Positions 1-64,000 of a stretch of 64,000 nucleotides of DNA are shown one piece after another. The notes under the pieces were generated by a model, which was not told the origin of the DNA, did no database searches, and worked only from the letters and a program-made list of their open reading frames with translations. Made by a program: the position numbers and the translations under genes. The stretch comes from Frigoribacterium sp. ACAM 257 (GTDB taxonomy: Bacteria > Actinomycetota > Actinomycetes > Actinomycetales > Microbacteriaceae), in NCBI RefSeq assembly GCF_007954365.1, contig NZ_VOLO01000001.1, forward strand, positions 62,001-126,000, given 5' to 3'. Every line of letters starts with the position of its first letter. The stretch's first letter is position 1.

Positions 1-91
1 GGGTGGGCGCTGACCCGCCGCGGACGACAGGAACCCGCCGAACCCACCACACAGAGCAGAACTGGACCCGAAGGAGGCGGTGGCCGCGTCC

Positions 92-2227
92 CTAGGAGCC
101 AGCTCGGCCGGCCTCGCCCGCCCCGCCCGCCCCGCGGGCACCGCCGGCCTCAGCGGCAGCGCCGTCGCCCGCGTCGCCGCACGCGCACGCGCGCGACGTC
201 GCGGCCCACACGGCGACCGCCGCGGCCGCCGCCCACGCCTGCGGCCGGCACGACGCCGGGTACGGCACCGGCGCGGGCACGTCGGCCGCGGCGTCGCCCC
301 CGTGCAGCTCGGGCATGCGGTAGCCGAACCACGGCGCCGCGGCGAGCAGCCCCTCGGACAGCAGCCGCGCCTCCTCGTGGTGGTGGGTCGCGGCGAGGCC
401 GGCGATCGCGACGGCGGTGTCGTGGGTCCACACGGTGCCGAGGTGGTAGCCGAGGGGCCAGAAGCCGGCCGCGTCCGAGCTGAGCGTGCGGAGGCCGAAG
501 CCGCTCGCGAGCTCGGGGCCGACGAGGCGGGCGGCGACCAGCGCCTCCTCGTCGGCGTCGAGCAGTCCGGTGCCGAGCAGGTGGCCGATGTTGCTCGTGA
601 CCGTGTCGACGGCGCGCTTGTCGGCGTCGAGGGCGACGGCAGGGAACCGGCCGCGCGCATCGGTGACCCAGAACCGCTCGCGGAACGCCGTCCGCAGCCG
701 GTCGGCCCAGCCGCGCCACTCGTCGGCCCCCGGCCGGTCGAACGCGTCGAGCAGGTCGGCACCGTGCACCGCGGCCTCGTGCGCGTACGCCTGCACCTCG
801 CAGAGCGCGATGGGGCCGTCGGCGAGTCGTCCGTCGCTCCACTGGACGCTGTCGCCGGAGTCCTTCCAGCCCTGGTTCGAGAGGCCGTGGCCGGTCTCGT
901 CGACGTACTCGAGCAGCCCGTCGCCGTCGCTGTCGCCGTGGTCGCGCATCCAGGCGAGCGCCGCCTCGAGGTGCGGCAGCAGCGACCGCACCTCGTCGTC
1001 CGGCAGGCCGGCCCGCCAGGCGTCGTGCAGCAGGCAGACCCACAGCGCCGTCGCGTCGACCGTGCCGTAGTAGAGGGGAGCGAGCGTCACGCCCTCGCCG
1101 TGGATCTCGAGCGGCCGCTGGCGGAGCTCGTGCATGATCTTGCCGGGCTGCTCGGCGCTCGCCGCGACCTCCCGCGTGCCCTGCAGGCCGGCGAGCACGC
1201 GCAGGGTGCCGGCGGCGATGCCCCGGCCGGTGCCGAGGTCCGGGTCGAGCGGCAGGGCGAGGCGCGCGGCCCAGAGCGAGTCGCGGCCGAAGAGGGTGAA
1301 GAACCAGGGTGCCCCGGCGGCGAAGAACACGTCGTCGGGGCGCTCGATCGTGGTCATGCGCAGGGCCGACAGGTCGCCGAGCGCCTGGTCGAGCCAGCGG
1401 GCCAGACGGTCGTCGTGCGGCGCAGGGTCGAGCGCGCCCCAGCGCTGGTCGCCCTCGACGCCGGACACGACCGCGCCGTCGAGCACCGTCGCGAGCTCGA
1501 GCCCGGCCGAGGCGGCACCCCGGGCCGGCACGCGCAGGTGCCAGGTCAGCCGCAGCTCGTCCCTCTCGGCCTGCACCGCGCCTCCGTCGTCCCCGCCTGC
1601 CGCGCCCCCTGCGTCGGCACCGCCCGCCGCGCCGGTCAGCGTCAGCGTCGTCACGGCATCGCCGCCCGACCAGGAGGCGCGCGCCCCGTCGACCTGCAGG
1701 TCGCGCGGCGGCACGGCCGGCAGCCCCGCCTTGACCTCGTCCATCGACGACGCGTCGGGCCGCACGGCCACGGTCAGCACGACGTCGAGCTCGCGAGCCA
1801 GGCGCGAGGTCACCGTCAGCGTCTCCCGGACCCCGCGGGTGCCGACCTCGCGCAGCAGCGACAGCCGCACGTCGGGGTCGGCCCCGTGGTCGTCGAGGCC
1901 GCGCAGCAGCGACTCGAACCGGATCGAGGAGGCGCCGAGCGGCACCGCCGCGATGGTCTCGACCCTGCTGCCCCCGACCTCGACCCGGTGCCCGCGCAGC
2001 ACGCGGGTGTCGCCGGCCCAGACGCCGTGGATCGCGGCGGCGCCCATCGCGCCGGTGGCGTCGGACCAGGCCTGTGCGGGCGCCTTGAGCACGACGGTCT
2101 CGGCGGCGAGGAACGGCTGGAGCGGCCCGGCCGCCGAGGCCGCCGAGGCTGACGTGGCGGCGGCGGCGGCGGCTGCGGCGTCTGCAGCGGCGGCGGCGGT
2201 CGTGGGTCGTGACGTGGTGTCGGTCAT
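92..2227 (-). CDS. Glycogen debranching enzyme-like amylo-alpha-1,6-glucosidase
   Basis: This 711-residue protein has the layout of bacterial glycogen-debranching-type proteins: an N-terminal beta-rich domain (about 35-270) and a C-terminal (alpha/alpha)6-barrel glucosidase domain (about 290-690). Visible family motifs are GRDS at 314-317 and NQGWKDSGDS at 451-460, the latter probably carrying the acidic active-site residues. The first 34 residues are an Ala-rich low-complexity tail. The gene follows the sugar permease genes by 94 bases on the same strand, which suggests that it trims the imported oligosaccharide in the cytoplasm. The exact substrate cannot be told from sequence; trehalase-like relatives act on several alpha-glucosides. 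Confidence 0.85.
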   Translation of the reverse strand: MTDTTSRPTTAAAAADAAAAAAAATSASAASAAGPLQPFLAAETVVLKAPAQAWSDATGAMGAAAIHGVWAGDTRVLRGHRVEVGGSRVETIAAVPLGASSIRFESLLRGLDDHGADPDVRLSLLREVGTRGVRETLTVTSRLARELDVVLTVAVRPDASSMDEVKAGLPAVPPRDLQVDGARASWSGGDAVTTLTLTGAAGGADAGGAAGGDDGGAVQAERDELRLTWHLRVPARGAASAGLELATVLDGAVVSGVEGDQRWGALDPAPHDDRLARWLDQALGDLSALRMTTIERPDDVFFAAGAPWFFTLFGRDSLWAARLALPLDPDLGTGRGIAAGTLRVLAGLQGTREVAASAEQPGKIMHELRQRPLEIHGEGVTLAPLYYGTVDATALWVCLLHDAWRAGLPDDEVRSLLPHLEAALAWMRDHGDSDGDGLLEYVDETGHGLSNQGWKDSGDSVQWSDGRLADGPIALCEVQAYAHEAAVHGADLLDAFDRPGADEWRGWADRLRTAFRERFWVTDARGRFPAVALDADKRAVDTVTSNIGHLLGTGLLDADEEALVAARLVGPELASGFGLRTLSSDAAGFWPLGYHLGTVWTHDTAVAIAGLAATHHHEEARLLSEGLLAAAPWFGYRMPELHGGDAAADVPAPVPYPASCRPQAWAAAAAVAVWAATSRACACGDAGDGAAAEAGGARGAGGAGEAGRAGS

Positions 2228-2321
2228 GACGAGAGTGGTCCTTGCGCTGGGGGCGTGCGGGGGAGGTGCTGCGGGCGTGGGCGGGACCGAGCCGGCCCCG
2301 GTGGGGGGCCGGCTCCGGACC

Positions 2322-3257
2322 TCACTCCTTCACGGCCCCGTCGCTGCTGTTCATGATCTGGCGCTGGAACACGAAGAAGATCACGGCCACGGGGATGGTC
2401 ATCACGACCGCCGCCGCGAGCTTCACCGGGTACTGGCTGCCCTGGCTGAGCTGTCCGGAGGCGAGCCCCGCGACGCCCTTCGTGAGGGTGGTCAGCTCGG
2501 GCGACTGGGTCGAGATGATGAAGTGCGAGAGCTCGTTCCACGACCCCTGGAACGACAGGATGATGATCGTGATCAGCGCGGGCCGGGCCATCGGCAGCAC
2601 GATCGACCAGAACACGCGGAAGGTGCCGGCGCCGTCGATGCGGGCCTGCTCCTCGACGCTCGGCGGGATCGACTCGAAGAAGTTCTTCATGATGAACACC
2701 CCGGCCGCGTCGACGAGCAGCGGGATGATCATGCCGGCGTACGAGTCGTAGATGCCGAGCTGGTTGATCACCAGGAACTTCGGGATCAGCAGCACCACGC
2801 TCGGCACCGCCATCACGCCGATCAGCGCGGCGAAGACGACGCCCCGCCCGCGGAACCGCAGCCGGGCCAGCGCGTAGCCCGCGAGCGAGTCGAAGAACAC
2901 CCGGCCGGCGGTGACGAACACCGCCACGATCGCGCTGTTCGTCGCCCAGGTCGGGAAGTCGCTGTTGACGAAGAGCGTCTGGAACGCGGCCGTGGTCCAG
3001 GTCGCGGGCACCAGCGAGAGCGGGTCGGCCGCGGCGTCCGCGTCGGTCTTGAACGACGTCGCGACGCTCACCAGGAACGGCACGATGTACACGAGCGCCA
3101 GCGCGACCAGCGCCGCGTAGAGCACCGACGACGACACCGTCGAGGAGGTGCGGCGCGGCGGCCGAGGCCCCCTGCGGTCCGCAGCAGACGACGACGGGGG
3201 AGGCCCGGCGGTTCGGCCCGTGCCGACCAGGTCGGTGACGGGGGCAGTGGCGGTCAT
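2322..3257 (-). CDS. Carbohydrate ABC transporter permease, MalG type
   Basis: The 311-residue protein has six predicted membrane segments and the cytoplasmic EAA loop (EEQARIDGAG) of binding-protein-dependent permeases, so it should form one half of the membrane channel of a sugar importer. The first 40 residues are a Ser/Pro/Arg-rich cytoplasmic tail. Its ATG overlaps the stop of the upstream permease gene (ATGA), so the two are translationally coupled. No ATP-binding subunit lies nearby; importers of this class in actinobacteria often share an ATPase encoded elsewhere. Confidence 0.93.
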   Translation of the reverse strand: MTATAPVTDLVGTGRTAGPPPSSSAADRRGPRPPRRTSSTVSSSVLYAALVALALVYIVPFLVSVATSFKTDADAAADPLSLVPATWTTAAFQTLFVNSDFPTWATNSAIVAVFVTAGRVFFDSLAGYALARLRFRGRGVVFAALIGVMAVPSVVLLIPKFLVINQLGIYDSYAGMIIPLLVDAAGVFIMKNFFESIPPSVEEQARIDGAGTFRVFWSIVLPMARPALITIIILSFQGSWNELSHFIISTQSPELTTLTKGVAGLASGQLSQGSQYPVKLAAAVVMTIPVAVIFFVFQRQIMNSSDGAVKE

Positions 3258-4363
3258 CGGCGCGCCTCCTTCTGCTTCGTGGCCGTCGGTTCGTACAGCG
3301 ACATGCGTCGTCGGGAGACCGGCCGCTCGCGCAGCACCGCGCGCTGCACGATCGTGAGCACGACGATGATCGCGAAGAGCACGAACGCGATGGCCGCGCC
3401 GCGGCCCCAGTCCTGCCCGGCGAAGGCCGACGTGTACGAGAGGTACGAGGGCGTCAGCGTCGTCTTGGCCGGACCGCCCTGCGTGCCCGTGTAGATCTGG
3501 TCGAAGACCTGCCAGGTGCCGATCAGGCCGAGCGTCAGCACGGTGAACAGCGTCGGCCGCAGCTGCGGCAGGGTGACGCGCCAGAAGCGCTGCCAGGCGT
3601 TCGCGCCGTCCATCATCGCCGCCTCCTGCACGTCGCCGCCGAGGTTCTGCAGCGCCGCGATGAACAGCAGCATGAAGGTGCCGCTGGTGGTGAAGACGGC
3701 CATCAGCACGAAGGCGCTCATGGCGACGGAGGGGCCGGCGAACCAGTCCCACCAGCTCACGCCGAGCAGGTCGTGGTCGGTGAGGAACGCCGGGCCCGTG
3801 ATGCCCACGGCGCCGAGGGCGTTGTGGACGACGCCGCTCGGGTCCTGGAACCACGCGGGCCCCTCGATCCCGAGCCACGACAGGGCGCGGTTCACGGCGC
3901 CGGTCTGGGTGAAGAGGAACAGCCAGACGACGGTGATGGCGACCGAGCTCGTCACCGACGGGAAGTAGAAGGCGGTGCGGAAGAAGCCCCGGCCGCGCAG
4001 CACCTGCCGGTTGACCAGCACCGCGAGGAACAGCGACACCGCGGTCTGGATCGGGACGACGAAGACGACGTACCAGGCGTTGTTGCGCAGCGAGATGCCG
4101 AAGTCGCGGGCCGCCAGCCCGCCTCCGTTCACGAGGTCGTCGTAGTTCTGCAGGCCGACGAAGCCGACGGAGGAGCTGAAGGGCGAGCCGCGACCGCTCC
4201 AGTCGGAGACGCTGACCCACAGGGCCATCACCATCGGCACGAGCAGGAACAGCCCGAGGATCACGATGGTCGGGGTGACGAAGAGCCAGCCCGAGGTGGC
4301 CTCGCCCCGCGAGGCGGTGCCGGGGCGGGCCCTGCGTCCGACGCGGGGCGAGACGGTGCTCAC
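3254..4363 (-). CDS. Carbohydrate ABC transporter permease, MalF type
   Basis: The 369-residue integral membrane protein carries an EAA loop (EAAMMDGANA) and the membrane pattern of MalF/UgpA-type permeases. It should pair with the downstream MalG-type protein. I place the start at a GTG overlapping the TGA of the binding-protein gene (GTGA); starts further upstream would run through the binding-protein gene in another frame. The periplasm-facing loop between the early membrane segments is longer than usual and contains two Gly/Pro/Trp-rich stretches. Confidence 0.92.
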   Translation of the reverse strand: MSTVSPRVGRRARPGTASRGEATSGWLFVTPTIVILGLFLLVPMVMALWVSVSDWSGRGSPFSSSVGFVGLQNYDDLVNGGGLAARDFGISLRNNAWYVVFVVPIQTAVSLFLAVLVNRQVLRGRGFFRTAFYFPSVTSSVAITVVWLFLFTQTGAVNRALSWLGIEGPAWFQDPSGVVHNALGAVGITGPAFLTDHDLLGVSWWDWFAGPSVAMSAFVLMAVFTTSGTFMLLFIAALQNLGGDVQEAAMMDGANAWQRFWRVTLPQLRPTLFTVLTLGLIGTWQVFDQIYTGTQGGPAKTTLTPSYLSYTSAFAGQDWGRGAAIAFVLFAIIVVLTIVQRAVLRERPVSRRRMSLYEPTATKQKEARR

Positions 4364-5619
4364 GGCAGGATCGCCGCGTAGTTCGACTGGAACGACTCGA
4401 GCAGGTCGGCCGGCTCGGCCGAGCTGAGGCCCTCGAGCTGCGAGTTGAAGTCGGCGATCACGTCGGCCGCGCCCTGCTGCGTCGGCACGCCGACGGCGAA
4501 GTCGGCCGAGTCGAGGAACGCGGCGGAGTCGGGGTTGTCCGTCTTCCACTGGTCGGCGGCCGACTGCACGCTCGGCATCACGCCGAACGCGTCGGCGAAG
4601 GCGAGCTGCTGGTCGGTGCTGACGAGCTGCTCGACGAGCTCGAGCGCGGCCTGCTGGTTGGGGCTGTCCGCGGCGATGCCCCAGCAGTTGGTGAACTGCA
4701 GGGTGCCCTGGCCACCGGGGCCGGCGGGCATCTCGGCGACGCGGTAGTCGACGTCGGGGTAGTCGGCGTTCATCGCGCCGGCGATCCAGTTGCCCTCGAC
4801 CGTCATCGCGGCCTTGCCGGTGCCGAAGGCCTCGCCGCCCCAGCCGGCGCCGAGGTCGGCGGCGAACGCGGCGTTCCCGCTCGTGATGAGGTCCTTCACG
4901 TAGGTCAGGCCCTCGACGTTCTCGTCGGAGTCGACCGTCGCCTCCGTGCCGTCCTCGTTCGTCAGCGAGCCGCCGGCCTCGGCCATGAAGGCGCCGACCC
5001 TGGCGTACTCGGCCCCGAAGGCGAGGCCGACGTGGTCGGGAGTGGTGAGCTTCGCGGCGACGTCGGACAGGCCGTCCCAGTCGGTGGGCACGTCTGCGTC
5101 GGTGAGGCCCGCCTCCTGCCACATCTGCTCGTTGATCACGAGGCCGAGGGTCGAGAAGTCCTTGGGGGCGCACCAGAACTGGTCGTCGTAGGTGAAGCTG
5201 TCGACGAGCGTGGGGAAGAAGTCGTCGGTCTCGCTGAGCTGGTCGCCGTACGCGAGCAGGCTGCCGTTCTCGGCGAAGCCGGCGAGGGCGTCGGTCGAGA
5301 GGTAGAAGACGTCGGCGGGCGAGCCGGAGGCGAAGCCCTGGCTGAGCTGCTGCGGCAGGTCGCTGGCGACGCTCACCTCGGCGTCGGTGCCGCTGTCGCC
5401 CGACCAGCTCGCGACGGCGTCGCGGACGGCGGCGGCCTCGGCGTCGCCGCTCGAGGCGATCAGCACGGTGAGCGAGTCGTCGCTCGAGGTGAGGGCGCCG
5501 TCGGAGCTCGCGCCGTCGCCGCCTCCCTCGCTGAAGCCGGAGCCGCACGCGGTGAGCGCGAGCCCGGTCACGGTGGCGATGGCGCCGAAGGCCATCAGGC
5601 GGCGGATGCGTCGTTGCAC
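4360..5619 (-). CDS. Sugar ABC transporter substrate-binding lipoprotein
   Basis: The 419-residue protein begins with a basic n-region, a hydrophobic segment and a lipobox (LTAC, Cys25), so it should be lipid-anchored outside the membrane. The rest matches extracellular solute-binding protein family 1, which includes maltose and oligosaccharide binders. A GAGGAGA ribosome site lies 5 bases before the GTG start. It is the first gene of the importer operon and is expressed from the promoter at 5697-5726, next to a LacI-type operator. The ligand is unknown; the debranching enzyme downstream favours an alpha-glucan oligomer. Confidence 0.93.
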   Translation of the reverse strand: MQRRIRRLMAFGAIATVTGLALTACGSGFSEGGGDGASSDGALTSSDDSLTVLIASSGDAEAAAVRDAVASWSGDSGTDAEVSVASDLPQQLSQGFASGSPADVFYLSTDALAGFAENGSLLAYGDQLSETDDFFPTLVDSFTYDDQFWCAPKDFSTLGLVINEQMWQEAGLTDADVPTDWDGLSDVAAKLTTPDHVGLAFGAEYARVGAFMAEAGGSLTNEDGTEATVDSDENVEGLTYVKDLITSGNAAFAADLGAGWGGEAFGTGKAAMTVEGNWIAGAMNADYPDVDYRVAEMPAGPGGQGTLQFTNCWGIAADSPNQQAALELVEQLVSTDQQLAFADAFGVMPSVQSAADQWKTDNPDSAAFLDSADFAVGVPTQQGAADVIADFNSQLEGLSSAEPADLLESFQSNYAAILP

Positions 5620-5665
5620 GGTGTCTCCTCGTCGAGAACGGTCGTCCCGGTCGTCCTGTCGGTTC

Positions 5666-5686
5666 GGGTTTGAACGATCAAAACCG
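5666..5686. promoter_or_regulatory. LacI-type operator
   Basis: The core TTTGAACGATCAAA is a near-perfect inverted repeat with a central CG, the usual shape of LacI-family operators. It lies just downstream of the -10 box for the importer operon and about 125 bases before the divergent LacI gene, so it probably controls the importer and perhaps the regulator too. Confidence 0.7.
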
Positions 5687-5696
5687 GGTGGTCGCT

Positions 5697-5726
5697 AGAG
5701 TAGGCACCTGCTCGCGCGGCTGTCAA
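5697..5726 (-). promoter_or_regulatory. Promoter of the sugar importer operon
   Basis: Read on the minus strand, TTGACA (5726-5721) and TACTCT (5702-5697) are separated by 18 bases, a good housekeeping-type promoter. The predicted transcript start near 5690 falls directly before the LacI-type operator, which fits repression by blocking. Confidence 0.7.
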
Positions 5727-5808
5727 TCGAGACCGCGGCGGCGTGCGCTCCGCGGACGACGCGCCGCGACGACACGGGCTGACGACGACGAACGAGACGA
5801 GGTGGGCG

Positions 5809-6852
5809 GTGCCGAGTGTCGAGTCGCCGCGCCTGCCCACGGTCGTGGACGTCGCCAAGGAGGCGGGCGTCTCGCGCCAGACCGTCTCCAACGTGCTGAA
5901 CACGCCCGACATCGTCGCTCCCGCCACGCGCTCCCGGGTCGAGCAGGCGATCGCCTCGCTCGCCTACCGCCCACACGCCTCGGCGCGGCGTCTGCGGACC
6001 CGCAAGAGCTCGACGATCGGGGTGCGGCTCGACCCGGTCGCCAACGGCATCTCGGGGGCGGTGCTCGACCGGTTCCTGCACGCCCTGACCGAGCGGGCCG
6101 ACCAGCACGGCCTCCGCGTGCTGCTCTTCACCGCCAAGGACCCGCTCGACGAGGTCGCCCAGTTCCGCCGCCTCCTCGACGGGGCCGACGTCGACTCGTT
6201 CGTGCTCACGTCCACCTCGTACGACGACCCCCGCACCGACTGGCTGCTGCGTGCCGAGGCGGACTTCGTCTCGTTCGGCCGGCCGTGGGGCAGCGACGTG
6301 GCCGACCCGGCCCGGCGCTGGGTCGACGTCGACGGGCACCGCGGCGTCGCCGAGGCGACCCGCGCCCTGCTCGACGGGGGAGCGCGGCGCGTCGTGTTCC
6401 TCGGCTGGCCGTCGACCTCGGGCATCGGCACCGAGCGCCGGCAGGGCTGGCGCGACACGATGCTCGCCCACGGCGGGCTCGACCCCGCGGAGCTCGACGA
6501 GGTCGACCTGACCGTCGACGACCAGGTCTCGCTCGCCTCCGACCGGATCCGGCAGCTCGCCGCGACGCTGGCCGAGACCGGCCGCACGATCGACGCCGTC
6601 GTCTGCGCCAGCGACTCGCTCGCCCTCGGAGCGTTCATGGTGCTCGGCCGCTCCGTGCCCGTGGTCGGCTACGACGACACGCCCGTCGCTGCGGCGCTCG
6701 GCCTGTCGAGCGTGCACCAGCCCGTCGAGGAGGTGGCCCACGCCACCCTCGACCTCCTGCTGCACCAGGGTCCCGCGTCCCGTGTCGCGACGCCCGGCTC
6801 GGCCGCCGATCCGCGGCATCGCCTCCTCGTCCCCCGTCTGGTCCTCCGCTAG
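5809..6852 (+). CDS. LacI-family transcriptional regulator
   Basis: The 347-residue protein opens with a LacI helix-turn-helix (PTVVDVAKEAGVSRQTVSNV) and hinge, followed by a periplasmic-binding-protein-like effector domain. I choose the GTG at 5809 because it follows a GAGG ribosome site and places the HTH at the N terminus as in the family; an in-frame GTG at 5743 would add 22 unusual residues. It is divergent from the sugar importer and most likely represses it until the sugar or a breakdown product binds. Confidence 0.9.
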   Translation: MPSVESPRLPTVVDVAKEAGVSRQTVSNVLNTPDIVAPATRSRVEQAIASLAYRPHASARRLRTRKSSTIGVRLDPVANGISGAVLDRFLHALTERADQHGLRVLLFTAKDPLDEVAQFRRLLDGADVDSFVLTSTSYDDPRTDWLLRAEADFVSFGRPWGSDVADPARRWVDVDGHRGVAEATRALLDGGARRVVFLGWPSTSGIGTERRQGWRDTMLAHGGLDPAELDEVDLTVDDQVSLASDRIRQLAATLAETGRTIDAVVCASDSLALGAFMVLGRSVPVVGYDDTPVAAALGLSSVHQPVEEVAHATLDLLLHQGPASRVATPGSAADPRHRLLVPRLVLR

Positions 6853-7091
6853 CCTCCCGCCCCCGCCCCGCGTCGCTCCTCATTCAGGAAGATGAGTCCT
6901 GACCCGCGCAACTCGGGTCCGAACGGTCCTGATCCGTGCACAACTCAGGAGGCGCGGGCACGGTGTTCCTGAGAACGACCAGCTCGCAGGCGCAGCGGCG
7001 CGACAGCGCGGCACGGCAGAGCACCGCAGTCCGCGTCGGTGGCCACGCCGCGGCCCTGGACGTGACGCCCGCGACGTGCCAGGGTCGGCAC

Positions 7092-7307
7092 ATGATCTGG
7101 TGGGTGGCGCCGCTCGCCGCGGCAGCGGGGTTCGCGGGGCTGTGCGTCGTGCTGCGCGACGAGCAACGGCAACGGCGCGCGACGCGTGCAGCCCGAACGT
7201 CCGGGCAGGGGCAGGGGCAGGTCCAGGGGCAGCTGCAGGAGGCGCGGCGAGGGTCGTCGACCGCGGTCCGGCCCCCGAAGGGCCAGGCTGGGGAGGAGGC
7301 ATCGTGA
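7092..7307 (+). CDS. Small single-span membrane protein
   Basis: The 71-residue product starts with one hydrophobic segment (residues 2-19, beginning MIWWVAPLAAAAG) followed by a basic and then Gln/Gly-rich cytoplasmic tail. I do not recognise a family. A CAGGGT box six bases before the ATG could be the -10 of a leaderless transcript. The stop overlaps the GTG of the next small gene (GTGA), which suggests coupled synthesis of the two small proteins. Confidence 0.5.
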   Translation: MIWWVAPLAAAAGFAGLCVVLRDEQRQRRATRAARTSGQGQGQVQGQLQEARRGSSTAVRPPKGQAGEEAS

Positions 7308-7486
7308 CGAGTCCTGTGGGTCGGGGCCGCCGCCTCCTGCGCGTGCTCGGCGAGGTCGTGCGGGTGCTGCTGGTCGGCGTCCGGACGGCGCTCTCGGCGA
7401 TGGCCGTGCTCAGCAGCGACGGCGCGCAGAAACCGCACCCGGGCCCGATGCCGGACGTCGACAAGCGTCCCGAGTACCGGCCCTGA
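7304..7486 (+). CDS. Small basic amphipathic protein, unknown
   Basis: The 60-residue product begins with a GTG behind a strong GGAGGAGG site and overlaps the previous gene by four bases. It has a basic, hydrophobic-rich middle (RRLLRVLGEVVRVLLVGVR) that could lie on or in the membrane, and a Pro-rich tail. No family is recognised. The strong ribosome site and the overlap are the reasons for calling it. Confidence 0.45.
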   Translation: MTSPVGRGRRLLRVLGEVVRVLLVGVRTALSAMAVLSSDGAQKPHPGPMPDVDKRPEYRP

Positions 7487-7572
7487 GCCCGTCCTCTCTG
7501 CCGGATCCGAGTCCGGACCAGCGCCCGCAGCAGGCACTCGACGCGGGCGTGCGGGTCGGGCAGGATGACCGC

Positions 7573-7641
7573 ATGCGCACCAGGGGGACACTGCTCGTGA
7601 CCATGCTCTGCGAGAACTCGACCGTCGCGCCCGCACCGTGA
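7573..7641 (+). CDS. Possible 22-residue leader peptide before peptidase E-like gene
   Basis: A short frame (MRTRGTLLVTMLCENSTVAP, then AP) ends in a TGA that overlaps the GTG of the next gene as GTGA. A CAGGAT box six bases before its ATG resembles the -10 of a leaderless transcript, a pattern repeated elsewhere in the window. If translated it would couple ribosomes onto the peptidase gene. This may be chance, since only position supports it. Confidence 0.3.
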   Translation: MRTRGTLLVTMLCENSTVAPAP

Positions 7642-8363
7642 GGGGCAGGGTCCACCTCGGCGGCGGAGGCTCCGAGGTCGACGAGGCCGCACTGTGGGCC
7701 GAAGCGTTCCCGTCGGGTTCCCGGGTCGCGGTCTGGCCCTTCGCCCACCGCGTCGACGACGACCGTCGATCGGCCGGAGCCTGGGCGACCGAGGCGCTCC
7801 TCGCCGTGGGCGTGGCCGACGTCGACGTGTGGGTCACGACCGAGCGCGGCCCCGCCCGGCGAGGCCCCGGCCGGCGCGGCCTCGGCCAGCCCGACGTCCG
7901 TGGGCATCGCTCGCTCGACGGCGTCGACGTGGTCGCCGTCCTCGGCGGCAACACCTTCGACCTGCTGCACGCGCTGCGGGAGGCGGGCCTCCACGACCTG
8001 CTCCACGCGCACCTCCTCGGCGGCGGCTCGCTCTACGGCGGCAGCGCCGGCGCCGTGCTCGCGGGGGCCGACGTCGATCTCGCCCGTGTGGCCGACCCCG
8101 ACGACGTGGGCACGACCGACACGCGCGGCCTCGATCTCGTGCACGGCCACGACGTGCTGCCGCACTGGACCGACAGCCAGGAGGCGGTGGCCAGGAGGCA
8201 CGCGCGCGCGAGCGGCCGCCCGGTCCTCGCGATCCCGGAGCGCGGCGGGGTCGTCGTCGCCCCCGACGGAACGGCCCGGTCGGTCGGCCCGGACGACGCG
8301 CACGTCATCACCCTCGAGCGCACCGTCCGGCGGGCCGTCGGCGAGGCCTGGTCGCTGCGCTGA
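7638..8363 (+). CDS. Peptidase E / S51-family protein
   Basis: The 241-residue protein shows the class I amidotransferase-like fold of the S51 family. GGNTF at 103-107 and the nucleophile elbow GGSAGA, with Ser136, are the expected active-site motifs, as in dipeptidase E, which cleaves Asp-Xaa dipeptides. The segment VHLGGGGSEVDEA at the N terminus also fits the family and supports the GTG start. An Arg/Gly-rich insertion lies around 70-88. It probably works in the cytoplasm on short peptides; substrate preference is not evident. Confidence 0.82.
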   Translation: MRGRVHLGGGGSEVDEAALWAEAFPSGSRVAVWPFAHRVDDDRRSAGAWATEALLAVGVADVDVWVTTERGPARRGPGRRGLGQPDVRGHRSLDGVDVVAVLGGNTFDLLHALREAGLHDLLHAHLLGGGSLYGGSAGAVLAGADVDLARVADPDDVGTTDTRGLDLVHGHDVLPHWTDSQEAVARRHARASGRPVLAIPERGGVVVAPDGTARSVGPDDAHVITLERTVRRAVGEAWSLR

Positions 8364-8410
8364 GAGGTCGTCGCCGAGCGCTGCGCTCGCCCGAGGGACC
8401 CGCGGCGTCC

Positions 8411-8475
8411 GCACCCGCGGGAGCCGCGCAGACCCGCACTCGCGCCGACGGGTGCGCGCGGGTCCGAGGGGTGCG
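8411..8475. repeat. 65-bp stem-loop direct repeat, copy 1
   Basis: This segment and 9236-9300 are close direct copies, and each can fold back on itself (CCCGCGGG arm against CGCGCGGGT arm). The two copies flank one membrane-protein gene. Confidence 0.6.
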
Positions 8476-8627
8476 GCGACGCCCGGCGGCACGGGTCGCG
8501 GCATGCGCAGCGTGCACGCGCAGCCGAGGAGGCGGTCCTAGGCTGGCGGGATCAGCCCGGCACGCAGACGTCCGGGCCGCCGCCGCGGGGCAGGGCCCCC
8601 GACGGCGACGACCACGAGGGGGACATC

Positions 8628-9221
8628 GTGACCGATCCGCAGCGACACGACCGGCTCCTCGGGGGCGCGACCGACGCCTCCTCGTCGCGACCGGTCGTGC
8701 CACAGCCCGCCGCGCCGGCCGCCGCGCCGGCCGCCGTGCCGCAGGCCGCCGCACCCGCCGCCGAGCCCCGGCCGCCCGTGACGGGACAGCAGATCGGCGC
8801 GACCCCGTACGTGGCCGCCCTCGCGCTCTCGCCGATCGTCACGCTCGTCGTGGCCGCGGTCGAGATCCGGCGGTCGGTCGAGCTCCTCGCGCCGGGCAGC
8901 ACCGGCGTGCAGCAGGGCGACTACACGCTCGCGATGGTCGTCAGCCTCGTCGTCGGCATCGGCCTGGTCGTTCTCTCCTGGCTCGACCGGCGGACGCTGC
9001 AGACGCGCGGCGTCGAGCGGCCGTTCCACTGGGCCTGGTCGATCCTCAGCGTGCTGATCTACCTGATCGGCCGCAGCGTCGTCCTGCGGCGCCGCGTGGG
9101 CCGGAGCGCCGCGCCGCTCTGGCTGTTCCTCGGCCTCTCGGTGCTCGGCGGTGCGATCGCGATCATCATCGGCATCTCGTCGGGAGTCGCCACCATGGAC
9201 CGCCCGCCGGTCGACTTCTAG
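8628..9221 (+). CDS. Membrane protein with Pro/Ala-rich N terminus, unknown
   Basis: The 197-residue protein has a Pro/Ala-rich cytoplasmic-looking segment up to about residue 58 and then four hydrophobic segments (about 60-75, 98-116, 134-150 and 162-185). I do not recognise a domain with certainty. The GTG start follows a GAGGGGG site. The gene stands alone between two copies of a 65-bp stem-loop repeat, and the small convergent spacer to the hydrolase gene contains a nested hairpin. Confidence 0.7.
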   Translation: MTDPQRHDRLLGGATDASSSRPVVPQPAAPAAAPAAVPQAAAPAAEPRPPVTGQQIGATPYVAALALSPIVTLVVAAVEIRRSVELLAPGSTGVQQGDYTLAMVVSLVVGIGLVVLSWLDRRTLQTRGVERPFHWAWSILSVLIYLIGRSVVLRRRVGRSAAPLWLFLGLSVLGGAIAIIIGISSGVATMDRPPVDF

Positions 9222-9235
9222 CCGCACGAGCGCCC

Positions 9236-9300
9236 GCACCCGCGGGACCCGCGCACACCCGGGCTCGCGCCGGCGGGTCCGCGCGGGTTCGACGGGCGTG
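9236..9300. repeat. 65-bp stem-loop direct repeat, copy 2
   Basis: This is the second copy of the repeat at 8411-8475, beginning 14 bases after the stop of the membrane-protein gene. Its arms CCCGCGGGACCCGCGC and GCGGGTCCGCGCGGGT can pair. Confidence 0.6.
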
Positions 9301-9317
9301 GACGCCGCCGCCACGAA

Positions 9318-9381
9318 CTACACCCCCGATCCGGCAGAACACCCTCGGAACGAGGGGCGTAGTGCCGGATCAGGGGTGTAG
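9318..9381. terminator. Nested inverted repeat, likely bidirectional terminator
   Basis: Arms CTACACCCCCGATCCGGCA (9318-9336) and its reverse complement with one mismatch (9363-9381) enclose a second hairpin (CCCTCG-GAA-CGAGGG at 9342-9356). It lies between convergent genes, which fits a terminator, but no U-run follows, so another role is possible. Confidence 0.5.
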
Positions 9382-9414
9382 CTCACGCGCGCAGATCGCA
9401 GCGCACGGGCAGGC

Positions 9415-10251
9415 TCAGCGCGCGAGGAACTCCAGCACCACGCGGTTGAACTCGTCCGCGTCGCTCACGTTCGCGCCGTGCGGCGCGCCCGCGATCACGT
9501 GCAGCTCCGAGCCGGCGATCGCCGCGTGCGTGCGAGCGCCCGAGCCCTCGTAGGGCACGGTCGCGTCGCCGTCGCCGTGGATGACCAGCGTCGGCACGGT
9601 GACCTTCGTCAGGTCCTCGCGGAAGTCGGTCGTCGCGAACGAGTTCATCGCCTCGAGGGCGGCGGCCTTGTCCGCCTGCTTCGCGAGGCGCAGCGCGTCC
9701 TGGCGGTCCGCCTCCGACACCTTGAGCTCGCCGTCGACCGAGAAGAAGCCGGTGGTGAAGTCGTCGTAGAACGAGTCCTCGTCCTTGGTGAGGCCGGCGG
9801 TCATCTCGGCAGCCGCCTCCTTCGTGAGGGGGCCGTCGGGGTTGTCGTCGGTCTTCATCAGGTACGGGGGCACGGCCGACGCGAAGACGACGCTGTGCAG
9901 GCGCTCGGTGCCGTACTTGCTGAAGTAGCGGGCGACCTCGCCGCCGCCCATCGAGAAGCCGACGAGGGTGACGTCGTTCAGGTCGAGCTCGGTGAGGACG
10001 GTGTGCAGGTCCTCGGTGAGGTGGTCGTAGTCGTAGCCGGTCTTGGGCTTGTCGCTGCGTCCGAAGCCGCGGCGGTCGTACGTGACGACGCGGTAGCCGG
10101 CCTCGACGAACGCGGGGACCTGCTTGCTCCACGACTCGCCCGAGAGGGGCCAGCCGTGGATGAGGACGACGGTGCGCCCGCTGCCGCCGAAATCGTCGAC
10201 GTGGAGGTTCGTGTCCTTGAAGAGCCCGTGGTGGGCGGTGATCTCGGTCAT
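9415..10251 (-). CDS. Alpha/beta hydrolase, non-haem chloroperoxidase-like
   Basis: The 278-residue protein matches the haloperoxidase/esterase branch of alpha/beta hydrolases. The oxyanion-region HGWPLS lies at 32-37, the nucleophile elbow GFSMGG has Ser100, and Asp in HGDGD and His in GAPHG complete a likely triad. The N-terminal part also has the YDRRGFGRSDKP motif typical of this group. I use the ATG after a GGCAGGA site rather than the longer in-frame start. Natural substrates of such proteins are usually esters or lactones; the halogenating activity is often incidental. Confidence 0.88.
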   Translation of the reverse strand: MTEITAHHGLFKDTNLHVDDFGGSGRTVVLIHGWPLSGESWSKQVPAFVEAGYRVVTYDRRGFGRSDKPKTGYDYDHLTEDLHTVLTELDLNDVTLVGFSMGGGEVARYFSKYGTERLHSVVFASAVPPYLMKTDDNPDGPLTKEAAAEMTAGLTKDEDSFYDDFTTGFFSVDGELKVSEADRQDALRLAKQADKAAALEAMNSFATTDFREDLTKVTVPTLVIHGDGDATVPYEGSGARTHAAIAGSELHVIAGAPHGANVSDADEFNRVVLEFLAR

Positions 10252-10426
10252 GGTTCCTGCCTTCCTCGGCCGCACCTGCGGCCTGTCCCCTCGTTCGTAC
10301 CCGCGCCTCCTGGCGGTTTGCCCGAGGGCCCGTCCCCCTGGTTCGCGCATCGGACAGCTCACGTCGAGAAGTGGTGGCCCAGGGCGAGGGGCCGAGGGAG
10401 GTGCGCACCCGCTGCCGCTGCGCAGG

Positions 10427-10459
10427 TCACTTCCGCAGCTGGATCACTTCCGCAGCTGG
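10427..10459. repeat. Two tandem copies of a 16-base motif
   Basis: TCACTTCCGCAGCTGG occurs at 10427-10442 and 10444-10459, in the 211-base gap upstream of the hydrolase and beyond the end of the MFS gene. Nothing else recognisable lies in that gap. Confidence 0.7.
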
Positions 10460-10462
10460 GCG

Positions 10463-11800
10463 TCAGCCGCGCGGCTGCGGGCGCGGGTGGCGCTGGCGCC
10501 CGGCGAGCACGCCCGACAGGGCCAGCACGACGAGCCCGACGGCGGGGATGAGCAGCAGCCCGACCCGCAGTGAACTCGCGTCGGCGACGGCGCCGATCAG
10601 CGGCGGCGCCGCGAGGAACCCGAGTCGCATCAGCCAGCTGACGAGAGTGAGCCCCGTGCCCTGCCGGAACCCGGGCAGCGTGTCGGCCGCGTGCATGGCG
10701 GCGGGGATCAGCGTCGCGACGCCGAAGCCGGCCAGGGCGAAGCCGAGGATGGTCGTCCCCACGGACGGGAACGCCAGCGCCTGCCCCATCCCGACGAAGA
10801 CCAGGGCGCCGCCGACCCGGGCGACGGCACGCTGGCCGAAGCGGTCGACGAGTCGGTCGCCGAGGATCCGTCCGACGAACTGGGCGCCCTGCAACGCCAC
10901 GAAGCCGAGCGCGGCGACGGTCACGCCGGCGCCGAGCGAGCCCGAGAGATAGAGGGCGGCCCAGGTGTTGCCCGCGTCCTCGACGACCGTGCCGGAGGCG
11001 GCGATCAGCACGAGCGCGATCAGCACGCCCCAGGTGCCCAGCTTCACGGCCGAGCGGCGCACGCGTCCACCGTCGGAGCCGGAGCCGGAGCCGGAGTCGG
11101 AGTCGGAGCCGGCACCGGCCACGGGCACCGGGGCGGACGTCGACGACGACGCGACCCCCTCGGTCGGCGTGGCGGGCGCCTCCTCGAGCTCGGAGGCGGG
11201 CTCCGGCCCTTGGAGCATCAGCCGGTACGAGACGATCGCGACCACGCCGAAGACGACGCCGGAGATCGCCAGGTGCACGCCGATCGGCACGCCGAGACCG
11301 GCGGCCGCGCCGCCCATCAGGCCGCCGGTGACGGCGCCCACGCTCCAGATCGCGTGGAACGAGTTGAGGATGGAGCGCCCGTAGCGCCGCTGCACGCGCA
11401 GGCCGTGCGAGTTCTGGGCGACGTCGACGATCGCGTCGAGCGCACCGGCCACGAACAGCGCGGCGGCGAACAGCGCGCCGACGGGGGAGAGGCCGGCCAG
11501 CAGCACCACGACGGCGGTCACGACCGTGCCGACGACGGCGACGCGCGACGACCGGAAGCGGCGGATCAGCCAGCTCGCCGCGAGCCCGGCGACGATCGCG
11601 CCGACCGGCCCGGCGGCGACGGCCAGGCCGAAGGAGGCGTTCGACAGGTCGAGCGCGTCCTTGATCGCCGGGTAGCGGGGCAGCAGGTTCGAGAACAGCG
11701 CGCCGTTCGTGAGGAACAGCAGCGCGACGGCCAGCCGCGCCCGTCGGGTCTCGTGGTCGGGTGCGGCAGGCGTGCCGGGTCGGGGGGACGTCGTCGACAT
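10463..11800 (-). CDS. MFS transporter, sugar/drug permease-like
   Basis: The protein (445 residues) has twelve hydrophobic segments and resembles the branch of the major facilitator superfamily that includes FucP/YbjJ-type permeases. The central cytoplasmic loop contains a low-complexity GSDSDSGSGSGSDGG stretch encoded by a run of GGAGYC-like hexamers. The ATG at 11800 follows a GAGAGA site. A leaderless GTG at 11851, six bases after a TAGCAT box, would add 17 residues and is a real alternative. A perfect 18-bp palindrome at the promoter suggests control by a repressor. Confidence 0.85.
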   Translation of the reverse strand: MSTTSPRPGTPAAPDHETRRARLAVALLFLTNGALFSNLLPRYPAIKDALDLSNASFGLAVAAGPVGAIVAGLAASWLIRRFRSSRVAVVGTVVTAVVVLLAGLSPVGALFAAALFVAGALDAIVDVAQNSHGLRVQRRYGRSILNSFHAIWSVGAVTGGLMGGAAAGLGVPIGVHLAISGVVFGVVAIVSYRLMLQGPEPASELEEAPATPTEGVASSSTSAPVPVAGAGSDSDSGSGSGSDGGRVRRSAVKLGTWGVLIALVLIAASGTVVEDAGNTWAALYLSGSLGAGVTVAALGFVALQGAQFVGRILGDRLVDRFGQRAVARVGGALVFVGMGQALAFPSVGTTILGFALAGFGVATLIPAAMHAADTLPGFRQGTGLTLVSWLMRLGFLAAPPLIGAVADASSLRVGLLLIPAVGLVVLALSGVLAGRQRHPRPQPRG

Positions 11801-11831
11801 CGTCGGGTCTCTCGGCTGGGGGAAGGAAACG

Positions 11832-11863
11832 GATCGAATCGATTCGATCACGCGACGATGCTA
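11832..11863 (-). promoter_or_regulatory. MFS gene promoter with 18-bp palindromic operator
   Basis: GATCGAATCGATTCGATC (11832-11849) is a perfect palindrome with a central CG. A TAGCAT -10 box on the minus strand lies at 11863-11858, so the operator covers the transcription start. This fits a LacI-like repressor site; the regulator is not in view. Confidence 0.65.
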
Positions 11864-11912
11864 GTCGAGCCGAGACCGTGACGGCAACGCGCCGCGCGGA
11901 CCGGGCCCGACC

Positions 11913-12356
11913 TCAGCCGGCCGGCCCGAGCAGGACGGCGAGCATCGTCGCCGCCGAGCCGACCAGGAAGCTGAAGGTGCCGAGCTGCATGGTGCGTGTC
12001 TTGTTGCGGTCGGCGACGGGCACGCTCACCTCGAGGATCGGGCAGCCCGACCAGCCGATCAGGCCGAGGCTCAGGGCCACGACGGAGGCGCCGATCCAGA
12101 ACAGCGTCTCGACCGGCGTCGAGAGGACGTCGGGCCGCCAGCCCGAGACGAGCACGGCGCCGAGGGCGAGTGCCACGGCGACCACCGCCGCCGCGAACCA
12201 GAGGGTCCCGGTCCACATGATGCGGGTGAGGTTCTCGACCGGGCCCATCAGGTCGCGGCCGTCCTGCTGCCGGGCGTGCGAGGCGTCGTCGACGGTGCCC
12301 GTCCGTCCGCGTCCGGGTCGTGCAGCGGTGTCTGAGGTGCTCTGGTGGTCGGTCAC
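11913..12356 (-). CDS. Conserved-looking membrane protein, unknown
   Basis: The 147-residue protein has a polar N terminus of about 45 residues and four hydrophobic segments. A short loop after the third segment carries a WSGCPILEVSVP motif, which looks like a former or partial signature of a small membrane family. I do not recognise its function. The start is a GTG directly after GGCAGG. It lies between the MFS gene and an AraC regulator, both also on the minus strand, but the gaps are too large to argue for one operon. Confidence 0.65.
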   Translation of the reverse strand: MTDHQSTSDTAARPGRGRTGTVDDASHARQQDGRDLMGPVENLTRIMWTGTLWFAAAVVAVALALGAVLVSGWRPDVLSTPVETLFWIGASVVALSLGLIGWSGCPILEVSVPVADRNKTRTMQLGTFSFLVGSAATMLAVLLGPAG

Positions 12357-12438
12357 CCTGCCACGTTGCCACCATCGGGCCCACCCTGCCCGCCGATGTC
12401 CGGTCGGCGCGCCTCTGCCGTGCGCTCGGCCGTGCGCC

Positions 12439-13425
12439 TCAGCCGCGCAGCGTGACGCTCGGGTGCTCGCCGAACCGCTCGTGGTACGACGCCGAGAACC
12501 GCCCGAGGTGGGCGAACCCCCAACGTCGCGCCACGGCGCCGACCGTGGTCGTCTCGGGCGTCGCGACGGTGAGGTCGGCGTGCACGCGGTCGAGCCGGAT
12601 CTGCCGCAACAGCGCGGTGGGGCTGACGTCGAGGGCGCGGTGCAGGGCCACCTGCAGCCCCCGCACGCTGAGGTCGGCGGCCCGGGCGACCTCGGCGACG
12701 CCGATCGGCTCGTGGGCGTGCTCGTGCAGGAACTCGACGGCGAGGGCCACGCGTCTGCCCCCCGGGGCGACGGAGGCGAGAGCCACGGACGAGGCCGGCC
12801 CGACCGCGTGCGGGAACGTCTCGAGCACCGCCAGGGCGAGCCGCCTGTTCGCCGCGGCCCGCAGCAGGGGAGGCGCGGCGAGGTCGAGCAGCACCGGCGT
12901 CGTCTCCGAGATGACGGCTCGCCACCGCTGCAGCGCCGACTCCGCGACCGGGGCGGCGTGGAAGAAGGTGACGGGCCCGGACGCGACGTCCCCGCGCTCC
13001 GCCGCCAGCCGCTCGAGGTGCGCCGCGCCGATGTGCACGAGCCGCTGCCGGTAGTCGGCGAAGTCGAACGAGTAGGCCCGGGTCGGTGCGATCCTCGGCA
13101 CGAGCGGCTTCAGGGCGACCTCGTCGCGGCCGACGTCGACGGTGCCGCGACCGTCGACCAGCCACGACACGACGTACTCGGGCACGGCGTCGGCCGTGCC
13201 GCGGGCCGACCCGTGGAACTCGGAGGTGCGGAGCGACACGTCGCCGTCGCCGACCGCCGCGTAGCGGTAGTCGAACGGACGATCGAGCTGGTCGAGCCGG
13301 AACCCCTCGCCCGGGTACTGGGCCTCGTAGAGCTCGCGGGCCGCGTCGAGGTCGTCGCCGTGCACGGCACCGCGGAACGGCGGCGGTGTCGCCTCGGTGC
13401 CGACCTCTTCGTCCATCGTCGACAT
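12439..13425 (-). CDS. AraC-family transcriptional regulator
   Basis: The 328-residue protein has an N-terminal sensing domain (about 20-200) and a C-terminal AraC/XylS double helix-turn-helix (about 225-325). The conserved pattern WGFAHLGRFSASYHERFGE near the end is the family signature. The sensing part resembles the AraC-binding-like domain (PF14525 type) that detects small aromatic or aliphatic compounds. It is divergent from a lipase-like hydrolase gene 82 bases away, a possible target. A second ATG nine bases downstream is possible. Confidence 0.88.
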   Translation of the reverse strand: MSTMDEEVGTEATPPPFRGAVHGDDLDAARELYEAQYPGEGFRLDQLDRPFDYRYAAVGDGDVSLRTSEFHGSARGTADAVPEYVVSWLVDGRGTVDVGRDEVALKPLVPRIAPTRAYSFDFADYRQRLVHIGAAHLERLAAERGDVASGPVTFFHAAPVAESALQRWRAVISETTPVLLDLAAPPLLRAAANRRLALAVLETFPHAVGPASSVALASVAPGGRRVALAVEFLHEHAHEPIGVAEVARAADLSVRGLQVALHRALDVSPTALLRQIRLDRVHADLTVATPETTTVGAVARRWGFAHLGRFSASYHERFGEHPSVTLRG

Positions 13426-13506
13426 CTTCACACGCAGGAGGCGCCGGTCGCGTCCGCGACGCCGGGGCCGGACAGCCGCCGCCCGGCCCCCTACTGTGCA
13501 GGGACC

Positions 13507-14256
13507 ATGCCGCACGCCCCCGCCGCGCCTCCTCGGCCGCCCCGCCCGACGCTCCGTCGGGCGCTGCGGCACGGCGTCTGGTGGCTGGAGGACTACGCGT
13601 TCGCCGCTTGGTGGCAGCTCCGCGCGGTGCTGTCGCCCCGCGGCTCCGACGACTACCTCTCGGGCGACGGCCGGCCGGTGCTCGTGCTGCCGGGCATCTG
13701 GGAGACCTGGGCGTTCCTCCGTCCGCTGATCGAGCGGGTGCACGACGAGGGGCACCCGGTGCACGTGATCGCGTCGCTCGGGCGGAACGGCCGACCCGTG
13801 GAGGCGACCGCGCGCGACGTCGCCGCCTACGTGCTCGAGCACGACCTGCACGACGTCGTGGTCGTCGCGCACAGCAAGGGCGGGCTGGTCGGCAAGTACC
13901 TGATGGCGCTGCTCGACGACACCCGTCGGGTCGACCGGATGGTCGCCGTCTGCACGCCCTTCAGCGGCTCCCGGTACGCCGCCTGGCTGGTGCTGCCGAG
14001 CCTGCGGGCCTTCTCGCCCCGTGACGCGACGACCGTGATGCTGTCGCGCGACCAGGCCGTCAACGAGCGCATCACCTCGATCTACGGCGAGTTCGACCCG
14101 CACATCCCCGAGAGCAGCGTGCTGGTCGGCGCCGACAACGTGCTGCTGCCGACCGGCGGGCACTTCCGGGTGCTGGCGCACCCGCGCACCGTGGCGACGG
14201 TGCTCGCGGTCGCCGGTCGGCCCGCGCCCGACGCCGACCGGTCAGCCGCGGTCTGA
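13507..14256 (+). CDS. Alpha/beta hydrolase, lipase-like
   Basis: The 249-residue protein carries the nucleophile elbow AHSKGG with Ser123, as in triacylglycerol-lipase and PGAP1-like hydrolases. LVLPGIWETW near residue 59 forms the oxyanion region, and a late His (GGHFRVL) could complete the triad. There is no convincing signal peptide; the Trp-rich N-terminal helix (WWLEDYAFAAWW) may touch the membrane. It is divergent from an AraC regulator that could control it. A TACTGT box nine bases before the ATG may be its promoter. Confidence 0.8.
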   Translation: MPHAPAAPPRPPRPTLRRALRHGVWWLEDYAFAAWWQLRAVLSPRGSDDYLSGDGRPVLVLPGIWETWAFLRPLIERVHDEGHPVHVIASLGRNGRPVEATARDVAAYVLEHDLHDVVVVAHSKGGLVGKYLMALLDDTRRVDRMVAVCTPFSGSRYAAWLVLPSLRAFSPRDATTVMLSRDQAVNERITSIYGEFDPHIPESSVLVGADNVLLPTGGHFRVLAHPRTVATVLAVAGRPAPDADRSAAV

Positions 14257-14297
14257 GAGGATGGGGTCCCGTCACCTCGACCAGGCAGGAGCCTCCC

Positions 14298-14393
14298 ATG
14301 GCCGAATTCTTCATCGGACTCGTCAGCGCGATCACCCTCGTCGGCCTCGGGCTGACCGTCGCCGCCTTCGTGGCCCTCTCGACGTCGAAGTAG
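14298..14393 (+). CDS. 31-residue single-span membrane microprotein
   Basis: The frame encodes MAEFFIGLVSAITLVGLGLT followed by VAAFVALSTSK, one clean transmembrane helix with a short polar end. A GGAG site precedes the ATG by nine bases. It sits between the hydrolase gene and nadE. Codon use is typical of the region. No family is recognised; small single-span proteins of this kind often modify larger membrane proteins. Confidence 0.55.
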   Translation: MAEFFIGLVSAITLVGLGLTVAAFVALSTSK

Positions 14394-14451
14394 TCCCGCC
14401 CCGGAGCCCGATCCGCCGGGGCCGGCAGGTGCCGGCCGGGCGGCGCGTGGC

Positions 14452-14457
14452 TAGAGT
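14452..14457 (+). promoter_or_regulatory. -10 box of leaderless nadE
   Basis: TAGAGT ends six bases before the nadE ATG, so transcription should begin at or next to the start codon. Confidence 0.55.
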
Positions 14458-14463
14458 CGTCGC

Positions 14464-15288
14464 ATGAGAGCGCTGCAGGCCACCATCATCTCCGAGCTCG
14501 CCGTCCGCCCCGAGATCGACCCGGCCTCCGAGGTCGAGCGACGGGTCGCCTTCCTCCGCGACTACCTCGAGACGACCGGTGCCGGCGGCTTCGTGCTCGC
14601 CGTCAGCGGCGGCCAGGACAGCACGCTCGCCGGGCGCCTCTGCCAGCTCGCAGTCGAGGGGGTCCGCCGCGACGGCGGCACCGCCGAGCTCGTCACCGTG
14701 CGGATGCCGTACAAGGTGCAGGCCGACGAAGAAGACGCCCAGCTCGCCCTGCGGTTCGTCGACGGCGCCGAGGGGCTCGTCGTCAACATCCAGCACGGCG
14801 TCGACGGAACGGCGCAGGACGTCGCCGAGGCGACCGGCGTTCCCCTCAGCGACTTCGCCAAGGGCAACGTCAAGGCGCGCACCCGCATGGTCGCCCAGTA
14901 CGCGATCGCGAGCGAGCGCGGCCTGCTCGTCGTCGGGACCGACCACGCCGCCGAGGCGCTGACCGGCTTCTTCACGAAGTACGGCGACGGCGGGGTCGAC
15001 CTCGTCCCGCTCACGGGCCTGAGCAAGCGCCAGGGCAAGGCGCTGCTCGCCCACCTCGGCGCACCTGCGCGGCTGTACGAGAAGGCGCCGACGGCCGACC
15101 TGCTCGACGAGACCCCCGGCCAGACCGACGAGGCGAACCTCGGCCTCACCTACGCCGACATCGACGACTACCTCGAGGGCGGCGACGTCGACGACGCGAT
15201 CGCCGAGCTGATCGAGGCCCGCTACCTCGCGACCGAGCACAAGCGCCGTGTGCCGGCCAGCCCGGTCGACGAGTGGTGGCGCGCCTGA
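14464..15288 (+). CDS. nadE: Ammonia-dependent NAD+ synthetase
   Basis: The 274-residue protein performs the last step of NAD synthesis, joining ammonia to nicotinic acid adenine dinucleotide with ATP. The PP-loop SGGQDST lies at 48-54, and the stretches [20 protein letters not shown] and KAPTADLLD are typical of NadE. Length matches the short, ammonia-using form and there is no glutaminase domain. It appears to be a single-gene leaderless unit with a TAGAGT box six bases before the ATG. Confidence 0.96.
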
Positions 15289-15329
15289 CACGCGTCCCGC
15301 TGTCGGTCGCCCGGTGTTGACTGCGACCC

Positions 15330-15641
15330 ATGATCATCGTGACCGGCCACCTGCTCGTCGACCCTGAGCTGCGCGACGACTACCTCGCCTCGTGCGTGAG
15401 CCTCGTCGAGGCCGGTCGCGAAGCGCCAGGCTGCCTCGACTTCGCGCTGTCGCCCGACATCGTCGACCCCGGCCGCATCAACGTCGCCGAGCGCTGGGTC
15501 TCGCAGAACGCCCTCGACGACTTCCGCGGCTCCGGCCCGACCGACGAGCAGGAGGCGGAGATCCGGCACAGCGACGTGCACGACTACCAGCTCACCGGCC
15601 CCGAGGAGCCCTCGCTGTCCGAGTCGGGCGACCTCGTCTGA
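15330..15641 (+). CDS. Antibiotic-biosynthesis-monooxygenase-like small protein
   Basis: The 103-residue protein fits the ABM ferredoxin-like fold: a first strand (IIVTGHLLV), the segment REAPGCLDFALSPD and a conserved NVAERWVSQNALDDF. Members are small dimers; some oxidise quinone-like compounds and many are of unknown function. A TTGACT box seven bases before the ATG may be a weak leaderless promoter. It follows nadE by 41 bases on the same strand, but shared function is not evident. Confidence 0.8.
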   Translation: MIIVTGHLLVDPELRDDYLASCVSLVEAGREAPGCLDFALSPDIVDPGRINVAERWVSQNALDDFRGSGPTDEQEAEIRHSDVHDYQLTGPEEPSLSESGDLV

Positions 15642-15697
15642 GCTGAGCTGAGCTGAGCCGAGCCGAGCCGAGCTGAGGCGGGCTGAGCTGGGCTGAA
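15639..15697. repeat. Pentanucleotide tandem repeat (GAGCY)
   Basis: About twelve units of GAGCT, GAGCC or a near variant run from the stop codon of the monooxygenase-like gene into the convergent spacer. The unit length is five, so slippage would shift any frame; it lies outside genes. Confidence 0.75.
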
Positions 15698-15728
15698 CGG
15701 CGGGGTCCGCCCAACGAGGTCGAACGGG

Positions 15729-16550
15729 TCAGTCGATCCCGTCGATGCCGCCGAGGCGCTCGAGCACGCCGGTGAGGATGGTGCCGGCGGGGTCGGGCAG
15801 CACGTGGTGGTTCAGGTAGATGCCCTCGAGCCACGGCAGCACCTCGTCGGCGGGCATGCCGACGGCCGTCCAGTCGACGCCCGGCAGGGCCCGGGTGACG
15901 GTCTGCTCGGTGCCCGGGGCGAGCCACGCCTCGGCGATCGGCTGGTCGGGCGCACGGTGCTCGTCGGCGGCCCAGAGCAGGGCGATCGGGTGCTCCCGCA
16001 CGTCGTCCGGCGCCTCGTCGACGTGGTCGTGCTCGACGTGCCCGGCGCCGAGCCAGGGAAGCGTGAGCAGCTCGCCCTCGATGTCGACCTCGACCAGGTC
16101 GAGGTGCGTCGGCTCCTCGACCTCGCAGACCCAGAGGTCGAGACCGGCGTCGTGCCAGGCCGCGGCGTCGTCGACGTCGTCGATCAGGTCGGGCATCAGG
16201 GCCTGCAGGTCGGTCAGCAACGCCGTCGCCCAGGCGACGACCTGGGCGGTGTCGCCCGGGCCCCAGGGGCTGGTGTCGGTGTCGTCGCCCGCGGCGTCGT
16301 GGAAGTGGTGCTCGACCCCGCCGACCTCGCCGACCCCGCCGACCCCGCCGCCGCCGACGGCGTCGAGGTGCACCTGGCCCGTGCCGAAGCCCACGTACAG
16401 GCTGCTGAGCTCGGTCTCGTCGTCCCACTCGCCGAAGAGGTTGGGCTTGCCGAGGGCGGTGGGCAGCGGAAGCGTCGCCGCGTGGCGCGTGCCCAGCGCG
16501 AACACCGCGCGGAATCGCCTGGTCGGCAGCCGGAGGCTCATGTCAGTCAC
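15729..16550 (-). CDS. Acidic protein of unknown function
   Basis: The 273-residue protein is strongly acidic and rich in Trp and His but has no membrane segments and no domain I recognise. A Gly/Val-rich run (GGGGVGGVGEVGG) encoded by a short GC-rich repeat interrupts it near residue 70. Start choice is open between a GTG at 16550 and an ATG at 16541. It stands alone, convergent with the monooxygenase gene. The well-behaved codon usage over the full length is the main reason for calling it. Confidence 0.7.
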   Translation of the reverse strand: MTDMSLRLPTRRFRAVFALGTRHAATLPLPTALGKPNLFGEWDDETELSSLYVGFGTGQVHLDAVGGGGVGGVGEVGGVEHHFHDAAGDDTDTSPWGPGDTAQVVAWATALLTDLQALMPDLIDDVDDAAAWHDAGLDLWVCEVEEPTHLDLVEVDIEGELLTLPWLGAGHVEHDHVDEAPDDVREHPIALLWAADEHRAPDQPIAEAWLAPGTEQTVTRALPGVDWTAVGMPADEVLPWLEGIYLNHHVLPDPAGTILTGVLERLGGIDGID

Positions 16551-16730
16551 TGGGGGTGTCTCCGATCGATCGCCTCCCAGCGTAGGGGCTGCGACCGACG
16601 CCCACTGCCCCGGTGCCGAGTGGTCACGAACGGTCGCTCAGCGGGCCGCCCGGAGCAGAAGTCGACCACTCGGCCGCGAGAGCGACCTGCACGCACTGCA
16701 GGTTCACAGCATCGTCGCGGCGTCCCTCCT

Positions 16731-16736
16731 TACCAT
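16731..16736 (+). promoter_or_regulatory. -10 box for leader peptide and CNNM operon
   Basis: TACCAT ends six bases before the ATG of the leader peptide at 16743, so the transcript probably begins with that codon. Confidence 0.55.
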
Positions 16737-16742
16737 CACCGC

Positions 16743-16829
16743 ATGGACGACCCTCCCTCTCACATGCCGACGCCCTTCCGCGCCCTGACACCGCACGGTG
16801 TCTCTGACGAGCGGGGAGGGGCTCAGTGA
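16743..16829 (+). CDS. Proline-rich 28-residue leader peptide
   Basis: The peptide begins MDDPPSHMPTPF and has prolines at 4, 5, 9, 11 and 17 behind two aspartates. Its TGA overlaps the GTG of the CNNM gene (GTGA), and the CNNM ribosome site (GGGGAGGG) lies inside it. A TACCAT box six bases upstream would give a leaderless transcript. The D/P-rich start recalls MgtL, the Salmonella leader that controls an Mg2+ transporter gene through ribosome behaviour at acidic and proline codons. Functional similarity is inference. Confidence 0.55.
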   Translation: MDDPPSHMPTPFRALTPHGVSDERGGAQ

Positions 16830-18229
16830 ACGAGTGGGCCATGCTCGCCGTCGGTCTGGTCCTGACCGTCGGCACCGGCTTCTTCGTGGCGTCCGAGTTC
16901 TCGCTCGTCAACCTCGACCGGAACGACCTCGAGGCCCGCCAGGCCCGGGGCGAGAAGCGCCTCGCGCCGACGATCAAGGCGCTGCGCATCACCTCGACCC
17001 ACCTCTCGGGAGCGCAGCTCGGCATCACGCTCACCACGCTGCTCACCGGCTACACCTTCGAGCCCGCGATCAGCTCGCTGCTGGCCGCGCCGCTCGGCGA
17101 CCTCGGCGTGCCCGCGGCTGTCATCCCGGGCATCGGCGCGGTGGTCGGCATCGTGATCGCGACGCTCTTCTCCATGGTCGTCGGCGAGCTCGTCCCCAAG
17201 AACTTCGCGCTCGCCCTGCCGCTCGCGACGGCCAAGTTCGTCGTGCCGTTCATGGCGACCTTCACGACCGTGTTCAAGCCGGTCATCCTGCTCTTCAACA
17301 ACACCGCCAACGCCGCGATCCGCAGGATGGGCATCGAGCCGAAGGAGGAGCTGTCCGGCTCCCGGTCGGCGGAGGAGCTCAGCTCGCTGGTGCGACGCTC
17401 GGCGCTCGAGGGCATGCTGGACGACGACCACGCGACCCTCCTGGGCCGCACCCTGCGGTTCTCCGAGCACGCGGCGGTCGACGTCATGACCCCCCGGGTC
17501 CGCATGACCACCGTCCGCTCCACGGACACGGCCGCCGACGTCGTCGAGACGGCACTGGCGAGCGGCTTCTCGCGGTTCCCGGTGATCGGCGACGACAGCG
17601 ACGACATCGTGGGCGTCGTGCACGTCAAGCAGGCGTTCGCGCTGCCCGCCGAGGAGCGGGCGTCCGTCCCGGTCGCCGGCCTCGTCTCGGACGCACGCTT
17701 CGTGCCCGAGTCGATGGGCATCGACACGCTGCTCGGCCTGCTGCGTCGCGAGGGCTTCCAGATCGCCGTCGTCGCCGACGAGTTCGGCGGCACGGCGGGC
17801 CTCGTCACCCTGGAGGACCTGGTGGAGGAGCTGGTCGGCGAGCTCGAGGACGAGCACGACCGCGCGAAGGCCGGCATCGTGCGGTCGTCGGGCACCGTCG
17901 TCTTCGACGCCGCCCTCCGCCCCGACGAGCTCTGGGACCGCGCCACGGTGCGGGTGCCCGACGACGGCGACTACGAGACCGTCGGGGGCTTCGTCGCCGA
18001 GCAGCTCGACCGTCTGCCCGAGGTGGGCGACGAGGTCGAGCTCGAGGGCGGCACGCTGCGCGTCGAGCGGGTGGTCGGGCAGAGGCTCGAGCGCCTGCGG
18101 TTCGTGCCGTCGCCGGCCGAGCTGCCGACCGCCTCCGGCGCTGCCCTGCCCGCGACGCACGGCAGCCAGCCTGCTCCCACCGACCACGACCGGGTCGTCG
18201 CCGGACTGCGAGAGGACCTGACCCGATGA
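16826..18229 (+). CDS. CNNM/CorC-type membrane protein with CBS pair
   Basis: The 467-residue protein has an N-terminal CNNM (DUF21) membrane domain (about 1-185, three to four spans, motif VVGELVPKNFAL), two CBS domains (about 205-330, motif ADEFGGTAGLVTLEDLVEEL) and a CorC/HlyC C-terminal domain (about 345-430). Family members move or sense Mg2+, or efflux it as MpfA and CNNM proteins do. It starts with a GTG overlapping a leader peptide and ends in an ATGA overlap with a second CNNM protein, so the two probably work as a pair. Confidence 0.92.
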   Translation: MNEWAMLAVGLVLTVGTGFFVASEFSLVNLDRNDLEARQARGEKRLAPTIKALRITSTHLSGAQLGITLTTLLTGYTFEPAISSLLAAPLGDLGVPAAVIPGIGAVVGIVIATLFSMVVGELVPKNFALALPLATAKFVVPFMATFTTVFKPVILLFNNTANAAIRRMGIEPKEELSGSRSAEELSSLVRRSALEGMLDDDHATLLGRTLRFSEHAAVDVMTPRVRMTTVRSTDTAADVVETALASGFSRFPVIGDDSDDIVGVVHVKQAFALPAEERASVPVAGLVSDARFVPESMGIDTLLGLLRREGFQIAVVADEFGGTAGLVTLEDLVEELVGELEDEHDRAKAGIVRSSGTVVFDAALRPDELWDRATVRVPDDGDYETVGGFVAEQLDRLPEVGDEVELEGGTLRVERVVGQRLERLRFVPSPAELPTASGAALPATHGSQPAPTDHDRVVAGLREDLTR

Positions 18230-19266
18230 ACGAGTACCTGCCCGGCATCATCTGGCTGTTCGTGCTGCTGATCGTCAACGGCTTCTTCGTCGGCGCCGAG
18301 TTCGCCGTCATCTCTGCCCGCCGCTCGCAGATCGAGCCCCGCGCCGAGGCCGGCAGCACCGCTGCGAAGAAGACGCTGTGGGCGATGGAGCACGCCACGC
18401 TCATGCTCGCGACGAGCCAGCTCGGCATCACGGTCTGCTCGCTCGTCATCCTCAACGTCTCCGAGCCGGCGATCCACCACCTGCTCGAGATCCCGCTGGC
18501 CGCGACGCCCCTGACGCCCGAGGCCATCGGCGTCGTCGCGTTCGTCATCGCGCTGGTGCTGGTCACCTTCCTGCACGTGGTGGTGGGCGAGATGATCCCC
18601 AAGAACCTGTCGTTCTCGGTGCCCGACAAGGCGGCTCTGCTGCTCGCGCCTCCGCTGGTGTTCGTCGCGACCGTGTTCAAGCCCGTCATCTGGTCGCTGA
18701 ACGGCATCGCGAACGCGGTGCTGCGCCTGTTCCGCGTCGAGCCGAAGGACGAGGCGACGAGCACCTACACGCTCGACGAGGTCGCCACCATCGTGCAGCA
18801 GTCGACCCGCGAGGGCGTGCTGTCGGACGCGTCGGGCACGCTGTCGGCGGCGTTCGAGTTCACCACGCGCAAGGTGCGGGACGTCGAGGTGCCGGTGGCC
18901 GAGATGGTCCGGCTCACGCCCCACGCCACCCCGCGCGACGTGCAGCTCGCCGTCGCGGAGCACGGCTACTCGCGCTACGTGCTGACCGACGGCGACGGCC
19001 AGCCGACCGGCTACCTGCACCTCAAGGACGTCATGGACCTGACGTCGGCCGAGGCGCTCGACGTGCCCGTGCCGGCGAAGCGGGTCCGGCGCCTCGGCGC
19101 GGTGCCCCACGACGCCGATCTCGAGGACGCACTGGCGTCGATGCGCCGCAGCGGCGCCCACGTGGCCCGAGCCGTCTCGGTGATGGGCGAGACGACCGGC
19201 GTGCTGTTCCTGGAGGACATCATCGAGGAGCTGGTGGGCGAGGTCGACGACGCGACGACCGTCTAG
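18226..19266 (+). CDS. Second CNNM/CorC-type membrane protein
   Basis: The 346-residue protein has the CNNM membrane domain (motif VVVGEMIPKNLSF) and two CBS domains (late motif GVLFLEDIIEELVGEV) but ends before any CorC/HlyC C-terminal domain, unlike its upstream partner. The ATG overlaps the partner's TGA. Pairs of long and short CNNM proteins are common in actinobacterial operons and suggest a hetero-oligomer for Mg2+ or Co2+ handling; this last point is inference. Confidence 0.92.
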   Translation: MNEYLPGIIWLFVLLIVNGFFVGAEFAVISARRSQIEPRAEAGSTAAKKTLWAMEHATLMLATSQLGITVCSLVILNVSEPAIHHLLEIPLAATPLTPEAIGVVAFVIALVLVTFLHVVVGEMIPKNLSFSVPDKAALLLAPPLVFVATVFKPVIWSLNGIANAVLRLFRVEPKDEATSTYTLDEVATIVQQSTREGVLSDASGTLSAAFEFTTRKVRDVEVPVAEMVRLTPHATPRDVQLAVAEHGYSRYVLTDGDGQPTGYLHLKDVMDLTSAEALDVPVPAKRVRRLGAVPHDADLEDALASMRRSGAHVARAVSVMGETTGVLFLEDIIEELVGEVDDATTV

Positions 19267-19294
19267 TCGCCGAGCGCTCGACGGCGGTCTCCGG

Positions 19295-19969
19295 TCAGCT
19301 CGAGCGCTCGGGCGAGAGCGGCCTCTCGCCGGGGAGCTCGTGCACGGCCTCGGCGGCGAGCTCGGCCCTGATCGGGTCGCGGTCGCGCGTCGCCTGCTCG
19401 AGGGCGACGAGCGCGGCGCCCATCTCGCTCCAGTTCAGCACCTGGACGATGTTCGGCACGCGCAGCGAGTACGCGAGGCCGTCCGTGACGTCGCGGCAGA
19501 CCTTCTGGAGCGCGCTGTTGCCGCAGTGCTCGACGTAGGTGTCGAAGAGGGCGACGGCGTGGGCGTTGAGGGCCGGGCCGTCTTCTCGCTCGATGTCGCC
19601 GACGCAGACCGCGACGGCCGAGCTGATCTGCGTCACGACGGCCTGGGGGAGGCGCGGCACGGCCAGGCGGACGGCCCCGCCGAACAGCACGCCCAGGGTC
19701 TGGACGGCCTCGACGGCCTGGCCGGCGTCCGGAGTCGCCACCCGCGTCCAGCGGTTCGGCGCCATCTCGACCAGCCCGGCACGGACGAGGTCGCTCAGCG
19801 CCTCGCGGATCGGGGTGCGCGACACCTGCAGCCAGGCGACGAGCTCGTCGTCGTGCAGTCGCTCGCCGGGCTCGAGCGTGCCGTCGAGGATGGCCTCTCG
19901 GAGGCGGCTCCGCACGGTGTCGCGCAGCAGCTGCCGCTCGGTCGTGGGGGCAGAGGTGGGGACGGGCAC
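19295..19969 (-). CDS. GntR-family regulator, FCD subfamily
   Basis: The 224-residue protein has a winged helix at 14-75 (RLREAILDGTLEPGERLHDD and VSRTPIREALSDLVRAGLVE) and an all-helical FCD effector domain after it. The metal-binding residues usual in FCD domains are only partly visible. It is divergent from the SMR pump pair, 137 bases away, and could be their local repressor. The GTG start puts the HTH near the N terminus as expected. Confidence 0.88.
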   Translation of the reverse strand: MPVPTSAPTTERQLLRDTVRSRLREAILDGTLEPGERLHDDELVAWLQVSRTPIREALSDLVRAGLVEMAPNRWTRVATPDAGQAVEAVQTLGVLFGGAVRLAVPRLPQAVVTQISSAVAVCVGDIEREDGPALNAHAVALFDTYVEHCGNSALQKVCRDVTDGLAYSLRVPNIVQVLNWSEMGAALVALEQATRDRDPIRAELAAEAVHELPGERPLSPERSS

Positions 19970-20093
19970 AGGAGTCTCCGATCGTGGGCGGGCAGGGGCG
20001 AGGCCCCGTGACCGAGGATACCGGGGAAATGTCCCGTGTGGCGGGTGATGCGCCGGAGTTGATGTACCGGCCCCCGACGTGGCCGGCCGTCCG

Positions 20094-20099
20094 TAGACT
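20094..20099 (+). promoter_or_regulatory. -10 box of leaderless SMR operon
   Basis: TAGACT ends seven bases before the GTG of the first SMR gene, consistent with a leaderless transcript. Confidence 0.55.
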
Positions 20100-20106
20100 C
20101 GCCGTC

Positions 20107-20469
20107 GTGACCTCCCTCGCGACCTGGCTGTGGCTGGCGGGCGCGATCGTGGTCGAGGTCACCGCCTCCTTGTCCCTGCAGGCCGCCGTCGAGAGCCCCG
20201 GCTGGTACGCCCTCGTCGTCGCCGGCTACCTGACCGCCTTCGTCTGCTTGTCCAGGGTGCTGCGGGGCGGCATGGCGATCGGCGTCGCCTACGGCATCTG
20301 GGGAGCCTCGGGCGTCGCGCTCACCGCGGTCATGGCGGCCGTGCTCTTCGGGCAGTCGCTGACCGGCGTGACGGTCGTCGGGCTCGTGCTCGTGATCGCG
20401 GGGGTGCTGCTCGTCGAGCTCGGCTCGCAGCGGGCCCACGCCGCCCGGGCGCGCGGGGACGCCGCCTGA
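20107..20469 (+). CDS. SMR-family efflux subunit A
   Basis: The 120-residue protein has four membrane helices. The membrane-buried glutamate of the family is Glu17 (GAIVVEVTAS) and the YGIWGASG motif of helix 3 is present. It should exchange protons for a cationic drug, quaternary amine or guanidinium-type substrate. The C-terminal tail is basic and Ala-rich, longer than in EmrE. The stop overlaps the next SMR gene (TGATG), as in known heterodimeric SMR pairs. Confidence 0.92.
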   Translation: MTSLATWLWLAGAIVVEVTASLSLQAAVESPGWYALVVAGYLTAFVCLSRVLRGGMAIGVAYGIWGASGVALTAVMAAVLFGQSLTGVTVVGLVLVIAGVLLVELGSQRAHAARARGDAA

Positions 20470-20783
20470 TGGGCTGGCTGCTGCTCGCGATCGCGATCGT
20501 CTGCGAGGTCGGCGCGACGATCAGCCTCAAGCTCGCCACGGACGGCCGGAGGCGCTGGTACGCGCCCGTGGCCGTCGGCTACGTCACGGCGTTCTCGCTG
20601 CTGGCCGGGGCCCTCGCCCTCGGGCTGCCGATCGGCGTCGCCTACGGGGTCTGGGCAGCGACCGGCGTCGCCCTGACCGCCGTGCTCGGACGCCTGCTCT
20701 TCAAGGACCCGCTGACGCTCACCATGGCCGTCGGCATCGTCCTCATCGTCGCGGGCGTCGTCCTGATCGAGGTCGGGCACTAG
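20469..20783 (+). CDS. SMR-family efflux subunit B
   Basis: The 104-residue, four-helix protein has the buried glutamate at Glu13 (IAIVCEVGAT) and YGVWAATG in helix 3. It overlaps its partner by one base and probably pairs with it, the two subunits taking opposite orientations in the membrane. No guanidine-type riboswitch consensus is seen upstream of the pair, so substrate class stays open. Confidence 0.92.
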   Translation: MGWLLLAIAIVCEVGATISLKLATDGRRRWYAPVAVGYVTAFSLLAGALALGLPIGVAYGVWAATGVALTAVLGRLLFKDPLTLTMAVGIVLIVAGVVLIEVGH

Positions 20784-20809
20784 TCCCGACGCGCGGCGTG
20801 CCCCGGACG

Positions 20810-20850
20810 CACGAGACCCGCCCGGCCCCGAGGGGCGGGCGGGTCTCGTG
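20810..20850. terminator. Bidirectional terminator hairpin
   Basis: CACGAGACCCGCCCG (20810-20824) pairs perfectly with 20836-20850 around an 11-base loop that itself can pair (GCCCC/GGGG). It lies between the convergent SMR and glpD genes. Confidence 0.8.
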
Positions 20851-20867
20851 ACCGCAGGAGGCGCCTC

Positions 20868-22625
20868 CTACGAGGCGGGCGTGGTCACGACGGGCGTGCC
20901 GGCCGGCACGTGCTGCGACGACACCTCGACGCCGTGCGAGGTGCGCAGCACGTCGAGGGTGGCCTCGATCTCGGCCTCGCGCTCGTCGGCCGTCCAGCCG
21001 AGGCTCGACGCCAGGACGTCGGCGATCTCGCTGAGCAGCTCGATCGTGACGCCGCCGACGAAGGCCAGGTTCGTGCGACGCAGGACGACGTCGGCGAGGT
21101 GCACCGCGTCCTCGTGATCGGCGAAGTAGGCGATCTCGGCCGTGGTGAGGCTCGGGTCGCTCGCCAGTGCCTCGGACGGCTGGTCGAGCAGCACCTCGAT
21201 GACGCTCTCGGCACGCGTGCCGTAGCGGGTGAGGAGGCGGTCGACGTGCTCGCTGCTGAGGCCGTCGGCGTGCGCCGCGACCCAGGTGGTGCGGGCCGCG
21301 TCGGTGGTCGGGAAGTCCTTGCCGCCGCCGATCGCCATGCCCGTCGTGTCGACCGTGCGGGTCACGCCGAGACGGTTCGTCGCCTCGGTCGACAAGTGGG
21401 CCGAGAGCGCGCGGAAGGTCGTCCACTTGCCGCCCACGAGGCTGAGCACCTTGCTGGTCGGCAGCTCGGCGACCTCGGTCTCGACGATGCGGTAGTCGCG
21501 CGACACGAAGCCCGCGGCGAGGTCGTCGTGCTTCGGCAGCGGGCGGACGCCCGAGTAGCGGTAGACGATGTGGTCGCGCGTGATCTCGATGTCGGGGTAG
21601 ACGTGCTTGACGAGGTCGAAGAAGTAGTCCACCTCCTCCTCGGTGCAGACCGCGGGCTCGGCCATGTCGGCCTCGAGGTCGGTCGTGCCGATCAGCACGC
21701 GGCCCTTCAGCGGGTAGATCAGCACGATGCGGCCGTCGTTGTTCTCGAAGAAGATCTCGCGACCGTTCGTCGCCTCGAGCAGCTCGGGGCTGTCGACGAC
21801 GATGTGCGAGCCCTTGGTGCCGCCCATGTACTGCGACTCGGCGCCGAGCGCCGCGTTCGTCAGGTCGGTCCAGGGGCCGGAGGCGTTGACGACCACGTCG
21901 GCCGTCACGGTGAACTCCGTGCCGGTGACGACGTCGCGCAGCACGACCCCGCCGTCGGCGGTGCCGGCGGCCTCGAGGTAGTTCGCGCTGCGGGCGTGGT
22001 CGCCGGCGGCGAGGCCGTCCTTGAGAACGTCGAGCGCGAGGCGCTCGGGCTCGTGCACGGAGGCGTCGTAGTAGGTGCCCGTGTACTTCAGGTCCTTGTT
22101 CAGGTGCGGCATCTCGGCCAGCGCGGCCTTGCGGCCGAGGAACTTGTGGCGGGGCACGGAGCCGCCGTCGCGCGAGAACGAGTCGTACATCGTCATGCCG
22201 ACCTTGATGAGGAGCGCGCCGCGCTCCTTCGTGCTGCGCTGCTTGTGCGTGAGCATGCGGAGCGGGGCGTTCAGGATGCCGGAGAACGTCGAGAAGATCG
22301 GCATCGTCGTCTGCAGCGGCTTGACGTAGTGGGGGGCGATCTTGAGGAGGCCGTTGCGCTCCTCCACGCTCTCGCGGACGAGGCGGAACTCGCCGTTCTC
22401 GAGGTAGCGGATGCCGCCGTGGATCATGTGCGACGAGGCAGCCGAGGCGCCCGACGCGTAGTCGGCACGCTCGACGAGGACGACGTCGACGCCCTGGAGG
22501 GCGAGGTCGCGGAACGTGGCGATGCCGTTGATGCCCCCTCCGACGACGAGCACCTGGGCGTGGGGGCGGTCGGCGATGCGCGACACGTTGGCGCGCATCG
22601 TCCCTGTCTTCTTCGACTCGGTCAC
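20868..22625 (-). CDS. glpD: Aerobic glycerol-3-phosphate dehydrogenase
   Basis: The 585-residue flavoprotein oxidises glycerol 3-phosphate to dihydroxyacetone phosphate at the membrane and passes electrons to quinone. The FAD dinucleotide motif VVGGGINGIAT lies at 27-37, and GGIRYLE, KGSHIVV, GTTDLE and GGKWTTFR are family signatures. I choose the GTG at 22625, which overlaps the TGA of a 25-codon upstream frame and follows GGGAAAGAAG; an ATG at 22598 is possible. A SorC regulator lies divergently upstream. Confidence 0.95.
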   Translation of the reverse strand: MTESKKTGTMRANVSRIADRPHAQVLVVGGGINGIATFRDLALQGVDVVLVERADYASGASAASSHMIHGGIRYLENGEFRLVRESVEERNGLLKIAPHYVKPLQTTMPIFSTFSGILNAPLRMLTHKQRSTKERGALLIKVGMTMYDSFSRDGGSVPRHKFLGRKAALAEMPHLNKDLKYTGTYYDASVHEPERLALDVLKDGLAAGDHARSANYLEAAGTADGGVVLRDVVTGTEFTVTADVVVNASGPWTDLTNAALGAESQYMGGTKGSHIVVDSPELLEATNGREIFFENNDGRIVLIYPLKGRVLIGTTDLEADMAEPAVCTEEEVDYFFDLVKHVYPDIEITRDHIVYRYSGVRPLPKHDDLAAGFVSRDYRIVETEVAELPTSKVLSLVGGKWTTFRALSAHLSTEATNRLGVTRTVDTTGMAIGGGKDFPTTDAARTTWVAAHADGLSSEHVDRLLTRYGTRAESVIEVLLDQPSEALASDPSLTTAEIAYFADHEDAVHLADVVLRRTNLAFVGGVTIELLSEIADVLASSLGWTADEREAEIEATLDVLRTSHGVEVSSQHVPAGTPVVTTPAS

Positions 22626-22699
22626 AGTGGAGCTTCTTTCCCGTTGCGTTCGGTGAGCGGTGGGGTCGTGCGCCGGTTGCTCTGGCCGGTAGTGTCCAT
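22622..22699 (-). CDS. Possible 25-residue leader peptide before glpD
   Basis: The frame starts with ATG after a strong AGGAGGGG site, reads MDTTGQSNRRTTPPLTERNG and five more residues, and ends in a TGA overlapping the glpD GTG. The strong ribosome site with nothing else to serve makes translation likely. It may couple ribosomes to glpD or sense an amino-acid state. Confidence 0.5.
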   Translation of the reverse strand: MDTTGQSNRRTTPPLTERNGKEAPL

Positions 22700-22729
22700 G
22701 ATCGACCCCTCCTGACGAGGGTGCAACGT

Positions 22730-22741
22730 ATCTGCACAGAT
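22730..22741. promoter_or_regulatory. Inverted repeat in the glpD/SorC spacer
   Basis: ATCTGCACAGAT, with GTGCA and TGCAC just outside at 22721-22725 and 22743-22747, lies directly before the ribosome site of the SorC gene. It is a reasonable binding site for that regulator. Confidence 0.5.
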
Positions 22742-22757
22742 GTGCACGGAGGTGCCC

Positions 22758-23720
22758 ATGGCCGAGGCGACGACGTCCGAGAAGACCCACGACGCGCTCC
22801 GTGCGGCGCACCTGTACTACATGCAGGACCTGACGATGGAGGCGATCGCCTCGGAGCTGAACACGTCCCGCTCGTCGGTCTCGCGCCTCCTCAAGGCCGC
22901 TCGCGAGACTGGTCTCGTCGAGATCCAGATCAAGTCGCCGCTCGACCAGGCGACCCGGTCGGCCGCCGCGCTGCACGACCGGTTCGGCGTCGTCGCGCAC
23001 GTCGTGCCCGTGCCCGACCAGATCAGCGACATCGACCGGCTCGAGCGGGTCGCCCTGTCGGCGGCCCGCACCATCACGCCCTACGTCGACTCGAACATGG
23101 TGGTCGGCGTCGCGTGGGGGGCGACCCTCAGCGCCGTCAGCCGGTCGTTGGTGCCCCGGGCGACGCACAACTCCGTCGTCGTGCAGCTCAACGGCGCCGC
23201 GAACACGCGCACGACGGGCATCGAGTACGCGAGCGAGATCCTCCGGCGCTTCGGCGCGGCGTACTCGGCGGCCGTGCAGCAGTTCCCGGTGCCCGCGTTC
23301 TTCGACGACCCCGCCACCAAGCGGGCGCTCTGGCGCGAGAGCAGCACCAAGCGGGTGCTCGAGCTGCAGGCCTCGATGGACCTGGTCGTCTTCGGCGTCG
23401 GCTCCCGCGACGCCCGCGTGCCGAGCCACGTGTGGTCGGGAGGCTACCTCGAGAAGAGCGACCAGCTGAGCCTCGACCGCGACGGCGTCGTCGGCGACGT
23501 CGCGACGGTGTTCTACCGCGAGGACGGCTCGTCGGCCGACATCGCGATGAACGCGCGCGGCACGGGCCCGGACCTCGAGACCATCCGGCGTGCGCCGCGA
23601 CGGGTCTGCATCGTGGCGGGCGAGGCCAAGGTCGCCGGCGTGCGCGGCGCCCTCGCCGCGGGGCTCGCCACCGACCTGATCCTCGACGAGGGGACCGCGC
23701 GGGCGCTGCTCGCGAGCTGA
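22758..23720 (+). CDS. SorC-family sugar-binding transcriptional regulator
   Basis: The 320-residue protein has an N-terminal helix-turn-helix (LTMEAIASELNTSRSSVSRL, about 25-45) and a sugar-phosphate-isomerase-like effector domain (about 70-320) as in SorC and DeoR-type regulators. The ATG at 22758 is chosen for the ACGGAGGT site five bases before it. It is divergent from glpD, so a triose or glycerol phosphate is a sensible effector guess, not shown by sequence. Confidence 0.9.
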   Translation: MAEATTSEKTHDALRAAHLYYMQDLTMEAIASELNTSRSSVSRLLKAARETGLVEIQIKSPLDQATRSAAALHDRFGVVAHVVPVPDQISDIDRLERVALSAARTITPYVDSNMVVGVAWGATLSAVSRSLVPRATHNSVVVQLNGAANTRTTGIEYASEILRRFGAAYSAAVQQFPVPAFFDDPATKRALWRESSTKRVLELQASMDLVVFGVGSRDARVPSHVWSGGYLEKSDQLSLDRDGVVGDVATVFYREDGSSADIAMNARGTGPDLETIRRAPRRVCIVAGEAKVAGVRGALAAGLATDLILDEGTARALLAS

Positions 23721-23826
23721 GCCGCAGGCTGGGGGACAGCCTCCCGAACGCCCCTCCAGCCCCGCGGCGTAGACCGGTGGGCGACATCGATCGGCCCGCC
23801 CCGCGGGCCCGGAGGAGGAGAGCCCC

Positions 23827-24405
23827 ATGGCCACCACCGATCTGACCGGACGACGCGTGCTCGCGGTCGTCACCAACTACGGCGTCGAGCAGGACGAGCT
23901 CGTCGTCCCTGCCCGCGCCCTGCGCGAGGCCGGCGCGACCGTCGTCGTCGCCGCGCAGTCGACCGAGCCGATCCAGACGCTCGTCGGCGACAAGGACCCC
24001 GGCGAGACCGTGCGCCCCGACACCACCATCGACGAGGCCGACGCGGCCGACTTCGACCTGCTGCTCGTGCCCGGCGGCACCATCAACGCCGACACGATCC
24101 GCCAGGACGACGGCGCGGTCTCGGTGCTCAAGGCCTTCGCGTCGGCCGGCAAGCCCGTCGCCGCCATCTGCCACGGCCCCTGGCTGCTCGTGGAGGCGGA
24201 CCTCCTGAAGGGCAAGGAGCTCACCTCCTTCGCCTCTCTCGAGACCGATGTGAGGAACGCCGGAGGCGCCTGGGTCGACCGCTCGGTCGTCACCGACGTC
24301 GAGGGCGGCTTCACCCTCGTCACGTCGCGCGACCCCGACGACCTCGACGACTTCGTCGGCGCCGTCAAGGACGCCCTCGTGACCGCGGGCGGCGAGCAGG
24401 GCTGA
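23827..24405 (+). CDS. DJ-1/PfpI-family protein
   Basis: The 192-residue protein has the class I amidotransferase-like fold of the PfpI/YhbO group. The nucleophile elbow AICHGPW carries Cys115 with His116 beside it, and an early glutamate (VEQDELVVP) should complete the site. Relatives act as glyoxalase III or protect proteins and DNA from glyoxal damage; some were called proteases. A GGAGGAGGAGAG site precedes the ATG. A strong terminator follows. Confidence 0.9.
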   Translation: MATTDLTGRRVLAVVTNYGVEQDELVVPARALREAGATVVVAAQSTEPIQTLVGDKDPGETVRPDTTIDEADAADFDLLLVPGGTINADTIRQDDGAVSVLKAFASAGKPVAAICHGPWLLVEADLLKGKELTSFASLETDVRNAGGAWVDRSVVTDVEGGFTLVTSRDPDDLDDFVGAVKDALVTAGGEQG

Positions 24406-24434
24406 CGGCTCGCCGCGCCCGGCGCGGCGCTCTC

Positions 24435-24487
24435 GACCCGGTGCCGGGACCGACGATTCGTCGCGGTCCCGGCACCGGGTCTTTAAT
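24435..24487 (+). terminator. Intrinsic terminator
   Basis: A 17-base arm GACCCGGTGCCGGGACC (24435-24451) pairs perfectly with 24465-24481, and the loop itself pairs (GACGA/TCGTC). TTTAAT follows. It ends the DJ-1/PfpI gene. Confidence 0.85.
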
Positions 24488-24499
24488 CAGGGAGGCGCC

Positions 24500-25288
24500 G
24501 TGTCAGGACGGCCCGGTCGACGAGGAGCAGGTCATGGCAGCGGCAGCAGCACAGGCGGCAGCAGCACCGGCGACGACAGCACCGGCGACGACGGCGGGGC
24601 AGGCGTCGTGAGGTGGCGCAGCACCCGCGGCAGCGCCGGCCCCGCGAGCCCGGACCCGGCGCCCGTCGACCCTGCGGCGCTCGAGCGCTCGGTCGTCGAG
24701 GGGCTGCTCATCGCTCGCGCCGCCGCGGTCGTGTCGGTCGCCAACCGCATCGTCGTCCGGGCGCTGCGCGACGACGCCGTGTTCGAGCACGACGAGACCG
24801 CCGCCTCCGTCCGCCGCACGCTGCACCGGCTCGCCGAGGAGCAGCGCTACCAGAACCGTCGCATCGGGGAAGCGCGCCAGAAGGCACTCCGGTCCAAGGG
24901 CCGCTCCCGGCACCAGCACGACTACCGCAAGGGCGACGACCAGACCCTGTGGTTCCGCGAGAAGACCTACACGGCCGTCGCCGACCGGCTGGACGCCCTG
25001 CGCGACGATGCCGAGTACGTGGACGACATCGTCCAGACGGCGGTCGCGCGGGCGTGGGGCGACGTCGGCGCGGCCGTCGTCACCCGGGTGCGGGCCGCCT
25101 CCGTCGTGGTCGACGCCGCCTACGGCGAGGCCAGGGCCGAACGGCTCGCCGGGCTGGACGACGACCTCGCCGAGCTCCGGGCCCGGGCGGCCTCCCGGCC
25201 TGCTGCGCCCACCGGCCCCGGCCCCGGCCCCGGCACCGGCCCCGGCACCGGCCCTGCGTCCCCGGCCGATCCCCACCCTGTCCCCTGA
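24500..25288 (+). CDS. Protein of unknown function with low-complexity ends
   Basis: The 262-residue protein has a Gly/Ser/Asp-rich start and a Gly/Pro/Thr-rich end, both made of short DNA repeats, around a helical core (about 50-220). The core contains a basic patch RYQNRRIGEARQKALRSKGR that looks able to bind nucleic acid or another acidic partner. I do not recognise a family. The GTG at 24500 has a GGGAGG site; a GTG at 24608 would remove most of the low-complexity head. Confidence 0.65.
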   Translation: MSGRPGRRGAGHGSGSSTGGSSTGDDSTGDDGGAGVVRWRSTRGSAGPASPDPAPVDPAALERSVVEGLLIARAAAVVSVANRIVVRALRDDAVFEHDETAASVRRTLHRLAEEQRYQNRRIGEARQKALRSKGRSRHQHDYRKGDDQTLWFREKTYTAVADRLDALRDDAEYVDDIVQTAVARAWGDVGAAVVTRVRAASVVVDAAYGEARAERLAGLDDDLAELRARAASRPAAPTGPGPGPGTGPGTGPASPADPHPVP

Positions 25289-25427
25289 CGGGGTCGGCCC
25301 CGCCCCGAGCGGGGGCTTGTCCGGGGGCCGCCGGCACGAGCATCATCGACTCACCCACTCGTCACGCCCCGGCGTCCACCGCCAGGGCTCCCTCGATCAC
25401 GCCCGTCGACCGGGTCGGAGCACCCGC

Positions 25428-26630
25428 ATGCGCAGCCTCCCCCTCCTCCTCGTCCGTGCCTGGGTCCGCACGCGCTACCGGGTCGTCGACGAGCTGCTGT
25501 CGACGCCGTGCCCGGACGACCACCCGAGCGGCCACGCGCCCGGCACCGATCCCGACCGCGTCCTCGTTCTCGGCAACGGCCCGGCCGTCGGCTGGGGCGT
25601 GCGCAGCCACGACCTCGCCCTGCCCGGCACGCTGGCACGCGCCCTGTCGGCGCTGACCGGCCGCGGCGCCGACGTCGACGCACTGGCCGACGCCGACGTG
25701 GCCGTCGCGACCGCCGCCTCCTTCGTGACGGGTCGCGACCTCGGCCGCTACGACGCCGTCGTCGTGGTGCTGGGCATGAGCGACGCGCTGCGGCTCGTCC
25801 CGCGGTCGCGCTGGGCCTCAGGGCTCGCCGCGCTGCTCGACACCCTCGAGGAGGCGGTCGACCCGTCGTGCGAGATCGTCGTGACGGGCATCCAGCCGCC
25901 GAGCTCGGTGCCGAAGTTCGCCCTGCGCCGCGGCGGCGTGGTGGACGCCCACGCCGACGAGCTCAACCGCGTGACCGCGGAGCTCTGCGCGGCCAGGGCC
26001 CGGGTGTCGATGGTGTGCCCGCCCGTCGCCGCGCCCGAGGGCCTCGGGGAGCCGGCCCGCGCCTCCGTCCCCTACCCGGCCTGGGCCGCCGCCCTCGCCG
26101 CCGTGGTCGCGCCGCTGGTCGACGCCGCGCTCGCCGCGGGGAGCACGGCTCGGACCGCCCGCGAGGCGCCCCAGACCGACGAGACGCGCATCGCCGCCGT
26201 CCGCGCCCTCGGGCTGCTCGACACCCCGGCCGAGAAGCGGTTCGACGACATCGTCGAGCGGGCCCGCGTGCTGCTCGGCGCCCAGGGGGCCGCGTTCTCG
26301 CTCATCGACGACGGGCGGCACTGGAACAAGTCGATCGCCGGGTCGTCACAGGTGGAGGTGCCCATCGCGTCGTCGTTCTGCTCGCAGACCGTGCGGACCG
26401 GCACCGCGATGGTCGTGCCCGACGCCTGGCGCGACGACCGCTTCGTCTCGCACCCGAGCGTGCGGTTCTACGCGGGGCACCCCGTCGAGAGCCCGGACGG
26501 CGTGCGGATCGGCGCGCTCTGCGTCGTCGACGCCGAGCCGCGGAGCGCCGAGAGCGTCGACCTCGTGCTGCTGCGCGAGCTCGCCCTGCAGGTGCAGCGC
26601 GAGCTGCGGGCGGCGCCTGTCGGCGGCTGA
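25428..26630 (+). CDS. SGNH-hydrolase-like domain fused to GAF domain
   Basis: The 400-residue protein has two parts. Residues 42-235 follow the SGNH/GDSL hydrolase pattern (VLGNGPAVGWG at 47-57, VVVVLGMSDA at 111-120), but the usual GDS nucleophile block reads GNG and the GxND block reads GMSD, so catalysis is doubtful. Residues 253-390 are a GAF domain of the type with SSFCSQTVRTG, HPSVRFYAG and IGALCVVD. The combination suggests a sensor. Its ligand and partner are unknown. Confidence 0.8.
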   Translation: MRSLPLLLVRAWVRTRYRVVDELLSTPCPDDHPSGHAPGTDPDRVLVLGNGPAVGWGVRSHDLALPGTLARALSALTGRGADVDALADADVAVATAASFVTGRDLGRYDAVVVVLGMSDALRLVPRSRWASGLAALLDTLEEAVDPSCEIVVTGIQPPSSVPKFALRRGGVVDAHADELNRVTAELCAARARVSMVCPPVAAPEGLGEPARASVPYPAWAAALAAVVAPLVDAALAAGSTARTAREAPQTDETRIAAVRALGLLDTPAEKRFDDIVERARVLLGAQGAAFSLIDDGRHWNKSIAGSSQVEVPIASSFCSQTVRTGTAMVVPDAWRDDRFVSHPSVRFYAGHPVESPDGVRIGALCVVDAEPRSAESVDLVLLRELALQVQRELRAAPVGG

Positions 26631-26684
26631 GCCCGGGCGCTCGACCCGCGTCTCGACCGCGCCTGGACCTGCGCCTCGACCCGC

Positions 26685-26770
26685 GTCGAGGACTCAGGAG
26701 ACGTCGGTCGTACCCGCCCCCGCAGCCGAGACGTCGGGACGCCGACGACGCCCGTGCCTGATTCCTCGAC
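26685..26770. repeat. 86-bp inverted-arm element, no. 1
   Basis: Arms GTCGAGGACTCAGG (26685-26698) and CCTGATTCCTCGAC (26757-26770) are inverted with 13 of 14 positions matching. It lies 54 bases after the SGNH-GAF gene. Confidence 0.85.
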
Positions 26771-26859
26771 GCGGGCCGACGCCGGTCGCCGAGCAGCCGT
26801 TGCTGCCGCTGTCGCCGAGCAGCCGCTGCTGCCGCTGCTGCTGCGGACGCCGAGCGCGC

Positions 26860-27255
26860 TCAGGACCACTGCTCGCGCACGAAGGGCGCGCGTGGTGTCC
26901 CGGCGAGGGCCCGCCGTGCCCGCGACACCCGCACGAGGTCGTCGGGCGAGTCGATCTCGTGCAGGCGGCACGGGCCGACCCTGCTCGACCAGTCGGCCGC
27001 GAAGGCCTCCGCGTCGGCGCGACGCCGACCGATCTGCGAGCCGGTCGACGAGCTCGCGCGCGTTCGGGTGCAGCGCCGCGGCGAGCAGCTCCGGGTCCTC
27101 GCGGGCCAGCTGACGACGCATCGCCCGCGACCGGCGGGCGACCCCGGCGCGGTGCTCGTCCGGGTTCGAGGACCGCAGCTCGGCGATCCACCGGGCCGCC
27201 GCCTCCTTGTCTCGACCGCCGGCGACGAGCTCGCGCGTCCAGGCCTCGACTAGCC
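26860..27255 (-). pseudogene. Frameshifted remnant, unknown
   Basis: Read on the minus strand, protein-like sequence starts near 27255 (AWTRELVAGGRDKEAAARWI) without a start codon and with a TAG just before it, continues through MRRQLAREDPELLAAALHPN to about 27040, then must change frame by one base to continue as FAADWSSRVGPCRLHEIDSP and end at a TGA at 26860. Neither frame alone makes sense over the whole span. I do not recognise the family. The rest of the 785-base gap holds one 86-bp element and CTAGC boxes. A sequencing error at the shift is possible. Confidence 0.4.
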
Positions 27256-27275
27256 GCTAGCCGGTCGCCGCTAGC
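27250..27275. promoter_or_regulatory. Three CTAGC boxes upstream of the response regulator
   Basis: CTAGC occurs at 27250, 27257 and 27271, spaced seven and fourteen bases, with GCTAGC twice in full. It could be a binding site for the response regulator encoded 140 bases downstream. Confidence 0.35.
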
Positions 27276-27415
27276 GCTGGCCGCGCGATCAGCCCGCACC
27301 GACATGTCTCATGCGATGCTGGCGGTGCGGCTCGTCCGCCCGGCGAGGTCGGCCAGCCGGACCCGGACCGAGGCACGAGCACGGACACGCACACGACGGG
27401 GACAGGAGGCGGCGG

Positions 27416-28249
27416 GTGGCACGAGGCGACCGCGACACGACACGGCAGGCGACGGTGCTGGTCGTCGACGACGACCCGAACGTGCTGCTCGGGGTCCGGG
27501 TGGCCCTCGAGACGGACGGGCACCGCGTCGTGACCGCGGCGGACGGGCGGTCGGCGCTGCTCGCCGTCGCCGAGCACGACCCCGACGCGGTCGTGCTCGA
27601 CCTGGCCATGCCGTTCCTCGACGGGGCCGCCGTCTGCCGGACACTGCGCGCGGCCGGCGACGGCGTGCCCGTCCTGGTGCTCACGGCCCACCACCGGCCC
27701 GCCGAGCGGGTCGCCGGGCTCGACGCCGGCGCCGACGACTACCTCGGCAAGCCGTTCGACGTCGACGAGCTGCGCGCCCGCGTCCGTGCCCTGCTGCGGC
27801 GGACGCCCGGCGGCTGGGACGGTCCGCCGGACCAGGCAGGAGCAGGAGTCGCGGCCGGTGCGGGGACGCGAGCCGGTGCCTGGCCTCGGTGGCGCGGGGT
27901 CGTGCTCGACGAGACAGGGCAGCGGCTGGTGCGGGAGGACGCGACCTGCACCGCGGCAGGCACGCCGGCCTCCGTCGAGCTGACCCGGATCGAGGCGGGC
28001 CTCGCCGGGCTGCTCTTCCGCGACCCCGGGCGCGTCCGCACCCGAGACGAGCTCGTCGACGTCGTCTGGGCCGACCGGCCGCCGCCCGCGTCGAACGCCC
28101 TCGACGTCGCCGTCAGCTCGCTGCGCCGCAAGCTCGCCGGGCTCGTGCGCGGGCCGGTCGACGGCGGGGCGGACGAGACTCCAGGCGGCTCGGCCGCCCG
28201 CCCCGTCGTCCGCGCCGTGCGCGGCCTCGGCTACCGGCTCGAGCCGTGA
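27416..28249 (+). CDS. OmpR-family response regulator
   Basis: The 277-residue protein has a receiver domain (about 12-125; acidic pocket DDD at 18-20, phosphorylation site Asp62, GKPF later) and a winged-helix output domain (about 165-277, ending VRAVRGLGYRLEP). A Gly/Ala-rich linker separates them. GTG follows an AGGAGG site at the right spacing. Its stop overlaps the sensor kinase start (GTGA). Confidence 0.92.
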   Translation: MARGDRDTTRQATVLVVDDDPNVLLGVRVALETDGHRVVTAADGRSALLAVAEHDPDAVVLDLAMPFLDGAAVCRTLRAAGDGVPVLVLTAHHRPAERVAGLDAGADDYLGKPFDVDELRARVRALLRRTPGGWDGPPDQAGAGVAAGAGTRAGAWPRWRGVVLDETGQRLVREDATCTAAGTPASVELTRIEAGLAGLLFRDPGRVRTRDELVDVVWADRPPPASNALDVAVSSLRRKLAGLVRGPVDGGADETPGGSAARPVVRAVRGLGYRLEP

Positions 28250-29613
28250 CCGCGCGACGCGGTTCGCTCCGGCGCCGGGTCGCCGTCCTCGTCGCCGGGT
28301 CGGTGGCCGTCGCGGTGGTGCTCGTCGCCGTCCTGACCTGGCTCGTCGTCTCGAGCCAGGTCCGCGCCTCCCTCGACACGGCTCTCGACCGCGAGGCGAC
28401 CCGCGTGCAGCGCCTCGTCAGGGTCGACGCCGACTGGACCGGCGAGGGCAGCGAGCAGTGCCGCTGGGCGGCGGAGCCCGCCTGTGTCCGGCTGGTCGAG
28501 TTCGCCGACGGGCTGGGCACCGGCACGGGGCCCCTGCGGACGACGGAGGCGGCCCTCGCGGTCGCCCGCGGGGACCAGCCGCGGGCGCGCTGGACGGCGG
28601 GTCCGGTCCGGGTGGTGGCCGTCCCGGCCCGGCCGGGCGAGGCCGCCCTCGTCGGCGTCCCGACGCGCCAGGCCGACCTGGCCCTCACCCGGACGGCCGT
28701 CGCCCTCACCGCGACGGGCGGAGCCGGCGTCGGCCTCGCGGGCCTGCTCGGCTGGGCCGCGGCGACCGTCGGGCTGCGCCCGGTGCGGCGCCTCGACGAG
28801 GCCGTCCGGCGCGTGAGCGACAGCGCCGACCCGCACGACCACGTCGACCTCTCGTCGACCTCGCCCGACGACGAGCTCGGCCGGCTCGCCGTCGCCGTCG
28901 ACTCCATGCTCGTCGAGCTCGCCGCGGCCGACGACGCCCAGCGTGCCTTCGTGGCCGACGCCTCCCACGAACTGCGAACGCCCCTCACGACCCTCCGCAC
29001 GAACGTCCAGCTGCTCACCGCTGACCGTCCGCTCCGACCCGAGACGCGGGCAGCCCTCGGGGCGGCGCTCGGCGAGGAGGTGGCGGCGATGACGCGCACC
29101 GTGGACGACCTCGTGGAGCTCGCGGGCGACGACCGCGCGCGGACGGCCGAGCTGGTCGTCGAGGACGTCGTCGCGGCCGCCCGTGCGGCGGTGGCGGCCG
29201 TGTCGCGTCGTGCGCCCGGCGTGGAGCTGCGGACGGAGCTGCCGGACGCGCCGACGGGCGTGCGCGTCCCCCCGGGGCGGCTGGGGCGCCTCCTCGACGT
29301 CGTGCTCGACAACGCCGTCAAGTACGGGGCCGGGGGCGCGATCGAGGTGCGCGTCGTCCGCGAGACGCCGGCGGCGGTCGCCGACGTCGTCGTCACGGTG
29401 TCCGACCACGGCGTCGGCATCCCCGCCGACGAGCGGCAGCGGGTGTTCGACCGGTTCCACCGGGCACCGGCCGCCCGCGGGCTGCCCGGGTCGGGGCTCG
29501 GGCTCGCCATCGCGGCGCAGGTCGTCGCGCGGGCCGGCGGCGCGATCACCGCCGAGGCTCGCTCGGACGGCGGCGCGGGCACGACCATCCGGCTGGTGCT
29601 CCGCGAGGGCTGA
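28246..29613 (+). CDS. Membrane sensor histidine kinase
   Basis: The 455-residue protein has two membrane segments (about 11-34 and 150-175) around an outside domain with a Cys72-Cys80 pair that could form a disulfide. A HAMP-like linker, a HisKA domain (DASHELRTPL, His241) and an ATPase domain (DVVLDNAVKYG, then SDHGVGIP and GSGLGLAI) follow. It should phosphorylate the response regulator encoded before it. The gene 61 bases downstream encodes a MurG-like protein, hinting at an envelope stimulus. Confidence 0.92.
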   Translation: MTARRGSLRRRVAVLVAGSVAVAVVLVAVLTWLVVSSQVRASLDTALDREATRVQRLVRVDADWTGEGSEQCRWAAEPACVRLVEFADGLGTGTGPLRTTEAALAVARGDQPRARWTAGPVRVVAVPARPGEAALVGVPTRQADLALTRTAVALTATGGAGVGLAGLLGWAAATVGLRPVRRLDEAVRRVSDSADPHDHVDLSSTSPDDELGRLAVAVDSMLVELAAADDAQRAFVADASHELRTPLTTLRTNVQLLTADRPLRPETRAALGAALGEEVAAMTRTVDDLVELAGDDRARTAELVVEDVVAAARAAVAAVSRRAPGVELRTELPDAPTGVRVPPGRLGRLLDVVLDNAVKYGAGGAIEVRVVRETPAAVADVVVTVSDHGVGIPADERQRVFDRFHRAPAARGLPGSGLGLAIAAQVVARAGGAITAEARSDGGAGTTIRLVLREG

Positions 29614-29674
29614 CCTGGTCGCCTCGGCAGCCGCACTTCACCTTCACCTCACGCAGGGGCCCGACCCTTGCGGC

Positions 29675-31027
29675 ATGACAACCACCACCTCGAGACGCAC
29701 CCGCTCGGCCCGGCCGGTCGACCGCCTCCGCGTCGTCGTCGCCGCCGGGGGCACCGGCGGCCACGTGTTCCCCGGCATCGCCGTCGCCGCGGCGCTGCAG
29801 CGACAGGCGCCGGAGGCGGTCGTCACCTTCGCCGGCACCGCAGACCGGCTGGAGGCGACCCTCGTCCCGGCGGCCGGCTACGAGCTCGACACGACGCCGA
29901 TGGTCGCCTTCCCCCGGCGACCGGGCCTCTCGGCCCTGATGTTCCCGGCGCGGTTCGTCCGCTGCGTGCTCGTCGCGCGTCGCCAACTGCGGCGACGGCG
30001 CGCGCAGGTCGTCGTCGGGGTGGGCGGCTACCCCAGCGTGCCGGCCGTCGTCGCGGGCTGGTCCCTGGGCCTGCCCGTGGTCGTGCACGAGTCGAACGCG
30101 GCGCCGGGGCTCGCGAACCGTCTCGCGGCTCGGCTGTCAGGGCGCGTCGCCTGCGCCTTCGACCCCGCGTCGGCCGGGCTCGCCGGCGGGGCGGAGGTGC
30201 GGCGGGTCGGCATCCCGATCCTGCCTGCCCTGGCGGCGTGCGACCGGGAGTCGCTTCGGGGGCCGACCCGCGCCTCCTGGGGCGTCGACGACGACGAGCT
30301 GCTCGTCGTGGTCTCGGGCGGCAGCCTGGGGGCGGCGTCGCTCGACCGTGCCGCGGTCGAGCTCGCGTGCACGTCGGCCGCGCGGGCAGCGGAGGGCGGC
30401 GTCGAGAAGGTCGGCGCCCTGCTCGGCCGACGGCTCCGGCTCGTCGTCAAGGCGAGCCCGGCCCACGTCGCGAGCCTGCGCCGCGCACTGGCTCAGGGCG
30501 GCGGCGACCGGGTGGCCGAGGTCGTCGAGCACATCGACGACATGGCGGCCGCCTACTCGGCGGCGGACGTCGTCGTCGTCCGGGGCGGAGCGTGCACCGT
30601 GGCCGAGGTCGAGCACCTCGGCGTCCCCGCGGTCGTCGTGCCCCTGCCCGGCGCGACGGACGACCACCAGACCGCCAACGCGGAGGCGCTGGCCGCGTCG
30701 GGTCGGGCACCCGTCGTCGTCGTGCGCGACGGCGACCTCGACGGCGAGACGCTGGCGGCGTCACTGACCAGGGCGGTCGAGCTCGCCGAGGTCGCCCCGG
30801 CCGCCCCGCCTGCCAGACCGGCGGGCCCGTCGCCCCACGCCGGCGCCGCCGACGCCGTGGCCGGCTGGGTGATCGAGCTCGCGCCCCCGGCCTGTCGCGT
30901 CGCCTCCGCGGCCTCGCCCTCCGGCACCTCCTCGATCGGCACCTCCTCGATCGGCACCTCCTCGATCCGCGCCTCCTCGTTCTCCACCTCCACCTCCACC
31001 AGCTCGACCGAAGGGACCACCTCATGA
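29675..31027 (+). CDS. MurG-like UDP-sugar glycosyltransferase
   Basis: The 450-residue protein follows MurG closely: GGTGGH at 25-30, VHESNAAPGLANRL, SGGSLGA for the usual GGSQGA, and RGGACTVAEVEHLGVPAV for RAGAST-type. MurG adds N-acetylglucosamine to lipid I in peptidoglycan synthesis. It is not in a division/wall cluster and is about 80 residues longer, with a Ser/Thr-rich tail made by 15-base repeats, so I regard it as a specialised paralogue for another undecaprenyl-linked or surface glycan. It overlaps the next gene (ATGA). Confidence 0.8.
   Translation: MTTTTSRRTRSARPVDRLRVVVAAGGTGGHVFPGIAVAAALQRQAPEAVVTFAGTADRLEATLVPAAGYELDTTPMVAFPRRPGLSALMFPARFVRCVLVARRQLRRRRAQVVVGVGGYPSVPAVVAGWSLGLPVVVHESNAAPGLANRLAARLSGRVACAFDPASAGLAGGAEVRRVGIPILPALAACDRESLRGPTRASWGVDDDELLVVVSGGSLGAASLDRAAVELACTSAARAAEGGVEKVGALLGRRLRLVVKASPAHVASLRRALAQGGGDRVAEVVEHIDDMAAAYSAADVVVVRGGACTVAEVEHLGVPAVVVPLPGATDDHQTANAEALAASGRAPVVVVRDGDLDGETLAASLTRAVELAEVAPAAPPARPAGPSPHAGAADAVAGWVIELAPPACRVASAASPSGTSSIGTSSIGTSSIRASSFSTSTSTSSTEGTTS
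30923..30967. repeat. Three 15-base coding repeats
   Basis: GGCACCTCCTCGATC occurs three times in a row in the tail of the MurG-like gene and encodes GTSSI each time. Unit length is a multiple of three, so changes in copy number would keep frame. Confidence 0.8.
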
Positions 31028-32010
31028 ACGACTCCACCTGGCAGGGCCGCACCGTCCTCGTGACCGGAGCGGAGGGCTTCATCGGCTCGGCGCTCGTCGA
31101 CGAGCTCGTCGCGCGGGGGGCCAGGGTGCGGGCCCTGTGCCACTACAAGCCCTACGGCGCGGCGGGAGCCCTCGCCCGGTACGCGTCCGACCACCGCGTC
31201 GAGCTGCTCGCGGGCGACGTCCGCGACCCGTTCGTGGTCGACGAGGCCGTGGCCGGGGTCGAGGTCGTGTTCCACCTCGCGGCCCTGATCGGCATCCCGT
31301 ACTCGTACGTCGCCCCGGAGTCGTACGTCCAGACCAACGTCGTCGGGTCGCACGCCGTGGTCGCGGCCTGCCGTCGGCACGGCGCCCGCATGGTGCACAC
31401 CTCGACCTCCGAGACCTACGGCAGCGCGCTCAGGGTGCCGATGGACGAGAGCCACCCGGCACAGCCCCAGTCGCCCTACGCCGCCTCCAAGATCGCGGCC
31501 GACGCCCTCGTGCTCTCGTACCACGCGTCGTTCGGCACCGAGGTGGCCGTCTGCCGCCCGTTCAACACGTACGGCCCGCGGCAGAGCGCACGGGCCGTCA
31601 TCCCGGCGATCCTGCGGCAGCTCGCCGACGGCGCCGACGAGATCCGGCTCGGGTCGACGGCGCCGACCCGTGACTTCACCCACGTCTCGGACACGGTCGC
31701 CGGGTTCCTCACGGTCGGGTCGTCGGACGCCGCGCTCGGGCGCGCGGTCAACCTCGGCACCGGCCAGGAGATCAGCATCGGGGCGCTCGCCGAGCTGCTC
31801 GTCCGGGTCAGCGGTCGGGACGCGCGGGTCGTCGTCGACGAGTCGCGGCTCCGGCCCGACGCGAGCGAGGTCGACCGCCTCCTGTCCGACAACGGGTTCG
31901 CGCGGCAGCTCGGCTGGGAGCCGTCGACGAGCCTCGAGGACGGCCTCCGCGACACCTGGCGGTGGGTGCTCGGCAGCGACGAGCCGGGCGCCACGCGGTA
32001 CGTCGTCTAG
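31024..32010 (+). CDS. NDP-sugar 4,6-dehydratase-like SDR
   Basis: The 328-residue extended short-chain dehydrogenase binds NAD(P) through TGAEGFIG and has the active-site set TSTSETYG and YAASK. The stretch AALIGIPYSYVAPESYVQTN closely recalls LegB-type 4,6-dehydratases that start the synthesis of deoxy or legionaminic-type sugars. Its start overlaps the MurG-like gene, so the sugar it makes may be the one transferred or a modification of it. The exact nucleotide sugar is unknown. Confidence 0.82.
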   Translation: MNDSTWQGRTVLVTGAEGFIGSALVDELVARGARVRALCHYKPYGAAGALARYASDHRVELLAGDVRDPFVVDEAVAGVEVVFHLAALIGIPYSYVAPESYVQTNVVGSHAVVAACRRHGARMVHTSTSETYGSALRVPMDESHPAQPQSPYAASKIAADALVLSYHASFGTEVAVCRPFNTYGPRQSARAVIPAILRQLADGADEIRLGSTAPTRDFTHVSDTVAGFLTVGSSDAALGRAVNLGTGQEISIGALAELLVRVSGRDARVVVDESRLRPDASEVDRLLSDNGFARQLGWEPSTSLEDGLRDTWRWVLGSDEPGATRYVV

Positions 32011-32045
32011 CCGGAGTCGAGCGGCGTCGAGCGGCGTCGGGCGGC

Positions 32046-32131
32046 GTCGAGCTCTCAGGAGACGGCGTCGTCGACGCGTCGGACGACGGCAGCTCGGGGC
32101 GGGGATCGACGCGGTCGCCTGAGTCCTCGAC
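32046..32131. repeat. 86-bp inverted-arm element, no. 2
   Basis: Arms GTCGAGCTCTCAGG (32046-32059) and CCTGAGTCCTCGAC (32118-32131) match at 12 of 14 positions. It lies 36 bases after the dehydratase-like gene. Confidence 0.85.
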
Positions 32132-32191
32132 GCGACCCGACCCGGAGCCCGCAACGGCCCGGCGCTGCCCGGCGCGCGGCAGACTGGGCCG

Positions 32192-32533
32192 ATGGCCGAC
32201 GCACCCGCACCCCTCGTCACTCCGGACGGCCGGTACCTCGTCGTGCGGGGGCGTCTCTGGCGCCGCACGGACCCGTCGCTGCCCGAGCAGCGCCGGGCCG
32301 AGTTGGTGCACGAGCTGATGGAGGCGCGGCGCGCGAAGAAGAGCGCTCTCGCCGACGACGACCCCCAGGCCCGCGAGGCCGCCCGAGCCCGCGTCGACGC
32401 CGCGAAGACGGCGCTCGGAGAGCGGGGCCCGGTCTGGTGGGACGACGACGCCCCGGACGAGACCCGCCGCATGGCCGAGAACACCCGCTACGCGGACTGG
32501 TTCGCGGAGGCGAGCGGAGGCGAGGCCGGCTAG
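32192..32533 (+). CDS. Small conserved-looking cytoplasmic protein, unknown
   Basis: The 113-residue protein is charged, mostly helical, and contains GRYLVVRGRLWRRTDPSLPE near the start and a GPVWWDDDAPDE motif later. I have seen this pattern in many small proteobacterial and actinobacterial proteins of unknown role, but cannot name a function. It stands alone, transcribed towards a LysR-like gene on the other strand. Confidence 0.7.
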   Translation: MADAPAPLVTPDGRYLVVRGRLWRRTDPSLPEQRRAELVHELMEARRAKKSALADDDPQAREAARARVDAAKTALGERGPVWWDDDAPDETRRMAENTRYADWFAEASGGEAG

Positions 32534-32581
32534 CGCCCCTGGCGCCCTGTGACCGCCGACGCCCCTGGCGCCCTGGCGTCC

Positions 32582-32929
32582 CTAGCGCCCCTGCCGCTTC
32601 TTGAACGGCTTGGGCTGCCCCTTGACCGCCGGGGTGCGCCCCTTGCCCTTCGACGCCTTGGCCTTGCCGCCGGCCGGGGGAGCAGGCGGCGCAGGCGGCG
32701 TCGAGGGGCTGGCCAGCTCCTCCTCGGCGACGACGACGGCTGCGCGGCCCGCCTTGGTCAGGCGGTAGGGGGAGGCGTCGCGGTCGAACAGCTTCTGCCC
32801 GAACTCGAGCTCGAGCGCCTCGATCGACGACTCGAGCTTCTGCCGCGAGATGCCGAGCTTGTCGGCCGCGACGGGGAAGTGCAGCACCTCGGCCGCGACG
32901 AGGAAGTGCCTCAGGTGGCTCGTCTTCAC
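32582..32929 (-). CDS. Stand-alone LysR-type HTH protein with basic tail
   Basis: The 115-residue protein contains a LysR winged helix (HLRHFLVAAEVLHFPVAADK to about residue 60, with QKLFDRDASPYRLTKAG) but lacks the effector-binding domain of about 200 residues. In its place is a Pro-rich linker and a Lys/Gly-rich tail (KAKASKGKGRTPAVKGQPKP). The tail resembles those of histone-like DNA-binding proteins. It could be a small chromosomal or regulatory protein. The gene lies just after the first ferritin-like gene on the same strand. Confidence 0.75.
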   Translation of the reverse strand: MKTSHLRHFLVAAEVLHFPVAADKLGISRQKLESSIEALELEFGQKLFDRDASPYRLTKAGRAAVVVAEEELASPSTPPAPPAPPAGGKAKASKGKGRTPAVKGQPKPFKKRQGR

Positions 32930-32986
32930 GTGGTGTCGCCTCTCGCTGGTCGGCCGGGTGCCCGACCGCCCCAGACTAACGGAGCC

Positions 32987-33814
32987 TCAGGCGACGCTGA
33001 CCGAGCCGCCCGCGGCGGGCCCGTGCGTGACGCCGAGTCCGTCGAGCGCCTTCTGGAAGATCGTCAGCCCCGACATGCCGGGCAGGTTCGAGATGTTGGC
33101 GTCGAGCTTCTCGGCGGCCTTGCGGCCCTCTTCGCCGCTCATCAGCTGGCCGAAGACGAACTTCACGTCGTCGAGCTCCATGATCGACGAGCCGACGGGC
33201 GCCCAGACCTTCTGGAGCAGGAAGCGGGTCAGCTTCTGCGCCTTCTTGCTCTTGAGCAGGCGCTCGCGGGCCTGGGAGACGTAGAACGCGACGTGGCGCG
33301 ACTCCTGGCGGGCGATGCGGACGAGCAGCTCGGCGAGCACGGGATCTTTCTCGAGGGCGGCCATGCGCTTGTACGCGGCGACGGCGGAGTACTCGTTCGC
33401 GGCACCCCACGACATGTGAACGGCGACGAAGTCGGAGCCGACGAACTTGCCGAGCAGGCCCTGCTTGACCGGGTCGAGCTTGTCGCGCCAGCCGAGCTTG
33501 AGGCGGTTCGCGCGCAGCTGGTCGTAGTCGACCTTCTCGCCGTGCACCTCGAGGATCGCGGCGAGGGCCTCGCCGTGCCAGAACTCCTCGCGGTTCCACA
33601 TCGTCATGAAGGTCGAGACGTCGCCCTCCTTGTGCGAGGGGGTCGTCAGCAGGTCGCGGGTGTAGCAGACCGTGTGGTACTCGACGTCGGCCATGTAGCG
33701 GAGCGTGCGGAGGGAGTCCGGGCTGAGCGGGTTCTCCTTGAAGTGGTCCAGGTCGAGGTCGTCCCAGGTGATGCGCTCGCTGGTGGCGGCGAACTTGTCG
33801 ATGTCGAATGCCAT
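32987..33814 (-). CDS. Ferritin-like diiron protein, intact site
   Basis: The 275-residue, all-helical protein has the ligand pattern of a four-helix-bundle diiron site: Glu45, Glu77-x-x-His80 (EFWH), Glu141 and Glu171-x-x-His174 (ESRH). Such proteins activate oxygen as desaturases, oxygenases or aldehyde-deformylating enzymes. It is the last gene of an operon with a fatty acyl reductase and sits opposite the ether-lipid genes, so an oxygen-dependent change of a fatty chain, aldehyde or ether lipid is a fair hypothesis. It is not clearly an acyl-ACP desaturase by length or motif. Confidence 0.78.
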   Translation of the reverse strand: MAFDIDKFAATSERITWDDLDLDHFKENPLSPDSLRTLRYMADVEYHTVCYTRDLLTTPSHKEGDVSTFMTMWNREEFWHGEALAAILEVHGEKVDYDQLRANRLKLGWRDKLDPVKQGLLGKFVGSDFVAVHMSWGAANEYSAVAAYKRMAALEKDPVLAELLVRIARQESRHVAFYVSQARERLLKSKKAQKLTRFLLQKVWAPVGSSIMELDDVKFVFGQLMSGEEGRKAAEKLDANISNLPGMSGLTIFQKALDGLGVTHGPAAGGSVSVA

Positions 33815-33837
33815 GTGGCGTGAGGAGGCGCGGGTCG

Positions 33838-36240
33838 TCAGACCCTGTCTCCTTCTCCTTTCGAGGTGGTGCCGACGGCGGGAGCCGTCGATGTTCCGGA
33901 CGCGGACGAACCGCGGGCACGCGACCAATCTCGGATGCTCCATCTTCTTCGGAGCGCCTCGCGTGCGAGATTGGCGTCGGGGTTGACGGCTGAGGGGTTG
34001 CCGAGCATCTCGAGCCACGCCAGGTCGGCGTGGCTGTCACCGTAGCCGTACGAGCCCGAGAGATCGATTCCCTCTTCGAGGGCCCACTGCGCGAGCCACG
34101 CGGCGCGGGCCTCGTCGACGAGCGGCGGCTGGGCGAGGTAGCCCGTGAGGACCCCGTCGCGCTCGTGCATCGTGCTCGCGACGACCTCGTCGAAGAGGTG
34201 CGCGATGGGGGTGGCCAGGGTGCCGATCGAGCCCGTCACGAGCACGGTGCGGTGCCCGGCCGCGCGGTGCTCCGCGATGCGCGCGAGCGCCTCGGGCAGT
34301 GTGTGCCGGCGGACCGTCTCGGCGTAGCCGGCCGAGCGGACGACGCCCTTCAGCCGCGAGACGGGCATGCCGGCGTAGCGGCGGAGGAACGCCCGGATGA
34401 ACTCGCCCCGGTCGCGCCCCTCGGCGCGCAGGTAGGCAGGCAGGCCTGTGAGCAGGGAGGCGACCTCGGCGGGCCAGGCCGCCTTGCGGAAGCCGTTCGA
34501 GCGCACCCAGAGGTACTGCTCGACGATGTTCGAGTCGAGCACGGTGCCCTCGAGGTCGAAGACGGCGACGACGTCGGTGCGGTGCGGGAGGGCCCTGGCG
34601 TCGAGCACGGCGCCGGCCGCGGCGGGACGCACCGAGAACGCCCGCGTCATCGCGGTGATCGACGGGAAGTGCACGGTCTGGAAGTAGTCCTCCCAGTCGA
34701 TGTCCGTGACGTCGAAGCCGATGTCGGCGGGCGCCTCCTCGGGGAGGCCGTCGTGCAGGGCCCGGGTGCGACGGTCGTCGAAGATGATCTCGGACTGCAC
34801 GTAGTGCCGGTACAGGTCGGTGAGGCTCTGCAGCGACTCGAGGTCGGCCCGCCTCGTCTGCACGTCGGTCAGGCTCGTGCGGGTGCGGGCCGTCGACGGC
34901 AGGCGGACGAGCACGCGCTCGCGCCAGTCGTTGGTGCGCTGAGCGGTCCGGATCGCGCCCTCGACCTTGCGCACGCCGGGGAAGTTCCAGGTCGGCACGG
35001 GGATGCTCGTGTGCTCGTCGCGCGGCAGCGGGTTCGCCGTGAAGAACGTCTTGAGGTTGTCGAACATCCGCAGGATGGGGAACGGGTTGCTGTTGCCCGA
35101 CGCGACGTGGAAGTACTGCGGCTCGGGGGCCGGGGCCGAGGTGACCGCGTCGACGTCACCGGCAGCAGTGCCGGCACCGGCAGCAGCCGAGGAGGCGTCG
35201 GCCGGGTTCGCCGCGACGGCCAGGATCACGTTCACCACGTAGTCCACCGGCACGATGTCGAGCACGCTGTCGGGCACCCCGGGGAACTCGGGCAGCAGGC
35301 CGCGGGCGTACGACATGATCAGCGGGTCGGCGACCTTGAAGCCGTCGATCCAGCCCGGGTAGGGGTGGCGCAGGGCGCTCTCGACGATCGCGGGGCGGAC
35401 GACGGAGAGCCGGTGGCCCTCGGCCGCCCAGATCTGCTCGGCGGCTCGCTCGGCGAAGGCCTTGGTCAGCGTGTAGACGTCGGTCCAGCCGAGGGTCTCG
35501 GCGCGGGTGCGCCCGTAGTCGACGAGACGGGCGGCCACCCAGGCGACCCGCGCCTCCTCGGCTGCCGCCGCGACCGCCTGCGGTCCGGTCTTGCCGTGGC
35601 CCGCCCGGCCCTCGGCCAGGAACCCGCGGAGCGTCTCCGGCTGGCGCGACGCCGCCTCGACGCGGGCACGGGCGTCGCGGGCTGCCGCGTGCTCGGCGCG
35701 CCAGTCGACGTCGTGGCGGAGCGCCGCCTCGGGGAAGACGCCCTTGCGGATGCCCCCGACGTACGCCGTCGACACGTGCACGACATGGGGGTCGCCGCCC
35801 GCCGCGACGAGAGCCTCGTACAGGCCGACGGCGCCGCCCACGTTCGTGTCGAACGCCTGGTCGATCGGCGGGTCGAACGACACGGTCGACGCGCTGTGGA
35901 TGACGACGTCGAGGTCGCTCGGCAGGGCGGGCAGCGCGCCGAGGGAGCTCTCGACGACCCGCAGCCGCTCGGTCAGCGCGCGCTCGACCTCGTCCGTGCC
36001 GACGCGCTCGCGCCACGACGCGAACACGGGCTTCTTGAGGAGGTGCCGCAGGCGGGCCAGGGCCGACGTGCCGGCCTTCGGGCGGATCAGCAGCGTGATG
36101 GTCGTGTCGGGGTGCGACGACAGCAGCCGCTCGAGGATCGCCTGGCCGACGAAGCCGGTGCCGCCGGTCAGCAGCACGTGCGACGAGCCGAGGCTGGTCA
36201 CGGTCGAGCCCGGGACGGAGGAGGGGGCAGGGGCGGTCAT
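33838..36240 (-). CDS. Fatty acyl-CoA reductase fused to HAD domain
   Basis: The 800-residue protein has an N-terminal male-sterility/NAD-binding-4 type reductase (TGGTGFVG at 25-32, YTLTK with Tyr256 and Lys260), which in this family reduces fatty acyl-CoA to alcohol with NADPH. From about 555 a HAD-IB domain follows: DLEGT with Asp562, VLVTGS at 666-671 and GYGDSHAD at 732-739. The second Asp of the usual DxDGT is Glu564. Its start overlaps the upstream ferritin-like gene (ATGA). In context it should supply the fatty alcohol for ether-lipid synthesis. Confidence 0.85.
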   Translation of the reverse strand: MTAPAPSSVPGSTVTSLGSSHVLLTGGTGFVGQAILERLLSSHPDTTITLLIRPKAGTSALARLRHLLKKPVFASWRERVGTDEVERALTERLRVVESSLGALPALPSDLDVVIHSASTVSFDPPIDQAFDTNVGGAVGLYEALVAAGGDPHVVHVSTAYVGGIRKGVFPEAALRHDVDWRAEHAAARDARARVEAASRQPETLRGFLAEGRAGHGKTGPQAVAAAAEEARVAWVAARLVDYGRTRAETLGWTDVYTLTKAFAERAAEQIWAAEGHRLSVVRPAIVESALRHPYPGWIDGFKVADPLIMSYARGLLPEFPGVPDSVLDIVPVDYVVNVILAVAANPADASSAAAGAGTAAGDVDAVTSAPAPEPQYFHVASGNSNPFPILRMFDNLKTFFTANPLPRDEHTSIPVPTWNFPGVRKVEGAIRTAQRTNDWRERVLVRLPSTARTRTSLTDVQTRRADLESLQSLTDLYRHYVQSEIIFDDRRTRALHDGLPEEAPADIGFDVTDIDWEDYFQTVHFPSITAMTRAFSVRPAAAGAVLDARALPHRTDVVAVFDLEGTVLDSNIVEQYLWVRSNGFRKAAWPAEVASLLTGLPAYLRAEGRDRGEFIRAFLRRYAGMPVSRLKGVVRSAGYAETVRRHTLPEALARIAEHRAAGHRTVLVTGSIGTLATPIAHLFDEVVASTMHERDGVLTGYLAQPPLVDEARAAWLAQWALEEGIDLSGSYGYGDSHADLAWLEMLGNPSAVNPDANLAREALRRRWSIRDWSRARGSSASGTSTAPAVGTTSKGEGDRV

Positions 36241-37058
36241 GCGATGAGCTTTCGTGTCACGGCGGCGCCCACGGAGGCGTCGAGTCCTGGCAGGGCGGCG
36301 ACGCGGTCGCCGACGGCGTCCGCACGCAGGTGGCCGGCGGCGCCGCCCCACACCGCGGCGTCGAAGAAGGTGCGCTCGGCGTCGGAGCGCTCGACGGCGC
36401 CCAGCGGCCAGACGGCGGTCGCCAAGGAGGCGCGGGTCTGCGTCACGGCACGGGCCGAGTCCTCGAGGCGCCAGCGGGCCTCGACGTCGAAGAACTCCTC
36501 GTGTCGCGCCTTGACGGTGCGGAGGCGCTCGACGATCGCCGTCAGCGCGGGGCTGTCGGCCCGCTCGACGAGGACGTCGTACGCGTGCCGCATCACCCAC
36601 TCGTCGACGAGGCCGGTGGTCATGTGCACGGCGACGATGGGCACGCCGCGTCCGATCGCCTCGATCGCGCGGGTGATCGGGCCTCGCCGCTCGACGGCCT
36701 CGGCGGGGCTGTGTCGGCGGGGCCCCTCCTCGACGTCCTTGAGGCGCGGCTCGCCGTTCGCCTCGAGCACGGCGTCGACGGCGTCGGCGATCCAGTACTT
36801 CTCGAACGCCCAGGTCACGAGGAACGCGGTGACCCGAGCGTCTTTGTGGGTGGCGGTGACGAGCAGGTTGCGCAGGTGCTCCATCGTCGCGCTCTCGAGA
36901 CGACCGAGGTGGCGCAGGAGGCGGAGCTCGTCAGGGCCGAGCGGCGCGGCCTCGAATGGGGCCAGGTCGAGCTCGGCGCGGAGCGTGCCCTGGGCGGTCA
37001 GGGTGAACTCGCGGATGTCGAAGGTGCTCGAGTCGTAGGGGTCGCGATCGGTCGTCAT
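36237..37058 (-). CDS. Ferritin-like protein with degenerate diiron site
   Basis: The 273-residue protein aligns along its length with the ferritin-like protein at 32987-33814 (for example HMTTGLVDEWV against HMSWGAANEYS). Both ExxH motifs are altered: the first reads Lys87 and Ile90, the second keeps Glu187 but has Phe190 in place of His. It therefore probably binds no or only one iron and may act as a partner subunit. It is the first gene of its operon with a GGAGGA ribosome site, and is divergent from the ether-lipid reductase gene. Confidence 0.72.
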   Translation of the reverse strand: MTTDRDPYDSSTFDIREFTLTAQGTLRAELDLAPFEAAPLGPDELRLLRHLGRLESATMEHLRNLLVTATHKDARVTAFLVTWAFEKYWIADAVDAVLEANGEPRLKDVEEGPRRHSPAEAVERRGPITRAIEAIGRGVPIVAVHMTTGLVDEWVMRHAYDVLVERADSPALTAIVERLRTVKARHEEFFDVEARWRLEDSARAVTQTRASLATAVWPLGAVERSDAERTFFDAAVWGGAAGHLRADAVGDRVAALPGLDASVGAAVTRKLIA

Positions 37059-37131
37059 GGCTGTGTTCCTCCGGGGGACCTCATCGCGGTGGTGAACGGG
37101 ACACGATGCACGCAGTTTCCCGACAAGACCG

Positions 37132-37137
37132 TATCGT
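37132..37137 (+). promoter_or_regulatory. -10 box of leaderless ether-lipid operon
   Basis: TATCGT ends seven bases before the ATG at 37145 and no ribosome site is visible, which fits a leaderless mRNA. Confidence 0.6.
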
Positions 37138-37144
37138 AAGCGGC

Positions 37145-37966
37145 ATGGCAACAGCGCTCGTCACCGGGGGCACGTCCGGCATCGGAGCCGAATTCGCCCG
37201 CCAACTCGCCGCCCGCGGCTGGGACCTCGTCCTGGTCGCCCGCGACCCCGCCCGACTCGACCTGACCGCCCTCGAGCTGAGGGCCCTCGGACGCGACGTC
37301 GAGGTGCTCTCCGCCGACCTCGGCGACCGTGCCGACGTCGACCGGGTGGCCGCCCGGCTCGCCGAGGTCGACCGCCCCGTCGACCTGCTCGTCAACAACG
37401 CCGGCTTCGGCGTGCACGAGCCGCTGACGAGCACGGACACGGCCGTGCACGACCGCGCGTTCGAGGTGATGGTGCGGAGCGTGCTGGTGCTGTCCGCGTC
37501 CGCGGGGCGCGCCATGCGCCTCCGCGGCTCGGGCCACATCGTGAACGTCGGCAGCGTCGCGGGCTTCATGGCGATGGGCAGCTACTCGTCGATCAAGGCC
37601 TGGGTCAACTCGTTCAGCGAGGGCCTCGCGGTCGAGCTTAAGGGCAGCGGAGTGGGCGTCACGGTGCTGCAGCCGGGGTGGGTGCGCACGGAGTTCCATC
37701 AGCGCGCCGGCATCAGGTCGTCGTCCATACCCAACTCGATGTGGCTCAGCGCCGAACGACTGGTGTCCGCGTGCCTGCGCGACGTCGAGAGAGGCAAGGT
37801 GGTGTCCATGCCCACGCTTCGGTACAAGGTGCTGATCGGCTTGGTCAAGCACGCCCCGGGCAGCGCCGTGCGCGCCGTGTCCGGCGCCATCTCGTCGAGC
37901 CGCCGTGCGCCCGCGGACGCCGTCGCCGGCGGTGCTGCCGGCACGGACGCTCCGGTGGAGCGGTGA
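37145..37966 (+). CDS. Short-chain reductase, candidate acyl/alkyl-DHAP reductase
   Basis: The 273-residue classical SDR has TGGTSGIG at 7-14, NNAG at 84-87, Ser137 and Tyr147-x-x-x-Lys151. It resembles DltE/YqjQ-type and DHRS7-like reductases. The animal pathway uses such a reductase to turn 1-alkyl-dihydroxyacetone phosphate into 1-alkyl-glycerol 3-phosphate, and this gene is first in an operon with the synthase, so that role is likely by context. Its stop overlaps the acyltransferase start (GTGA). Confidence 0.82.
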   Translation: MATALVTGGTSGIGAEFARQLAARGWDLVLVARDPARLDLTALELRALGRDVEVLSADLGDRADVDRVAARLAEVDRPVDLLVNNAGFGVHEPLTSTDTAVHDRAFEVMVRSVLVLSASAGRAMRLRGSGHIVNVGSVAGFMAMGSYSSIKAWVNSFSEGLAVELKGSGVGVTVLQPGWVRTEFHQRAGIRSSSIPNSMWLSAERLVSACLRDVERGKVVSMPTLRYKVLIGLVKHAPGSAVRAVSGAISSSRRAPADAVAGGAAGTDAPVER

Positions 37967-38979
37967 CGGTGGCCCGCGACGAGCGACCCGACGAGACCGC
38001 GCAGCCTGCCGGGTCGGAGTCCTCCTCCTCGGCCTCGTCGTCCTCGTCCGCCTCGTCGTCCTCCGACGCTCGTGCCGCTCGTCCTCGCCGCGACGCCGTC
38101 GCGCGTGCCGCCGTCGACGTCACGGACCGCTTCAGCTCACGCGGCCACGCCATGGCCCGCTACGTCGCCCAGCGCGTCGTGCTCAAGCCCACCATCTGGT
38201 CGATCACGAGCGTCACCGTCATCGACCGCGACCGGCTCAAGGGCGTCGAGGGGGGCTTCATCGTGGTCGCGAACCACTCCAGCCACCTCGACGCGCCCCT
38301 CATCCTCGGAGCGCTGCCCCGCCGCCTGGCCCGCTACCTCGCGACGGGCGCCGCCGCGGACTACTTCTTCGACGTGCCGTGGCGCCGCAAGCTGACCGAG
38401 CTGTTCTTCAACGCCTTCCCCGTGCAGCGCGGGTCGTCGACCGCGACGCCCGCGGGCACGCCGGGCTCGTCGACGCCCCAGGCTCCGGGCGCGGTCGCCG
38501 CGGCGGCAGCAGCGGCCGCGCACCCGTCGACGGGCGCGACGGCCGTCCCGTCCGCGGCGCGGCGCAAGGCCGCCGCCAAGGCCGCCGCCCGCCGCCGCGC
38601 CGGCCAGCCGACCGTCAGCGCCCGTTCGCTGCTCGAGCGCGGCTACCCGGTACTGGTGTTCCCGGAGGGCACCCGGTCCAAGGACGGCACCGTCGCCTCC
38701 TTCAAGCCCGGTGCCGCGGCGCTCGCCGCCGCCTGCGACGTGCCGATCATCCCGCTCGCGCTGATCGGCGCGCACATCGCGCACCCGCGCGGCTCGAGCT
38801 GGCCGCGCCCCGGTCGGCTGCCCGTCGGAGTCGCGTTCGGCGACCCGATGCGCCCCGAGCCCGGCGAGACGCCCCTCGACTTCTCCGCTCGGCTCCGCGC
38901 CGAGATCCTGCGTCTCAAGGACGCGAACACCGCCCGCATCCTGGGCCCAGAACACCCCTCTGAAGGAGCACGACCGTGA
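37963..38979 (+). CDS. PlsC-type glycerolipid acyltransferase
   Basis: The 338-residue protein has the HX4D catalytic motif (NHSSHLD, His105 and Asp110) and a later FPEGTRSKDG motif of 1-acylglycerol-3-phosphate acyltransferases. A Ser-rich head (about 18-34) and an Ala/Lys/Arg-rich insertion (about 150-215) are unusual. In this operon it could acylate DHAP before, or alkyl-glycerol phosphate after, the ether-forming step. It overlaps both neighbours through GTGA junctions. Confidence 0.87.
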   Translation: MTVARDERPDETAQPAGSESSSSASSSSSASSSSDARAARPRRDAVARAAVDVTDRFSSRGHAMARYVAQRVVLKPTIWSITSVTVIDRDRLKGVEGGFIVVANHSSHLDAPLILGALPRRLARYLATGAAADYFFDVPWRRKLTELFFNAFPVQRGSSTATPAGTPGSSTPQAPGAVAAAAAAAAHPSTGATAVPSAARRKAAAKAAARRRAGQPTVSARSLLERGYPVLVFPEGTRSKDGTVASFKPGAAALAAACDVPIIPLALIGAHIAHPRGSSWPRPGRLPVGVAFGDPMRPEPGETPLDFSARLRAEILRLKDANTARILGPEHPSEGARP

Positions 38980-40682
38980 CCGACGTCCAGAACAAGCCCC
39001 AGACCACGGCCGCCGACCACGGCGTCGCGCACATGAAGTGGTGGGGCTGGGGCGTCGAGGGCGTCGCGTTCCACCACGAGGACAAGCCCGGGTTCGCCCC
39101 GTTCGTGAAGAAGATCGTGGGCGTCGAGCTGACCCAGGGCCAGCACGACACGGGCCTCGACTTCGCTCAGCTGACCGTCCCGGCCTCGCGCGCCTCGGCC
39201 GAGGTGCTCGACTCGCTCGTGCAGATCGTCGGCTCCGAGCACGTCGACCAGGGCGACCACGACCGCGTCGTGCACACCTACGGCAAGAGCATCCGCGACC
39301 TGATCCGCATCCGCGCGGGCATCCTCGAGCGCGTGCCGGACCTCGTCGTCTACCCCGCCGACGAGGCGGAGGTGCAGCAGATCGTCGACCTCGCCGTCGC
39401 GAGCGACGTCGTGCTGATCCCCTTCGGCGGCGGCAGCAACATCGTGGGCAGCCTCGAGCCGATGCCGGCCGAGGAGCGCACCGTCGTCTCGCTCGACATG
39501 GGCCGCCTGTCGAAGGTGCTCGACATCGACGAGGACGGCGGGCTCGCCCGCATCCAGGCCGGCGGCCAGGGCCCCGACCTCGAAGAACAGCTCAACGCCC
39601 GCGGCTGGACCCTCGGCCACTTCCCCGACAGCTTCACGCACTCGACGATGGGGGGCTGGGTCGCGACCCGCTCCTCCGGCATGCAGAGCGACAAGTACGG
39701 CGACATCGCCGACATCACCAAGGGGCTGCGCGTCGTGCGCCCCGGGGGAGTCCTGGCGATCCGCGCGGTGCCCAGCGCCTCCACCGGGCCGTCGCTCCGC
39801 GAGATGATCATCGGCTCGGAGGGGCGCCTCGGCGTCATCACGGAGGTCACCGCCCAGGTGCACCGCCTGCCCGAGAAGCGCGAGATCCTCGCCTACCTGT
39901 TCCCGTCGTGGCACGACGGCCTCGCCGCCATGCAGGCGATCGCCGAGAGCGACGCGCGCCCGTCGGTGACCCGCGTCTCGGACGCGCACGAGACGGCGTT
40001 CTCGTTCGCGACCTCGAAGGCGAGCACGGGCATCGCGAAGGTCGTGAACGACGCGCTGCCGAAGGTGCTCAAGGCGAAGGGCTGGGACGTCGATGCGATG
40101 TGCCTGTCGTTCATCGGCTACGAGGGCAGCCCCGAGCACGTCGCCCACACCCAGAAGGCGGTCGCCAAGATCGTCAAGGCGAACAAGGGCATGGGCGTCG
40201 GCAAGGGCCCGGGCAAGCTCTACGACCAGAAGAAGTTCGACACGCCCTACCTGCGCGACTTCTTCATGGACCACGGAGGCGCCGCCGACGTCTCCGAGAC
40301 CGCGGCGCCCTGGTCGAAGCTGCGCGCCGTCTCGTCGCGCGTCTACGCCGCCGCCAACCAGGCGTTCGACCAGATCGGCGTGCAGGGCTGGATCATGGGC
40401 CACCTGTCGCACTCGTACCACTCGGGCGCGTGCCTCTACTTCACCTTCGCGTTCGAGCACGGCGAGCAGGCCGAGGCGGAGTACGACGTCGTGAAGCACG
40501 CCATCCAGCAGGCGTTCATCGACACCGGTGCGACCGTGTCGCACCACCACGGCGTCGGCCTCGAGCACCAGCCGTGGCTCGCGCAGGACGTCTCGCCCGA
40601 GGGCGTCGCCGTCATGCAGGGGCTGTTCGACTCGGCCGACCCCGGGCGCGTGTTCAACCCGGGCAAGGTCACCGGCGCGTAG
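38976..40682 (+). CDS. Alkylglycerone-phosphate synthase homologue
   Basis: The 568-residue FAD enzyme matches AGPS, which swaps the acyl chain of acyl-DHAP for a fatty alcohol and so makes the ether bond. Signatures visible are KWWGWG near residue 21, the FAD site PFGGGSNIVGS at 149-159, STMGGWVATRSSGMQSDKYG at 223-242, GSEGRLGVITEV and the late SHHHGVG. These distinguish it from generic lactate or glycolate oxidases. It is the last gene of the leaderless operon. Its presence with an acyl reductase, SDR and PlsC implies an ether-lipid pathway. Confidence 0.88.
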   Translation: MTDVQNKPQTTAADHGVAHMKWWGWGVEGVAFHHEDKPGFAPFVKKIVGVELTQGQHDTGLDFAQLTVPASRASAEVLDSLVQIVGSEHVDQGDHDRVVHTYGKSIRDLIRIRAGILERVPDLVVYPADEAEVQQIVDLAVASDVVLIPFGGGSNIVGSLEPMPAEERTVVSLDMGRLSKVLDIDEDGGLARIQAGGQGPDLEEQLNARGWTLGHFPDSFTHSTMGGWVATRSSGMQSDKYGDIADITKGLRVVRPGGVLAIRAVPSASTGPSLREMIIGSEGRLGVITEVTAQVHRLPEKREILAYLFPSWHDGLAAMQAIAESDARPSVTRVSDAHETAFSFATSKASTGIAKVVNDALPKVLKAKGWDVDAMCLSFIGYEGSPEHVAHTQKAVAKIVKANKGMGVGKGPGKLYDQKKFDTPYLRDFFMDHGGAADVSETAAPWSKLRAVSSRVYAAANQAFDQIGVQGWIMGHLSHSYHSGACLYFTFAFEHGEQAEAEYDVVKHAIQQAFIDTGATVSHHHGVGLEHQPWLAQDVSPEGVAVMQGLFDSADPGRVFNPGKVTGA

Positions 40683-40698
40683 CCGGCCGGCTCCTGGC

Positions 40699-40784
40699 GT
40701 CGACGATTCAGGTACCGGCGTCGCCGGGTGCCTGCGGTCCTCGGCGAGCCGGCCCGCACCTCCTTCGTCGCCTGAATCGTCGAC
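40699..40784. repeat. 86-bp inverted-arm element, no. 3
   Basis: Arms GTCGACGATTCAGG (40699-40712) and CCTGAATCGTCGAC (40771-40784) match at all 14 positions. It starts 17 bases after the AGPS gene. Confidence 0.9.
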
Positions 40785-40870
40785 GGCGTCATCTGCGGCG
40801 GCGGCGCAGGCCCGCTGCCTACACTGAGATCTGTTCGTACGTACCGACCCACCTCACGGAAGAGACGCGC

Positions 40871-41809
40871 ATGCCCGGCATCCACGACGACATCACCTCC
40901 GCCTTCGGCGACACGCCCCTCGTGCGCCTCAACCGGCTGGCGGTGCCGGGCGGCGCCGAGGTCGTCGTGAAGCTCGAGTTCTACAACCCCGGTGCGAGCG
41001 TCAAGGACCGTCTCGGTGTCGCCATCGTGGACGCGGCCGAGGCGTCGGGCCAGCTGCAGCCCGGCGGCACGATCGTCGAGGGGTCGAGCGGCAACACCGG
41101 TATCGCGCTCGCGCTCGTGGGGGCCGCCCGCGGCTACCGCGTCGTGATCACCATGCCCGAGACGATGAGCGTCGAGCGCCGCACCCTGATCAAGGCGTAC
41201 GGCGCCGAGGTCGTCCTCACGCCGGGCGGCGAGGGCATGCGCGGCGCGGTCGAGCGGGCGAAGCAGATCGTCGACGAGACCGAGGGCGCGATCTGGGCCC
41301 AGCAGTTCGAGACGCTGGCGAACGCCGAGATCCACCGCCGCACGACGGCGCGCGAGATCATCCGCGACACCGACGGCGCGATCGACTTCTTCGTCGCGGG
41401 CGTGGGCACCGGCGGGACGATCACGGGCGTGGGCCAGGTGCTGCACGAGGAGGTCCCCGGGGTGAAGGTCGTCGCCGTCGAGCCCGCCGACTCGCCGCTG
41501 CTCAGCGAGGGCAAGGCCGGGCCGCACAAGATCCAGGGCATCGGCGCCAACTTCGTGCCCGAGGTGCTCGACCGGTCGCAGATCGACGAGGTGTTCCCCG
41601 TGCAGCTCGACGACGCGCTGCGCGTGGCTCGCGACCTCGGCACGAAGGAGGGCATCCTCTCCGGCATCTCGTCCGGGGCCATCGTGCACGCGGCGCTCGA
41701 GATCGCGGCACGACCCGAGAACGCCGGCAAGCGCATCGTCGCGATCGTCTGCGACACGGGGGAGCGCTACCTCTCGACGGTGCTGTTCCAGGACCTCGCG
41801 GACGCCTAG
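40871..41809 (+). CDS. cysK: Cysteine synthase A
   Basis: The 312-residue PLP enzyme makes cysteine from O-acetylserine and sulfide. The PLP lysine is Lys45 in SVKDR, and EGSSGNTGIALA and GTGGTITG bind cofactor phosphate and substrate. A TACACT box about 45 bases before the ATG and a GGAAGAGA site are present. Serine acetyltransferase follows after one base, so the two steps of cysteine synthesis form one unit. Confidence 0.96.
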   Translation: MPGIHDDITSAFGDTPLVRLNRLAVPGGAEVVVKLEFYNPGASVKDRLGVAIVDAAEASGQLQPGGTIVEGSSGNTGIALALVGAARGYRVVITMPETMSVERRTLIKAYGAEVVLTPGGEGMRGAVERAKQIVDETEGAIWAQQFETLANAEIHRRTTAREIIRDTDGAIDFFVAGVGTGGTITGVGQVLHEEVPGVKVVAVEPADSPLLSEGKAGPHKIQGIGANFVPEVLDRSQIDEVFPVQLDDALRVARDLGTKEGILSGISSGAIVHAALEIAARPENAGKRIVAIVCDTGERYLSTVLFQDLADA

Positions 41810-41810
41810 C

Positions 41811-42362
41811 GTGCGGCTGGTCGCTCGGCTGCGCGAGGACCTCGCGACCGTCCGGCGACGTGACCCCGCTGCCCGCGGGCGGCTCGAGACGGCACTCGTC
41901 TACTCGGGGCTGCACGCGGTCTGGGCGCACCGCCTGACCAGTCGGCTGTGGCGTGCGGAAGGGGTGCCGCGCCTCCTCGGCTCGCGGTTCGTCGCGCGGG
42001 TCCTGTCGCAGGTCGCCCGGACGGCGACCGGTGTGGAGATCCACCCTGGGGCGCTGCTCGGGCGGCGACTGTTCATCGACCACGGGATGGGGACGGTCGT
42101 CGGCGAGACGGCGGTCGTCGGGGACGACTGCACCCTGTTCCACGGCGTGACCCTCGGGGGCAAGGGGGGCCGCGGGGTCGCCGGGCGGCGGCACCCGACG
42201 CTCGAGCGCGGCGTCACGGTCGGCGCGGGCGCTGCCGTGCTCGGCGGGGTCGTGGTCGGCGCGGACAGCGTCGTCGGCGCGGGGGCGGTCGTCACTCACG
42301 ACGTGCCGCCCGGGTCGGTCGCGGTGGGCGTGCCCGCGGTCGCCCGGCCGCGGCGCCGCTGA
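41811..42362 (+). CDS. cysE: Serine O-acetyltransferase
   Basis: The 183-residue protein is the short form of the enzyme that acetylates serine for cysteine synthesis. It has a left-handed hexapeptide-repeat domain (IHPGALLGRRLFIDHG, GETAVVGDDCTLFHGVTLGG) with His at the active site. The helical N-terminal domain is reduced, as usual in Gram-positive and actinobacterial forms. The GTG follows the cysK stop directly, so translation is probably coupled. The C-terminus lacks the isoleucine that binds CysK in the classic complex. Confidence 0.94.
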   Translation: MRLVARLREDLATVRRRDPAARGRLETALVYSGLHAVWAHRLTSRLWRAEGVPRLLGSRFVARVLSQVARTATGVEIHPGALLGRRLFIDHGMGTVVGETAVVGDDCTLFHGVTLGGKGGRGVAGRRHPTLERGVTVGAGAAVLGGVVVGADSVVGAGAVVTHDVPPGSVAVGVPAVARPRRR

Positions 42363-42395
42363 CGCGCCTCGGTCGTCACGTCGTCGCGTCGTCGC

Positions 42396-42481
42396 GTCGA
42401 CGAATCAGGTGCCGGCGGCGGCTGCTGCGCGGAGTGCGGCGCCGGGCTGTCGGGCACGACGCCGTCGCCTGAGTCCTCGAC
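42396..42481. repeat. 86-bp inverted-arm element, no. 4
   Basis: Arms GTCGACGAATCAGG (42396-42409) and CCTGAGTCCTCGAC (42468-42481), 11 of 14 matching. It lies between convergent cysE and YjbR-like genes. Confidence 0.85.
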
Positions 42482-42525
42482 CGCGCTGCCGCGCGAGCGG
42501 TCGAGCGGGCGAGCGGTCGGCCGGG

Positions 42526-42879
42526 CTAGGCGAGCGGGCGCCGCGACTTCGGCATGCCCGCGACCACGCGGTCGTACGAGTTGCCCACGAGGTCCTCGAC
42601 CATGGTCGCGGGCAGGTCGCCCGACAGGTCGAGCGTGATCCAGTGCCGCTTGTTCAGGTGCCAGCCCGGCGTGATCTCCGGGTGCTCGGCCCGCAGCTGC
42701 TCGGCGTGCTCCGGCACCGCCTTGAGCGACACGCTCGGCGTCTCGGCCTCGACCGGCACGAGCGCGAAGATCTTGCCGCGCACCTTGTAGACCGCGATCT
42801 CGAGCCCGAACGGGAACGTCAGCTCGGCGGAGGGCTGCTCGGCGCAGATCGCCTGCACCTGCTCGGTCGTCGTCGGCAT
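42526..42879 (-). CDS. MmcQ/YjbR-family protein
   Basis: The 117-residue protein has the compact YjbR fold seen in the pattern ELTFPFGLEIAVYKVRGKIF and HLNKRHWITLDLSGD. The family has a CyaY-like double-wing shape and is often called DNA-binding, though functions are unsettled. No neighbour gives a hint; it sits alone between two plus-strand operons. Confidence 0.88.
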   Translation of the reverse strand: MPTTTEQVQAICAEQPSAELTFPFGLEIAVYKVRGKIFALVPVEAETPSVSLKAVPEHAEQLRAEHPEITPGWHLNKRHWITLDLSGDLPATMVEDLVGNSYDRVVAGMPKSRRPLA

Positions 42880-42976
42880 GGCACCGGGATGCCAGGCGCC
42901 TCCGACACGCGACGAGGAGGCGTCGGTCCGGTCGCGCGGGACGCGAGCGGACCGGTCGTCGTCCCGGGCGACGGCC

Positions 42977-42982
42977 TACCGT
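42977..42982 (+). promoter_or_regulatory. -10 box of leaderless phosphatase gene
   Basis: TACCGT ends seven bases before the ATG at 42990. Confidence 0.5.
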
Positions 42983-42989
42983 CGTCGGC

Positions 42990-43844
42990 ATGATCAGGGA
43001 ACTCCTCCTCGTCCGCCACGGCGAGAGCACCGCGAACGTCGCCGCCAGCGCCGCCGAGGCGGCGGGCGACGAGACGATCGACGTCGCCGAGCGCGACGCC
43101 GACGTGCCCCTCAGCGAGAAGGGGGTCGAGCAGGCGCGTGCCCTCGCCTCCTGGCTGGACGGCCTGGACCTCGGTCGCAGTGCCCACCCCGCCCACCCCG
43201 CCGACCCCGCCGACCCCGGCGACCCCGCCGACCCCGGCGACCCCGGCGACCCCGCCGACGACGCAGGCACCGTCACCGGCGTCCGCGGGGGCACCGCTTT
43301 CTGGTGCTCGCCCTACCTCCGCGCCCGGCAGACGATCGGCACGGCCCTCGACGAGGCCGGCGTCGAGGCGAGCGTCCGGGTGGACGAGCGGCTGCGCGAC
43401 CGCGAGCTCGGCGTGCTCGACCTGCTGACCCGCCGTGGGGTCGAGGCGCGCCACCCCGACGAGGCGGCGCGACGCCACCGGCTCGGCAAGTTCTACCACC
43501 GGCCGCCCGGAGGAGAGTCCTGGGCCGACGTCGCCCTCCGCGTCCGGTCGCTGCTGCGCGACCTCGACGAGCCGACCGCCGCAGGCGACGTCGACCGCGT
43601 GGTCCTCACCGCCCACGACGCCGTCATCATGCTGGTCGTCTCCGTCTGCACGGGGCTGAGCGAGGCCGACCTGCTCGAGTTCGCCCGGGGCAACGCCGTC
43701 ACGAACGCGTCCGTGACGACCCTCAGGCGCGAGACCGGCGCCTCCTGGTGGACCCTCGACCGCTTCGCGGACGTCGACCACCTCGCCGAGGAGGACGCGC
43801 CCGTCACCGTCCACGAGGGAGACCCCGATGTCCGACCGCACTGA
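42990..43844 (+). CDS. Histidine phosphatase family protein
   Basis: The 284-residue protein has the RHGES motif with catalytic His near residue 9, and later arginine and His (LTAHDAV) of the phosphoglycerate-mutase-like fold. An insertion of His/Asp/Pro triplets (AHPADPADPGDP type) around 65-92 is encoded by nine-base repeats and should form an exposed flexible loop. Substrate cannot be told. It overlaps the next gene by 17 bases. Confidence 0.87.
   Translation: MIRELLLVRHGESTANVAASAAEAAGDETIDVAERDADVPLSEKGVEQARALASWLDGLDLGRSAHPAHPADPADPGDPADPGDPGDPADDAGTVTGVRGGTAFWCSPYLRARQTIGTALDEAGVEASVRVDERLRDRELGVLDLLTRRGVEARHPDEAARRHRLGKFYHRPPGGESWADVALRVRSLLRDLDEPTAAGDVDRVVLTAHDAVIMLVVSVCTGLSEADLLEFARGNAVTNASVTTLRRETGASWWTLDRFADVDHLAEEDAPVTVHEGDPDVRPH
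43182..43259. repeat. Nine-base coding repeats (GCCGACCCC type)
   Basis: About eight imperfect nine-base units encode the ADP/GDP/AHP tripeptides of the phosphatase insertion. Frame is kept when copies change. Confidence 0.75.
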
Positions 43845-44697
43845 GCACGTGATCACTCCCGACCTGCTGCGCGAGTGGCCCCTGCCGAGCGCCGGCGACG
43901 GCAAGTACTCGCGCGGTCAGGTCGTCGTCGTGGGGGGAGCCGCACGCACGCCGGGCGCCGCGATGCTCGGCGCGCTCGCGGCGCTGCGCGTCGGCGCCGG
44001 GCGACTGACGCTCGCCGTCGCAGGATCGGTCGCGCCGCACGTCGCGGTGGCCCTGCCGGAGGCGGGGGTCGTCCCCCTGGGGGAGACCGCGGCCGGCCAC
44101 GTGGTCGGCTCCTCCCTCGAGGCGGCGGCCTCCGACCTCGCGGGCGCCGACGCCGTGCTCGCCGGGTCGGGGCTCGACGACGCGGACGAGGCCGAGGCCC
44201 TGGTGCGCCTCCTTCCCGACCTCGTGGGGCACGAGACGATCGTCGTCCTCGACGCGTTCGCGCTCGGGGTGCTGCCGCGCTGCGGCGACACGCTCGACCG
44301 GCTGCGCGGCCGCCTCGTCCTCACCCCGAACACGAGCGAGGCCGGCCGGCTGCTCGACCGCGACGTCGACGACCTCGCGAGCGACCTGCTCGAGATCGCA
44401 GCCCGGTGGGAGGCGGTCGTCGCCTGCCAGAGCCTCGTCGCCTCGCCCCACGGCCGGCTCCGGCGATCGGGCGCGGGCCACCCCGGCCTCGGCACGTCGG
44501 GCAGCGGCGACGTCCTGGCGGGGGCCGTCGCCGGCCTCGCCGCCCGCGGGGCGACACCGGCCCAGGCGGCGACGTGGGCGACCCACGCCCACGCGTCGGC
44601 GGGCGATCGCCTGGCCGTCGGGGTCGGGCCCCTCGGGTTCCTCGCGAGCGAGCTGCTGGCCGAGCTGCCGCGGGTGCTCGTCGAGGTCGGCGGCTAG
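43828..44697 (+). CDS. nnrD: ADP-dependent NAD(P)H-hydrate dehydratase
   Basis: The 289-residue ribokinase-fold enzyme repairs NAD(P)H damaged by hydration, using ADP. Family marks are GKYSRGQVVVVGG near the start, LTPNTSEAGRLL in the middle and the GTSGSGDVLAGAVAGL anion hole at about 222-237. No epimerase domain (NnrE) is fused, unlike in E. coli. The ATG lies 17 bases inside the phosphatase gene. NAD repair beside a phosphatase fits a housekeeping role. Confidence 0.93.
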   Translation: MSDRTEHVITPDLLREWPLPSAGDGKYSRGQVVVVGGAARTPGAAMLGALAALRVGAGRLTLAVAGSVAPHVAVALPEAGVVPLGETAAGHVVGSSLEAAASDLAGADAVLAGSGLDDADEAEALVRLLPDLVGHETIVVLDAFALGVLPRCGDTLDRLRGRLVLTPNTSEAGRLLDRDVDDLASDLLEIAARWEAVVACQSLVASPHGRLRRSGAGHPGLGTSGSGDVLAGAVAGLAARGATPAQAATWATHAHASAGDRLAVGVGPLGFLASELLAELPRVLVEVGG

Positions 44698-44730
44698 GCC
44701 GGCGTCGAGGCCGGTTGCCGGGTCGGCGGG

Positions 44731-45873
44731 TCAGGCGTTCGTGAGCTCGCGGTCTGCCGGAGTCGTGCCCCGCGCCTCCTGGGCAGACGTCCCGAACCGC
44801 TCCTTGAGGCGGAGGGCGGGGCCCTCGACGAAGCGATGCGACAGGTACGCCGTCACGATCGACGCCGCGATGACGGCCACCATGCCGAGGGCGCCGGGGA
44901 CGACGGGCGTGATGAGCGCGATGAAGACCACGTGCCAGAGGTAGATCGGGTACGACAGCGCCCGGCCGGCCCAGGCCACGGGGCCGAGGGAGAGCACGCG
45001 TGCGAGCAGCGACGGACGCGAGACGAGGCCGCCGATCAGCAGCGCGGACGCGACCGCGACGCCGGGCAGCATCACCGTGAAGGTCGTCACGCTCTGCTGC
45101 CAGCCGCTGCCGATCGCTGCCAGGGAGCCGACGACGCCGGCGAGGCCGACCCAGGTGGCGGCGGTGCCGAGGCGGCCCTGGAACAGGGTGCGCCCCTTGT
45201 CGGAGCCCATGACGAGCGCGAGCCCACAGCCGAGCAGCAGCGGCGCGACGTTCAGCACCGGGCTGAAGTAGATGTTGGGGGTGGATCCGCCGCCGGGGGC
45301 CTCGAAGAGCAGGCCCGAGGCGACCACCGACGCCACGACGAGGGCGCCGAGCACCGCGACCATGACCCGGCGGGTGGCGACGACCGCGATCAGCAGCATG
45401 ATGAGAGGCGGCCAGACGATGTAGAACTGCTCCTCCATCGAGAGGCTCCACATCGGCGAGAAGACGCCCTGGGACTCTCCGAGGAACGAGCGGGCGATGT
45501 TGCCCGTGTACGTGAGGGCGACCGCGGCGGCGCCGAGCGCGCTCATGGTCGAGCCCTGGTAGTCGCCGATCAGCCACCAGAGGGCCGTGCCGACCACCAC
45601 CACCGCGAGCAGCGTCGGGTACAGACGAAGGATGCGCCGTACCCAGAAGCGTCCGAGGCGGATGCGCCCGGTGCGAGCGTGCTCGCCGAGGAGCAGCGTC
45701 GTGATGAGGTAGCCGGAGAGCACGAAGAAGACGTTCACCCCGACGAACCCGCTGCCGAATCCGGGCACGTGCAGGTGGTACAGCACCACGAAGGCGATGG
45801 CGATCGTGCGCAGGCCGTCGAGCGGCAGAACGCGGTCGCGCCGCGTCGAAGTCGTCGGAGGGGCGAGGGGCAT
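44731..45873 (-). CDS. Acyltransferase-3 family membrane protein
   Basis: The 380-residue protein has about ten membrane helices and the acyltransferase-3 motifs LDGLRTIAIAFVVLYHL (with the active His), GVNVFFVLSGYLITTLLL and RRILRLYPTL. Such proteins O-acylate surface glycans, peptidoglycan or small exported molecules. A CACACT box six bases before the ATG may be a weak leaderless promoter. No linked glycan genes are visible. Confidence 0.92.
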   Translation of the reverse strand: MPLAPPTTSTRRDRVLPLDGLRTIAIAFVVLYHLHVPGFGSGFVGVNVFFVLSGYLITTLLLGEHARTGRIRLGRFWVRRILRLYPTLLAVVVVGTALWWLIGDYQGSTMSALGAAAVALTYTGNIARSFLGESQGVFSPMWSLSMEEQFYIVWPPLIMLLIAVVATRRVMVAVLGALVVASVVASGLLFEAPGGGSTPNIYFSPVLNVAPLLLGCGLALVMGSDKGRTLFQGRLGTAATWVGLAGVVGSLAAIGSGWQQSVTTFTVMLPGVAVASALLIGGLVSRPSLLARVLSLGPVAWAGRALSYPIYLWHVVFIALITPVVPGALGMVAVIAASIVTAYLSHRFVEGPALRLKERFGTSAQEARGTTPADRELTNA

Positions 45874-45930
45874 CGGACCAGTGTGCCTGGCCGACCTCCG
45901 ATCTGCCCGGGTGTGGCCGTGCCGGGTGTC

Positions 45931-46016
45931 GTCGAGGACTCAGGCGACGGTGGCGCCGCCCGCCGACCGACCTGCCGGGACGAGCGGAGGGCGTCGACGA
46001 CTCCTGAGTCGTCGAC
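45931..46016. repeat. 86-bp inverted-arm element, no. 5
   Basis: Arms GTCGAGGACTCAGG (45931-45944) and CCTGAGTCGTCGAC (46003-46016) match at 13 of 14 positions. It lies between two minus-strand genes. Confidence 0.9.
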
Positions 46017-46043
46017 GCCCTGAGCGGCACACGCGGCTCGGCG

Positions 46044-47624
46044 TCAGGCCGACGGCGCCTCGGCGCGCGTGCCCGAATCGTCGCGGTCGTCCGCGCGGTG
46101 GCTTCCCGCCCCCGCTCCCGCCCCCGCGGCTGCGCCCGCACCCGGGGGGCGGCCGTGGCCGACCCGGCGCGGCAGCGCGAACACCAACGCGAACGCGACG
46201 AGCGCGAACGCCGCGCTCACGCCCATGGCCGCAGCCGAGGCGTCGGTGAAGCCGGCGGCGCGACCGGCCGCCGTCGCCAGCTCGCGGCCGCCGGGCAGCG
46301 ACCCGAAGAGCACGCTCCCGATGATGGCGATGCCCACCGCCGAGCCGATGCGCTGGATCGCGGAGATCACGGCGCTGGCCGAGCCGGCGTCCTGCGGGTC
46401 GACCGTGGCCACGATGAACTGGACGTTCGGGGCGATGAAGAAGCCGTTCCCGAGCCCGGCGACCAAGAGCGGCACGAGCAGGAGCCAGTTGGTGAGCTCG
46501 GCGGGCTCGACGACCACGAGGATGATCCACATGGCACCGAGGCCGACCGTGACGAGCGCCGTCCCGAGCACGAGCACGTTGCGGCCGAGCTTCTGCGCGA
46601 GCTGGTTGCTCTGCGAGGACGAGATGATGCTGCCGACCGCGAACGGGATGGCGACGGCGCCGGAGGCGAGCGCGCTGTTCCCGAGGCCCGACTGCCAGAG
46701 CAGCGAGATGGTGAAGAAGATGCTGGTGAACGCCGCGAAGTAGACGAGCGCCAGGACGACGCCGCCGGTGAACTGCGGGTGCGAGAAGAGCTTGGGAGGC
46801 ACGAGGGGGGTGCGTCCACGACGCGTGTACGCCACCTCCCAGACGCCGAAGAGCGCGAGCAGGACGAGGCCGCCGGCGATGCTCAGGTACGTCCAGAGGG
46901 GCCAGCCCTCGTCCTGTCCCTGGATCAGCGGGACGAGCAGAGCGACGAACGCGGCCGAGACGAGCAGCAGGCCGAACCAGTCGAGGCCGCGGTCGGGGCG
47001 CGGCACGGACTCGTCACGACGGGGCAGCAGCACGGCCGCGGCGATGAGCGTGATGATGCCGAAGGGCAGGTTCACGAAGAAGACGAGCCGCCAGCCGTGC
47101 TCGTCGCCGAACGCCTGGATCAGGAGTCCGCCGATGATCGGCCCGAGGGCCGACGAGACGCCGATGACGGCGCCCATGATCGCGAACGCCTTGCCTCGGG
47201 CCCGCCCCGGGAACAGCAGCTGGATGAACGCGGTGACGGCCGGCACGAAGATGCCGCCCGCGAGGCCCTGGACGACTCGGAAAACGACGAGCTGGTGGTC
47301 GCTCGTCGCCACGCCGCAGGCCAGGCTGGCGAGCGTGAAGAGCAGCACGCCCGAGAAGTACACCCACTTGTGGCCGATCCGGTCGCCGATGCGGCCGGCG
47401 GGGATCAGCGTCAGGCCGAAGGCGAGCGCGTAGCCGGAGATGATCCACGAGAGCGTCGACTCGGAGGCGTCGAGGTTCGTGCGGATGGTCGGCAGCGCGA
47501 CGTTGACGATCGTCGTGTCGAGCAGCGCGATGAACATGCCGAGCAGCAGCGCCGACAGGGCCAGCCACGACTGGCGGGGGATGGCGGGCGCCGGGGCGGC
47601 TGCCCGAGCGGTGGCGTCGGTCAT
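46044..47624 (-). CDS. DHA2-family MFS drug exporter
   Basis: The 526-residue protein has fourteen predicted spans and motifs of the EmrB/QacA group (LDTTIVNVALPTI in helix 1, AGRIGDRIGHKWV in loop 2-3, GPIIGGLL in helix 5). It should expel drugs or other hydrophobic compounds using the proton gradient. The PadR gene lies 73 bases upstream on the same strand, so the pair is likely one regulated unit. Confidence 0.92.
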   Translation of the reverse strand: MTDATARAAAPAPAIPRQSWLALSALLLGMFIALLDTTIVNVALPTIRTNLDASESTLSWIISGYALAFGLTLIPAGRIGDRIGHKWVYFSGVLLFTLASLACGVATSDHQLVVFRVVQGLAGGIFVPAVTAFIQLLFPGRARGKAFAIMGAVIGVSSALGPIIGGLLIQAFGDEHGWRLVFFVNLPFGIITLIAAAVLLPRRDESVPRPDRGLDWFGLLLVSAAFVALLVPLIQGQDEGWPLWTYLSIAGGLVLLALFGVWEVAYTRRGRTPLVPPKLFSHPQFTGGVVLALVYFAAFTSIFFTISLLWQSGLGNSALASGAVAIPFAVGSIISSSQSNQLAQKLGRNVLVLGTALVTVGLGAMWIILVVVEPAELTNWLLLVPLLVAGLGNGFFIAPNVQFIVATVDPQDAGSASAVISAIQRIGSAVGIAIIGSVLFGSLPGGRELATAAGRAAGFTDASAAAMGVSAAFALVAFALVFALPRRVGHGRPPGAGAAAGAGAGAGSHRADDRDDSGTRAEAPSA

Positions 47625-47697
47625 GGGAGTGCCTTTCGTGGGGCAGGTCGGGGTGCCCGGCGGTGGCCGGAAGGGAGGGGAGTCGAGGAGGCGGTCG

Positions 47698-48288
47698 CTA
47701 CCGACCGGAGGAGCCGGGAGTCAGTGCGTGCCTGGCCCCCGCCTCCTCGTCGGCGACTATCTCGGGGAGCGCGTCGATCAGCGTGTCGTGCCAGGTCAGC
47801 TCGGCGCGGAGTCGGTGCTCGCGATGTGCCATCGCGTGCTTCTCGGCGACCGACAGCCAAGGACTGGCCCGACGGTGGTGCTCGATCTCGTCGTCGAGCA
47901 GGCGACGGACCGACTCGCGACGCGCGTGCACGGTCCCGACGAGCTCGCCGACGGCGTCGGGGTCGACACGGGTCAGCGCGAGGTCGAACGGGTCGGGCCG
48001 CAGCACGACGGTCTCCAGCGCGTGTCGGCGCGACTCGGCGAGGGCCGCGCGCCCGGCGTCGGTGATCGCCCAGACCTGTCGCTCGGGGAAGTTGCCCTCG
48101 CGCTCGGTGCGGACGGGGGCGAGGAGGCCCTCGGCGGCGAGGCGCTTGAGGGCGCCGTAGAGGCCGCCGACCGAGATGTCGGTCCACTGGTGGACGTGTT
48201 CCTGCTCGGCCAGGAGCTTGAGCTGGTGCCCGTGCATATCGCCGTGGCGCGCGAACGAGTCGAGCACGAAGAGGCGGATGGAGGACAC
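47698..48288 (-). CDS. PadR-family transcriptional regulator
   Basis: The 196-residue protein has a PadR winged helix (FVLDSFARHGDMHGHQLKLL, then VGGLYGALKRLAAEGLL) and a helical dimerisation tail (about 100-180). PadR proteins repress linked exporter genes and let go on binding the drug. The gene begins with GTG and is preceded by a GAGAGT box and an inverted repeat that probably mediates autorepression. Confidence 0.92.
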   Translation of the reverse strand: MSSIRLFVLDSFARHGDMHGHQLKLLAEQEHVHQWTDISVGGLYGALKRLAAEGLLAPVRTEREGNFPERQVWAITDAGRAALAESRRHALETVVLRPDPFDLALTRVDPDAVGELVGTVHARRESVRRLLDDEIEHHRRASPWLSVAEKHAMAHREHRLRAELTWHDTLIDALPEIVADEEAGARHALTPGSSGR

Positions 48289-48293
48289 CGAGG

Positions 48294-48309
48294 TACTCTC
48301 GCACGAGTA
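48294..48309. promoter_or_regulatory. PadR operator overlapping its own promoter
   Basis: TACTCTCGCACGAGTA is an inverted repeat (TACTC-N6-GAGTA) ending five bases before the GTG of the PadR gene. A further CGAG-rich half-site follows it. Confidence 0.6.
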
Positions 48310-48420
48310 GTCGCTCGAGTCAAATATCGTGCAGCGAGCGCAAGACGCTCCGTGGTAGGGAATGACGGGGCGGTCGAGGGGCCGCGTCGCGGACGACTGA
48401 CGGGACGGCGTCCGCTCGCG

Positions 48421-48505
48421 GTCGAGAACTCAGGCGCGGGACGCGGCGAGCTCCGCGACCTCCCGCATCACGGGGGCGAGCGGAGACGACTCCTGATCGC
48501 TCAAC
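48421..48505. repeat. Degenerate inverted-arm element over the MOSC gene end
   Basis: GTCGAGAACTCAGG (48421-48434) includes the stop codon of the MOSC gene. A weak partner, CCTGATCGCTCAAC, lies at 48492-48505 inside the gene. The total is 85 bp, one less than the others. Confidence 0.45.
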
Positions 48506-49065
48506 AGCAGCGCGGCGCGCTCGGGGGCGAGCCCGGCGAAGCACTCCCCGACGGTGACGCCGTGATCGGGGCGCGAGACGACTCGGAGGGCGGCACCGGC
48601 CGAGACCTCGCCGCCGACCACGACCTTGAGGTAGGCGCCCGGCCTGCCCTCTTCCTGGAACCGCCGCACCCAGCCTCGCTCACCGAGCCGGCGAGCGAAC
48701 GTGGCGCACGGTGTCCGCGGCATGGTCACCTCCAGGACGAGCTCCTCGCCGACCGACCACCTCTCGCCGATGACGGCGCCGGTCACGTCCAGGCCCGACG
48801 TGCGGAGGTTCTCCCCGAACGAGCCCGGGAGGACCTCGCGGGCGAGGAGGTCCGCGAAGTGGTCGGCGTCCTCGTCCGCGAAGGCGTAGACGGCCTTGTC
48901 CTCGCCGCCGTGGTGCGCGCGACTTGCCTGGACGTCACCCCGCAGGCCGAGCTTGCGGACGGGTACCGGCCCCTCGACCGGCCGCTTGTCGATCGCCGTC
49001 ACCCCGACGCTGCCGGAGTCGTCGAGCAGGGCGTGGACGCGGCAGACCGCGGTGACGAGGGGCAT
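48430..49065 (-). CDS. MOSC-domain protein, YiiM-like
   Basis: The 211-residue protein has a MOSC domain (ASRAHHGGEDKAVYAFADED, then PRTPCATFARRLG with a conserved Cys, and HGVTVGECF). MOSC domains bind the molybdenum cofactor; YiiM relatives reduce N-hydroxylated bases. The last 20 or so codons fall in a degenerate inverted-arm element. A CACGAT box six bases before the ATG could be a leaderless promoter. Confidence 0.9.
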   Translation of the reverse strand: MPLVTAVCRVHALLDDSGSVGVTAIDKRPVEGPVPVRKLGLRGDVQASRAHHGGEDKAVYAFADEDADHFADLLAREVLPGSFGENLRTSGLDVTGAVIGERWSVGEELVLEVTMPRTPCATFARRLGERGWVRRFQEEGRPGAYLKVVVGGEVSAGAALRVVSRPDHGVTVGECFAGLAPERAALLLSDQESSPLAPVMREVAELAASRA

Positions 49066-49210
49066 GGGCCCATCGTGCCCGAGAGCACGAGACCCGACAA
49101 GGCAGCATCCTCCTCGTTGGGGGACTGAGGACAGCGGGCGGCCGGACCGCCGCACGGCACCGGTGCGCCGAGCGCGGACTTGTCAGCGCGGACCCGTCAG
49201 CGCGGACCTT

Positions 49211-50311
49211 TCAGCGCGTGACTGCCTCGCGGGCGTGGAGCAGACCCAGTTCGGACCGCCGGGGCAGACCCTCCCAGTCGCCAGCCGCCAAGCAGACGAA
49301 CGCCCCGACCGTCGTGGCCGTCTGCAGGCGGGCCGACGCGTCGCTCCCTGCTGCCAGCTCGGCGAGGTAGCCGGCGACGAACGCGTCGCCGGCCCCGACC
49401 GTGTCGTGCGCCACGATCGGCACGGCCTGCTGGGTCAGGAGCCGGCCGTCGATCACCGCCACCGCGCCCGCGGCCCCGCACTTGACGACAGCCTGACGGG
49501 GCCCGAGCCCTGCGAGTCCACGTGCCAGCGAGGCGGCCACCCCGGCTGCCTGGGCTGCCCGAGCCTCCTGGGCTGCCCGAGCCTCCTGGGCTGCCCGAGC
49601 CTCCTGGCCGGCCGGTCCGTCAGCCTCGGAGGGTGCCGCACCTGCCTGCTCGGGCTGCTCGGGCAGCCCGAGCAGCATCGCGGCCTCGTCCTCGCCCGCG
49701 AAGAGGACGTCGCAGCGAGAGGCGAACTCCCGGCAGAACGCCCCGGCGTCCTCCCTCGACCAGAGCGCCCGGCGGTAGTTGACGTCGAACGACACCGAGG
49801 TCCCTGCCGCGCGTGCGACGTCGGCGGCTCGACGAACGGCCTCGGCGGCCGACTCGGAGAGCGCCGGTGTGATGCCCGTCACGTGCAGCACGTCCGCCGT
49901 GGCGATGGTGTCCTCGTCGAGGTCTGCGACCGACAGGCGCGACCCTGCGCTGCTCGCCCGGTAGTAGGTGACGCTCTGCGACGTCGAGGTCCGTCGTTCC
50001 TTGATCATCAGGCCGGTCGTCGCGGCGTCGTCGATCGTGACCCGCGCGTCGACGCCCTCCGCCCGGATCTCCCGTGCCACGAGGCGCCCGACCGAGTCGT
50101 CGCCGACTCGCCCGAACCAGATCGCGTCCACGCCGAGCCGGCTCAGCCCGATGGCGACGTTGGACTCTGACCCGCCGATGCCGAGCTGCATCGTGCTCGC
50201 GTGCGCGAGGGGACCCGGCAGCGTGTTCGAGAGCAGTCCCATGGTCTCGCCGAGCGTGACGACCCGTGGTCGCCGGGACGGGGTCGAGGAGGCGCCGGTC
50301 GCGCCCGTCAC
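49211..50311 (-). CDS. kdgK: PfkB-family sugar kinase, probable KDG kinase
   Basis: The 366-residue kinase has the PfkB N-terminal motif GGSESNVAIGLSRLG and the C-terminal DTVGAGDAFVAGY with the catalytic Asp. By operon with KDPG aldolase it most likely phosphorylates 2-keto-3-deoxygluconate. An insertion of EARAAQ repeats, encoded by three copies of an 18-base unit, sits in the middle. The GTG start overlaps the aldolase stop. Confidence 0.88.
   Translation of the reverse strand: MTGATGASSTPSRRPRVVTLGETMGLLSNTLPGPLAHASTMQLGIGGSESNVAIGLSRLGVDAIWFGRVGDDSVGRLVAREIRAEGVDARVTIDDAATTGLMIKERRTSTSQSVTYYRASSAGSRLSVADLDEDTIATADVLHVTGITPALSESAAEAVRRAADVARAAGTSVSFDVNYRRALWSREDAGAFCREFASRCDVLFAGEDEAAMLLGLPEQPEQAGAAPSEADGPAGQEARAAQEARAAQEARAAQAAGVAASLARGLAGLGPRQAVVKCGAAGAVAVIDGRLLTQQAVPIVAHDTVGAGDAFVAGYLAELAAGSDASARLQTATTVGAFVCLAAGDWEGLPRRSELGLLHAREAVTR
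49550..49603. repeat. Three 18-base coding repeats in the sugar kinase
   Basis: CTGGGCTGCCCGAGCCTC occurs three times in tandem and encodes the repeated hexapeptide on the minus strand. Copy changes would keep frame. Confidence 0.85.
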
Positions 50312-51003
50312 CGCGCCTCCTCGGCCTCGAGGGCCAGCCCGACGACGCGGCGGGCGCGCTCCTCGAGTGCGCTCCTGGCGCCTCCTTCGAAGGCGTCGCG
50401 GAGGAGCGGGCCGCCGAGGCTCACGGCGAGCGAGCCGGCGCGGATCCAGGCCGGGACCTCGTCGAGCTCGATGCCGCCCGACGGGACGACCCGGAGATCG
50501 GGGAAGGGGCCGCGCAGCTGCCCGAGGTAGCCAGGCCCGACCGTCGAGGCGGGGAAGAGCTTGACGGCCGTGGCCCCGGACGTCCAGCTGGACCACAGCT
50601 CTGAGGGAGTGAGGCCACCTGGGTAGAAGGGCACGTGGCGACTGGTCACGGCGGCCGCGATCTCCGTCGACGTGATCGGCGTGACGACGTAGGCCGCACC
50701 GTGGTCGACGGCCGCCACGGCCTGCTCGACGGTGGTGACGGTCCCGAGGCCGATCTCGGCGACTCCGGCGAACCGAGCGACGAGCTCGGGCAGCACGTCG
50801 AGGGCCCCTGGCGTCGTCAGCGTCAGCTCGATGCTGCGGATGCCGCCGCTGACGAGGGCCTCGACCACGGGCTCGAGCTCGTCGGCCCTCGACGCGCGGA
50901 GGACGGCGATGACGTGCGACTCTCGGACCGCAGCCGAGGGAGGCGTCCGTGCGTCGGCTCCGGCCAGGGCCGGAGGGGATGCGGGCAAGCTGCTGACGGT
51001 CAT
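50308..51003 (-). CDS. eda: KDPG/KHG aldolase
   Basis: The 231-residue class I aldolase splits 2-keto-3-deoxy-6-phosphogluconate into pyruvate and glyceraldehyde 3-phosphate. The Schiff-base lysine is Lys148 in AVKLFPAS and the catalytic glutamate is Glu59 in SIELTL. A GAAGGA site precedes the ATG. With the kinase it completes the use of 2-keto-3-deoxygluconate from sugar acids such as uronates. Confidence 0.94.
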   Translation of the reverse strand: MTVSSLPASPPALAGADARTPPSAAVRESHVIAVLRASRADELEPVVEALVSGGIRSIELTLTTPGALDVLPELVARFAGVAEIGLGTVTTVEQAVAAVDHGAAYVVTPITSTEIAAAVTSRHVPFYPGGLTPSELWSSWTSGATAVKLFPASTVGPGYLGQLRGPFPDLRVVPSGGIELDEVPAWIRAGSLAVSLGGPLLRDAFEGGARSALEERARRVVGLALEAEEAR

Positions 51004-52154
51004 CGTGAGTCCTTCGCGCCGGTGCGGTGGTCATGACCAGTATGACCCGGTGCGGCGGCCGGGTCGTGTCGGGTCAGCGCTCGGGTCGACGTGCGCGACC
51101 GGGCCGGGGGTCGGGGCGTCGCAGTGAGCTCCGTCCGCCGGGACCAGCTGTGGCTGACCTGATCGGGCATGCGTCGTGGCAGGCGCCATCGTCGTCCGGC
51201 TCGCAGGGGTGCACGTCTTGCGCGCACCGAGCCTCGACCTCGACCTGACGTCCTCCCGGCCGAGCGGTCCTCCCGGACGCGGAGGCGGGCCGGCGGCACG
51301 GGTCCCGCGGCTGTCCCGTCGCGGTGCATGAGGACCGCGGCCTCGATCGCGGCCTGGACGGTGTCCCAGTGCCCCGTGATCAGCTCGTAGCTCAGGTGCA
51401 CGGGTATGCGCCGGCGGATGAAGGTCGCCATGTCCTTGCTCACGTCGGCGTCGAACCGGTCTGCGTGCCACTTGCGCCCGTCCGTCTCGATGCCGAGCAC
51501 CCCGTTCACGACCAGGTCGGTGTGTCGACCGAAGCCGACGGGCACCTGAGAAGTCACGTGGAAGCCCGCCTTCCGGAGGCGGGTTCGAACGACGCTCTCG
51601 AGGATGCTGTCGCTGTCGGCGTCGACCCAGTCGGCGATGCGGCGCGCGTCCGCCGGCAGAAGTGCGATCACGTCCGCGAACTCGTCGGCCGAGATGCGCT
51701 CGTGACTGAGGGCCCAGTCGCACAGGGCCACGGCGATCTCGAAGTCCTCCTCGAGGACCGCTCTGACGAGGGCGTCGGCGACGGTGACGACGGCTGTCCC
51801 GCCCCGCTCGCGGACGGCGACCGGGTCCCACACGACTCGCGACCGCCGACAGCGGCGGAGCCTCGCGGCGTGGGGCGCGACGGAGACGCAGACCGTGCCG
51901 GGGCGCGCCCACATCCAGCCGCCGAGGTGGAACAGGGCGGATGCGCCCGTCAGGCGCCCGCCGACCCGGACGGCCGTGACCCTGTCGTCGTCGAGAGGCA
52001 GGTTGCTGTACCAGCCGAGGCGTGGACGATGCAGATCACCCGATCGGACCGCACGGGTGAGGTCGCGATCCGTCGCGCCGGCCTGCCGGAGCTGCCGCCG
52101 GGTGGCGAAGCCCCCGGCGTTGCTGACGATGTCGATGAGGGCGGCGGTGTGCAT
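51000..52154 (-). CDS. AbiEi-like/Vsr-type nuclease-fold protein with long tail
   Basis: The protein starts with a winged-helix region (ALIDIVSNAGGFATRRQLRQ) as in AbiEi-type antitoxin-like proteins and ends in a DUF559/Vsr-like nuclease fold (about 205-290; HTDLVVNGVLGIETDGRKWH with conserved D and E). This pair is common in actinobacteria with no proven role. After about residue 297 there is an Arg/Pro/Thr-rich extension of some 85 residues that looks like non-coding frame read through, and its TGA overlaps the aldolase ATG. A lost earlier stop or a frameshift is likely. Confidence 0.7.
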   Translation of the reverse strand: MHTAALIDIVSNAGGFATRRQLRQAGATDRDLTRAVRSGDLHRPRLGWYSNLPLDDDRVTAVRVGGRLTGASALFHLGGWMWARPGTVCVSVAPHAARLRRCRRSRVVWDPVAVRERGGTAVVTVADALVRAVLEEDFEIAVALCDWALSHERISADEFADVIALLPADARRIADWVDADSDSILESVVRTRLRKAGFHVTSQVPVGFGRHTDLVVNGVLGIETDGRKWHADRFDADVSKDMATFIRRRIPVHLSYELITGHWDTVQAAIEAAVLMHRDGTAAGPVPPARLRVREDRSAGRTSGRGRGSVRARRAPLRAGRRWRLPRRMPDQVSHSWSRRTELTATPRPPARSRTSTRALTRHDPAAAPGHTGHDHRTGAKDSR

Positions 52155-52285
52155 GCCGACACTGTCGCGGGGGATCCGCTCCCTTCGCTCGACCTCTCGG
52201 CACCACTGTGGAGAACGACGGCTGCTCGACGGGCGGGGGAGGAGTGTGGCGGGAGGGGCTGCCCCGGGCCACGACGCGTGGTGCT

Positions 52286-52371
52286 GTCGACGGTTCAGGT
52301 GCGGACGCCTGCCCCCGGGCAGGCCCGGCGTGCCCACGCAGGCGGCCGACTGCGTCTCCTGAACCGTCGAC
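52286..52371. repeat. 86-bp inverted-arm element, no. 6
   Basis: Arms GTCGACGGTTCAGG (52286-52299) and CCTGAACCGTCGAC (52358-52371) match at all 14 positions. It lies between divergent genes, so it is not simply a terminator. The rest of the 341-base gap holds the promoter of the importer operon. Confidence 0.9.
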
Positions 52372-52402
52372 CGCGGGCGCGGCCTCGGCCCTGCCCACGT
52401 CC

Positions 52403-52432
52403 TTGACTCACCGTCGAGCCCGTTCATAAGGT
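52403..52432 (+). promoter_or_regulatory. Promoter of the second sugar importer operon
   Basis: TTGACT (52403-52408) and TAAGGT (52427-52432) are 18 bases apart. A GAGGAGGA ribosome site lies before the ATG at 52496. Confidence 0.6.
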
Positions 52433-52495
52433 GGAACGGCGGGGTCACGGGCGACCAGTGGCCTTCGCGCACGATCGACACGTCGAGGAGGACGC

Positions 52496-53827
52496 ATGCA
52501 GATCGACCGCAGGGGGCTGCTCGCCGGGGCAGCGGGACTGGCAGGCGTCGCGGCGCTCGCGGGCTGCGCGCCGCGAGCGCAACGGACCGACATCGCCGAC
52601 TGGCCGACCGAGGTCGGCGACGAGCCCGTCACCATCGACTGGTGGAGCGCCAACATCGCCACCAACGAGGGCGGCGACCTCCGCCCTCGCCTGATCGAGG
52701 AGTTCAACAAGCAGTACCCGAACGTGCGGATCAACCTCGTCGCGGCACCTGCCGACACCGACACGAACCGAACGACGCTGACCACCCAGATCGCGGCCGG
52801 CTCCCAGAGCCCCGACGTCATCCACGGCGACATCGCCTGGCCCGGCCAGTTCGCCGAGAACTCCCTCGCCACGCCCCTGAGCACCCTCGTCCCCGACGAC
52901 TTCTGGGACCAGTACCCCGAGGGCCTCCGCTCCGCCGCGAGCGTCGACGGCGAGTACTACATGTTCCCCGTCTACATCGACAACTCGTTCCTGGTCTACC
53001 GGCAGGACCTGCTCGACAAGCACGGCCTCCAGGTCCCGGGGTCGTGGGAGGAGGTGGTCGAGACGAGCAAGGCGCTGATCGACACGGGAGACGTCGACTA
53101 CGGCTTCGTCTTCCAGGGCAACGTGTACGAGGGCATGACGTGCAACGCGGTCGAGTTCGTGGCCGACGCGGGCGGCCGCTTCACCGACGACGACGTCACC
53201 GAGTCCACGGCGACGAGCTCGGAGGCGCGACGCGGGCTGGAGTTCATGGCCTCGCTGGTCACCGAGGGCGTGACGCCCCGCGCCTCCTTGACGTACATCG
53301 AGCAGGCGAGCCTGGACGCCTTCACGACGGGGCGGGCGGCGTTCCTCCGCAACTGGTCGTACGCGTACGACACCGCGAACAGCCCCGACGCGTCGAGCGT
53401 CGCGGGCAAGATCGGCATCCGGTCGCGACCGGGCTTCGACGGCACGGACGAGACGCACACGACGATCGGCGGCTGGGGCAGCTACATCAACCCGCACACG
53501 GCGAAGCCCGCGGCGGCGTTGGCGTGGGCGCGGTGGCTGGCCGACGAGGACGCCCAGCAGCTGATCGTGCGCGAGGGCGGCGTCATCCCGGCGCGGACCG
53601 CCTCGCTGACGAGCCCCGACGCGAAGGCCGCGGCCAAGCCGCAGTACGAGATCGCGGCCGACTACACGCTCGTGCCGAGGCCGTCCGCGACCGCCTTCTA
53701 CCCGAAGGTCTCGCAGGGCATCTACGTCAACGCGAACTCGATCGCCGCGGGGCAGTCGGCAGTCGAGACGGGCACCAGCCGGATGCAGCGGCAGATGGAC
53801 GTGGCACTCGCCGGGCAGGCCCTGTGA
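52496..53827 (+). CDS. Sugar ABC transporter substrate-binding lipoprotein
   Basis: The 443-residue protein has an N terminus with paired arginines (DRRGLLAG), a hydrophobic run and a lipobox (LAGC, Cys24), so it may leave through the Tat route and be lipid-anchored. The rest is a family 1 solute-binding protein. Trp and Tyr residues around DWWSAN and YYMFPVYIDNSF are typical of sugar binders. It is first in an operon with two permeases. Confidence 0.93.
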   Translation: MQIDRRGLLAGAAGLAGVAALAGCAPRAQRTDIADWPTEVGDEPVTIDWWSANIATNEGGDLRPRLIEEFNKQYPNVRINLVAAPADTDTNRTTLTTQIAAGSQSPDVIHGDIAWPGQFAENSLATPLSTLVPDDFWDQYPEGLRSAASVDGEYYMFPVYIDNSFLVYRQDLLDKHGLQVPGSWEEVVETSKALIDTGDVDYGFVFQGNVYEGMTCNAVEFVADAGGRFTDDDVTESTATSSEARRGLEFMASLVTEGVTPRASLTYIEQASLDAFTTGRAAFLRNWSYAYDTANSPDASSVAGKIGIRSRPGFDGTDETHTTIGGWGSYINPHTAKPAAALAWARWLADEDAQQLIVREGGVIPARTASLTSPDAKAAAKPQYEIAADYTLVPRPSATAFYPKVSQGIYVNANSIAAGQSAVETGTSRMQRQMDVALAGQAL

Positions 53828-54804
53828 TGAGCGTTCAGGAGAAGACGTCGGCCTCCCGCCCGACCTCCGGGCTCGCGCCGGCGCCGGGGTCGCCGTCGCC
53901 TGAACGCTCAGCGCGCACCTCCCTCGCGCGCACCCGAAATCGCGCCGCGTGGCTCTTCGCGAGCCCGGCCCTGCTCGTCATCCTGCTGGTGACGGTGTTC
54001 CCGGTGATCTACTCGGTCGTGCTGAGCTTCGCGCGGGTCACGATCGACTACGACGGCTTCCAGGTCGAGGAGTACACGCTCGCCAACTACGGCGCCCTGC
54101 TGCAGAGCCAGGACTGGTACCGCGCCCTCGGCTTCACGATCCTCTACACGGTCATCACGGTGACCATCGAGCTCGTCCTCGGCATGCTCTCGGCGCTCGT
54201 GCTCGAGCGGCTCGGCGTGACCCGGGGCTGGATGCTCGCCCTGCTGCTGATCCCGTGGTCGCTCGTGACGATCGTCTCCGCGCAGCTCTGGAAGTACATC
54301 TACGACTCGACCTACGGCATCGCGACGTGGGGCATCGCCCTGTTCACGGACAGCCCGCCGGTGATCCTCGGCGAGCCGGTCACCGCCGCCGCCGCCTTGA
54401 TGGTCGCGGACATCTGGAAGACCACGCCGTTCGTCGCGATCATCCTGCTCGCGGGCCTGGTGATGATCCCCGACGAGCAGTACGAGGCCGCCGAGCTCGA
54501 CGGCTCGAGCGCGTGGTCGACCTTCTGGCGAGTGGTCATGCCGCAGCTGCTGCCGACGTTCACGATCGCCGTCCTCTTCCGCGTGCTGCAGGCGTTCGGC
54601 GTCTTCGACCTGCCCTTCGTCCTCACCCAGGGCGGGCCAGGCACCTCGACCCAGACCCTCGCGATCATGGGCTACAAGGTGCTCTTCCAGGACATCAACA
54701 TCGGCCCGGGAGCCGCGATCGCCACCTCCACCGCGCTCATCGTTGGGCTCGGCTGCCTGCTGTTCCTGCGGGCGTTCCGCAACCAGGCGAAGGGAGGCGA
54801 GTGA
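53827..54804 (+). CDS. Sugar ABC transporter permease, MalF type
   Basis: The 325-residue permease has six spans and an EAA loop (YEAAELDGSSAWSTFWRV). Its first 28 codons are an unusual polar head (SVQEKTSASRPTSGLAPAPG) that coincides with a 12-bp-armed version of the 86-bp element, so a repeat has become part of the coding region. The ATG overlaps the previous stop (TGATG). No ATPase gene is linked. Confidence 0.92.
   Translation: MSVQEKTSASRPTSGLAPAPGSPSPERSARTSLARTRNRAAWLFASPALLVILLVTVFPVIYSVVLSFARVTIDYDGFQVEEYTLANYGALLQSQDWYRALGFTILYTVITVTIELVLGMLSALVLERLGVTRGWMLALLLIPWSLVTIVSAQLWKYIYDSTYGIATWGIALFTDSPPVILGEPVTAAAALMVADIWKTTPFVAIILLAGLVMIPDEQYEAAELDGSSAWSTFWRVVMPQLLPTFTIAVLFRVLQAFGVFDLPFVLTQGGPGTSTQTLAIMGYKVLFQDINIGPGAAIATSTALIVGLGCLLFLRAFRNQAKGGE
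53828..53910. repeat. Inverted-arm element inside a permease gene, no. 7
   Basis: TGAGCGTTCAGG (53828-53839) and CCTGAACGCTCA (53899-53910) match perfectly. The arm-to-arm spacing equals that of the 86-bp elements within a base. It encodes residues 2 to 28 of the permease. Confidence 0.75.
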
Positions 54805-55652
54805 TGGCTCGCACCAAGATCCGCCGTGGCTGGCGCCGCTGGGTCAACGTGGTCAACATCGGCGGCGTCCTCATCGCGCTCGTGACGGCGATCCCCCTCT
54901 ACTGGCTCGTGGTGTCCTCGTTCAAGACGGCACCCGAGGTCGCGGCGTCGCCTCCCACGGTCGTGCCCCGGACCTGGACCCTCGAGAACTACGTCACCGC
55001 CTTCGTCTCGAACGACCTCGCGGTGTACATGCTCAACAGCGTGATCGTGGCGGTCAGCACGACGGTGCTCGTGCTGGGGCTGGCGCTCTTCGCCGGCTAC
55101 GCGCTCACCGGTCGCAAGCTGAAGGGCGGCACGACGATCATGACGACGTTGCTCATGCTCTCGGTGTTCCCCGCGATCGCCGTCCTGACGCCGATCTACC
55201 TGATCGAACGCCAGCTCGGCCTCCTCAACAGCTACCCGGGCCTGATCATCCCCTACGTCGCGTTCAACCTCCCGTTCGCCATCTGGATCATGCGCAACTA
55301 CCTCGCCGGCATCCCCGCCACCATCGAGGAGGCGAGCGAGATCGACGGCGCCTCGCCCCTCCGCACGGTGTTCTCGGTCATCCTGCCGATGTCGAAGCCC
55401 GGTCTCTTCACGGTCGGCGTCTTCACCTTCACGGCGTCGTGGAGCGAGTTCCTCATGGCCCTCACCTTCAACAGCGAGACGTCGTTCCGCACCATCCCCG
55501 TCGGCATCGCGCTCTTCGGCACGCAGTTCACGGTGCCCTACGGGGCGATCTTCGCGGCGTCGGTGTCGGCGACCGTGCCGATCGTGATCCTGGTGCTGAT
55601 CTTCCGCCGCTCGATCGTCTCCGGGCTGACCTCGGGGGCGGTCAAGGGCTGA
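54804..55652 (+). CDS. Sugar ABC transporter permease, MalG type
   Basis: The 282-residue permease has six spans and an EAA loop (EEASEIDGASPLRTVFSV). It begins one base into the previous stop (TGATG) and should pair with the MalF-type protein. The two permeases and the binding protein make an importer lacking only its ATPase; the sugar is unknown. Confidence 0.93.
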   Translation: MARTKIRRGWRRWVNVVNIGGVLIALVTAIPLYWLVVSSFKTAPEVAASPPTVVPRTWTLENYVTAFVSNDLAVYMLNSVIVAVSTTVLVLGLALFAGYALTGRKLKGGTTIMTTLLMLSVFPAIAVLTPIYLIERQLGLLNSYPGLIIPYVAFNLPFAIWIMRNYLAGIPATIEEASEIDGASPLRTVFSVILPMSKPGLFTVGVFTFTASWSEFLMALTFNSETSFRTIPVGIALFGTQFTVPYGAIFAASVSATVPIVILVLIFRRSIVSGLTSGAVKG

Positions 55653-55677
55653 GACGAGGAGGCGCGGGCCCGGTCGC

Positions 55678-55763
55678 GTCGAGGACTCAGGCAGCCCAGG
55701 CGGTCGGCTCCCCGGATCCGCGGGGCGGGCTCGGGCGCGGACGTCGTCACCTGATTGCTCGAC
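55678..55763. repeat. 86-bp inverted-arm element, no. 8
   Basis: Arms GTCGAGGACTCAGG (55678-55691) and CCTGATTGCTCGAC (55750-55763) match at 12 of 14 positions. It starts 25 bases after the importer operon. Confidence 0.85.
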
Positions 55764-55774
55764 GGCCTCGGCCG

Positions 55775-55855
55775 TGCCTGCGCGCTGCGCCCCTGCGCAG
55801 CTGCGCGCTGCGCGCCTGCGCCCCTGCGCGCCTGCGCCCCCTGCCCGCCGAGCAG
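55775..55855. repeat. Irregular CTGCGC-rich repeat tract
   Basis: Short units such as CTGCGCGC and CTGCGCCC repeat with variations upstream of the hydroxyacid dehydrogenase gene. The register is not clean. Confidence 0.5.
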
Positions 55856-55871
55856 GGCGTGGCCTTGTCGG

Positions 55872-55877
55872 TACGGT
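55872..55877 (+). promoter_or_regulatory. -10 box of leaderless dehydrogenase gene
   Basis: TACGGT ends six bases before the ATG at 55884. Confidence 0.5.
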
Positions 55878-55883
55878 GGGTCG

Positions 55884-56846
55884 ATGACCGACATCGCTGT
55901 GACCGTCCTCCCCTCCCGCGACTCGTCAGGTGGGGGAGGCGACGTCTGGGGCGTCGAGCCGGCGATCCGCGCCGTGGCGGCGGCAGGGGCCAAGCTCGTC
56001 GAGCTCGGCGACGCCACGCGGTTGATCGTCGTCGGTGGTCGTGTCGACCAGGCCGAGCTGCGCCGTGCGATCGACGAGCACCCTCGCGTCTCGGTCGTGC
56101 AGCTGCCGAGCGCCGGCGTCGACTCGTACGTCGAGACGATGCGGGCCACTCGCCGCGACGGCCTGGTCTTCACCAGCGCGAAGGGCGCGTACAGCGCACC
56201 GGTGGCCGAGCACGCGCTCGCCCTCACCCTGGCGACCCTGCGGTCGTTGCCGCTGCGCGCCCGTGCGACCTCGTGGGAACACGAGCAGCGCGGCATCTCG
56301 CTCAACGGCTCACGGGTGCTGATCATCGGGGCAGGTGGCATCGGCACCGAGCTGCTGCGCCTGCTCGGAGTCTTCGACGTCGAGGTCACGATGGTCGTCC
56401 GGACGCCCCGTGAGGTCCCGGGCGCCGCCCGCACCATCACGTCCGAGCGCCTCCCGGAGGTGCTGCCCGACATGGACGTCGTCGTCGTCGCGGCTGCGCT
56501 GACCGACGGCACGGCGAAGATCGTCGGCCGAGCCGAGCTCGAGGCGATGAAGTCGACTGCCGTGCTGGTCAACATCGCCAGGGGTCCGCTCGTCGACACC
56601 GACGCCCTGGTGGCAGCGCTCGCCGCGGGGCAGATCGGGGGTGCCGGCCTCGATGTGGTCGACCCCGAGCCGCTGCCTGACGGGCACCCGTTGTGGGACG
56701 AGCCCCGCGCGCTGATCACGCCTCACCAGGCCAACACGAACTCGATGACCGAGCCTCTGTTCCAGGCTCGCGTCGAGGAGAACGTCCGCGCCCTCGCCGA
56801 GGGCGGGCAGCCCGTCGGCGTCGTCGACGTCGACGCCGGGTACTGA
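55884..56846 (+). CDS. D-2-hydroxyacid dehydrogenase family protein
   Basis: The 320-residue protein has a Rossmann NAD site (IIGAGGIGTELL), NIARGPLVD with the substrate arginine, a glutamate in DPEPLPDGHPLW and His in TPHQAN, the usual set for D-isomer-specific 2-hydroxyacid dehydrogenases. The GGGGDVWG run near the start is unusual. Substrate could be glyoxylate, hydroxypyruvate or a larger acid; the position after a sugar importer does not decide it. Confidence 0.9.
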   Translation: MTDIAVTVLPSRDSSGGGGDVWGVEPAIRAVAAAGAKLVELGDATRLIVVGGRVDQAELRRAIDEHPRVSVVQLPSAGVDSYVETMRATRRDGLVFTSAKGAYSAPVAEHALALTLATLRSLPLRARATSWEHEQRGISLNGSRVLIIGAGGIGTELLRLLGVFDVEVTMVVRTPREVPGAARTITSERLPEVLPDMDVVVVAAALTDGTAKIVGRAELEAMKSTAVLVNIARGPLVDTDALVAALAAGQIGGAGLDVVDPEPLPDGHPLWDEPRALITPHQANTNSMTEPLFQARVEENVRALAEGGQPVGVVDVDAGY

Positions 56847-56895
56847 ACCCGACTCGTCTCGATCGCCTGCAGGCAGGCTGCAGGCCGCGAGGCGC

Positions 56896-56972
56896 CCTGC
56901 GGCCTGCGGCCTGCGGCCTGCGGCCTGCGGCCTGCGGCCTGCGGCCTGCGGCTTGCGGCTTGCGGCCTGCGG
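56896..56972. repeat. Eleven tandem heptamers (CCTGCGG)
   Basis: Eleven copies of CCTGCGG, two of them CTTGCGG, run without a break between the dehydrogenase and the next 86-bp element. No gene crosses it. Confidence 0.95.
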
Positions 56973-56982
56973 CTGGCCTATC

Positions 56983-57068
56983 GTCGAGGGATCAGGAGAC
57001 GGACGCCGCGACGTCGCCGTCGTGCGGCGGGCACGGCCCGTCCCGCTCCCGTCGCCTGAATCGTCGAC
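56983..57068. repeat. 86-bp inverted-arm element, no. 9
   Basis: Arms GTCGAGGGATCAGG (56983-56996) and CCTGAATCGTCGAC (57055-57068), 11 of 14 matching. It lies directly before a leaderless promoter. Confidence 0.85.
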
Positions 57069-57081
57069 GCGCCAGCCCGCG

Positions 57082-57087
57082 TAGCCT
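57082..57087 (+). promoter_or_regulatory. -10 box of leaderless gene at 57095
   Basis: TAGCCT ends seven bases before the ATG. Confidence 0.5.
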
Positions 57088-57094
57088 CGCCCGC

Positions 57095-57763
57095 ATGCCC
57101 TCGTCCAGCTCCGTCCGCTCCTCGCCGAGCCCGTCTCGCCCGCCCCGTCCGTCGCGCGCCCCCGACGACCGGTTCCGTGGGCGCATCGCCGGCTTCGGCA
57201 CCGCTTCCGGCACCCGTGTCGTGATCGGCATGTGGGACGACTCGCCGCTCGGCCGGTTCGCCGACGTGATGCTCGAGGACGAGGCCGGCCACCGCGTCCT
57301 GCTGGCGCCGTCGCCCGAGGTCGCCGACTACGTCTCGTCGACCTACTCGTTCGACGAGGTCCAGGTCGTGCCCGTGAGCCGGCGCCGGGTCGACGGCGGC
57401 ATCGCCGTGACGGCTGGCGACCTCGAGGTGACGCTCGTCGTCGGGCCGATCTCGTGGCTCGGAGTGCTGCTGCGGCTCGTGCCTCGCGGCCTCGCGACCC
57501 GACCGGCCTGGCTCACCCTGGTCGATCCCGTCGCGCGCGTGCTCGTCCGCGGCGCCCGCACGGCCGGCACCGCCGGCGGAGGCCGCCGCGAGTACTACGG
57601 CGTCACCCTGGCCCGTGACCTCGCCGGCGTCACGGCCACGCGCGGCGGCGTCGACCTCGGCGCCCTCGCCCCGCTCTCGCCCCCGGTCCGCTTCGGGTTC
57701 GGCTCGGCGCCCGCGAGGCCGAGCCTCGTCGACGTCGTCAGCACGATCCGTCGCCCGACCTGA
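57095..57763 (+). CDS. Protein of unknown function
   Basis: The 222-residue protein has a Ser/Pro/Arg-rich head of about 28 residues and then a beta-rich domain with the recurring phrases TRVVIGMWDDSPLGRFADVM and LLVPSPEVADYV-like runs. A moderately hydrophobic stretch near 110-130 is too weak for a clear membrane helix. I do not recognise a family with certainty; similar proteins in actinobacteria are labelled hypothetical. Transcription seems leaderless. Confidence 0.72.
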   Translation: MPSSSSVRSSPSPSRPPRPSRAPDDRFRGRIAGFGTASGTRVVIGMWDDSPLGRFADVMLEDEAGHRVLLAPSPEVADYVSSTYSFDEVQVVPVSRRRVDGGIAVTAGDLEVTLVVGPISWLGVLLRLVPRGLATRPAWLTLVDPVARVLVRGARTAGTAGGGRREYYGVTLARDLAGVTATRGGVDLGALAPLSPPVRFGFGSAPARPSLVDVVSTIRRPT

Positions 57764-57923
57764 GCCGAGGAGGCGCGCGGCAGCCCCGCGAGGACGCGTG
57801 CGCCCAGGCCGACCGCACCCGCCGCAGCGGTCTGCGGGAATATCCCGCGCCTCCTGCGGGTCTGCTCCCGTGGGCGTACGTGACACGTCATCGATCCGCG
57901 CCCCACCTCACCAAGGAGACCCC

Positions 57924-58481
57924 ATGACCCACGTCCTCGTCCTCGTCGGCAGCCTGCGCGCCGGATCCACCAACAAGCAGATCGCCGAGACCGCGGTGCT
58001 GAACGCCCCCGAGGGCGTGACGCTGAGCGTCTACGACGGCATCGCGCACCTGCCCTTCTACAACGAGGACATCGACGTCGACGGCGCCCGTCCGGAGGCG
58101 GCGGTCGCGTTCCGCAGTGCGCTCAGCGGCGCCGACGCCGTGCTCGTCGTCACGCCCGAGCACAACGGCACCATCCCGGCCGTGCTCAAGAACGCGATCG
58201 ACTGGGCGTCGCGCCCCTACGGCGAGAGCCAGATCTCCGGCAAGCCCGTCGCCGTGATCGGCAGCGCGTTCGGCCAGTTCGGCGGCGTGTGGGCGCAGGA
58301 CGAGACGCGCAAGTCGTTCGGCATCGCGGGCGCGAACGTGCTCGAGGACGTCAAGCTGGCGATCCCCGGCTCGGTCGTGCGCTTCGCCGAGGTGCACCCG
58401 AAGGACGACGCCGAGGTCGTGGCACAGCTCGCCGAGGTCGTGTCCGCCGTCGTGGCGTCGACGCGCAGCGTCGCCGCGTAG
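57924..58481 (+). CDS. NADPH-dependent FMN reductase
   Basis: The 185-residue flavodoxin-like protein has VGSLRAGSTNK for FMN phosphate binding and TPEHNGTIPAVLKNAIDWAS, the family signature. Such enzymes reduce FMN, quinones, azo dyes or chromate. An AAGGAG site precedes the ATG. A perfect hairpin ends the gene. Confidence 0.93.
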   Translation: MTHVLVLVGSLRAGSTNKQIAETAVLNAPEGVTLSVYDGIAHLPFYNEDIDVDGARPEAAVAFRSALSGADAVLVVTPEHNGTIPAVLKNAIDWASRPYGESQISGKPVAVIGSAFGQFGGVWAQDETRKSFGIAGANVLEDVKLAIPGSVVRFAEVHPKDDAEVVAQLAEVVSAVVASTRSVAA

Positions 58482-58526
58482 GCGACTTCTCGCGAGCATC
58501 GTCGCAGACGCGACGAGCCAGCAGGA

Positions 58527-58557
58527 GGCGGGCGAGACCGTCGCGGTCTCGCCCGCC
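58527..58557 (+). terminator. Intrinsic terminator after FMN reductase
   Basis: GGCGGGCGAGACCG (58527-58540) pairs perfectly with 58544-58557 around a three-base loop. TTCTCG follows. Confidence 0.75.
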
Positions 58558-58706
58558 TTCTCGCGCGGTCGCCCGACACCCCGAATTCGGCGTCCCGAAG
58601 TTGTCTGATCAGGCCTTTTCTGGCGTGAGCACCGCCTCCGGCGTGCCAAGATCGAGAGGTTCCGGGGCGACGACGCCCGCCGTCGCCGCCACCGAAAGGA
58701 CCCGTC

Positions 58707-59276
58707 GTGAGCTTCTGGGCCCTCCTCCTCATCGCCCTCGGCGTCTCTGCCGACGCCTTCGCCGTGGCGCTCGGCAAGGGCCTGCACATGCGCCAGTTCT
58801 CGGTGCGCGGGGCGGCGGTCATCGCCGTGACGTTCGGCGTCTTCCAGGCGGCGATGCCCCTCGCGGGCTGGCTGCTCGGCACCGCCTTCGCGAGCTACAT
58901 CGCGGACTTCGACCACTGGATCGCCTTCGGCCTGCTTAGCCTCATCGGCGCGAAGATGCTCTGGGAGGCGTTCACCAAGGGGGGCGACGACGAGGCCGAC
59001 GTCGATCGGATCTCCATCCGCGAACTGCTGCTGCTGGCCGTCGCCACGAGCATCGACGCCCTCGCCGTCGGCGTGACGCTCGCGTTCCTGCCGGTGTCCA
59101 TCGGCGGGGCCGTGCTCTTGATCGGCGTGACGACGACCGTCCTCACCTTCGTCGGCGTGCTCGTCGGCCACCGCGTCGGGGCCCGCTTCGGCAAGCCTGC
59201 CGAGATCGCGGGCGGCGTCGTGCTGATCGTGATCGGCACGAGCATCCTGCTCGAGCACCTCGGGGTCCTGGCCTAG
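58707..59276 (+). CDS. mntP: Manganese efflux pump MntP
   Basis: The 189-residue protein has six spans and two copies of the MntP pattern: GVSADAFAVALGKGL near residue 12 and ATSIDALAVGVTLAF near 112. The aspartates are the metal ligands. It should export Mn2+. The 149 bases upstream may hold a regulator, but I find no clear yybP-ykoY riboswitch. GTG follows GAAAGGA. Confidence 0.92.
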   Translation: MSFWALLLIALGVSADAFAVALGKGLHMRQFSVRGAAVIAVTFGVFQAAMPLAGWLLGTAFASYIADFDHWIAFGLLSLIGAKMLWEAFTKGGDDEADVDRISIRELLLLAVATSIDALAVGVTLAFLPVSIGGAVLLIGVTTTVLTFVGVLVGHRVGARFGKPAEIAGGVVLIVIGTSILLEHLGVLA

Positions 59277-59292
59277 CCGTTCCGCAGACGAC

Positions 59293-59323
59293 GGAGGCGC
59301 GGTGCCTGTCGCACCGCGCCTCC
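59293..59323. terminator. Bidirectional terminator hairpin
   Basis: GGAGGCGCGGTGC (59293-59305) pairs perfectly with 59311-59323 around CTGTC. It separates convergent mntP and PRC-barrel genes. Confidence 0.75.
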
Positions 59324-59342
59324 TCGTGTCCTGCCGCCCGTG

Positions 59343-59696
59343 TCAGCGGCGGCCGAGCCGGCGCTCTCCGCCGGCGCCCAGCGCGTAGGGGAGGCCGTAG
59401 TGGGCGAAGACGTCCGCCTCCTGGGAGGCCTCCAGCTCGCCGTCCGTCTCGATCGACGGCGCGTCCTTGACGAGCTTCTTGTCGAACTGGACCTTGACGT
59501 GCTTGGGCGCGACGACGGCGCCGTCGAGCGGCACGAAGAGCAGCTTCTTGCCCACGAGGCCTGCCTGGACCGTCGCGAAGGACGGGCTGTCCGACGACGT
59601 GTCGAAGTAGACGCTCTCGAGCTGCCCGATCTTGTCGCCGGCCAGGTCGACGACCGGCAGGCCGATCCAGTCGCGCAGGTTCTCCGCTTCGAACAT
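59343..59696 (-). CDS. PRC-barrel domain protein
   Basis: The 117-residue protein has a PRC-barrel (LRDWIGLPVVDLAGDKIGQL and KLLFVPLDGAVV), a small beta-barrel used in RNA processing and photosynthetic reaction-centre proteins and as a general binding module. A short acidic and then basic tail follows. The ATG has a GAGAGGGA site. Function is not apparent from neighbours. Confidence 0.88.
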   Translation of the reverse strand: MFEAENLRDWIGLPVVDLAGDKIGQLESVYFDTSSDSPSFATVQAGLVGKKLLFVPLDGAVVAPKHVKVQFDKKLVKDAPSIETDGELEASQEADVFAHYGLPYALGAGGERRLGRR

Positions 59697-59787
59697 GACA
59701 TCCCTCTCTGCTGCACGGATCAGGGCCGGCACGCGTGCCCCCGACGGTAGTAGCCCGGCGTGTGTGCGGGCCGGGCCCGGACGCCCC

Positions 59788-59873
59788 GTCGAGGACTCAG
59801 GCGTGCGCGTCGCGCCCGGCCGCCCCGTCGAGCGCCTGGCACGATGTCGGCATGTCCGACCTGAGTCCTCGAC
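59788..59873. repeat. 86-bp inverted-arm element, no. 10
   Basis: Arms GTCGAGGACTCAGG (59788-59801) and CCTGAGTCCTCGAC (59860-59873) match at all 14 positions. The right arm lies inside codons 3 to 8 of the next gene. Confidence 0.9.
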
Positions 59874-60604
59874 GCGACCCCGCGTCGCGCCCCGTCCTCC
59901 TCGTCGTCGACGTCGCCGACGGCGGGCGCGGCGACCCTGCCTTCGAGGCCGAGCTGCAGCGCCTGACGGCCAGCGTCGTGGCGGCGGCCGGCTCCGTCGG
60001 CTTCCTCGTCGACCGGGTGCCCGCGGCGCAGACTCCGCAGGACGAGCTCGACGCGCGGCTGGCGGCAGCCGACGCAGTCGTCGTCACCGGGGGAGAGGAC
60101 GTCGACCCGTCCTTCTACGGCGGCGACCTGAGCGAGCCGCACCTCGGCCAGACGTTCCCGGCGGCAGACCGGGCCCAGGTCGCGCTGGTCCGCAGCGCCG
60201 TCGCGGAACGCATCCCGCTCGTCGGCATCTGCCGGGGCATGCAGCTCGTCAACGTCGCCCTCGGCGGCGACCTGGTGCAGCACCTGCACGACGGCGGACA
60301 CGTCAGCGACGACACCGCGGACAGCATGGTCGACCACCGCGTGCTCGTCGAGCCCGGCAGCGAGCTGGCCAAGGCGCTCGGCGCGACGGAGCTCGACGTG
60401 CGGAGCTCCCACCACCAGGCCGTCGGCCGGGTCGCCGCGGGGCTCAGGGTCGTCGCCCGCGCCGACGACGGCACGATCGAGGCGGTCGAGCACGAGGAGG
60501 CGCCCGTCTGGTGCGTGCAGTGGCACCCGGAGGACGTGGGCTCGCGCGGCACCGTGCTCACCGATCTGCTGGAGGCGGCGCTGGCCGCTCGCCGCGCCTC
60601 CTGA
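59852..60604 (+). CDS. Class I amidotransferase, gamma-Glu-GABA hydrolase-like
   Basis: The 250-residue protein has VVTGGEDVDPSFYG, the nucleophile elbow GICRGMQLVN with Cys127, and QWHPED with His225 and Glu227, the triad of peptidase C26. PuuD, the best-known member, frees GABA from gamma-glutamyl-GABA in putrescine breakdown. No other putrescine gene is near. The start region coincides with the right arm of an 86-bp element. Confidence 0.9.
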   Translation: MSDLSPRRDPASRPVLLVVDVADGGRGDPAFEAELQRLTASVVAAAGSVGFLVDRVPAAQTPQDELDARLAAADAVVVTGGEDVDPSFYGGDLSEPHLGQTFPAADRAQVALVRSAVAERIPLVGICRGMQLVNVALGGDLVQHLHDGGHVSDDTADSMVDHRVLVEPGSELAKALGATELDVRSSHHQAVGRVAAGLRVVARADDGTIEAVEHEEAPVWCVQWHPEDVGSRGTVLTDLLEAALAARRAS

Positions 60605-60860
60605 CGTCGCCACTGCCGCGCCGCCTGCAAAACCGAATGTCGCTCTGGATCTTGCGGAGGGGCCGGGGGATCGTGTCACACTGGAGGGACGCCCTCGTCG
60701 TGGAGTGGCCCATCCCCGAACGCCCGCCCCTCCGCCGCGACGAGCGCGTTCCGCCTCCCGACACCGCCTGCGTCACCGCACCTGGTCCTGTCGGCTGAGC
60801 GGTCACTTGACGAGCTCTTCGTCGTGCGCGCCCGGCCGGCCCGTCCAGGAAGGACCGACC

Positions 60861-62354
60861 GTGACCCAGGACACCCCGCGTCCCGACGACGCCCGCACCG
60901 GCACGAGCGCCGGCACGAGCACCAGCACCGGCAGCGTCGCCCTGGCGCCCGAGCGCCCGGCCTCGACCTACACGGGCTCGATGCGGGTCAGCGCCATCGA
61001 GGCTCCTGCGCCGCGTCCGACCCACGGCCACGACGGCACGCCGCACGTCCTCACCCCCTCGGCGATCGTCGGGATCGCCGTGCTCGGTCTGGCCACCTTC
61101 TTCGCCATCACGACCGAGCTGATGCCCGTGGGCCTCCTGTCGACGATGAGCGCAGACCTGGGGGTCACCGAGTCCCGCATGGGCGTCGTCATCACGGTCT
61201 ACGCCCTCGCGGTCGCCCTGCTCGCGCTGCCGCTGACGTGGGTCACGGCGCGCGTGCCGCGGAAGGCCGTCCTCGTCGCGACCCTCGGCGGCTACACGGC
61301 GTCCAACCTGATCGTCGCGCTCGCCCCGAACTTCGAGACGGTCTGCGCGGGACGCGTCGTGGGCGGCGTCGCCCACGCCCTCTTCTTCTCGGTGGCCTCG
61401 GCTTACGCCACGCGCATCGTCCCGCCCCGGCTCGCGGGCCGCGCCATCGCGTTCGTCTACTCGGGCAGCTCGCTCGGCTTCGTGCTCGGCGTGCCCCTGG
61501 CGACGGCGGTCGGCGACCACCTCGGCTGGCGCTCCGCGGTGTTCGCCGTGGCGGTCGCCTCCGCCGTCCTCGCCGTCGTGGCGCTGGCGTTCCTGCCCGC
61601 GGTCCGGGGGGACTCGTCGCCGCACCTCGGCTCGGTCGCGGCCTGGGCTCGTTCCGGCCTGCTCGCCGTGGTCGTCGCCGACCTCCTCCTCTTCGCCGGG
61701 CACTACGTCGTCTACACCTACGTCGGCCCGTACCTCGTGACGGCCGGCCTCGGCGACGACGCCGTCGCGCCCGCCCTCCTCGTGCTCGGGGTCACGGGCA
61801 TCGTGGGGCTGCTGACCGCGGGGGCCTTCGTCGACCGTGCGCCGCGGCAGACCCTGATCGCGGCCGTCGCCGTCATGGCGCTCGCCCTCGCCGCGCTGCC
61901 CCTGGTGCACGGCTCGCTCGTCGGCACCTTCGTCGTCGCCGGGCTCTGGGTGGCGGCCAACGGCACGACCGGCACCTTGTTCATGGCGGCGGCGATCCGC
62001 ACCGGAGGCGTCAGCCCGGACATCGCCGGAGCGCTCGTCAACGCAGGATCCAACGTGGGCATCGCCGGCGGGGCCGCCCTGGGCGCACAGGTGTTCGGCG
62101 CAGCCGGGCTCGGCCTCGGAGCGCTGCCCTTCGTCGCCGCGGTCGTGGTCGGGACGAGCCTCGTGGTCGTCGTCCTCGGTCGCCGGGGCTTCCCCGCCTC
62201 GGGCCACGCGCAGTCGACCCTGTCGACCTCGAGCCTCCGCACGATCACGTCGTCCGTGTCGGTCGTGACGGCGTCGATCGCCACCGTGCAGGCCGTCCGT
62301 ACGGGATCGGTGCCGGCAGGGCCCGCGGTGCGCGGCGGGCGAGGCCGCCGGTAG
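60861..62354 (+). CDS. MFS transporter, AraJ/PbuE-like exporter
   Basis: The 497-residue protein has twelve spans and the DHA1 pattern (ITTELMPVGLLSTMSADLGV, then TWVTARVPRKAVLV). A Thr/Ser-rich head of about 60 residues and a polar tail are longer than usual. AraJ/YdhP-type members export sugars, purines or drugs. GTG follows AGGAAGGA. The 256-base gap upstream has no gene I can support; a 53-codon frame ending at 60798 lacks a ribosome site. Confidence 0.9.
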   Translation: MTQDTPRPDDARTGTSAGTSTSTGSVALAPERPASTYTGSMRVSAIEAPAPRPTHGHDGTPHVLTPSAIVGIAVLGLATFFAITTELMPVGLLSTMSADLGVTESRMGVVITVYALAVALLALPLTWVTARVPRKAVLVATLGGYTASNLIVALAPNFETVCAGRVVGGVAHALFFSVASAYATRIVPPRLAGRAIAFVYSGSSLGFVLGVPLATAVGDHLGWRSAVFAVAVASAVLAVVALAFLPAVRGDSSPHLGSVAAWARSGLLAVVVADLLLFAGHYVVYTYVGPYLVTAGLGDDAVAPALLVLGVTGIVGLLTAGAFVDRAPRQTLIAAVAVMALALAALPLVHGSLVGTFVVAGLWVAANGTTGTLFMAAAIRTGGVSPDIAGALVNAGSNVGIAGGAALGAQVFGAAGLGLGALPFVAAVVVGTSLVVVVLGRRGFPASGHAQSTLSTSSLRTITSSVSVVTASIATVQAVRTGSVPAGPAVRGGRGRR

Positions 62355-62405
62355 CTGCCGTGGGGTCCCGGCCGCGCGGTGCCCGGCCGCGCGGTGCCCG
62401 GCCGC

Positions 62406-62491
62406 GTCGAGGACTCAGGTGTCGACCGCTGCCACGCCCCCGAGGTGCTGTCGGCGACGGGCCGCGCGACGTCATCGCCTGAGTGCTCGAC
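62406..62491. repeat. 86-bp inverted-arm element, no. 11
   Basis: Arms GTCGAGGACTCAGG (62406-62419) and CCTGAGTGCTCGAC (62478-62491) match at 13 of 14 positions. It lies between convergent genes, next to a heptamer array. Confidence 0.9.
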
Positions 62492-62495
62492 CTGT

Positions 62496-62558
62496 CCTGA
62501 GGTCTGAGGCCCGAGGCCCGAGGCCTGAGGCCTGAGGCCTGAGGCCCGAGGCCTGAGG
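62496..62558. repeat. Nine tandem heptamers (CCYGAGG)
   Basis: Nine near-perfect copies of CCTGAGG or CCCGAGG start five bases after element no. 11. Confidence 0.95.
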
Positions 62559-62593
62559 CGCGGCGGCCGCAGCCCGCCGCGCCCGGCCGGGCA

Positions 62594-63256
62594 TCAGCCC
62601 CCGGCGAGCCCGTTCTCGTACGCGAAGATCACCGCGTGCACCCTGTCCCGCAGGGCGAGCTTCGCCAGCACGCGGCCGACGTGCGTCTTCACGGTCGACT
62701 CCGACAGGTAGAGCTCACCGGCGATCTCCGAGTTGCTGAGGCCCCGTCCGATGGCGACGAGCACCTCGTGCTCGCGCTCCGACAGCAGGTCGAGCGAGGA
62801 GGCGCGGCGGGCGCCTGCACGATCGGGCAGCCGCCCCCGGTACAGGTCGAGCATCGCCCGGGTGACACGGGGCGACACGATGGCGTCGCCCGCGGCGACG
62901 GTCCTGATCGCGGCGACGAGCTCGGCGGGAGGCGCGTCCTTCAGCAGGAAACCGCTGGCGCCGGCGTTGAGGCCGCCGAACGCGTACTCGTCGAGGTCGA
63001 ACGTCGTCAGCACGAGCACGCGGGCCTCCGGGCGAGCAGCCACGATGCGGCGGGTGGCCTCGATGCCGTCGAGCCCCGGCATCCGGACGTCCATGAGGAC
63101 GACGTCAGGGCGCAGCTCGGCATCGCGCTCGACGGCGGAGAGGCCGTCGGCGGCCTCGCCCACGATCCGCAGGCCCGGCTGTGCCCCGAGCACCATGGCC
63201 ATGCCGGCGCGGAGCAGGTCCTGGTCGTCGACGAGCATCACGGTGGTCTCGGTCAC
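62594..63256 (-). CDS. NarL/LuxR-type response regulator
   Basis: The 220-residue protein has a receiver (Asp56 in LMDVRMP, LLKDAPP later) and a LuxR-type helix-turn-helix (LSEREHEVLVAIGRGLSNSE, then LSESTVKTHVGRVLAKL). The GTG overlaps the kinase stop (GTGA). No target gene is evident in view. Confidence 0.93.
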   Translation of the reverse strand: MTETTVMLVDDQDLLRAGMAMVLGAQPGLRIVGEAADGLSAVERDAELRPDVVLMDVRMPGLDGIEATRRIVAARPEARVLVLTTFDLDEYAFGGLNAGASGFLLKDAPPAELVAAIRTVAAGDAIVSPRVTRAMLDLYRGRLPDRAGARRASSLDLLSEREHEVLVAIGRGLSNSEIAGELYLSESTVKTHVGRVLAKLALRDRVHAVIFAYENGLAGG

Positions 63257-64000
63257 GGCGCCTCCTCGGGCATCGGGTCGGCGTCCCCGACGGGCTGAGC
63301 GCCGCCGGCTGCGGTGCCGCGGGCGTCGTCGCCCGGGGCCGGGAGGACGAGGCGCAGCCGCCAGCCTCGACCGCCCAGCTCGTCGCGCGGTCCAGCCTCG
63401 AGTCTGCCCCCGAAAAGCGCCGCGCGCTCCCGGAGGCCGACGAGCCCCCGTTCCGTCCCGACCGACGCGGCGGGGACGGCGCCCTCGCCGTCGTCGACGA
63501 CCTCGACGGTCACCTCGCCGAGTCCGTGTCGGCGGCGGCCGCCGCCCGGCTCGGCGCCCCGCGACGCCGGGCCCCGCAGGACGACCGCGACCCGCGCGGG
63601 CCGGTCGGCGTACCTCAGGGCGTTCGTCAGCCCCTCCTGCACGGTCCGGTACAGCACCACCTGCACGGCGGGAGCGGTCGGCAGGTCGCCCTCCCGGGTC
63701 AGCGCGACGGGCAGGCCGGCCGAGCGGTAGGTCTCCACGAGGTCGTCGAGCCCGTCGAGGCCCGGCTGGGGAGCGAGCGCCGCGTCCTCGTCCCCGTCGT
63801 GCAGCACGCCCAGTAGGCGGCGCATGTCGGCCAGCGCCTCCCTGCCGACGACGCCGATCTGGCGCACCGCGTCCCGGCTGCGTGCCGGGTCGGCGTCGGC
63901 CACGGCGTCGGCCCCGTCGGAGAGGCTGATCATGACGGACATGCCGTGGGCGACGACGTCGTGGAGCTCGCGGGCGATCCGCGCGCGTTCCGCGCCCGCG
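63253..64000 (-). CDS. Sensor histidine kinase, C-terminal part (cut by window)
   Basis: The visible 249 residues hold the HisKA_3 phospho-acceptor box (ARELHDVVAHGMSVM) and an ATPase domain (DDGEG and GLVGLRERAALFGGRL). The N-terminal sensing and membrane part lies beyond position 64000. It pairs with the NarL-type regulator. Ala/Pro-rich low-complexity sequence ends the protein. Confidence 0.9.
   Translation of the reverse strand, partial: AGAERARIARELHDVVAHGMSVMISLSDGADAVADADPARSRDAVRQIGVVGREALADMRRLLGVLHDGDEDAALAPQPGLDGLDDLVETYRSAGLPVALTREGDLPTAPAVQVVLYRTVQEGLTNALRYADRPARVAVVLRGPASRGAEPGGGRRRHGLGEVTVEVVDDGEGAVPAASVGTERGLVGLRERAALFGGRLEAGPRDELGGRGWRLRLVLPAPGDDARGTAAGGAQPVGDADPMPEEAP

What the first reader, a model, noticed from the sequence alone, without database searches (positions are those of the whole stretch)
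32987..40682. Candidate aerobic ether-lipid (plasmalogen-like) gene cluster in an actinobacterium
Two divergent, tightly overlapping operons hold a probable alkylglycerone-phosphate synthase, PlsC acyltransferase, SDR reductase and fatty acyl-CoA reductase, all steps of the animal/peroxisomal ether-lipid pathway, plus two ferritin-like proteins that could add an oxygen-dependent step such as forming a vinyl ether. Seen: motifs and gene order. Known: AGPS, FAR and reductase roles in eukaryotes and myxobacteria. Inferred: that they act together here. I know of no such cluster described for this group.
Basis: partly seen in the sequence, partly recalled or inferred. Interest (0 to 1): 0.9.

Follow-up and report, generated by a model that had tools for sequence, protein, structure and literature searches.

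The report
Aerobic plasmalogen gene cluster, new desaturase?
An oxygen-breathing bacterium carries a conserved six-gene set that looks like the animal pathway for ether lipids (plasmalogens) but has a pair of unrelated iron proteins where the known last enzyme would be, which may be a previously unrecognised way to make these lipids.

Summary
All six genes of the finding are real. The window is from Frigoribacterium (Microbacteriaceae). The AGPS call holds: 41% identity to Dictyostelium AGPS, the tested catalytic residues conserved, and a tree that groups it with eukaryotic AGPS. The FAR also carries a HAD domain. The two "ferritin-like" proteins are paralogues with the acyl-ACP-desaturase fold: FerA keeps all six diiron ligands, FerB has lost three. 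The cluster recurs in the same order in 62 of the 80 best named loci and lies whole on a Streptomyces plasmid; 54 of 55 AGPS-clade genomes of the family have a FerA/FerB-type protein. In 23 FerA-FerB genomes neither CarF/PEDS1 nor PlsA, the known vinyl-ether enzymes, was detected. Yet Subtercola, Frigoribacterium and Agreia are reported to yield dimethyl acetals, the mark of plasmalogens. Best reading: an aerobic AGPS-type plasmalogen pathway whose 1'-desaturase is a FerA-FerB diiron pair instead of CarF. The desaturase role is inferred, not shown. Against: FerA-FerB occur without AGPS in five family genomes and widely in the phylum, and some cluster-bearing species or genera were reported without the acetal.

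The parts
32987..33814 (-). FerA: 275 aa diiron protein with the acyl-ACP-desaturase-like fold; proposed catalytic subunit of a 1'-desaturase (ligands E45, E77-x-x-H80, E141, E171-x-x-H174)
33838..36240 (-). FAR: 800 aa fatty acyl-CoA/ACP reductase with part of the Sterile domain, fused to a HAD-IB phosphatase-like domain
   Evidence: Pfam (the Sterile match is below its cut-off); PDB 7eoz fatty acyl-CoA reductase 6.4e-46 over residues 16-529; Y256/K260 37 of 37 rows
36237..37058 (-). FerB: 273 aa degenerate FerA paralogue, proposed non-catalytic partner
37059..37144 (.). 86-bp divergent intergenic region, presumed promoter region of both operons
   Evidence: sequence; no sigma-70-type consensus match or terminator found
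37145..37966 (+). SDR reductase, proposed acyl/alkyl-DHAP reductase
   Evidence: PF00106 1.3e-41; S137/Y147/K151 37 of 37
37963..38979 (+). PlsC-type acyltransferase, proposed DHAP and/or sn-2 acylation; has a long low-complexity insert
   Evidence: PF01553 8.8e-21; HX4D present in 36 of 37 rows, one gap
38976..40682 (+). AGPS: alkylglycerone-phosphate synthase
   Evidence: PDB 2uuu 3e-118, 4bby 2.5e-82 against 9e-22 for glycolate oxidase; tree; catalytic residues 39 of 39

Best explanation
The cluster encodes an aerobic, AGPS-type plasmalogen pathway. FAR reduces branched acyl thioesters to fatty alcohol; an acyltransferase (PlsC or a housekeeping enzyme) makes acyl-DHAP; AGPS swaps the acyl for the alcohol, giving alkyl-DHAP; the SDR reduces it to 1-O-alkyl-G3P; PlsC adds the sn-2 acyl chain. 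The lipid then goes into PG, cardiolipin or glycolipids. FerA, a diiron protein of the acyl-ACP-desaturase fold, working with its metal-site-degenerate paralogue FerB, uses O2 to desaturate the alkyl chain at C1'-C2' and makes the vinyl ether, the job that CarF/PEDS1 does in animals and myxobacteria. Shown here by sequence: gene content, AGPS kinship and catalytic residues, conservation as a unit, FerA fold and ligands, FerB degeneration, no CarF-family or PlsA match in the genomes searched. From papers: dimethyl acetals in cluster-bearing genera. Inferred: each reaction, the FerA-FerB complex, its substrate and the order of steps.
For: AGPS identity: (41% to Dictyostelium, 32% to guinea pig), tree 97/95 with eukaryotic AGPS, residues R427, Y488, H523-525, R333 39 of 39. 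Conservation as a unit; whole cluster on a Streptomyces plasmid. Co-occurrence in 199 family genomes: AGPS clade and FerA/FerB-type match both 54, AGPS clade only 1, FerA only 6, neither 138 (recounted in 118; Fisher 1.2e-40, not corrected for kinship; in one of the 54, G113, only a FerB-level match was found). FerA fold and ligands. FerB. No PF10520 match in 23 of 23 and no PF09989 match in 23 of 23 FerA-FerB genomes (all six genes were seen in 13 of these 23), while PF10520 rings in 12 of 296 actinobacterial genomes and PF09989 in 4 of 14 controls. Dimethyl acetals: Subtercola 21-29% of peak area (PMC5945732), F. faeni and F. adelgis (PMC12823222), Agreia up to 4%. 12 of 12 genomes of the genus identified as Subtercola have FerA and FerB, and three of them were seen with all six genes. 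Four Subtercola type strains that give acetals give 2OH-C14:0 by MIDI (PMC9287328), and PMC7472656 showed by GC-MS that this MIDI peak was anteiso-C15:0 dimethyl acetal in Kineococcus.
Against: FerA-FerB occur without an AGPS-clade gene in 6 of 60 positive family genomes: five look real (G025, G057, G079, G102, G142, each listed 100% complete), one is near a contig end (G107). Eleven of the 80 best named loci hold only FerA and FerB within reach. In a phylum sample of 396 genomes only 2 of 22 FerA-positive ones also have an AGPS-like match at 1e-100 (G000 and G559). The distant FerA-like proteins have no AGPS nearby in 18 of 18 loci. Two genomes of another family carry AGPS at 57-58% identity with no FerA and no FAR nearby. 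F. endophyticum and F. salinisoli were reported without the acetal although an F. endophyticum locus has the full cluster (L075). S. endophyticus was reported without 2OH-C14:0 although 12 of 12 genomes of its genus have FerA (S. endophyticus itself was not singled out). PMC5945732 says Frondihabitans lacks dimethyl acetals although three of three Frondihabitans loci have the cluster. My explanation, a misread 2-OH peak, was not shown for that genus, and it is weakened because F. adelgis and S. lobariae are listed with both a 14:0 2-OH and an acetal peak. Known acyl-ACP-desaturase-fold enzymes act on carrier-bound acyl chains (recalled). The acyltransferase for DHAP is not identified.
Confidence: 0.6

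Rival explanations
1. The AGPS/FAR/SDR/PlsC genes make ether lipids, but FerA-FerB is an ordinary acyl desaturase (for example for anteiso-C15:1 or another acyl chain) that merely travels with the cluster; the vinyl ether is made by an enzyme elsewhere in the genome, or the lipids are saturated alkyl ethers.
For: Closest fold is acyl-ACP desaturase. FerA-like proteins exist without AGPS in the family and across the phylum. One paper lists C18:1 in all five Subtercola strains (0.8-76.7%).
Against: Subtercola has FerA and FerB in 12 of 12 genomes, but anteiso-15:1 was absent or trace in all four species of another paper's table, while acetals were 21-29%. Saturated alkyl ethers give no dimethyl acetal (established chemistry, recalled). 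Neither known vinyl-ether enzyme was detected.
Confidence: 0.25
2. FAR makes fatty aldehyde and FerA acts on it like a cyanobacterial aldehyde-deformylating oxygenase, giving hydrocarbons; the acetals in the literature come from free aldehydes.
Against: Leaves AGPS, SDR and PlsC unexplained; acetal levels above 20% of peak area are improbable for free aldehyde (inference).
Confidence: 0.06
3. The AGPS-like protein is another FAD oxidase and the cluster is not about ether lipids.
For: Actinobacteria hold many AGPS-like FAD oxidases annotated only as FAD-binding oxidoreductase, and most of those in the tree share the same catalytic residues.
Against: Tree 97/95 with eukaryotic AGPS apart from those sampled and from GlcD; 39 of 39 catalytic residues; linkage to FAR, SDR and PlsC.
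Confidence: 0.04

Closest known systems
Animal/peroxisomal plasmalogen pathway (FAR1, GNPAT, AGPS, PexRAP, then PEDS1/TMEM189; as described in PMC9131029)
   Same: AGPS relative with the same catalytic residues; FAR; SDR reductase; acyltransferase; O2 and iron proposed for the vinyl ether
   Different: All in one divergent six-gene cluster; no PEDS1 match; FerA-FerB pair instead; FAR fused to a HAD domain; acyltransferase is PlsC-type
Myxococcus xanthus plasmalogen genes (MXAN_1676 AGPS, MXAN_1675 FAR-acyltransferase, MXAN_1674, elb operon, CarF; as reviewed in PMC9131029)
   Same: Bacterial, aerobic, AGPS next to FAR; a HAD protein (ElbB) is also involved there
   Different: CarF makes the vinyl ether there; no PF10520 match in the 23 FerA-FerB genomes tested; different gene set and phylum
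Anaerobic PlsA/PlsR plasmalogen synthesis (Jackson et al. 2021, as described in PMC9702350)
   Same: End product is the alkenyl ether
   Different: O2-independent reduction of diacyl lipids; PF09989 (the PlsA domain, recalled) had no match in 23 of 23 genomes
Acyl-ACP desaturases (stearoyl-ACP desaturase, M. tuberculosis DesA2)
   Same: Fold; FerA's 2 Glu + 2 ExxH ligand set (ligand pattern of the desaturases recalled)
   Different: 13-17% identity in the top ten fold matches; below the Pfam cut-off; accompanied by the ligand-poor paralogue FerB; genomic context is ether-lipid

Membership tests
Alkylglycerone-phosphate synthase (AGPS) | Groups with characterised AGPS rather than other FAD-linked oxidases | tested here: met
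   phmmer 3e-118 / 2.5e-82 against 9e-22; tree 97/95 (22 rows, the two eukaryotic rows are partial and have long branches)
Alkylglycerone-phosphate synthase (AGPS) | Catalytic residues of guinea pig AGPS (R419, R515, Y578, HHH615-617; roles recalled) | tested here: met
   39 of 39 rows: window, 36 of the 40 wide loci (4 distant ones left out), Dictyostelium, guinea pig. Several more distant AGPS-like oxidases also keep the Arg and His motifs, so this alone is not specific
Alkylglycerone-phosphate synthase (AGPS) | Makes alkyl-DHAP | not testable with these tools
   needs an enzyme assay
Aerobic plasmalogen pathway, AGPS/FAR/PEDS1 type | FAR and AGPS present together with a reductase | tested here: met
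Aerobic plasmalogen pathway, AGPS/FAR/PEDS1 type | PEDS1/CarF (PF10520) desaturase | tested here: not met
   0 of 23 genomes (its 14 controls did not ring either); the same model rings in 12 of 296 Actinomycetota
Aerobic plasmalogen pathway, AGPS/FAR/PEDS1 type | Alkenyl lipids in the organism | not testable with these tools
   papers only: dimethyl acetals in Subtercola, Frigoribacterium, Agreia
Anaerobic PlsA/PlsR | PlsA domain DUF2229 (PF09989; link to PlsA recalled) | tested here: not met
   0 of 23 genomes; 4 of 14 control genomes ring
Acyl-ACP desaturase PF03405 | Reaches the family's curated score | tested here: not met
   window FerA 20.4 bits against 22.7; all 12 members of A1 match at E up to 0.1, best E 6.9e-05 (scores of the other members not shown)
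Acyl-ACP desaturase PF03405 | Fold and six-ligand diiron set | tested here: met

The most novel reading that the evidence does not exclude
FerA-FerB is a third, independently evolved way to make the vinyl-ether bond of plasmalogens: a two-protein diiron 1'-desaturase (one catalytic subunit, one metal-site-dead partner) of the acyl-ACP-desaturase fold, spread through aerobic actinobacteria as a mobile six-gene cassette.
Probability: 0.55. Interest if true: 0.9.

Novelty: new variant of a known kind. Interest (0 to 1): 0.82.

Why it matters
A 2022 review calls myxobacteria exceptional among aerobic bacteria in making plasmalogens and reports true CarF homologues beyond them only in Leptospira (PMC9131029). 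That acetals in aerobic Subtercola and Kineococcus hint at plasmalogens is already in print (PMC7472656), and AGPS homologues were noted in actinobacterial MAGs (PMC11868695), but I found no gene set proposed for it. If this cluster works as proposed, plasmalogens are common in aerobic Microbacteriaceae, old chemotaxonomic oddities have a genetic cause, and nature has a second O2-dependent solution to a step whose animal gene was found only around 2019-2020. It also gives a compact cassette and a desaturase with no predicted membrane part (inference from its fold) to study.

Tried and rejected
Rejected: glycolate/lactate oxidase identity of the AGPS. Rejected: alkane pathway as the main reading (leaves three genes unexplained). 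Tried with little or no result: phage families for FerA/FerB (one weak unknown); sequence search of FerA and its profile against the PDB (only marginal hits, DesA2 among them); promoter scan. Two of four flank queries (an epimerase and CysK) were translated in a wrong frame by me and say nothing. Passages of papers on Herbiconiux, Salinibacterium/Agromyces and Antarctic isolates had no acetal data. I could not decide the cluster status of Lacisediminihabitans and Lysinibacter, whose trace C14:0 2-OH might make them negative controls, nor of Kineococcus: no FerA hit in the plasmid collection came from it, and its chromosome was not reached. So there is no tested negative control genus for the link between cluster and acetals. 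Neighbours of stand-alone FerA-FerB (representatives) are a Na/H exchanger, LigD, BrkB, ABC1, a flavin reductase and a PlsC; they suggest no clear other pathway.

Papers: I saw passages of PMC5945732, PMC9287328, PMC7033078, PMC12823222, PMC6518244, PMC10303725, PMC7472656, PMC10878007, PMC10713820 (terms not found), PMC10011130, PMC11868695 and PMC9131029 (of the last also section 10 whole), and part 1 of 3 of PMC9702350. Mannisto 2000, Kampfer 2000, Si 2017 and Jackson 2021 were not read; their data come through those papers. Not-in-print statement: searches. One search (plasmalogen with Microbacteriaceae) gave one paper, a blood-microbiome review seen in the listing only; of the 88, 43 and 254 papers I saw 30, 15 and 12 listed. 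The library lacks most subscription journals.
Full report
What is there. The window (G000:C6:62001-126000) is from Frigoribacterium: its FerA is 100% identical to that of Frigoribacterium sp. PhB116 and F. faeni AS3.2. Six genes form two divergent operons, 32987-37058 minus and 37145-40682 plus, with 4-bp overlaps between FerB/FAR, SDR/PlsC and PlsC/AGPS. Domains: FAR (NAD_binding_4, a sub-threshold part of the Sterile domain) fused to a HAD domain, SDR, PlsC-type acyltransferase, FAD_binding_4 plus FAD-oxidase_C; the two ferritin-like proteins have no Pfam match over a cut-off.

AGPS. Against solved structures the best hits are Dictyostelium AGPS (3e-118) and guinea pig AGPS (2.5e-82); D-lactate dehydrogenase and glycolate oxidase follow at 4e-22 to 9e-22. 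Identity is 41% and 32% over about 470 residues, 27% to the other FAD oxidase of the same genome. In a 22-row tree the cluster clade (11 rows) joins the two eukaryotic AGPS with support 97/95, apart from the other AGPS-like oxidases sampled and from GlcD; the eukaryotic rows are partial and have long branches. The residues matching guinea pig R419, R515, Y578 and H615-617 are the same in 39 of 39 rows (roles recalled). A neighbouring tyrosine, Y481, is lost only in the four Subtercola and Labedella rows.

Conservation. In the same 199 Microbacteriaceae genomes the AGPS clade (E below 1e-150) occurs in 55 and a FerA/FerB-type match in 60: both 54, AGPS only 1 (G101, 85% complete), FerA only 6, neither 138 (recounted in 118; Fisher p 1.2e-40, not corrected for kinship). 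In one of the 54 (G113, 77% complete) the only match is at FerB level. Four genomes with only a distant AGPS-like protein (2e-94 to 2e-85) were dropped from the AGPS count. Of 40 wide loci (40 of the 58 other genomes matched) 34 hold all six genes in the same order, 2 hold four (their Fer pair lies about 7 kb beyond FAR) and 4 hold only the distant AGPS. Of the 80 best named loci (254 relatives were found), 62 hold all six, all 62 in the same order and strands; 11 hold only FerA and FerB, 7 other subsets, some on short contigs. The 62 include Frigoribacterium, Frondihabitans, Agreia, Glaciihabitans, Herbiconiux, Salinibacterium, Labedella, Kocuria palustris and a Ruaniaceae genome. The whole cluster, in the same order, lies on a 2.35-Mb plasmid of Streptomyces sp. 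NBC_01450 (FerA 61%, AGPS 69% identity). The flanking CysE and LysR-type stub are found almost only with Frigoribacterium loci (12 of 13 and 13 of 14 hits among 120 loci). So the six genes travel as a unit.

Chemistry in the literature. Dimethyl acetals arise when plasmalogens are methanolysed in acid. PMC5945732 tables them at 22.1, 26.5, 28.6 and 20.7% (my sums; traces not counted) for S. vilae, S. frigoramans, S. boreus and S. lobariae, and mentions up to 4% in Agreia. PMC12823222 reports anteiso-15:0 aldehyde/DMA in F. faeni and F. adelgis, not in two other Frigoribacterium species. PMC5945732 says Frondihabitans lacks acetals but has 14:0 2-OH as a major acid. In PMC7472656 the MIDI peak called C14:0 2OH in Kineococcus was shown by GC-MS to be anteiso-C15:0 dimethyl acetal, and MIDI profiles of the same four Subtercola type strains show 2OH-C14:0 (3.9-15.6%). 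F. faeni has 17.0% and Glaciihabitans tibetensis 4.2% C14:0 2OH; the loci seen from F. faeni (two), G. tibetensis (one) and Frondihabitans (three) all have the full cluster. That the 2-OH peak is a misread acetal in these is my inference; against it, F. adelgis and S. lobariae are listed with both kinds of peak, and S. endophyticus had no 2OH-C14:0.

No known vinyl-ether enzyme found. In 23 genomes with FerA and FerB (4 Frigoribacterium, 3 Frondihabitans, 12 Subtercola, 1 Glaciihabitans, 3 Agreia; named by kinship and contig length; all six genes seen in 13 of them) there is no CarF/PEDS1-family match (PF10520) and no PlsA-domain match (PF09989). Both models can ring: PF10520 in 12 of 296 Actinomycetota, though in none of the 14 controls; PF09989 in 4 of 14 controls.

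Mechanism (inferred). FAR to fatty alcohol; acyl-DHAP by PlsC or another acyltransferase; AGPS to alkyl-DHAP; SDR to alkyl-G3P; PlsC at sn-2; head-group steps; FerA-FerB with O2 and an unknown electron donor to the 1'-alkene. The HAD domain may remove a phosphate (motif DLEGT; its D and E are kept in 37 of 37 rows); its role is open. Whether FerA acts on a lyso intermediate or on finished lipid is not known.

Against it. FerA-FerB without AGPS in five family genomes listed as complete; in 396 genomes of the phylum only 2 of 22 FerA-positive ones have an AGPS-like match at 1e-100, in G559 on different contigs; the distant FerA-like loci have no AGPS nearby in 18 of 18; AGPS at 57-58% identity without FerA in two genomes of another family; and cluster-bearing species or genera reported without acetals. 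FerA may therefore be a broader desaturase recruited to this pathway. No genus without the cluster was checked for acetals.

Verdict. Ether-lipid cluster: about 0.9. Plasmalogen product: about 0.75. FerA-FerB as the 1'-desaturase: about 0.55-0.6. Compared with the animal and myxobacterial pathways it is the same kind of route with a different last enzyme, so I file it as a new variant of a known kind.

Noticed in passing
L048:9475-11055; also L070, L237, L056, L057, L138, L113: In the Subtercola (L048, L070, L237) and Labedella (L056, L057, L138) loci a LarA-like protein (PF09861 Lar_N 2.1e-26 in L048; relatives 51-77%) lies between FAR and FerA; Actinoplanes L113 has one (43%) near its FAR. 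The AGPS of L048, L070, L056 and L057 has lost the otherwise conserved Y481.
   Followed up: partly
   Followed up: partly
L213 (NZ_CP109481.1, about 1.074-1.083 Mb): Complete six-gene cluster on a large linear Streptomyces plasmid predicted to be mobilizable; PLSDB lists no gene there.
   Followed up: yes
window 32582-32929, minus strand: A 115-aa protein with only the LysR-type HTH (PF00126), downstream of FerA, 92-100% identical in 13 Frigoribacterium loci; a possible small regulator without effector domain.
   Followed up: partly
literature (PMC5945732, PMC9287328, PMC7472656, PMC7033078): The MIDI call 'C14:0 2-OH' in Microbacteriaceae may often be misread anteiso-C15:0 dimethyl acetal, as shown for Kineococcus; some strains are listed with both.
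   Followed up: partly
L218, L219, L220: PF10520 (CarF/PEDS1-family) proteins occur in 12 of 296 actinobacterial genomes, 11 of them in one family (f18), although the 2022 review reports true CarF outside myxobacteria only in Leptospira; they may be of the plant FAD4-like kind.
   Followed up: no
window 38430-38620: The PlsC protein carries a long Ala/Pro/Ser-rich low-complexity insert between its HX4D and FPEGTRS motifs.
   Followed up: no
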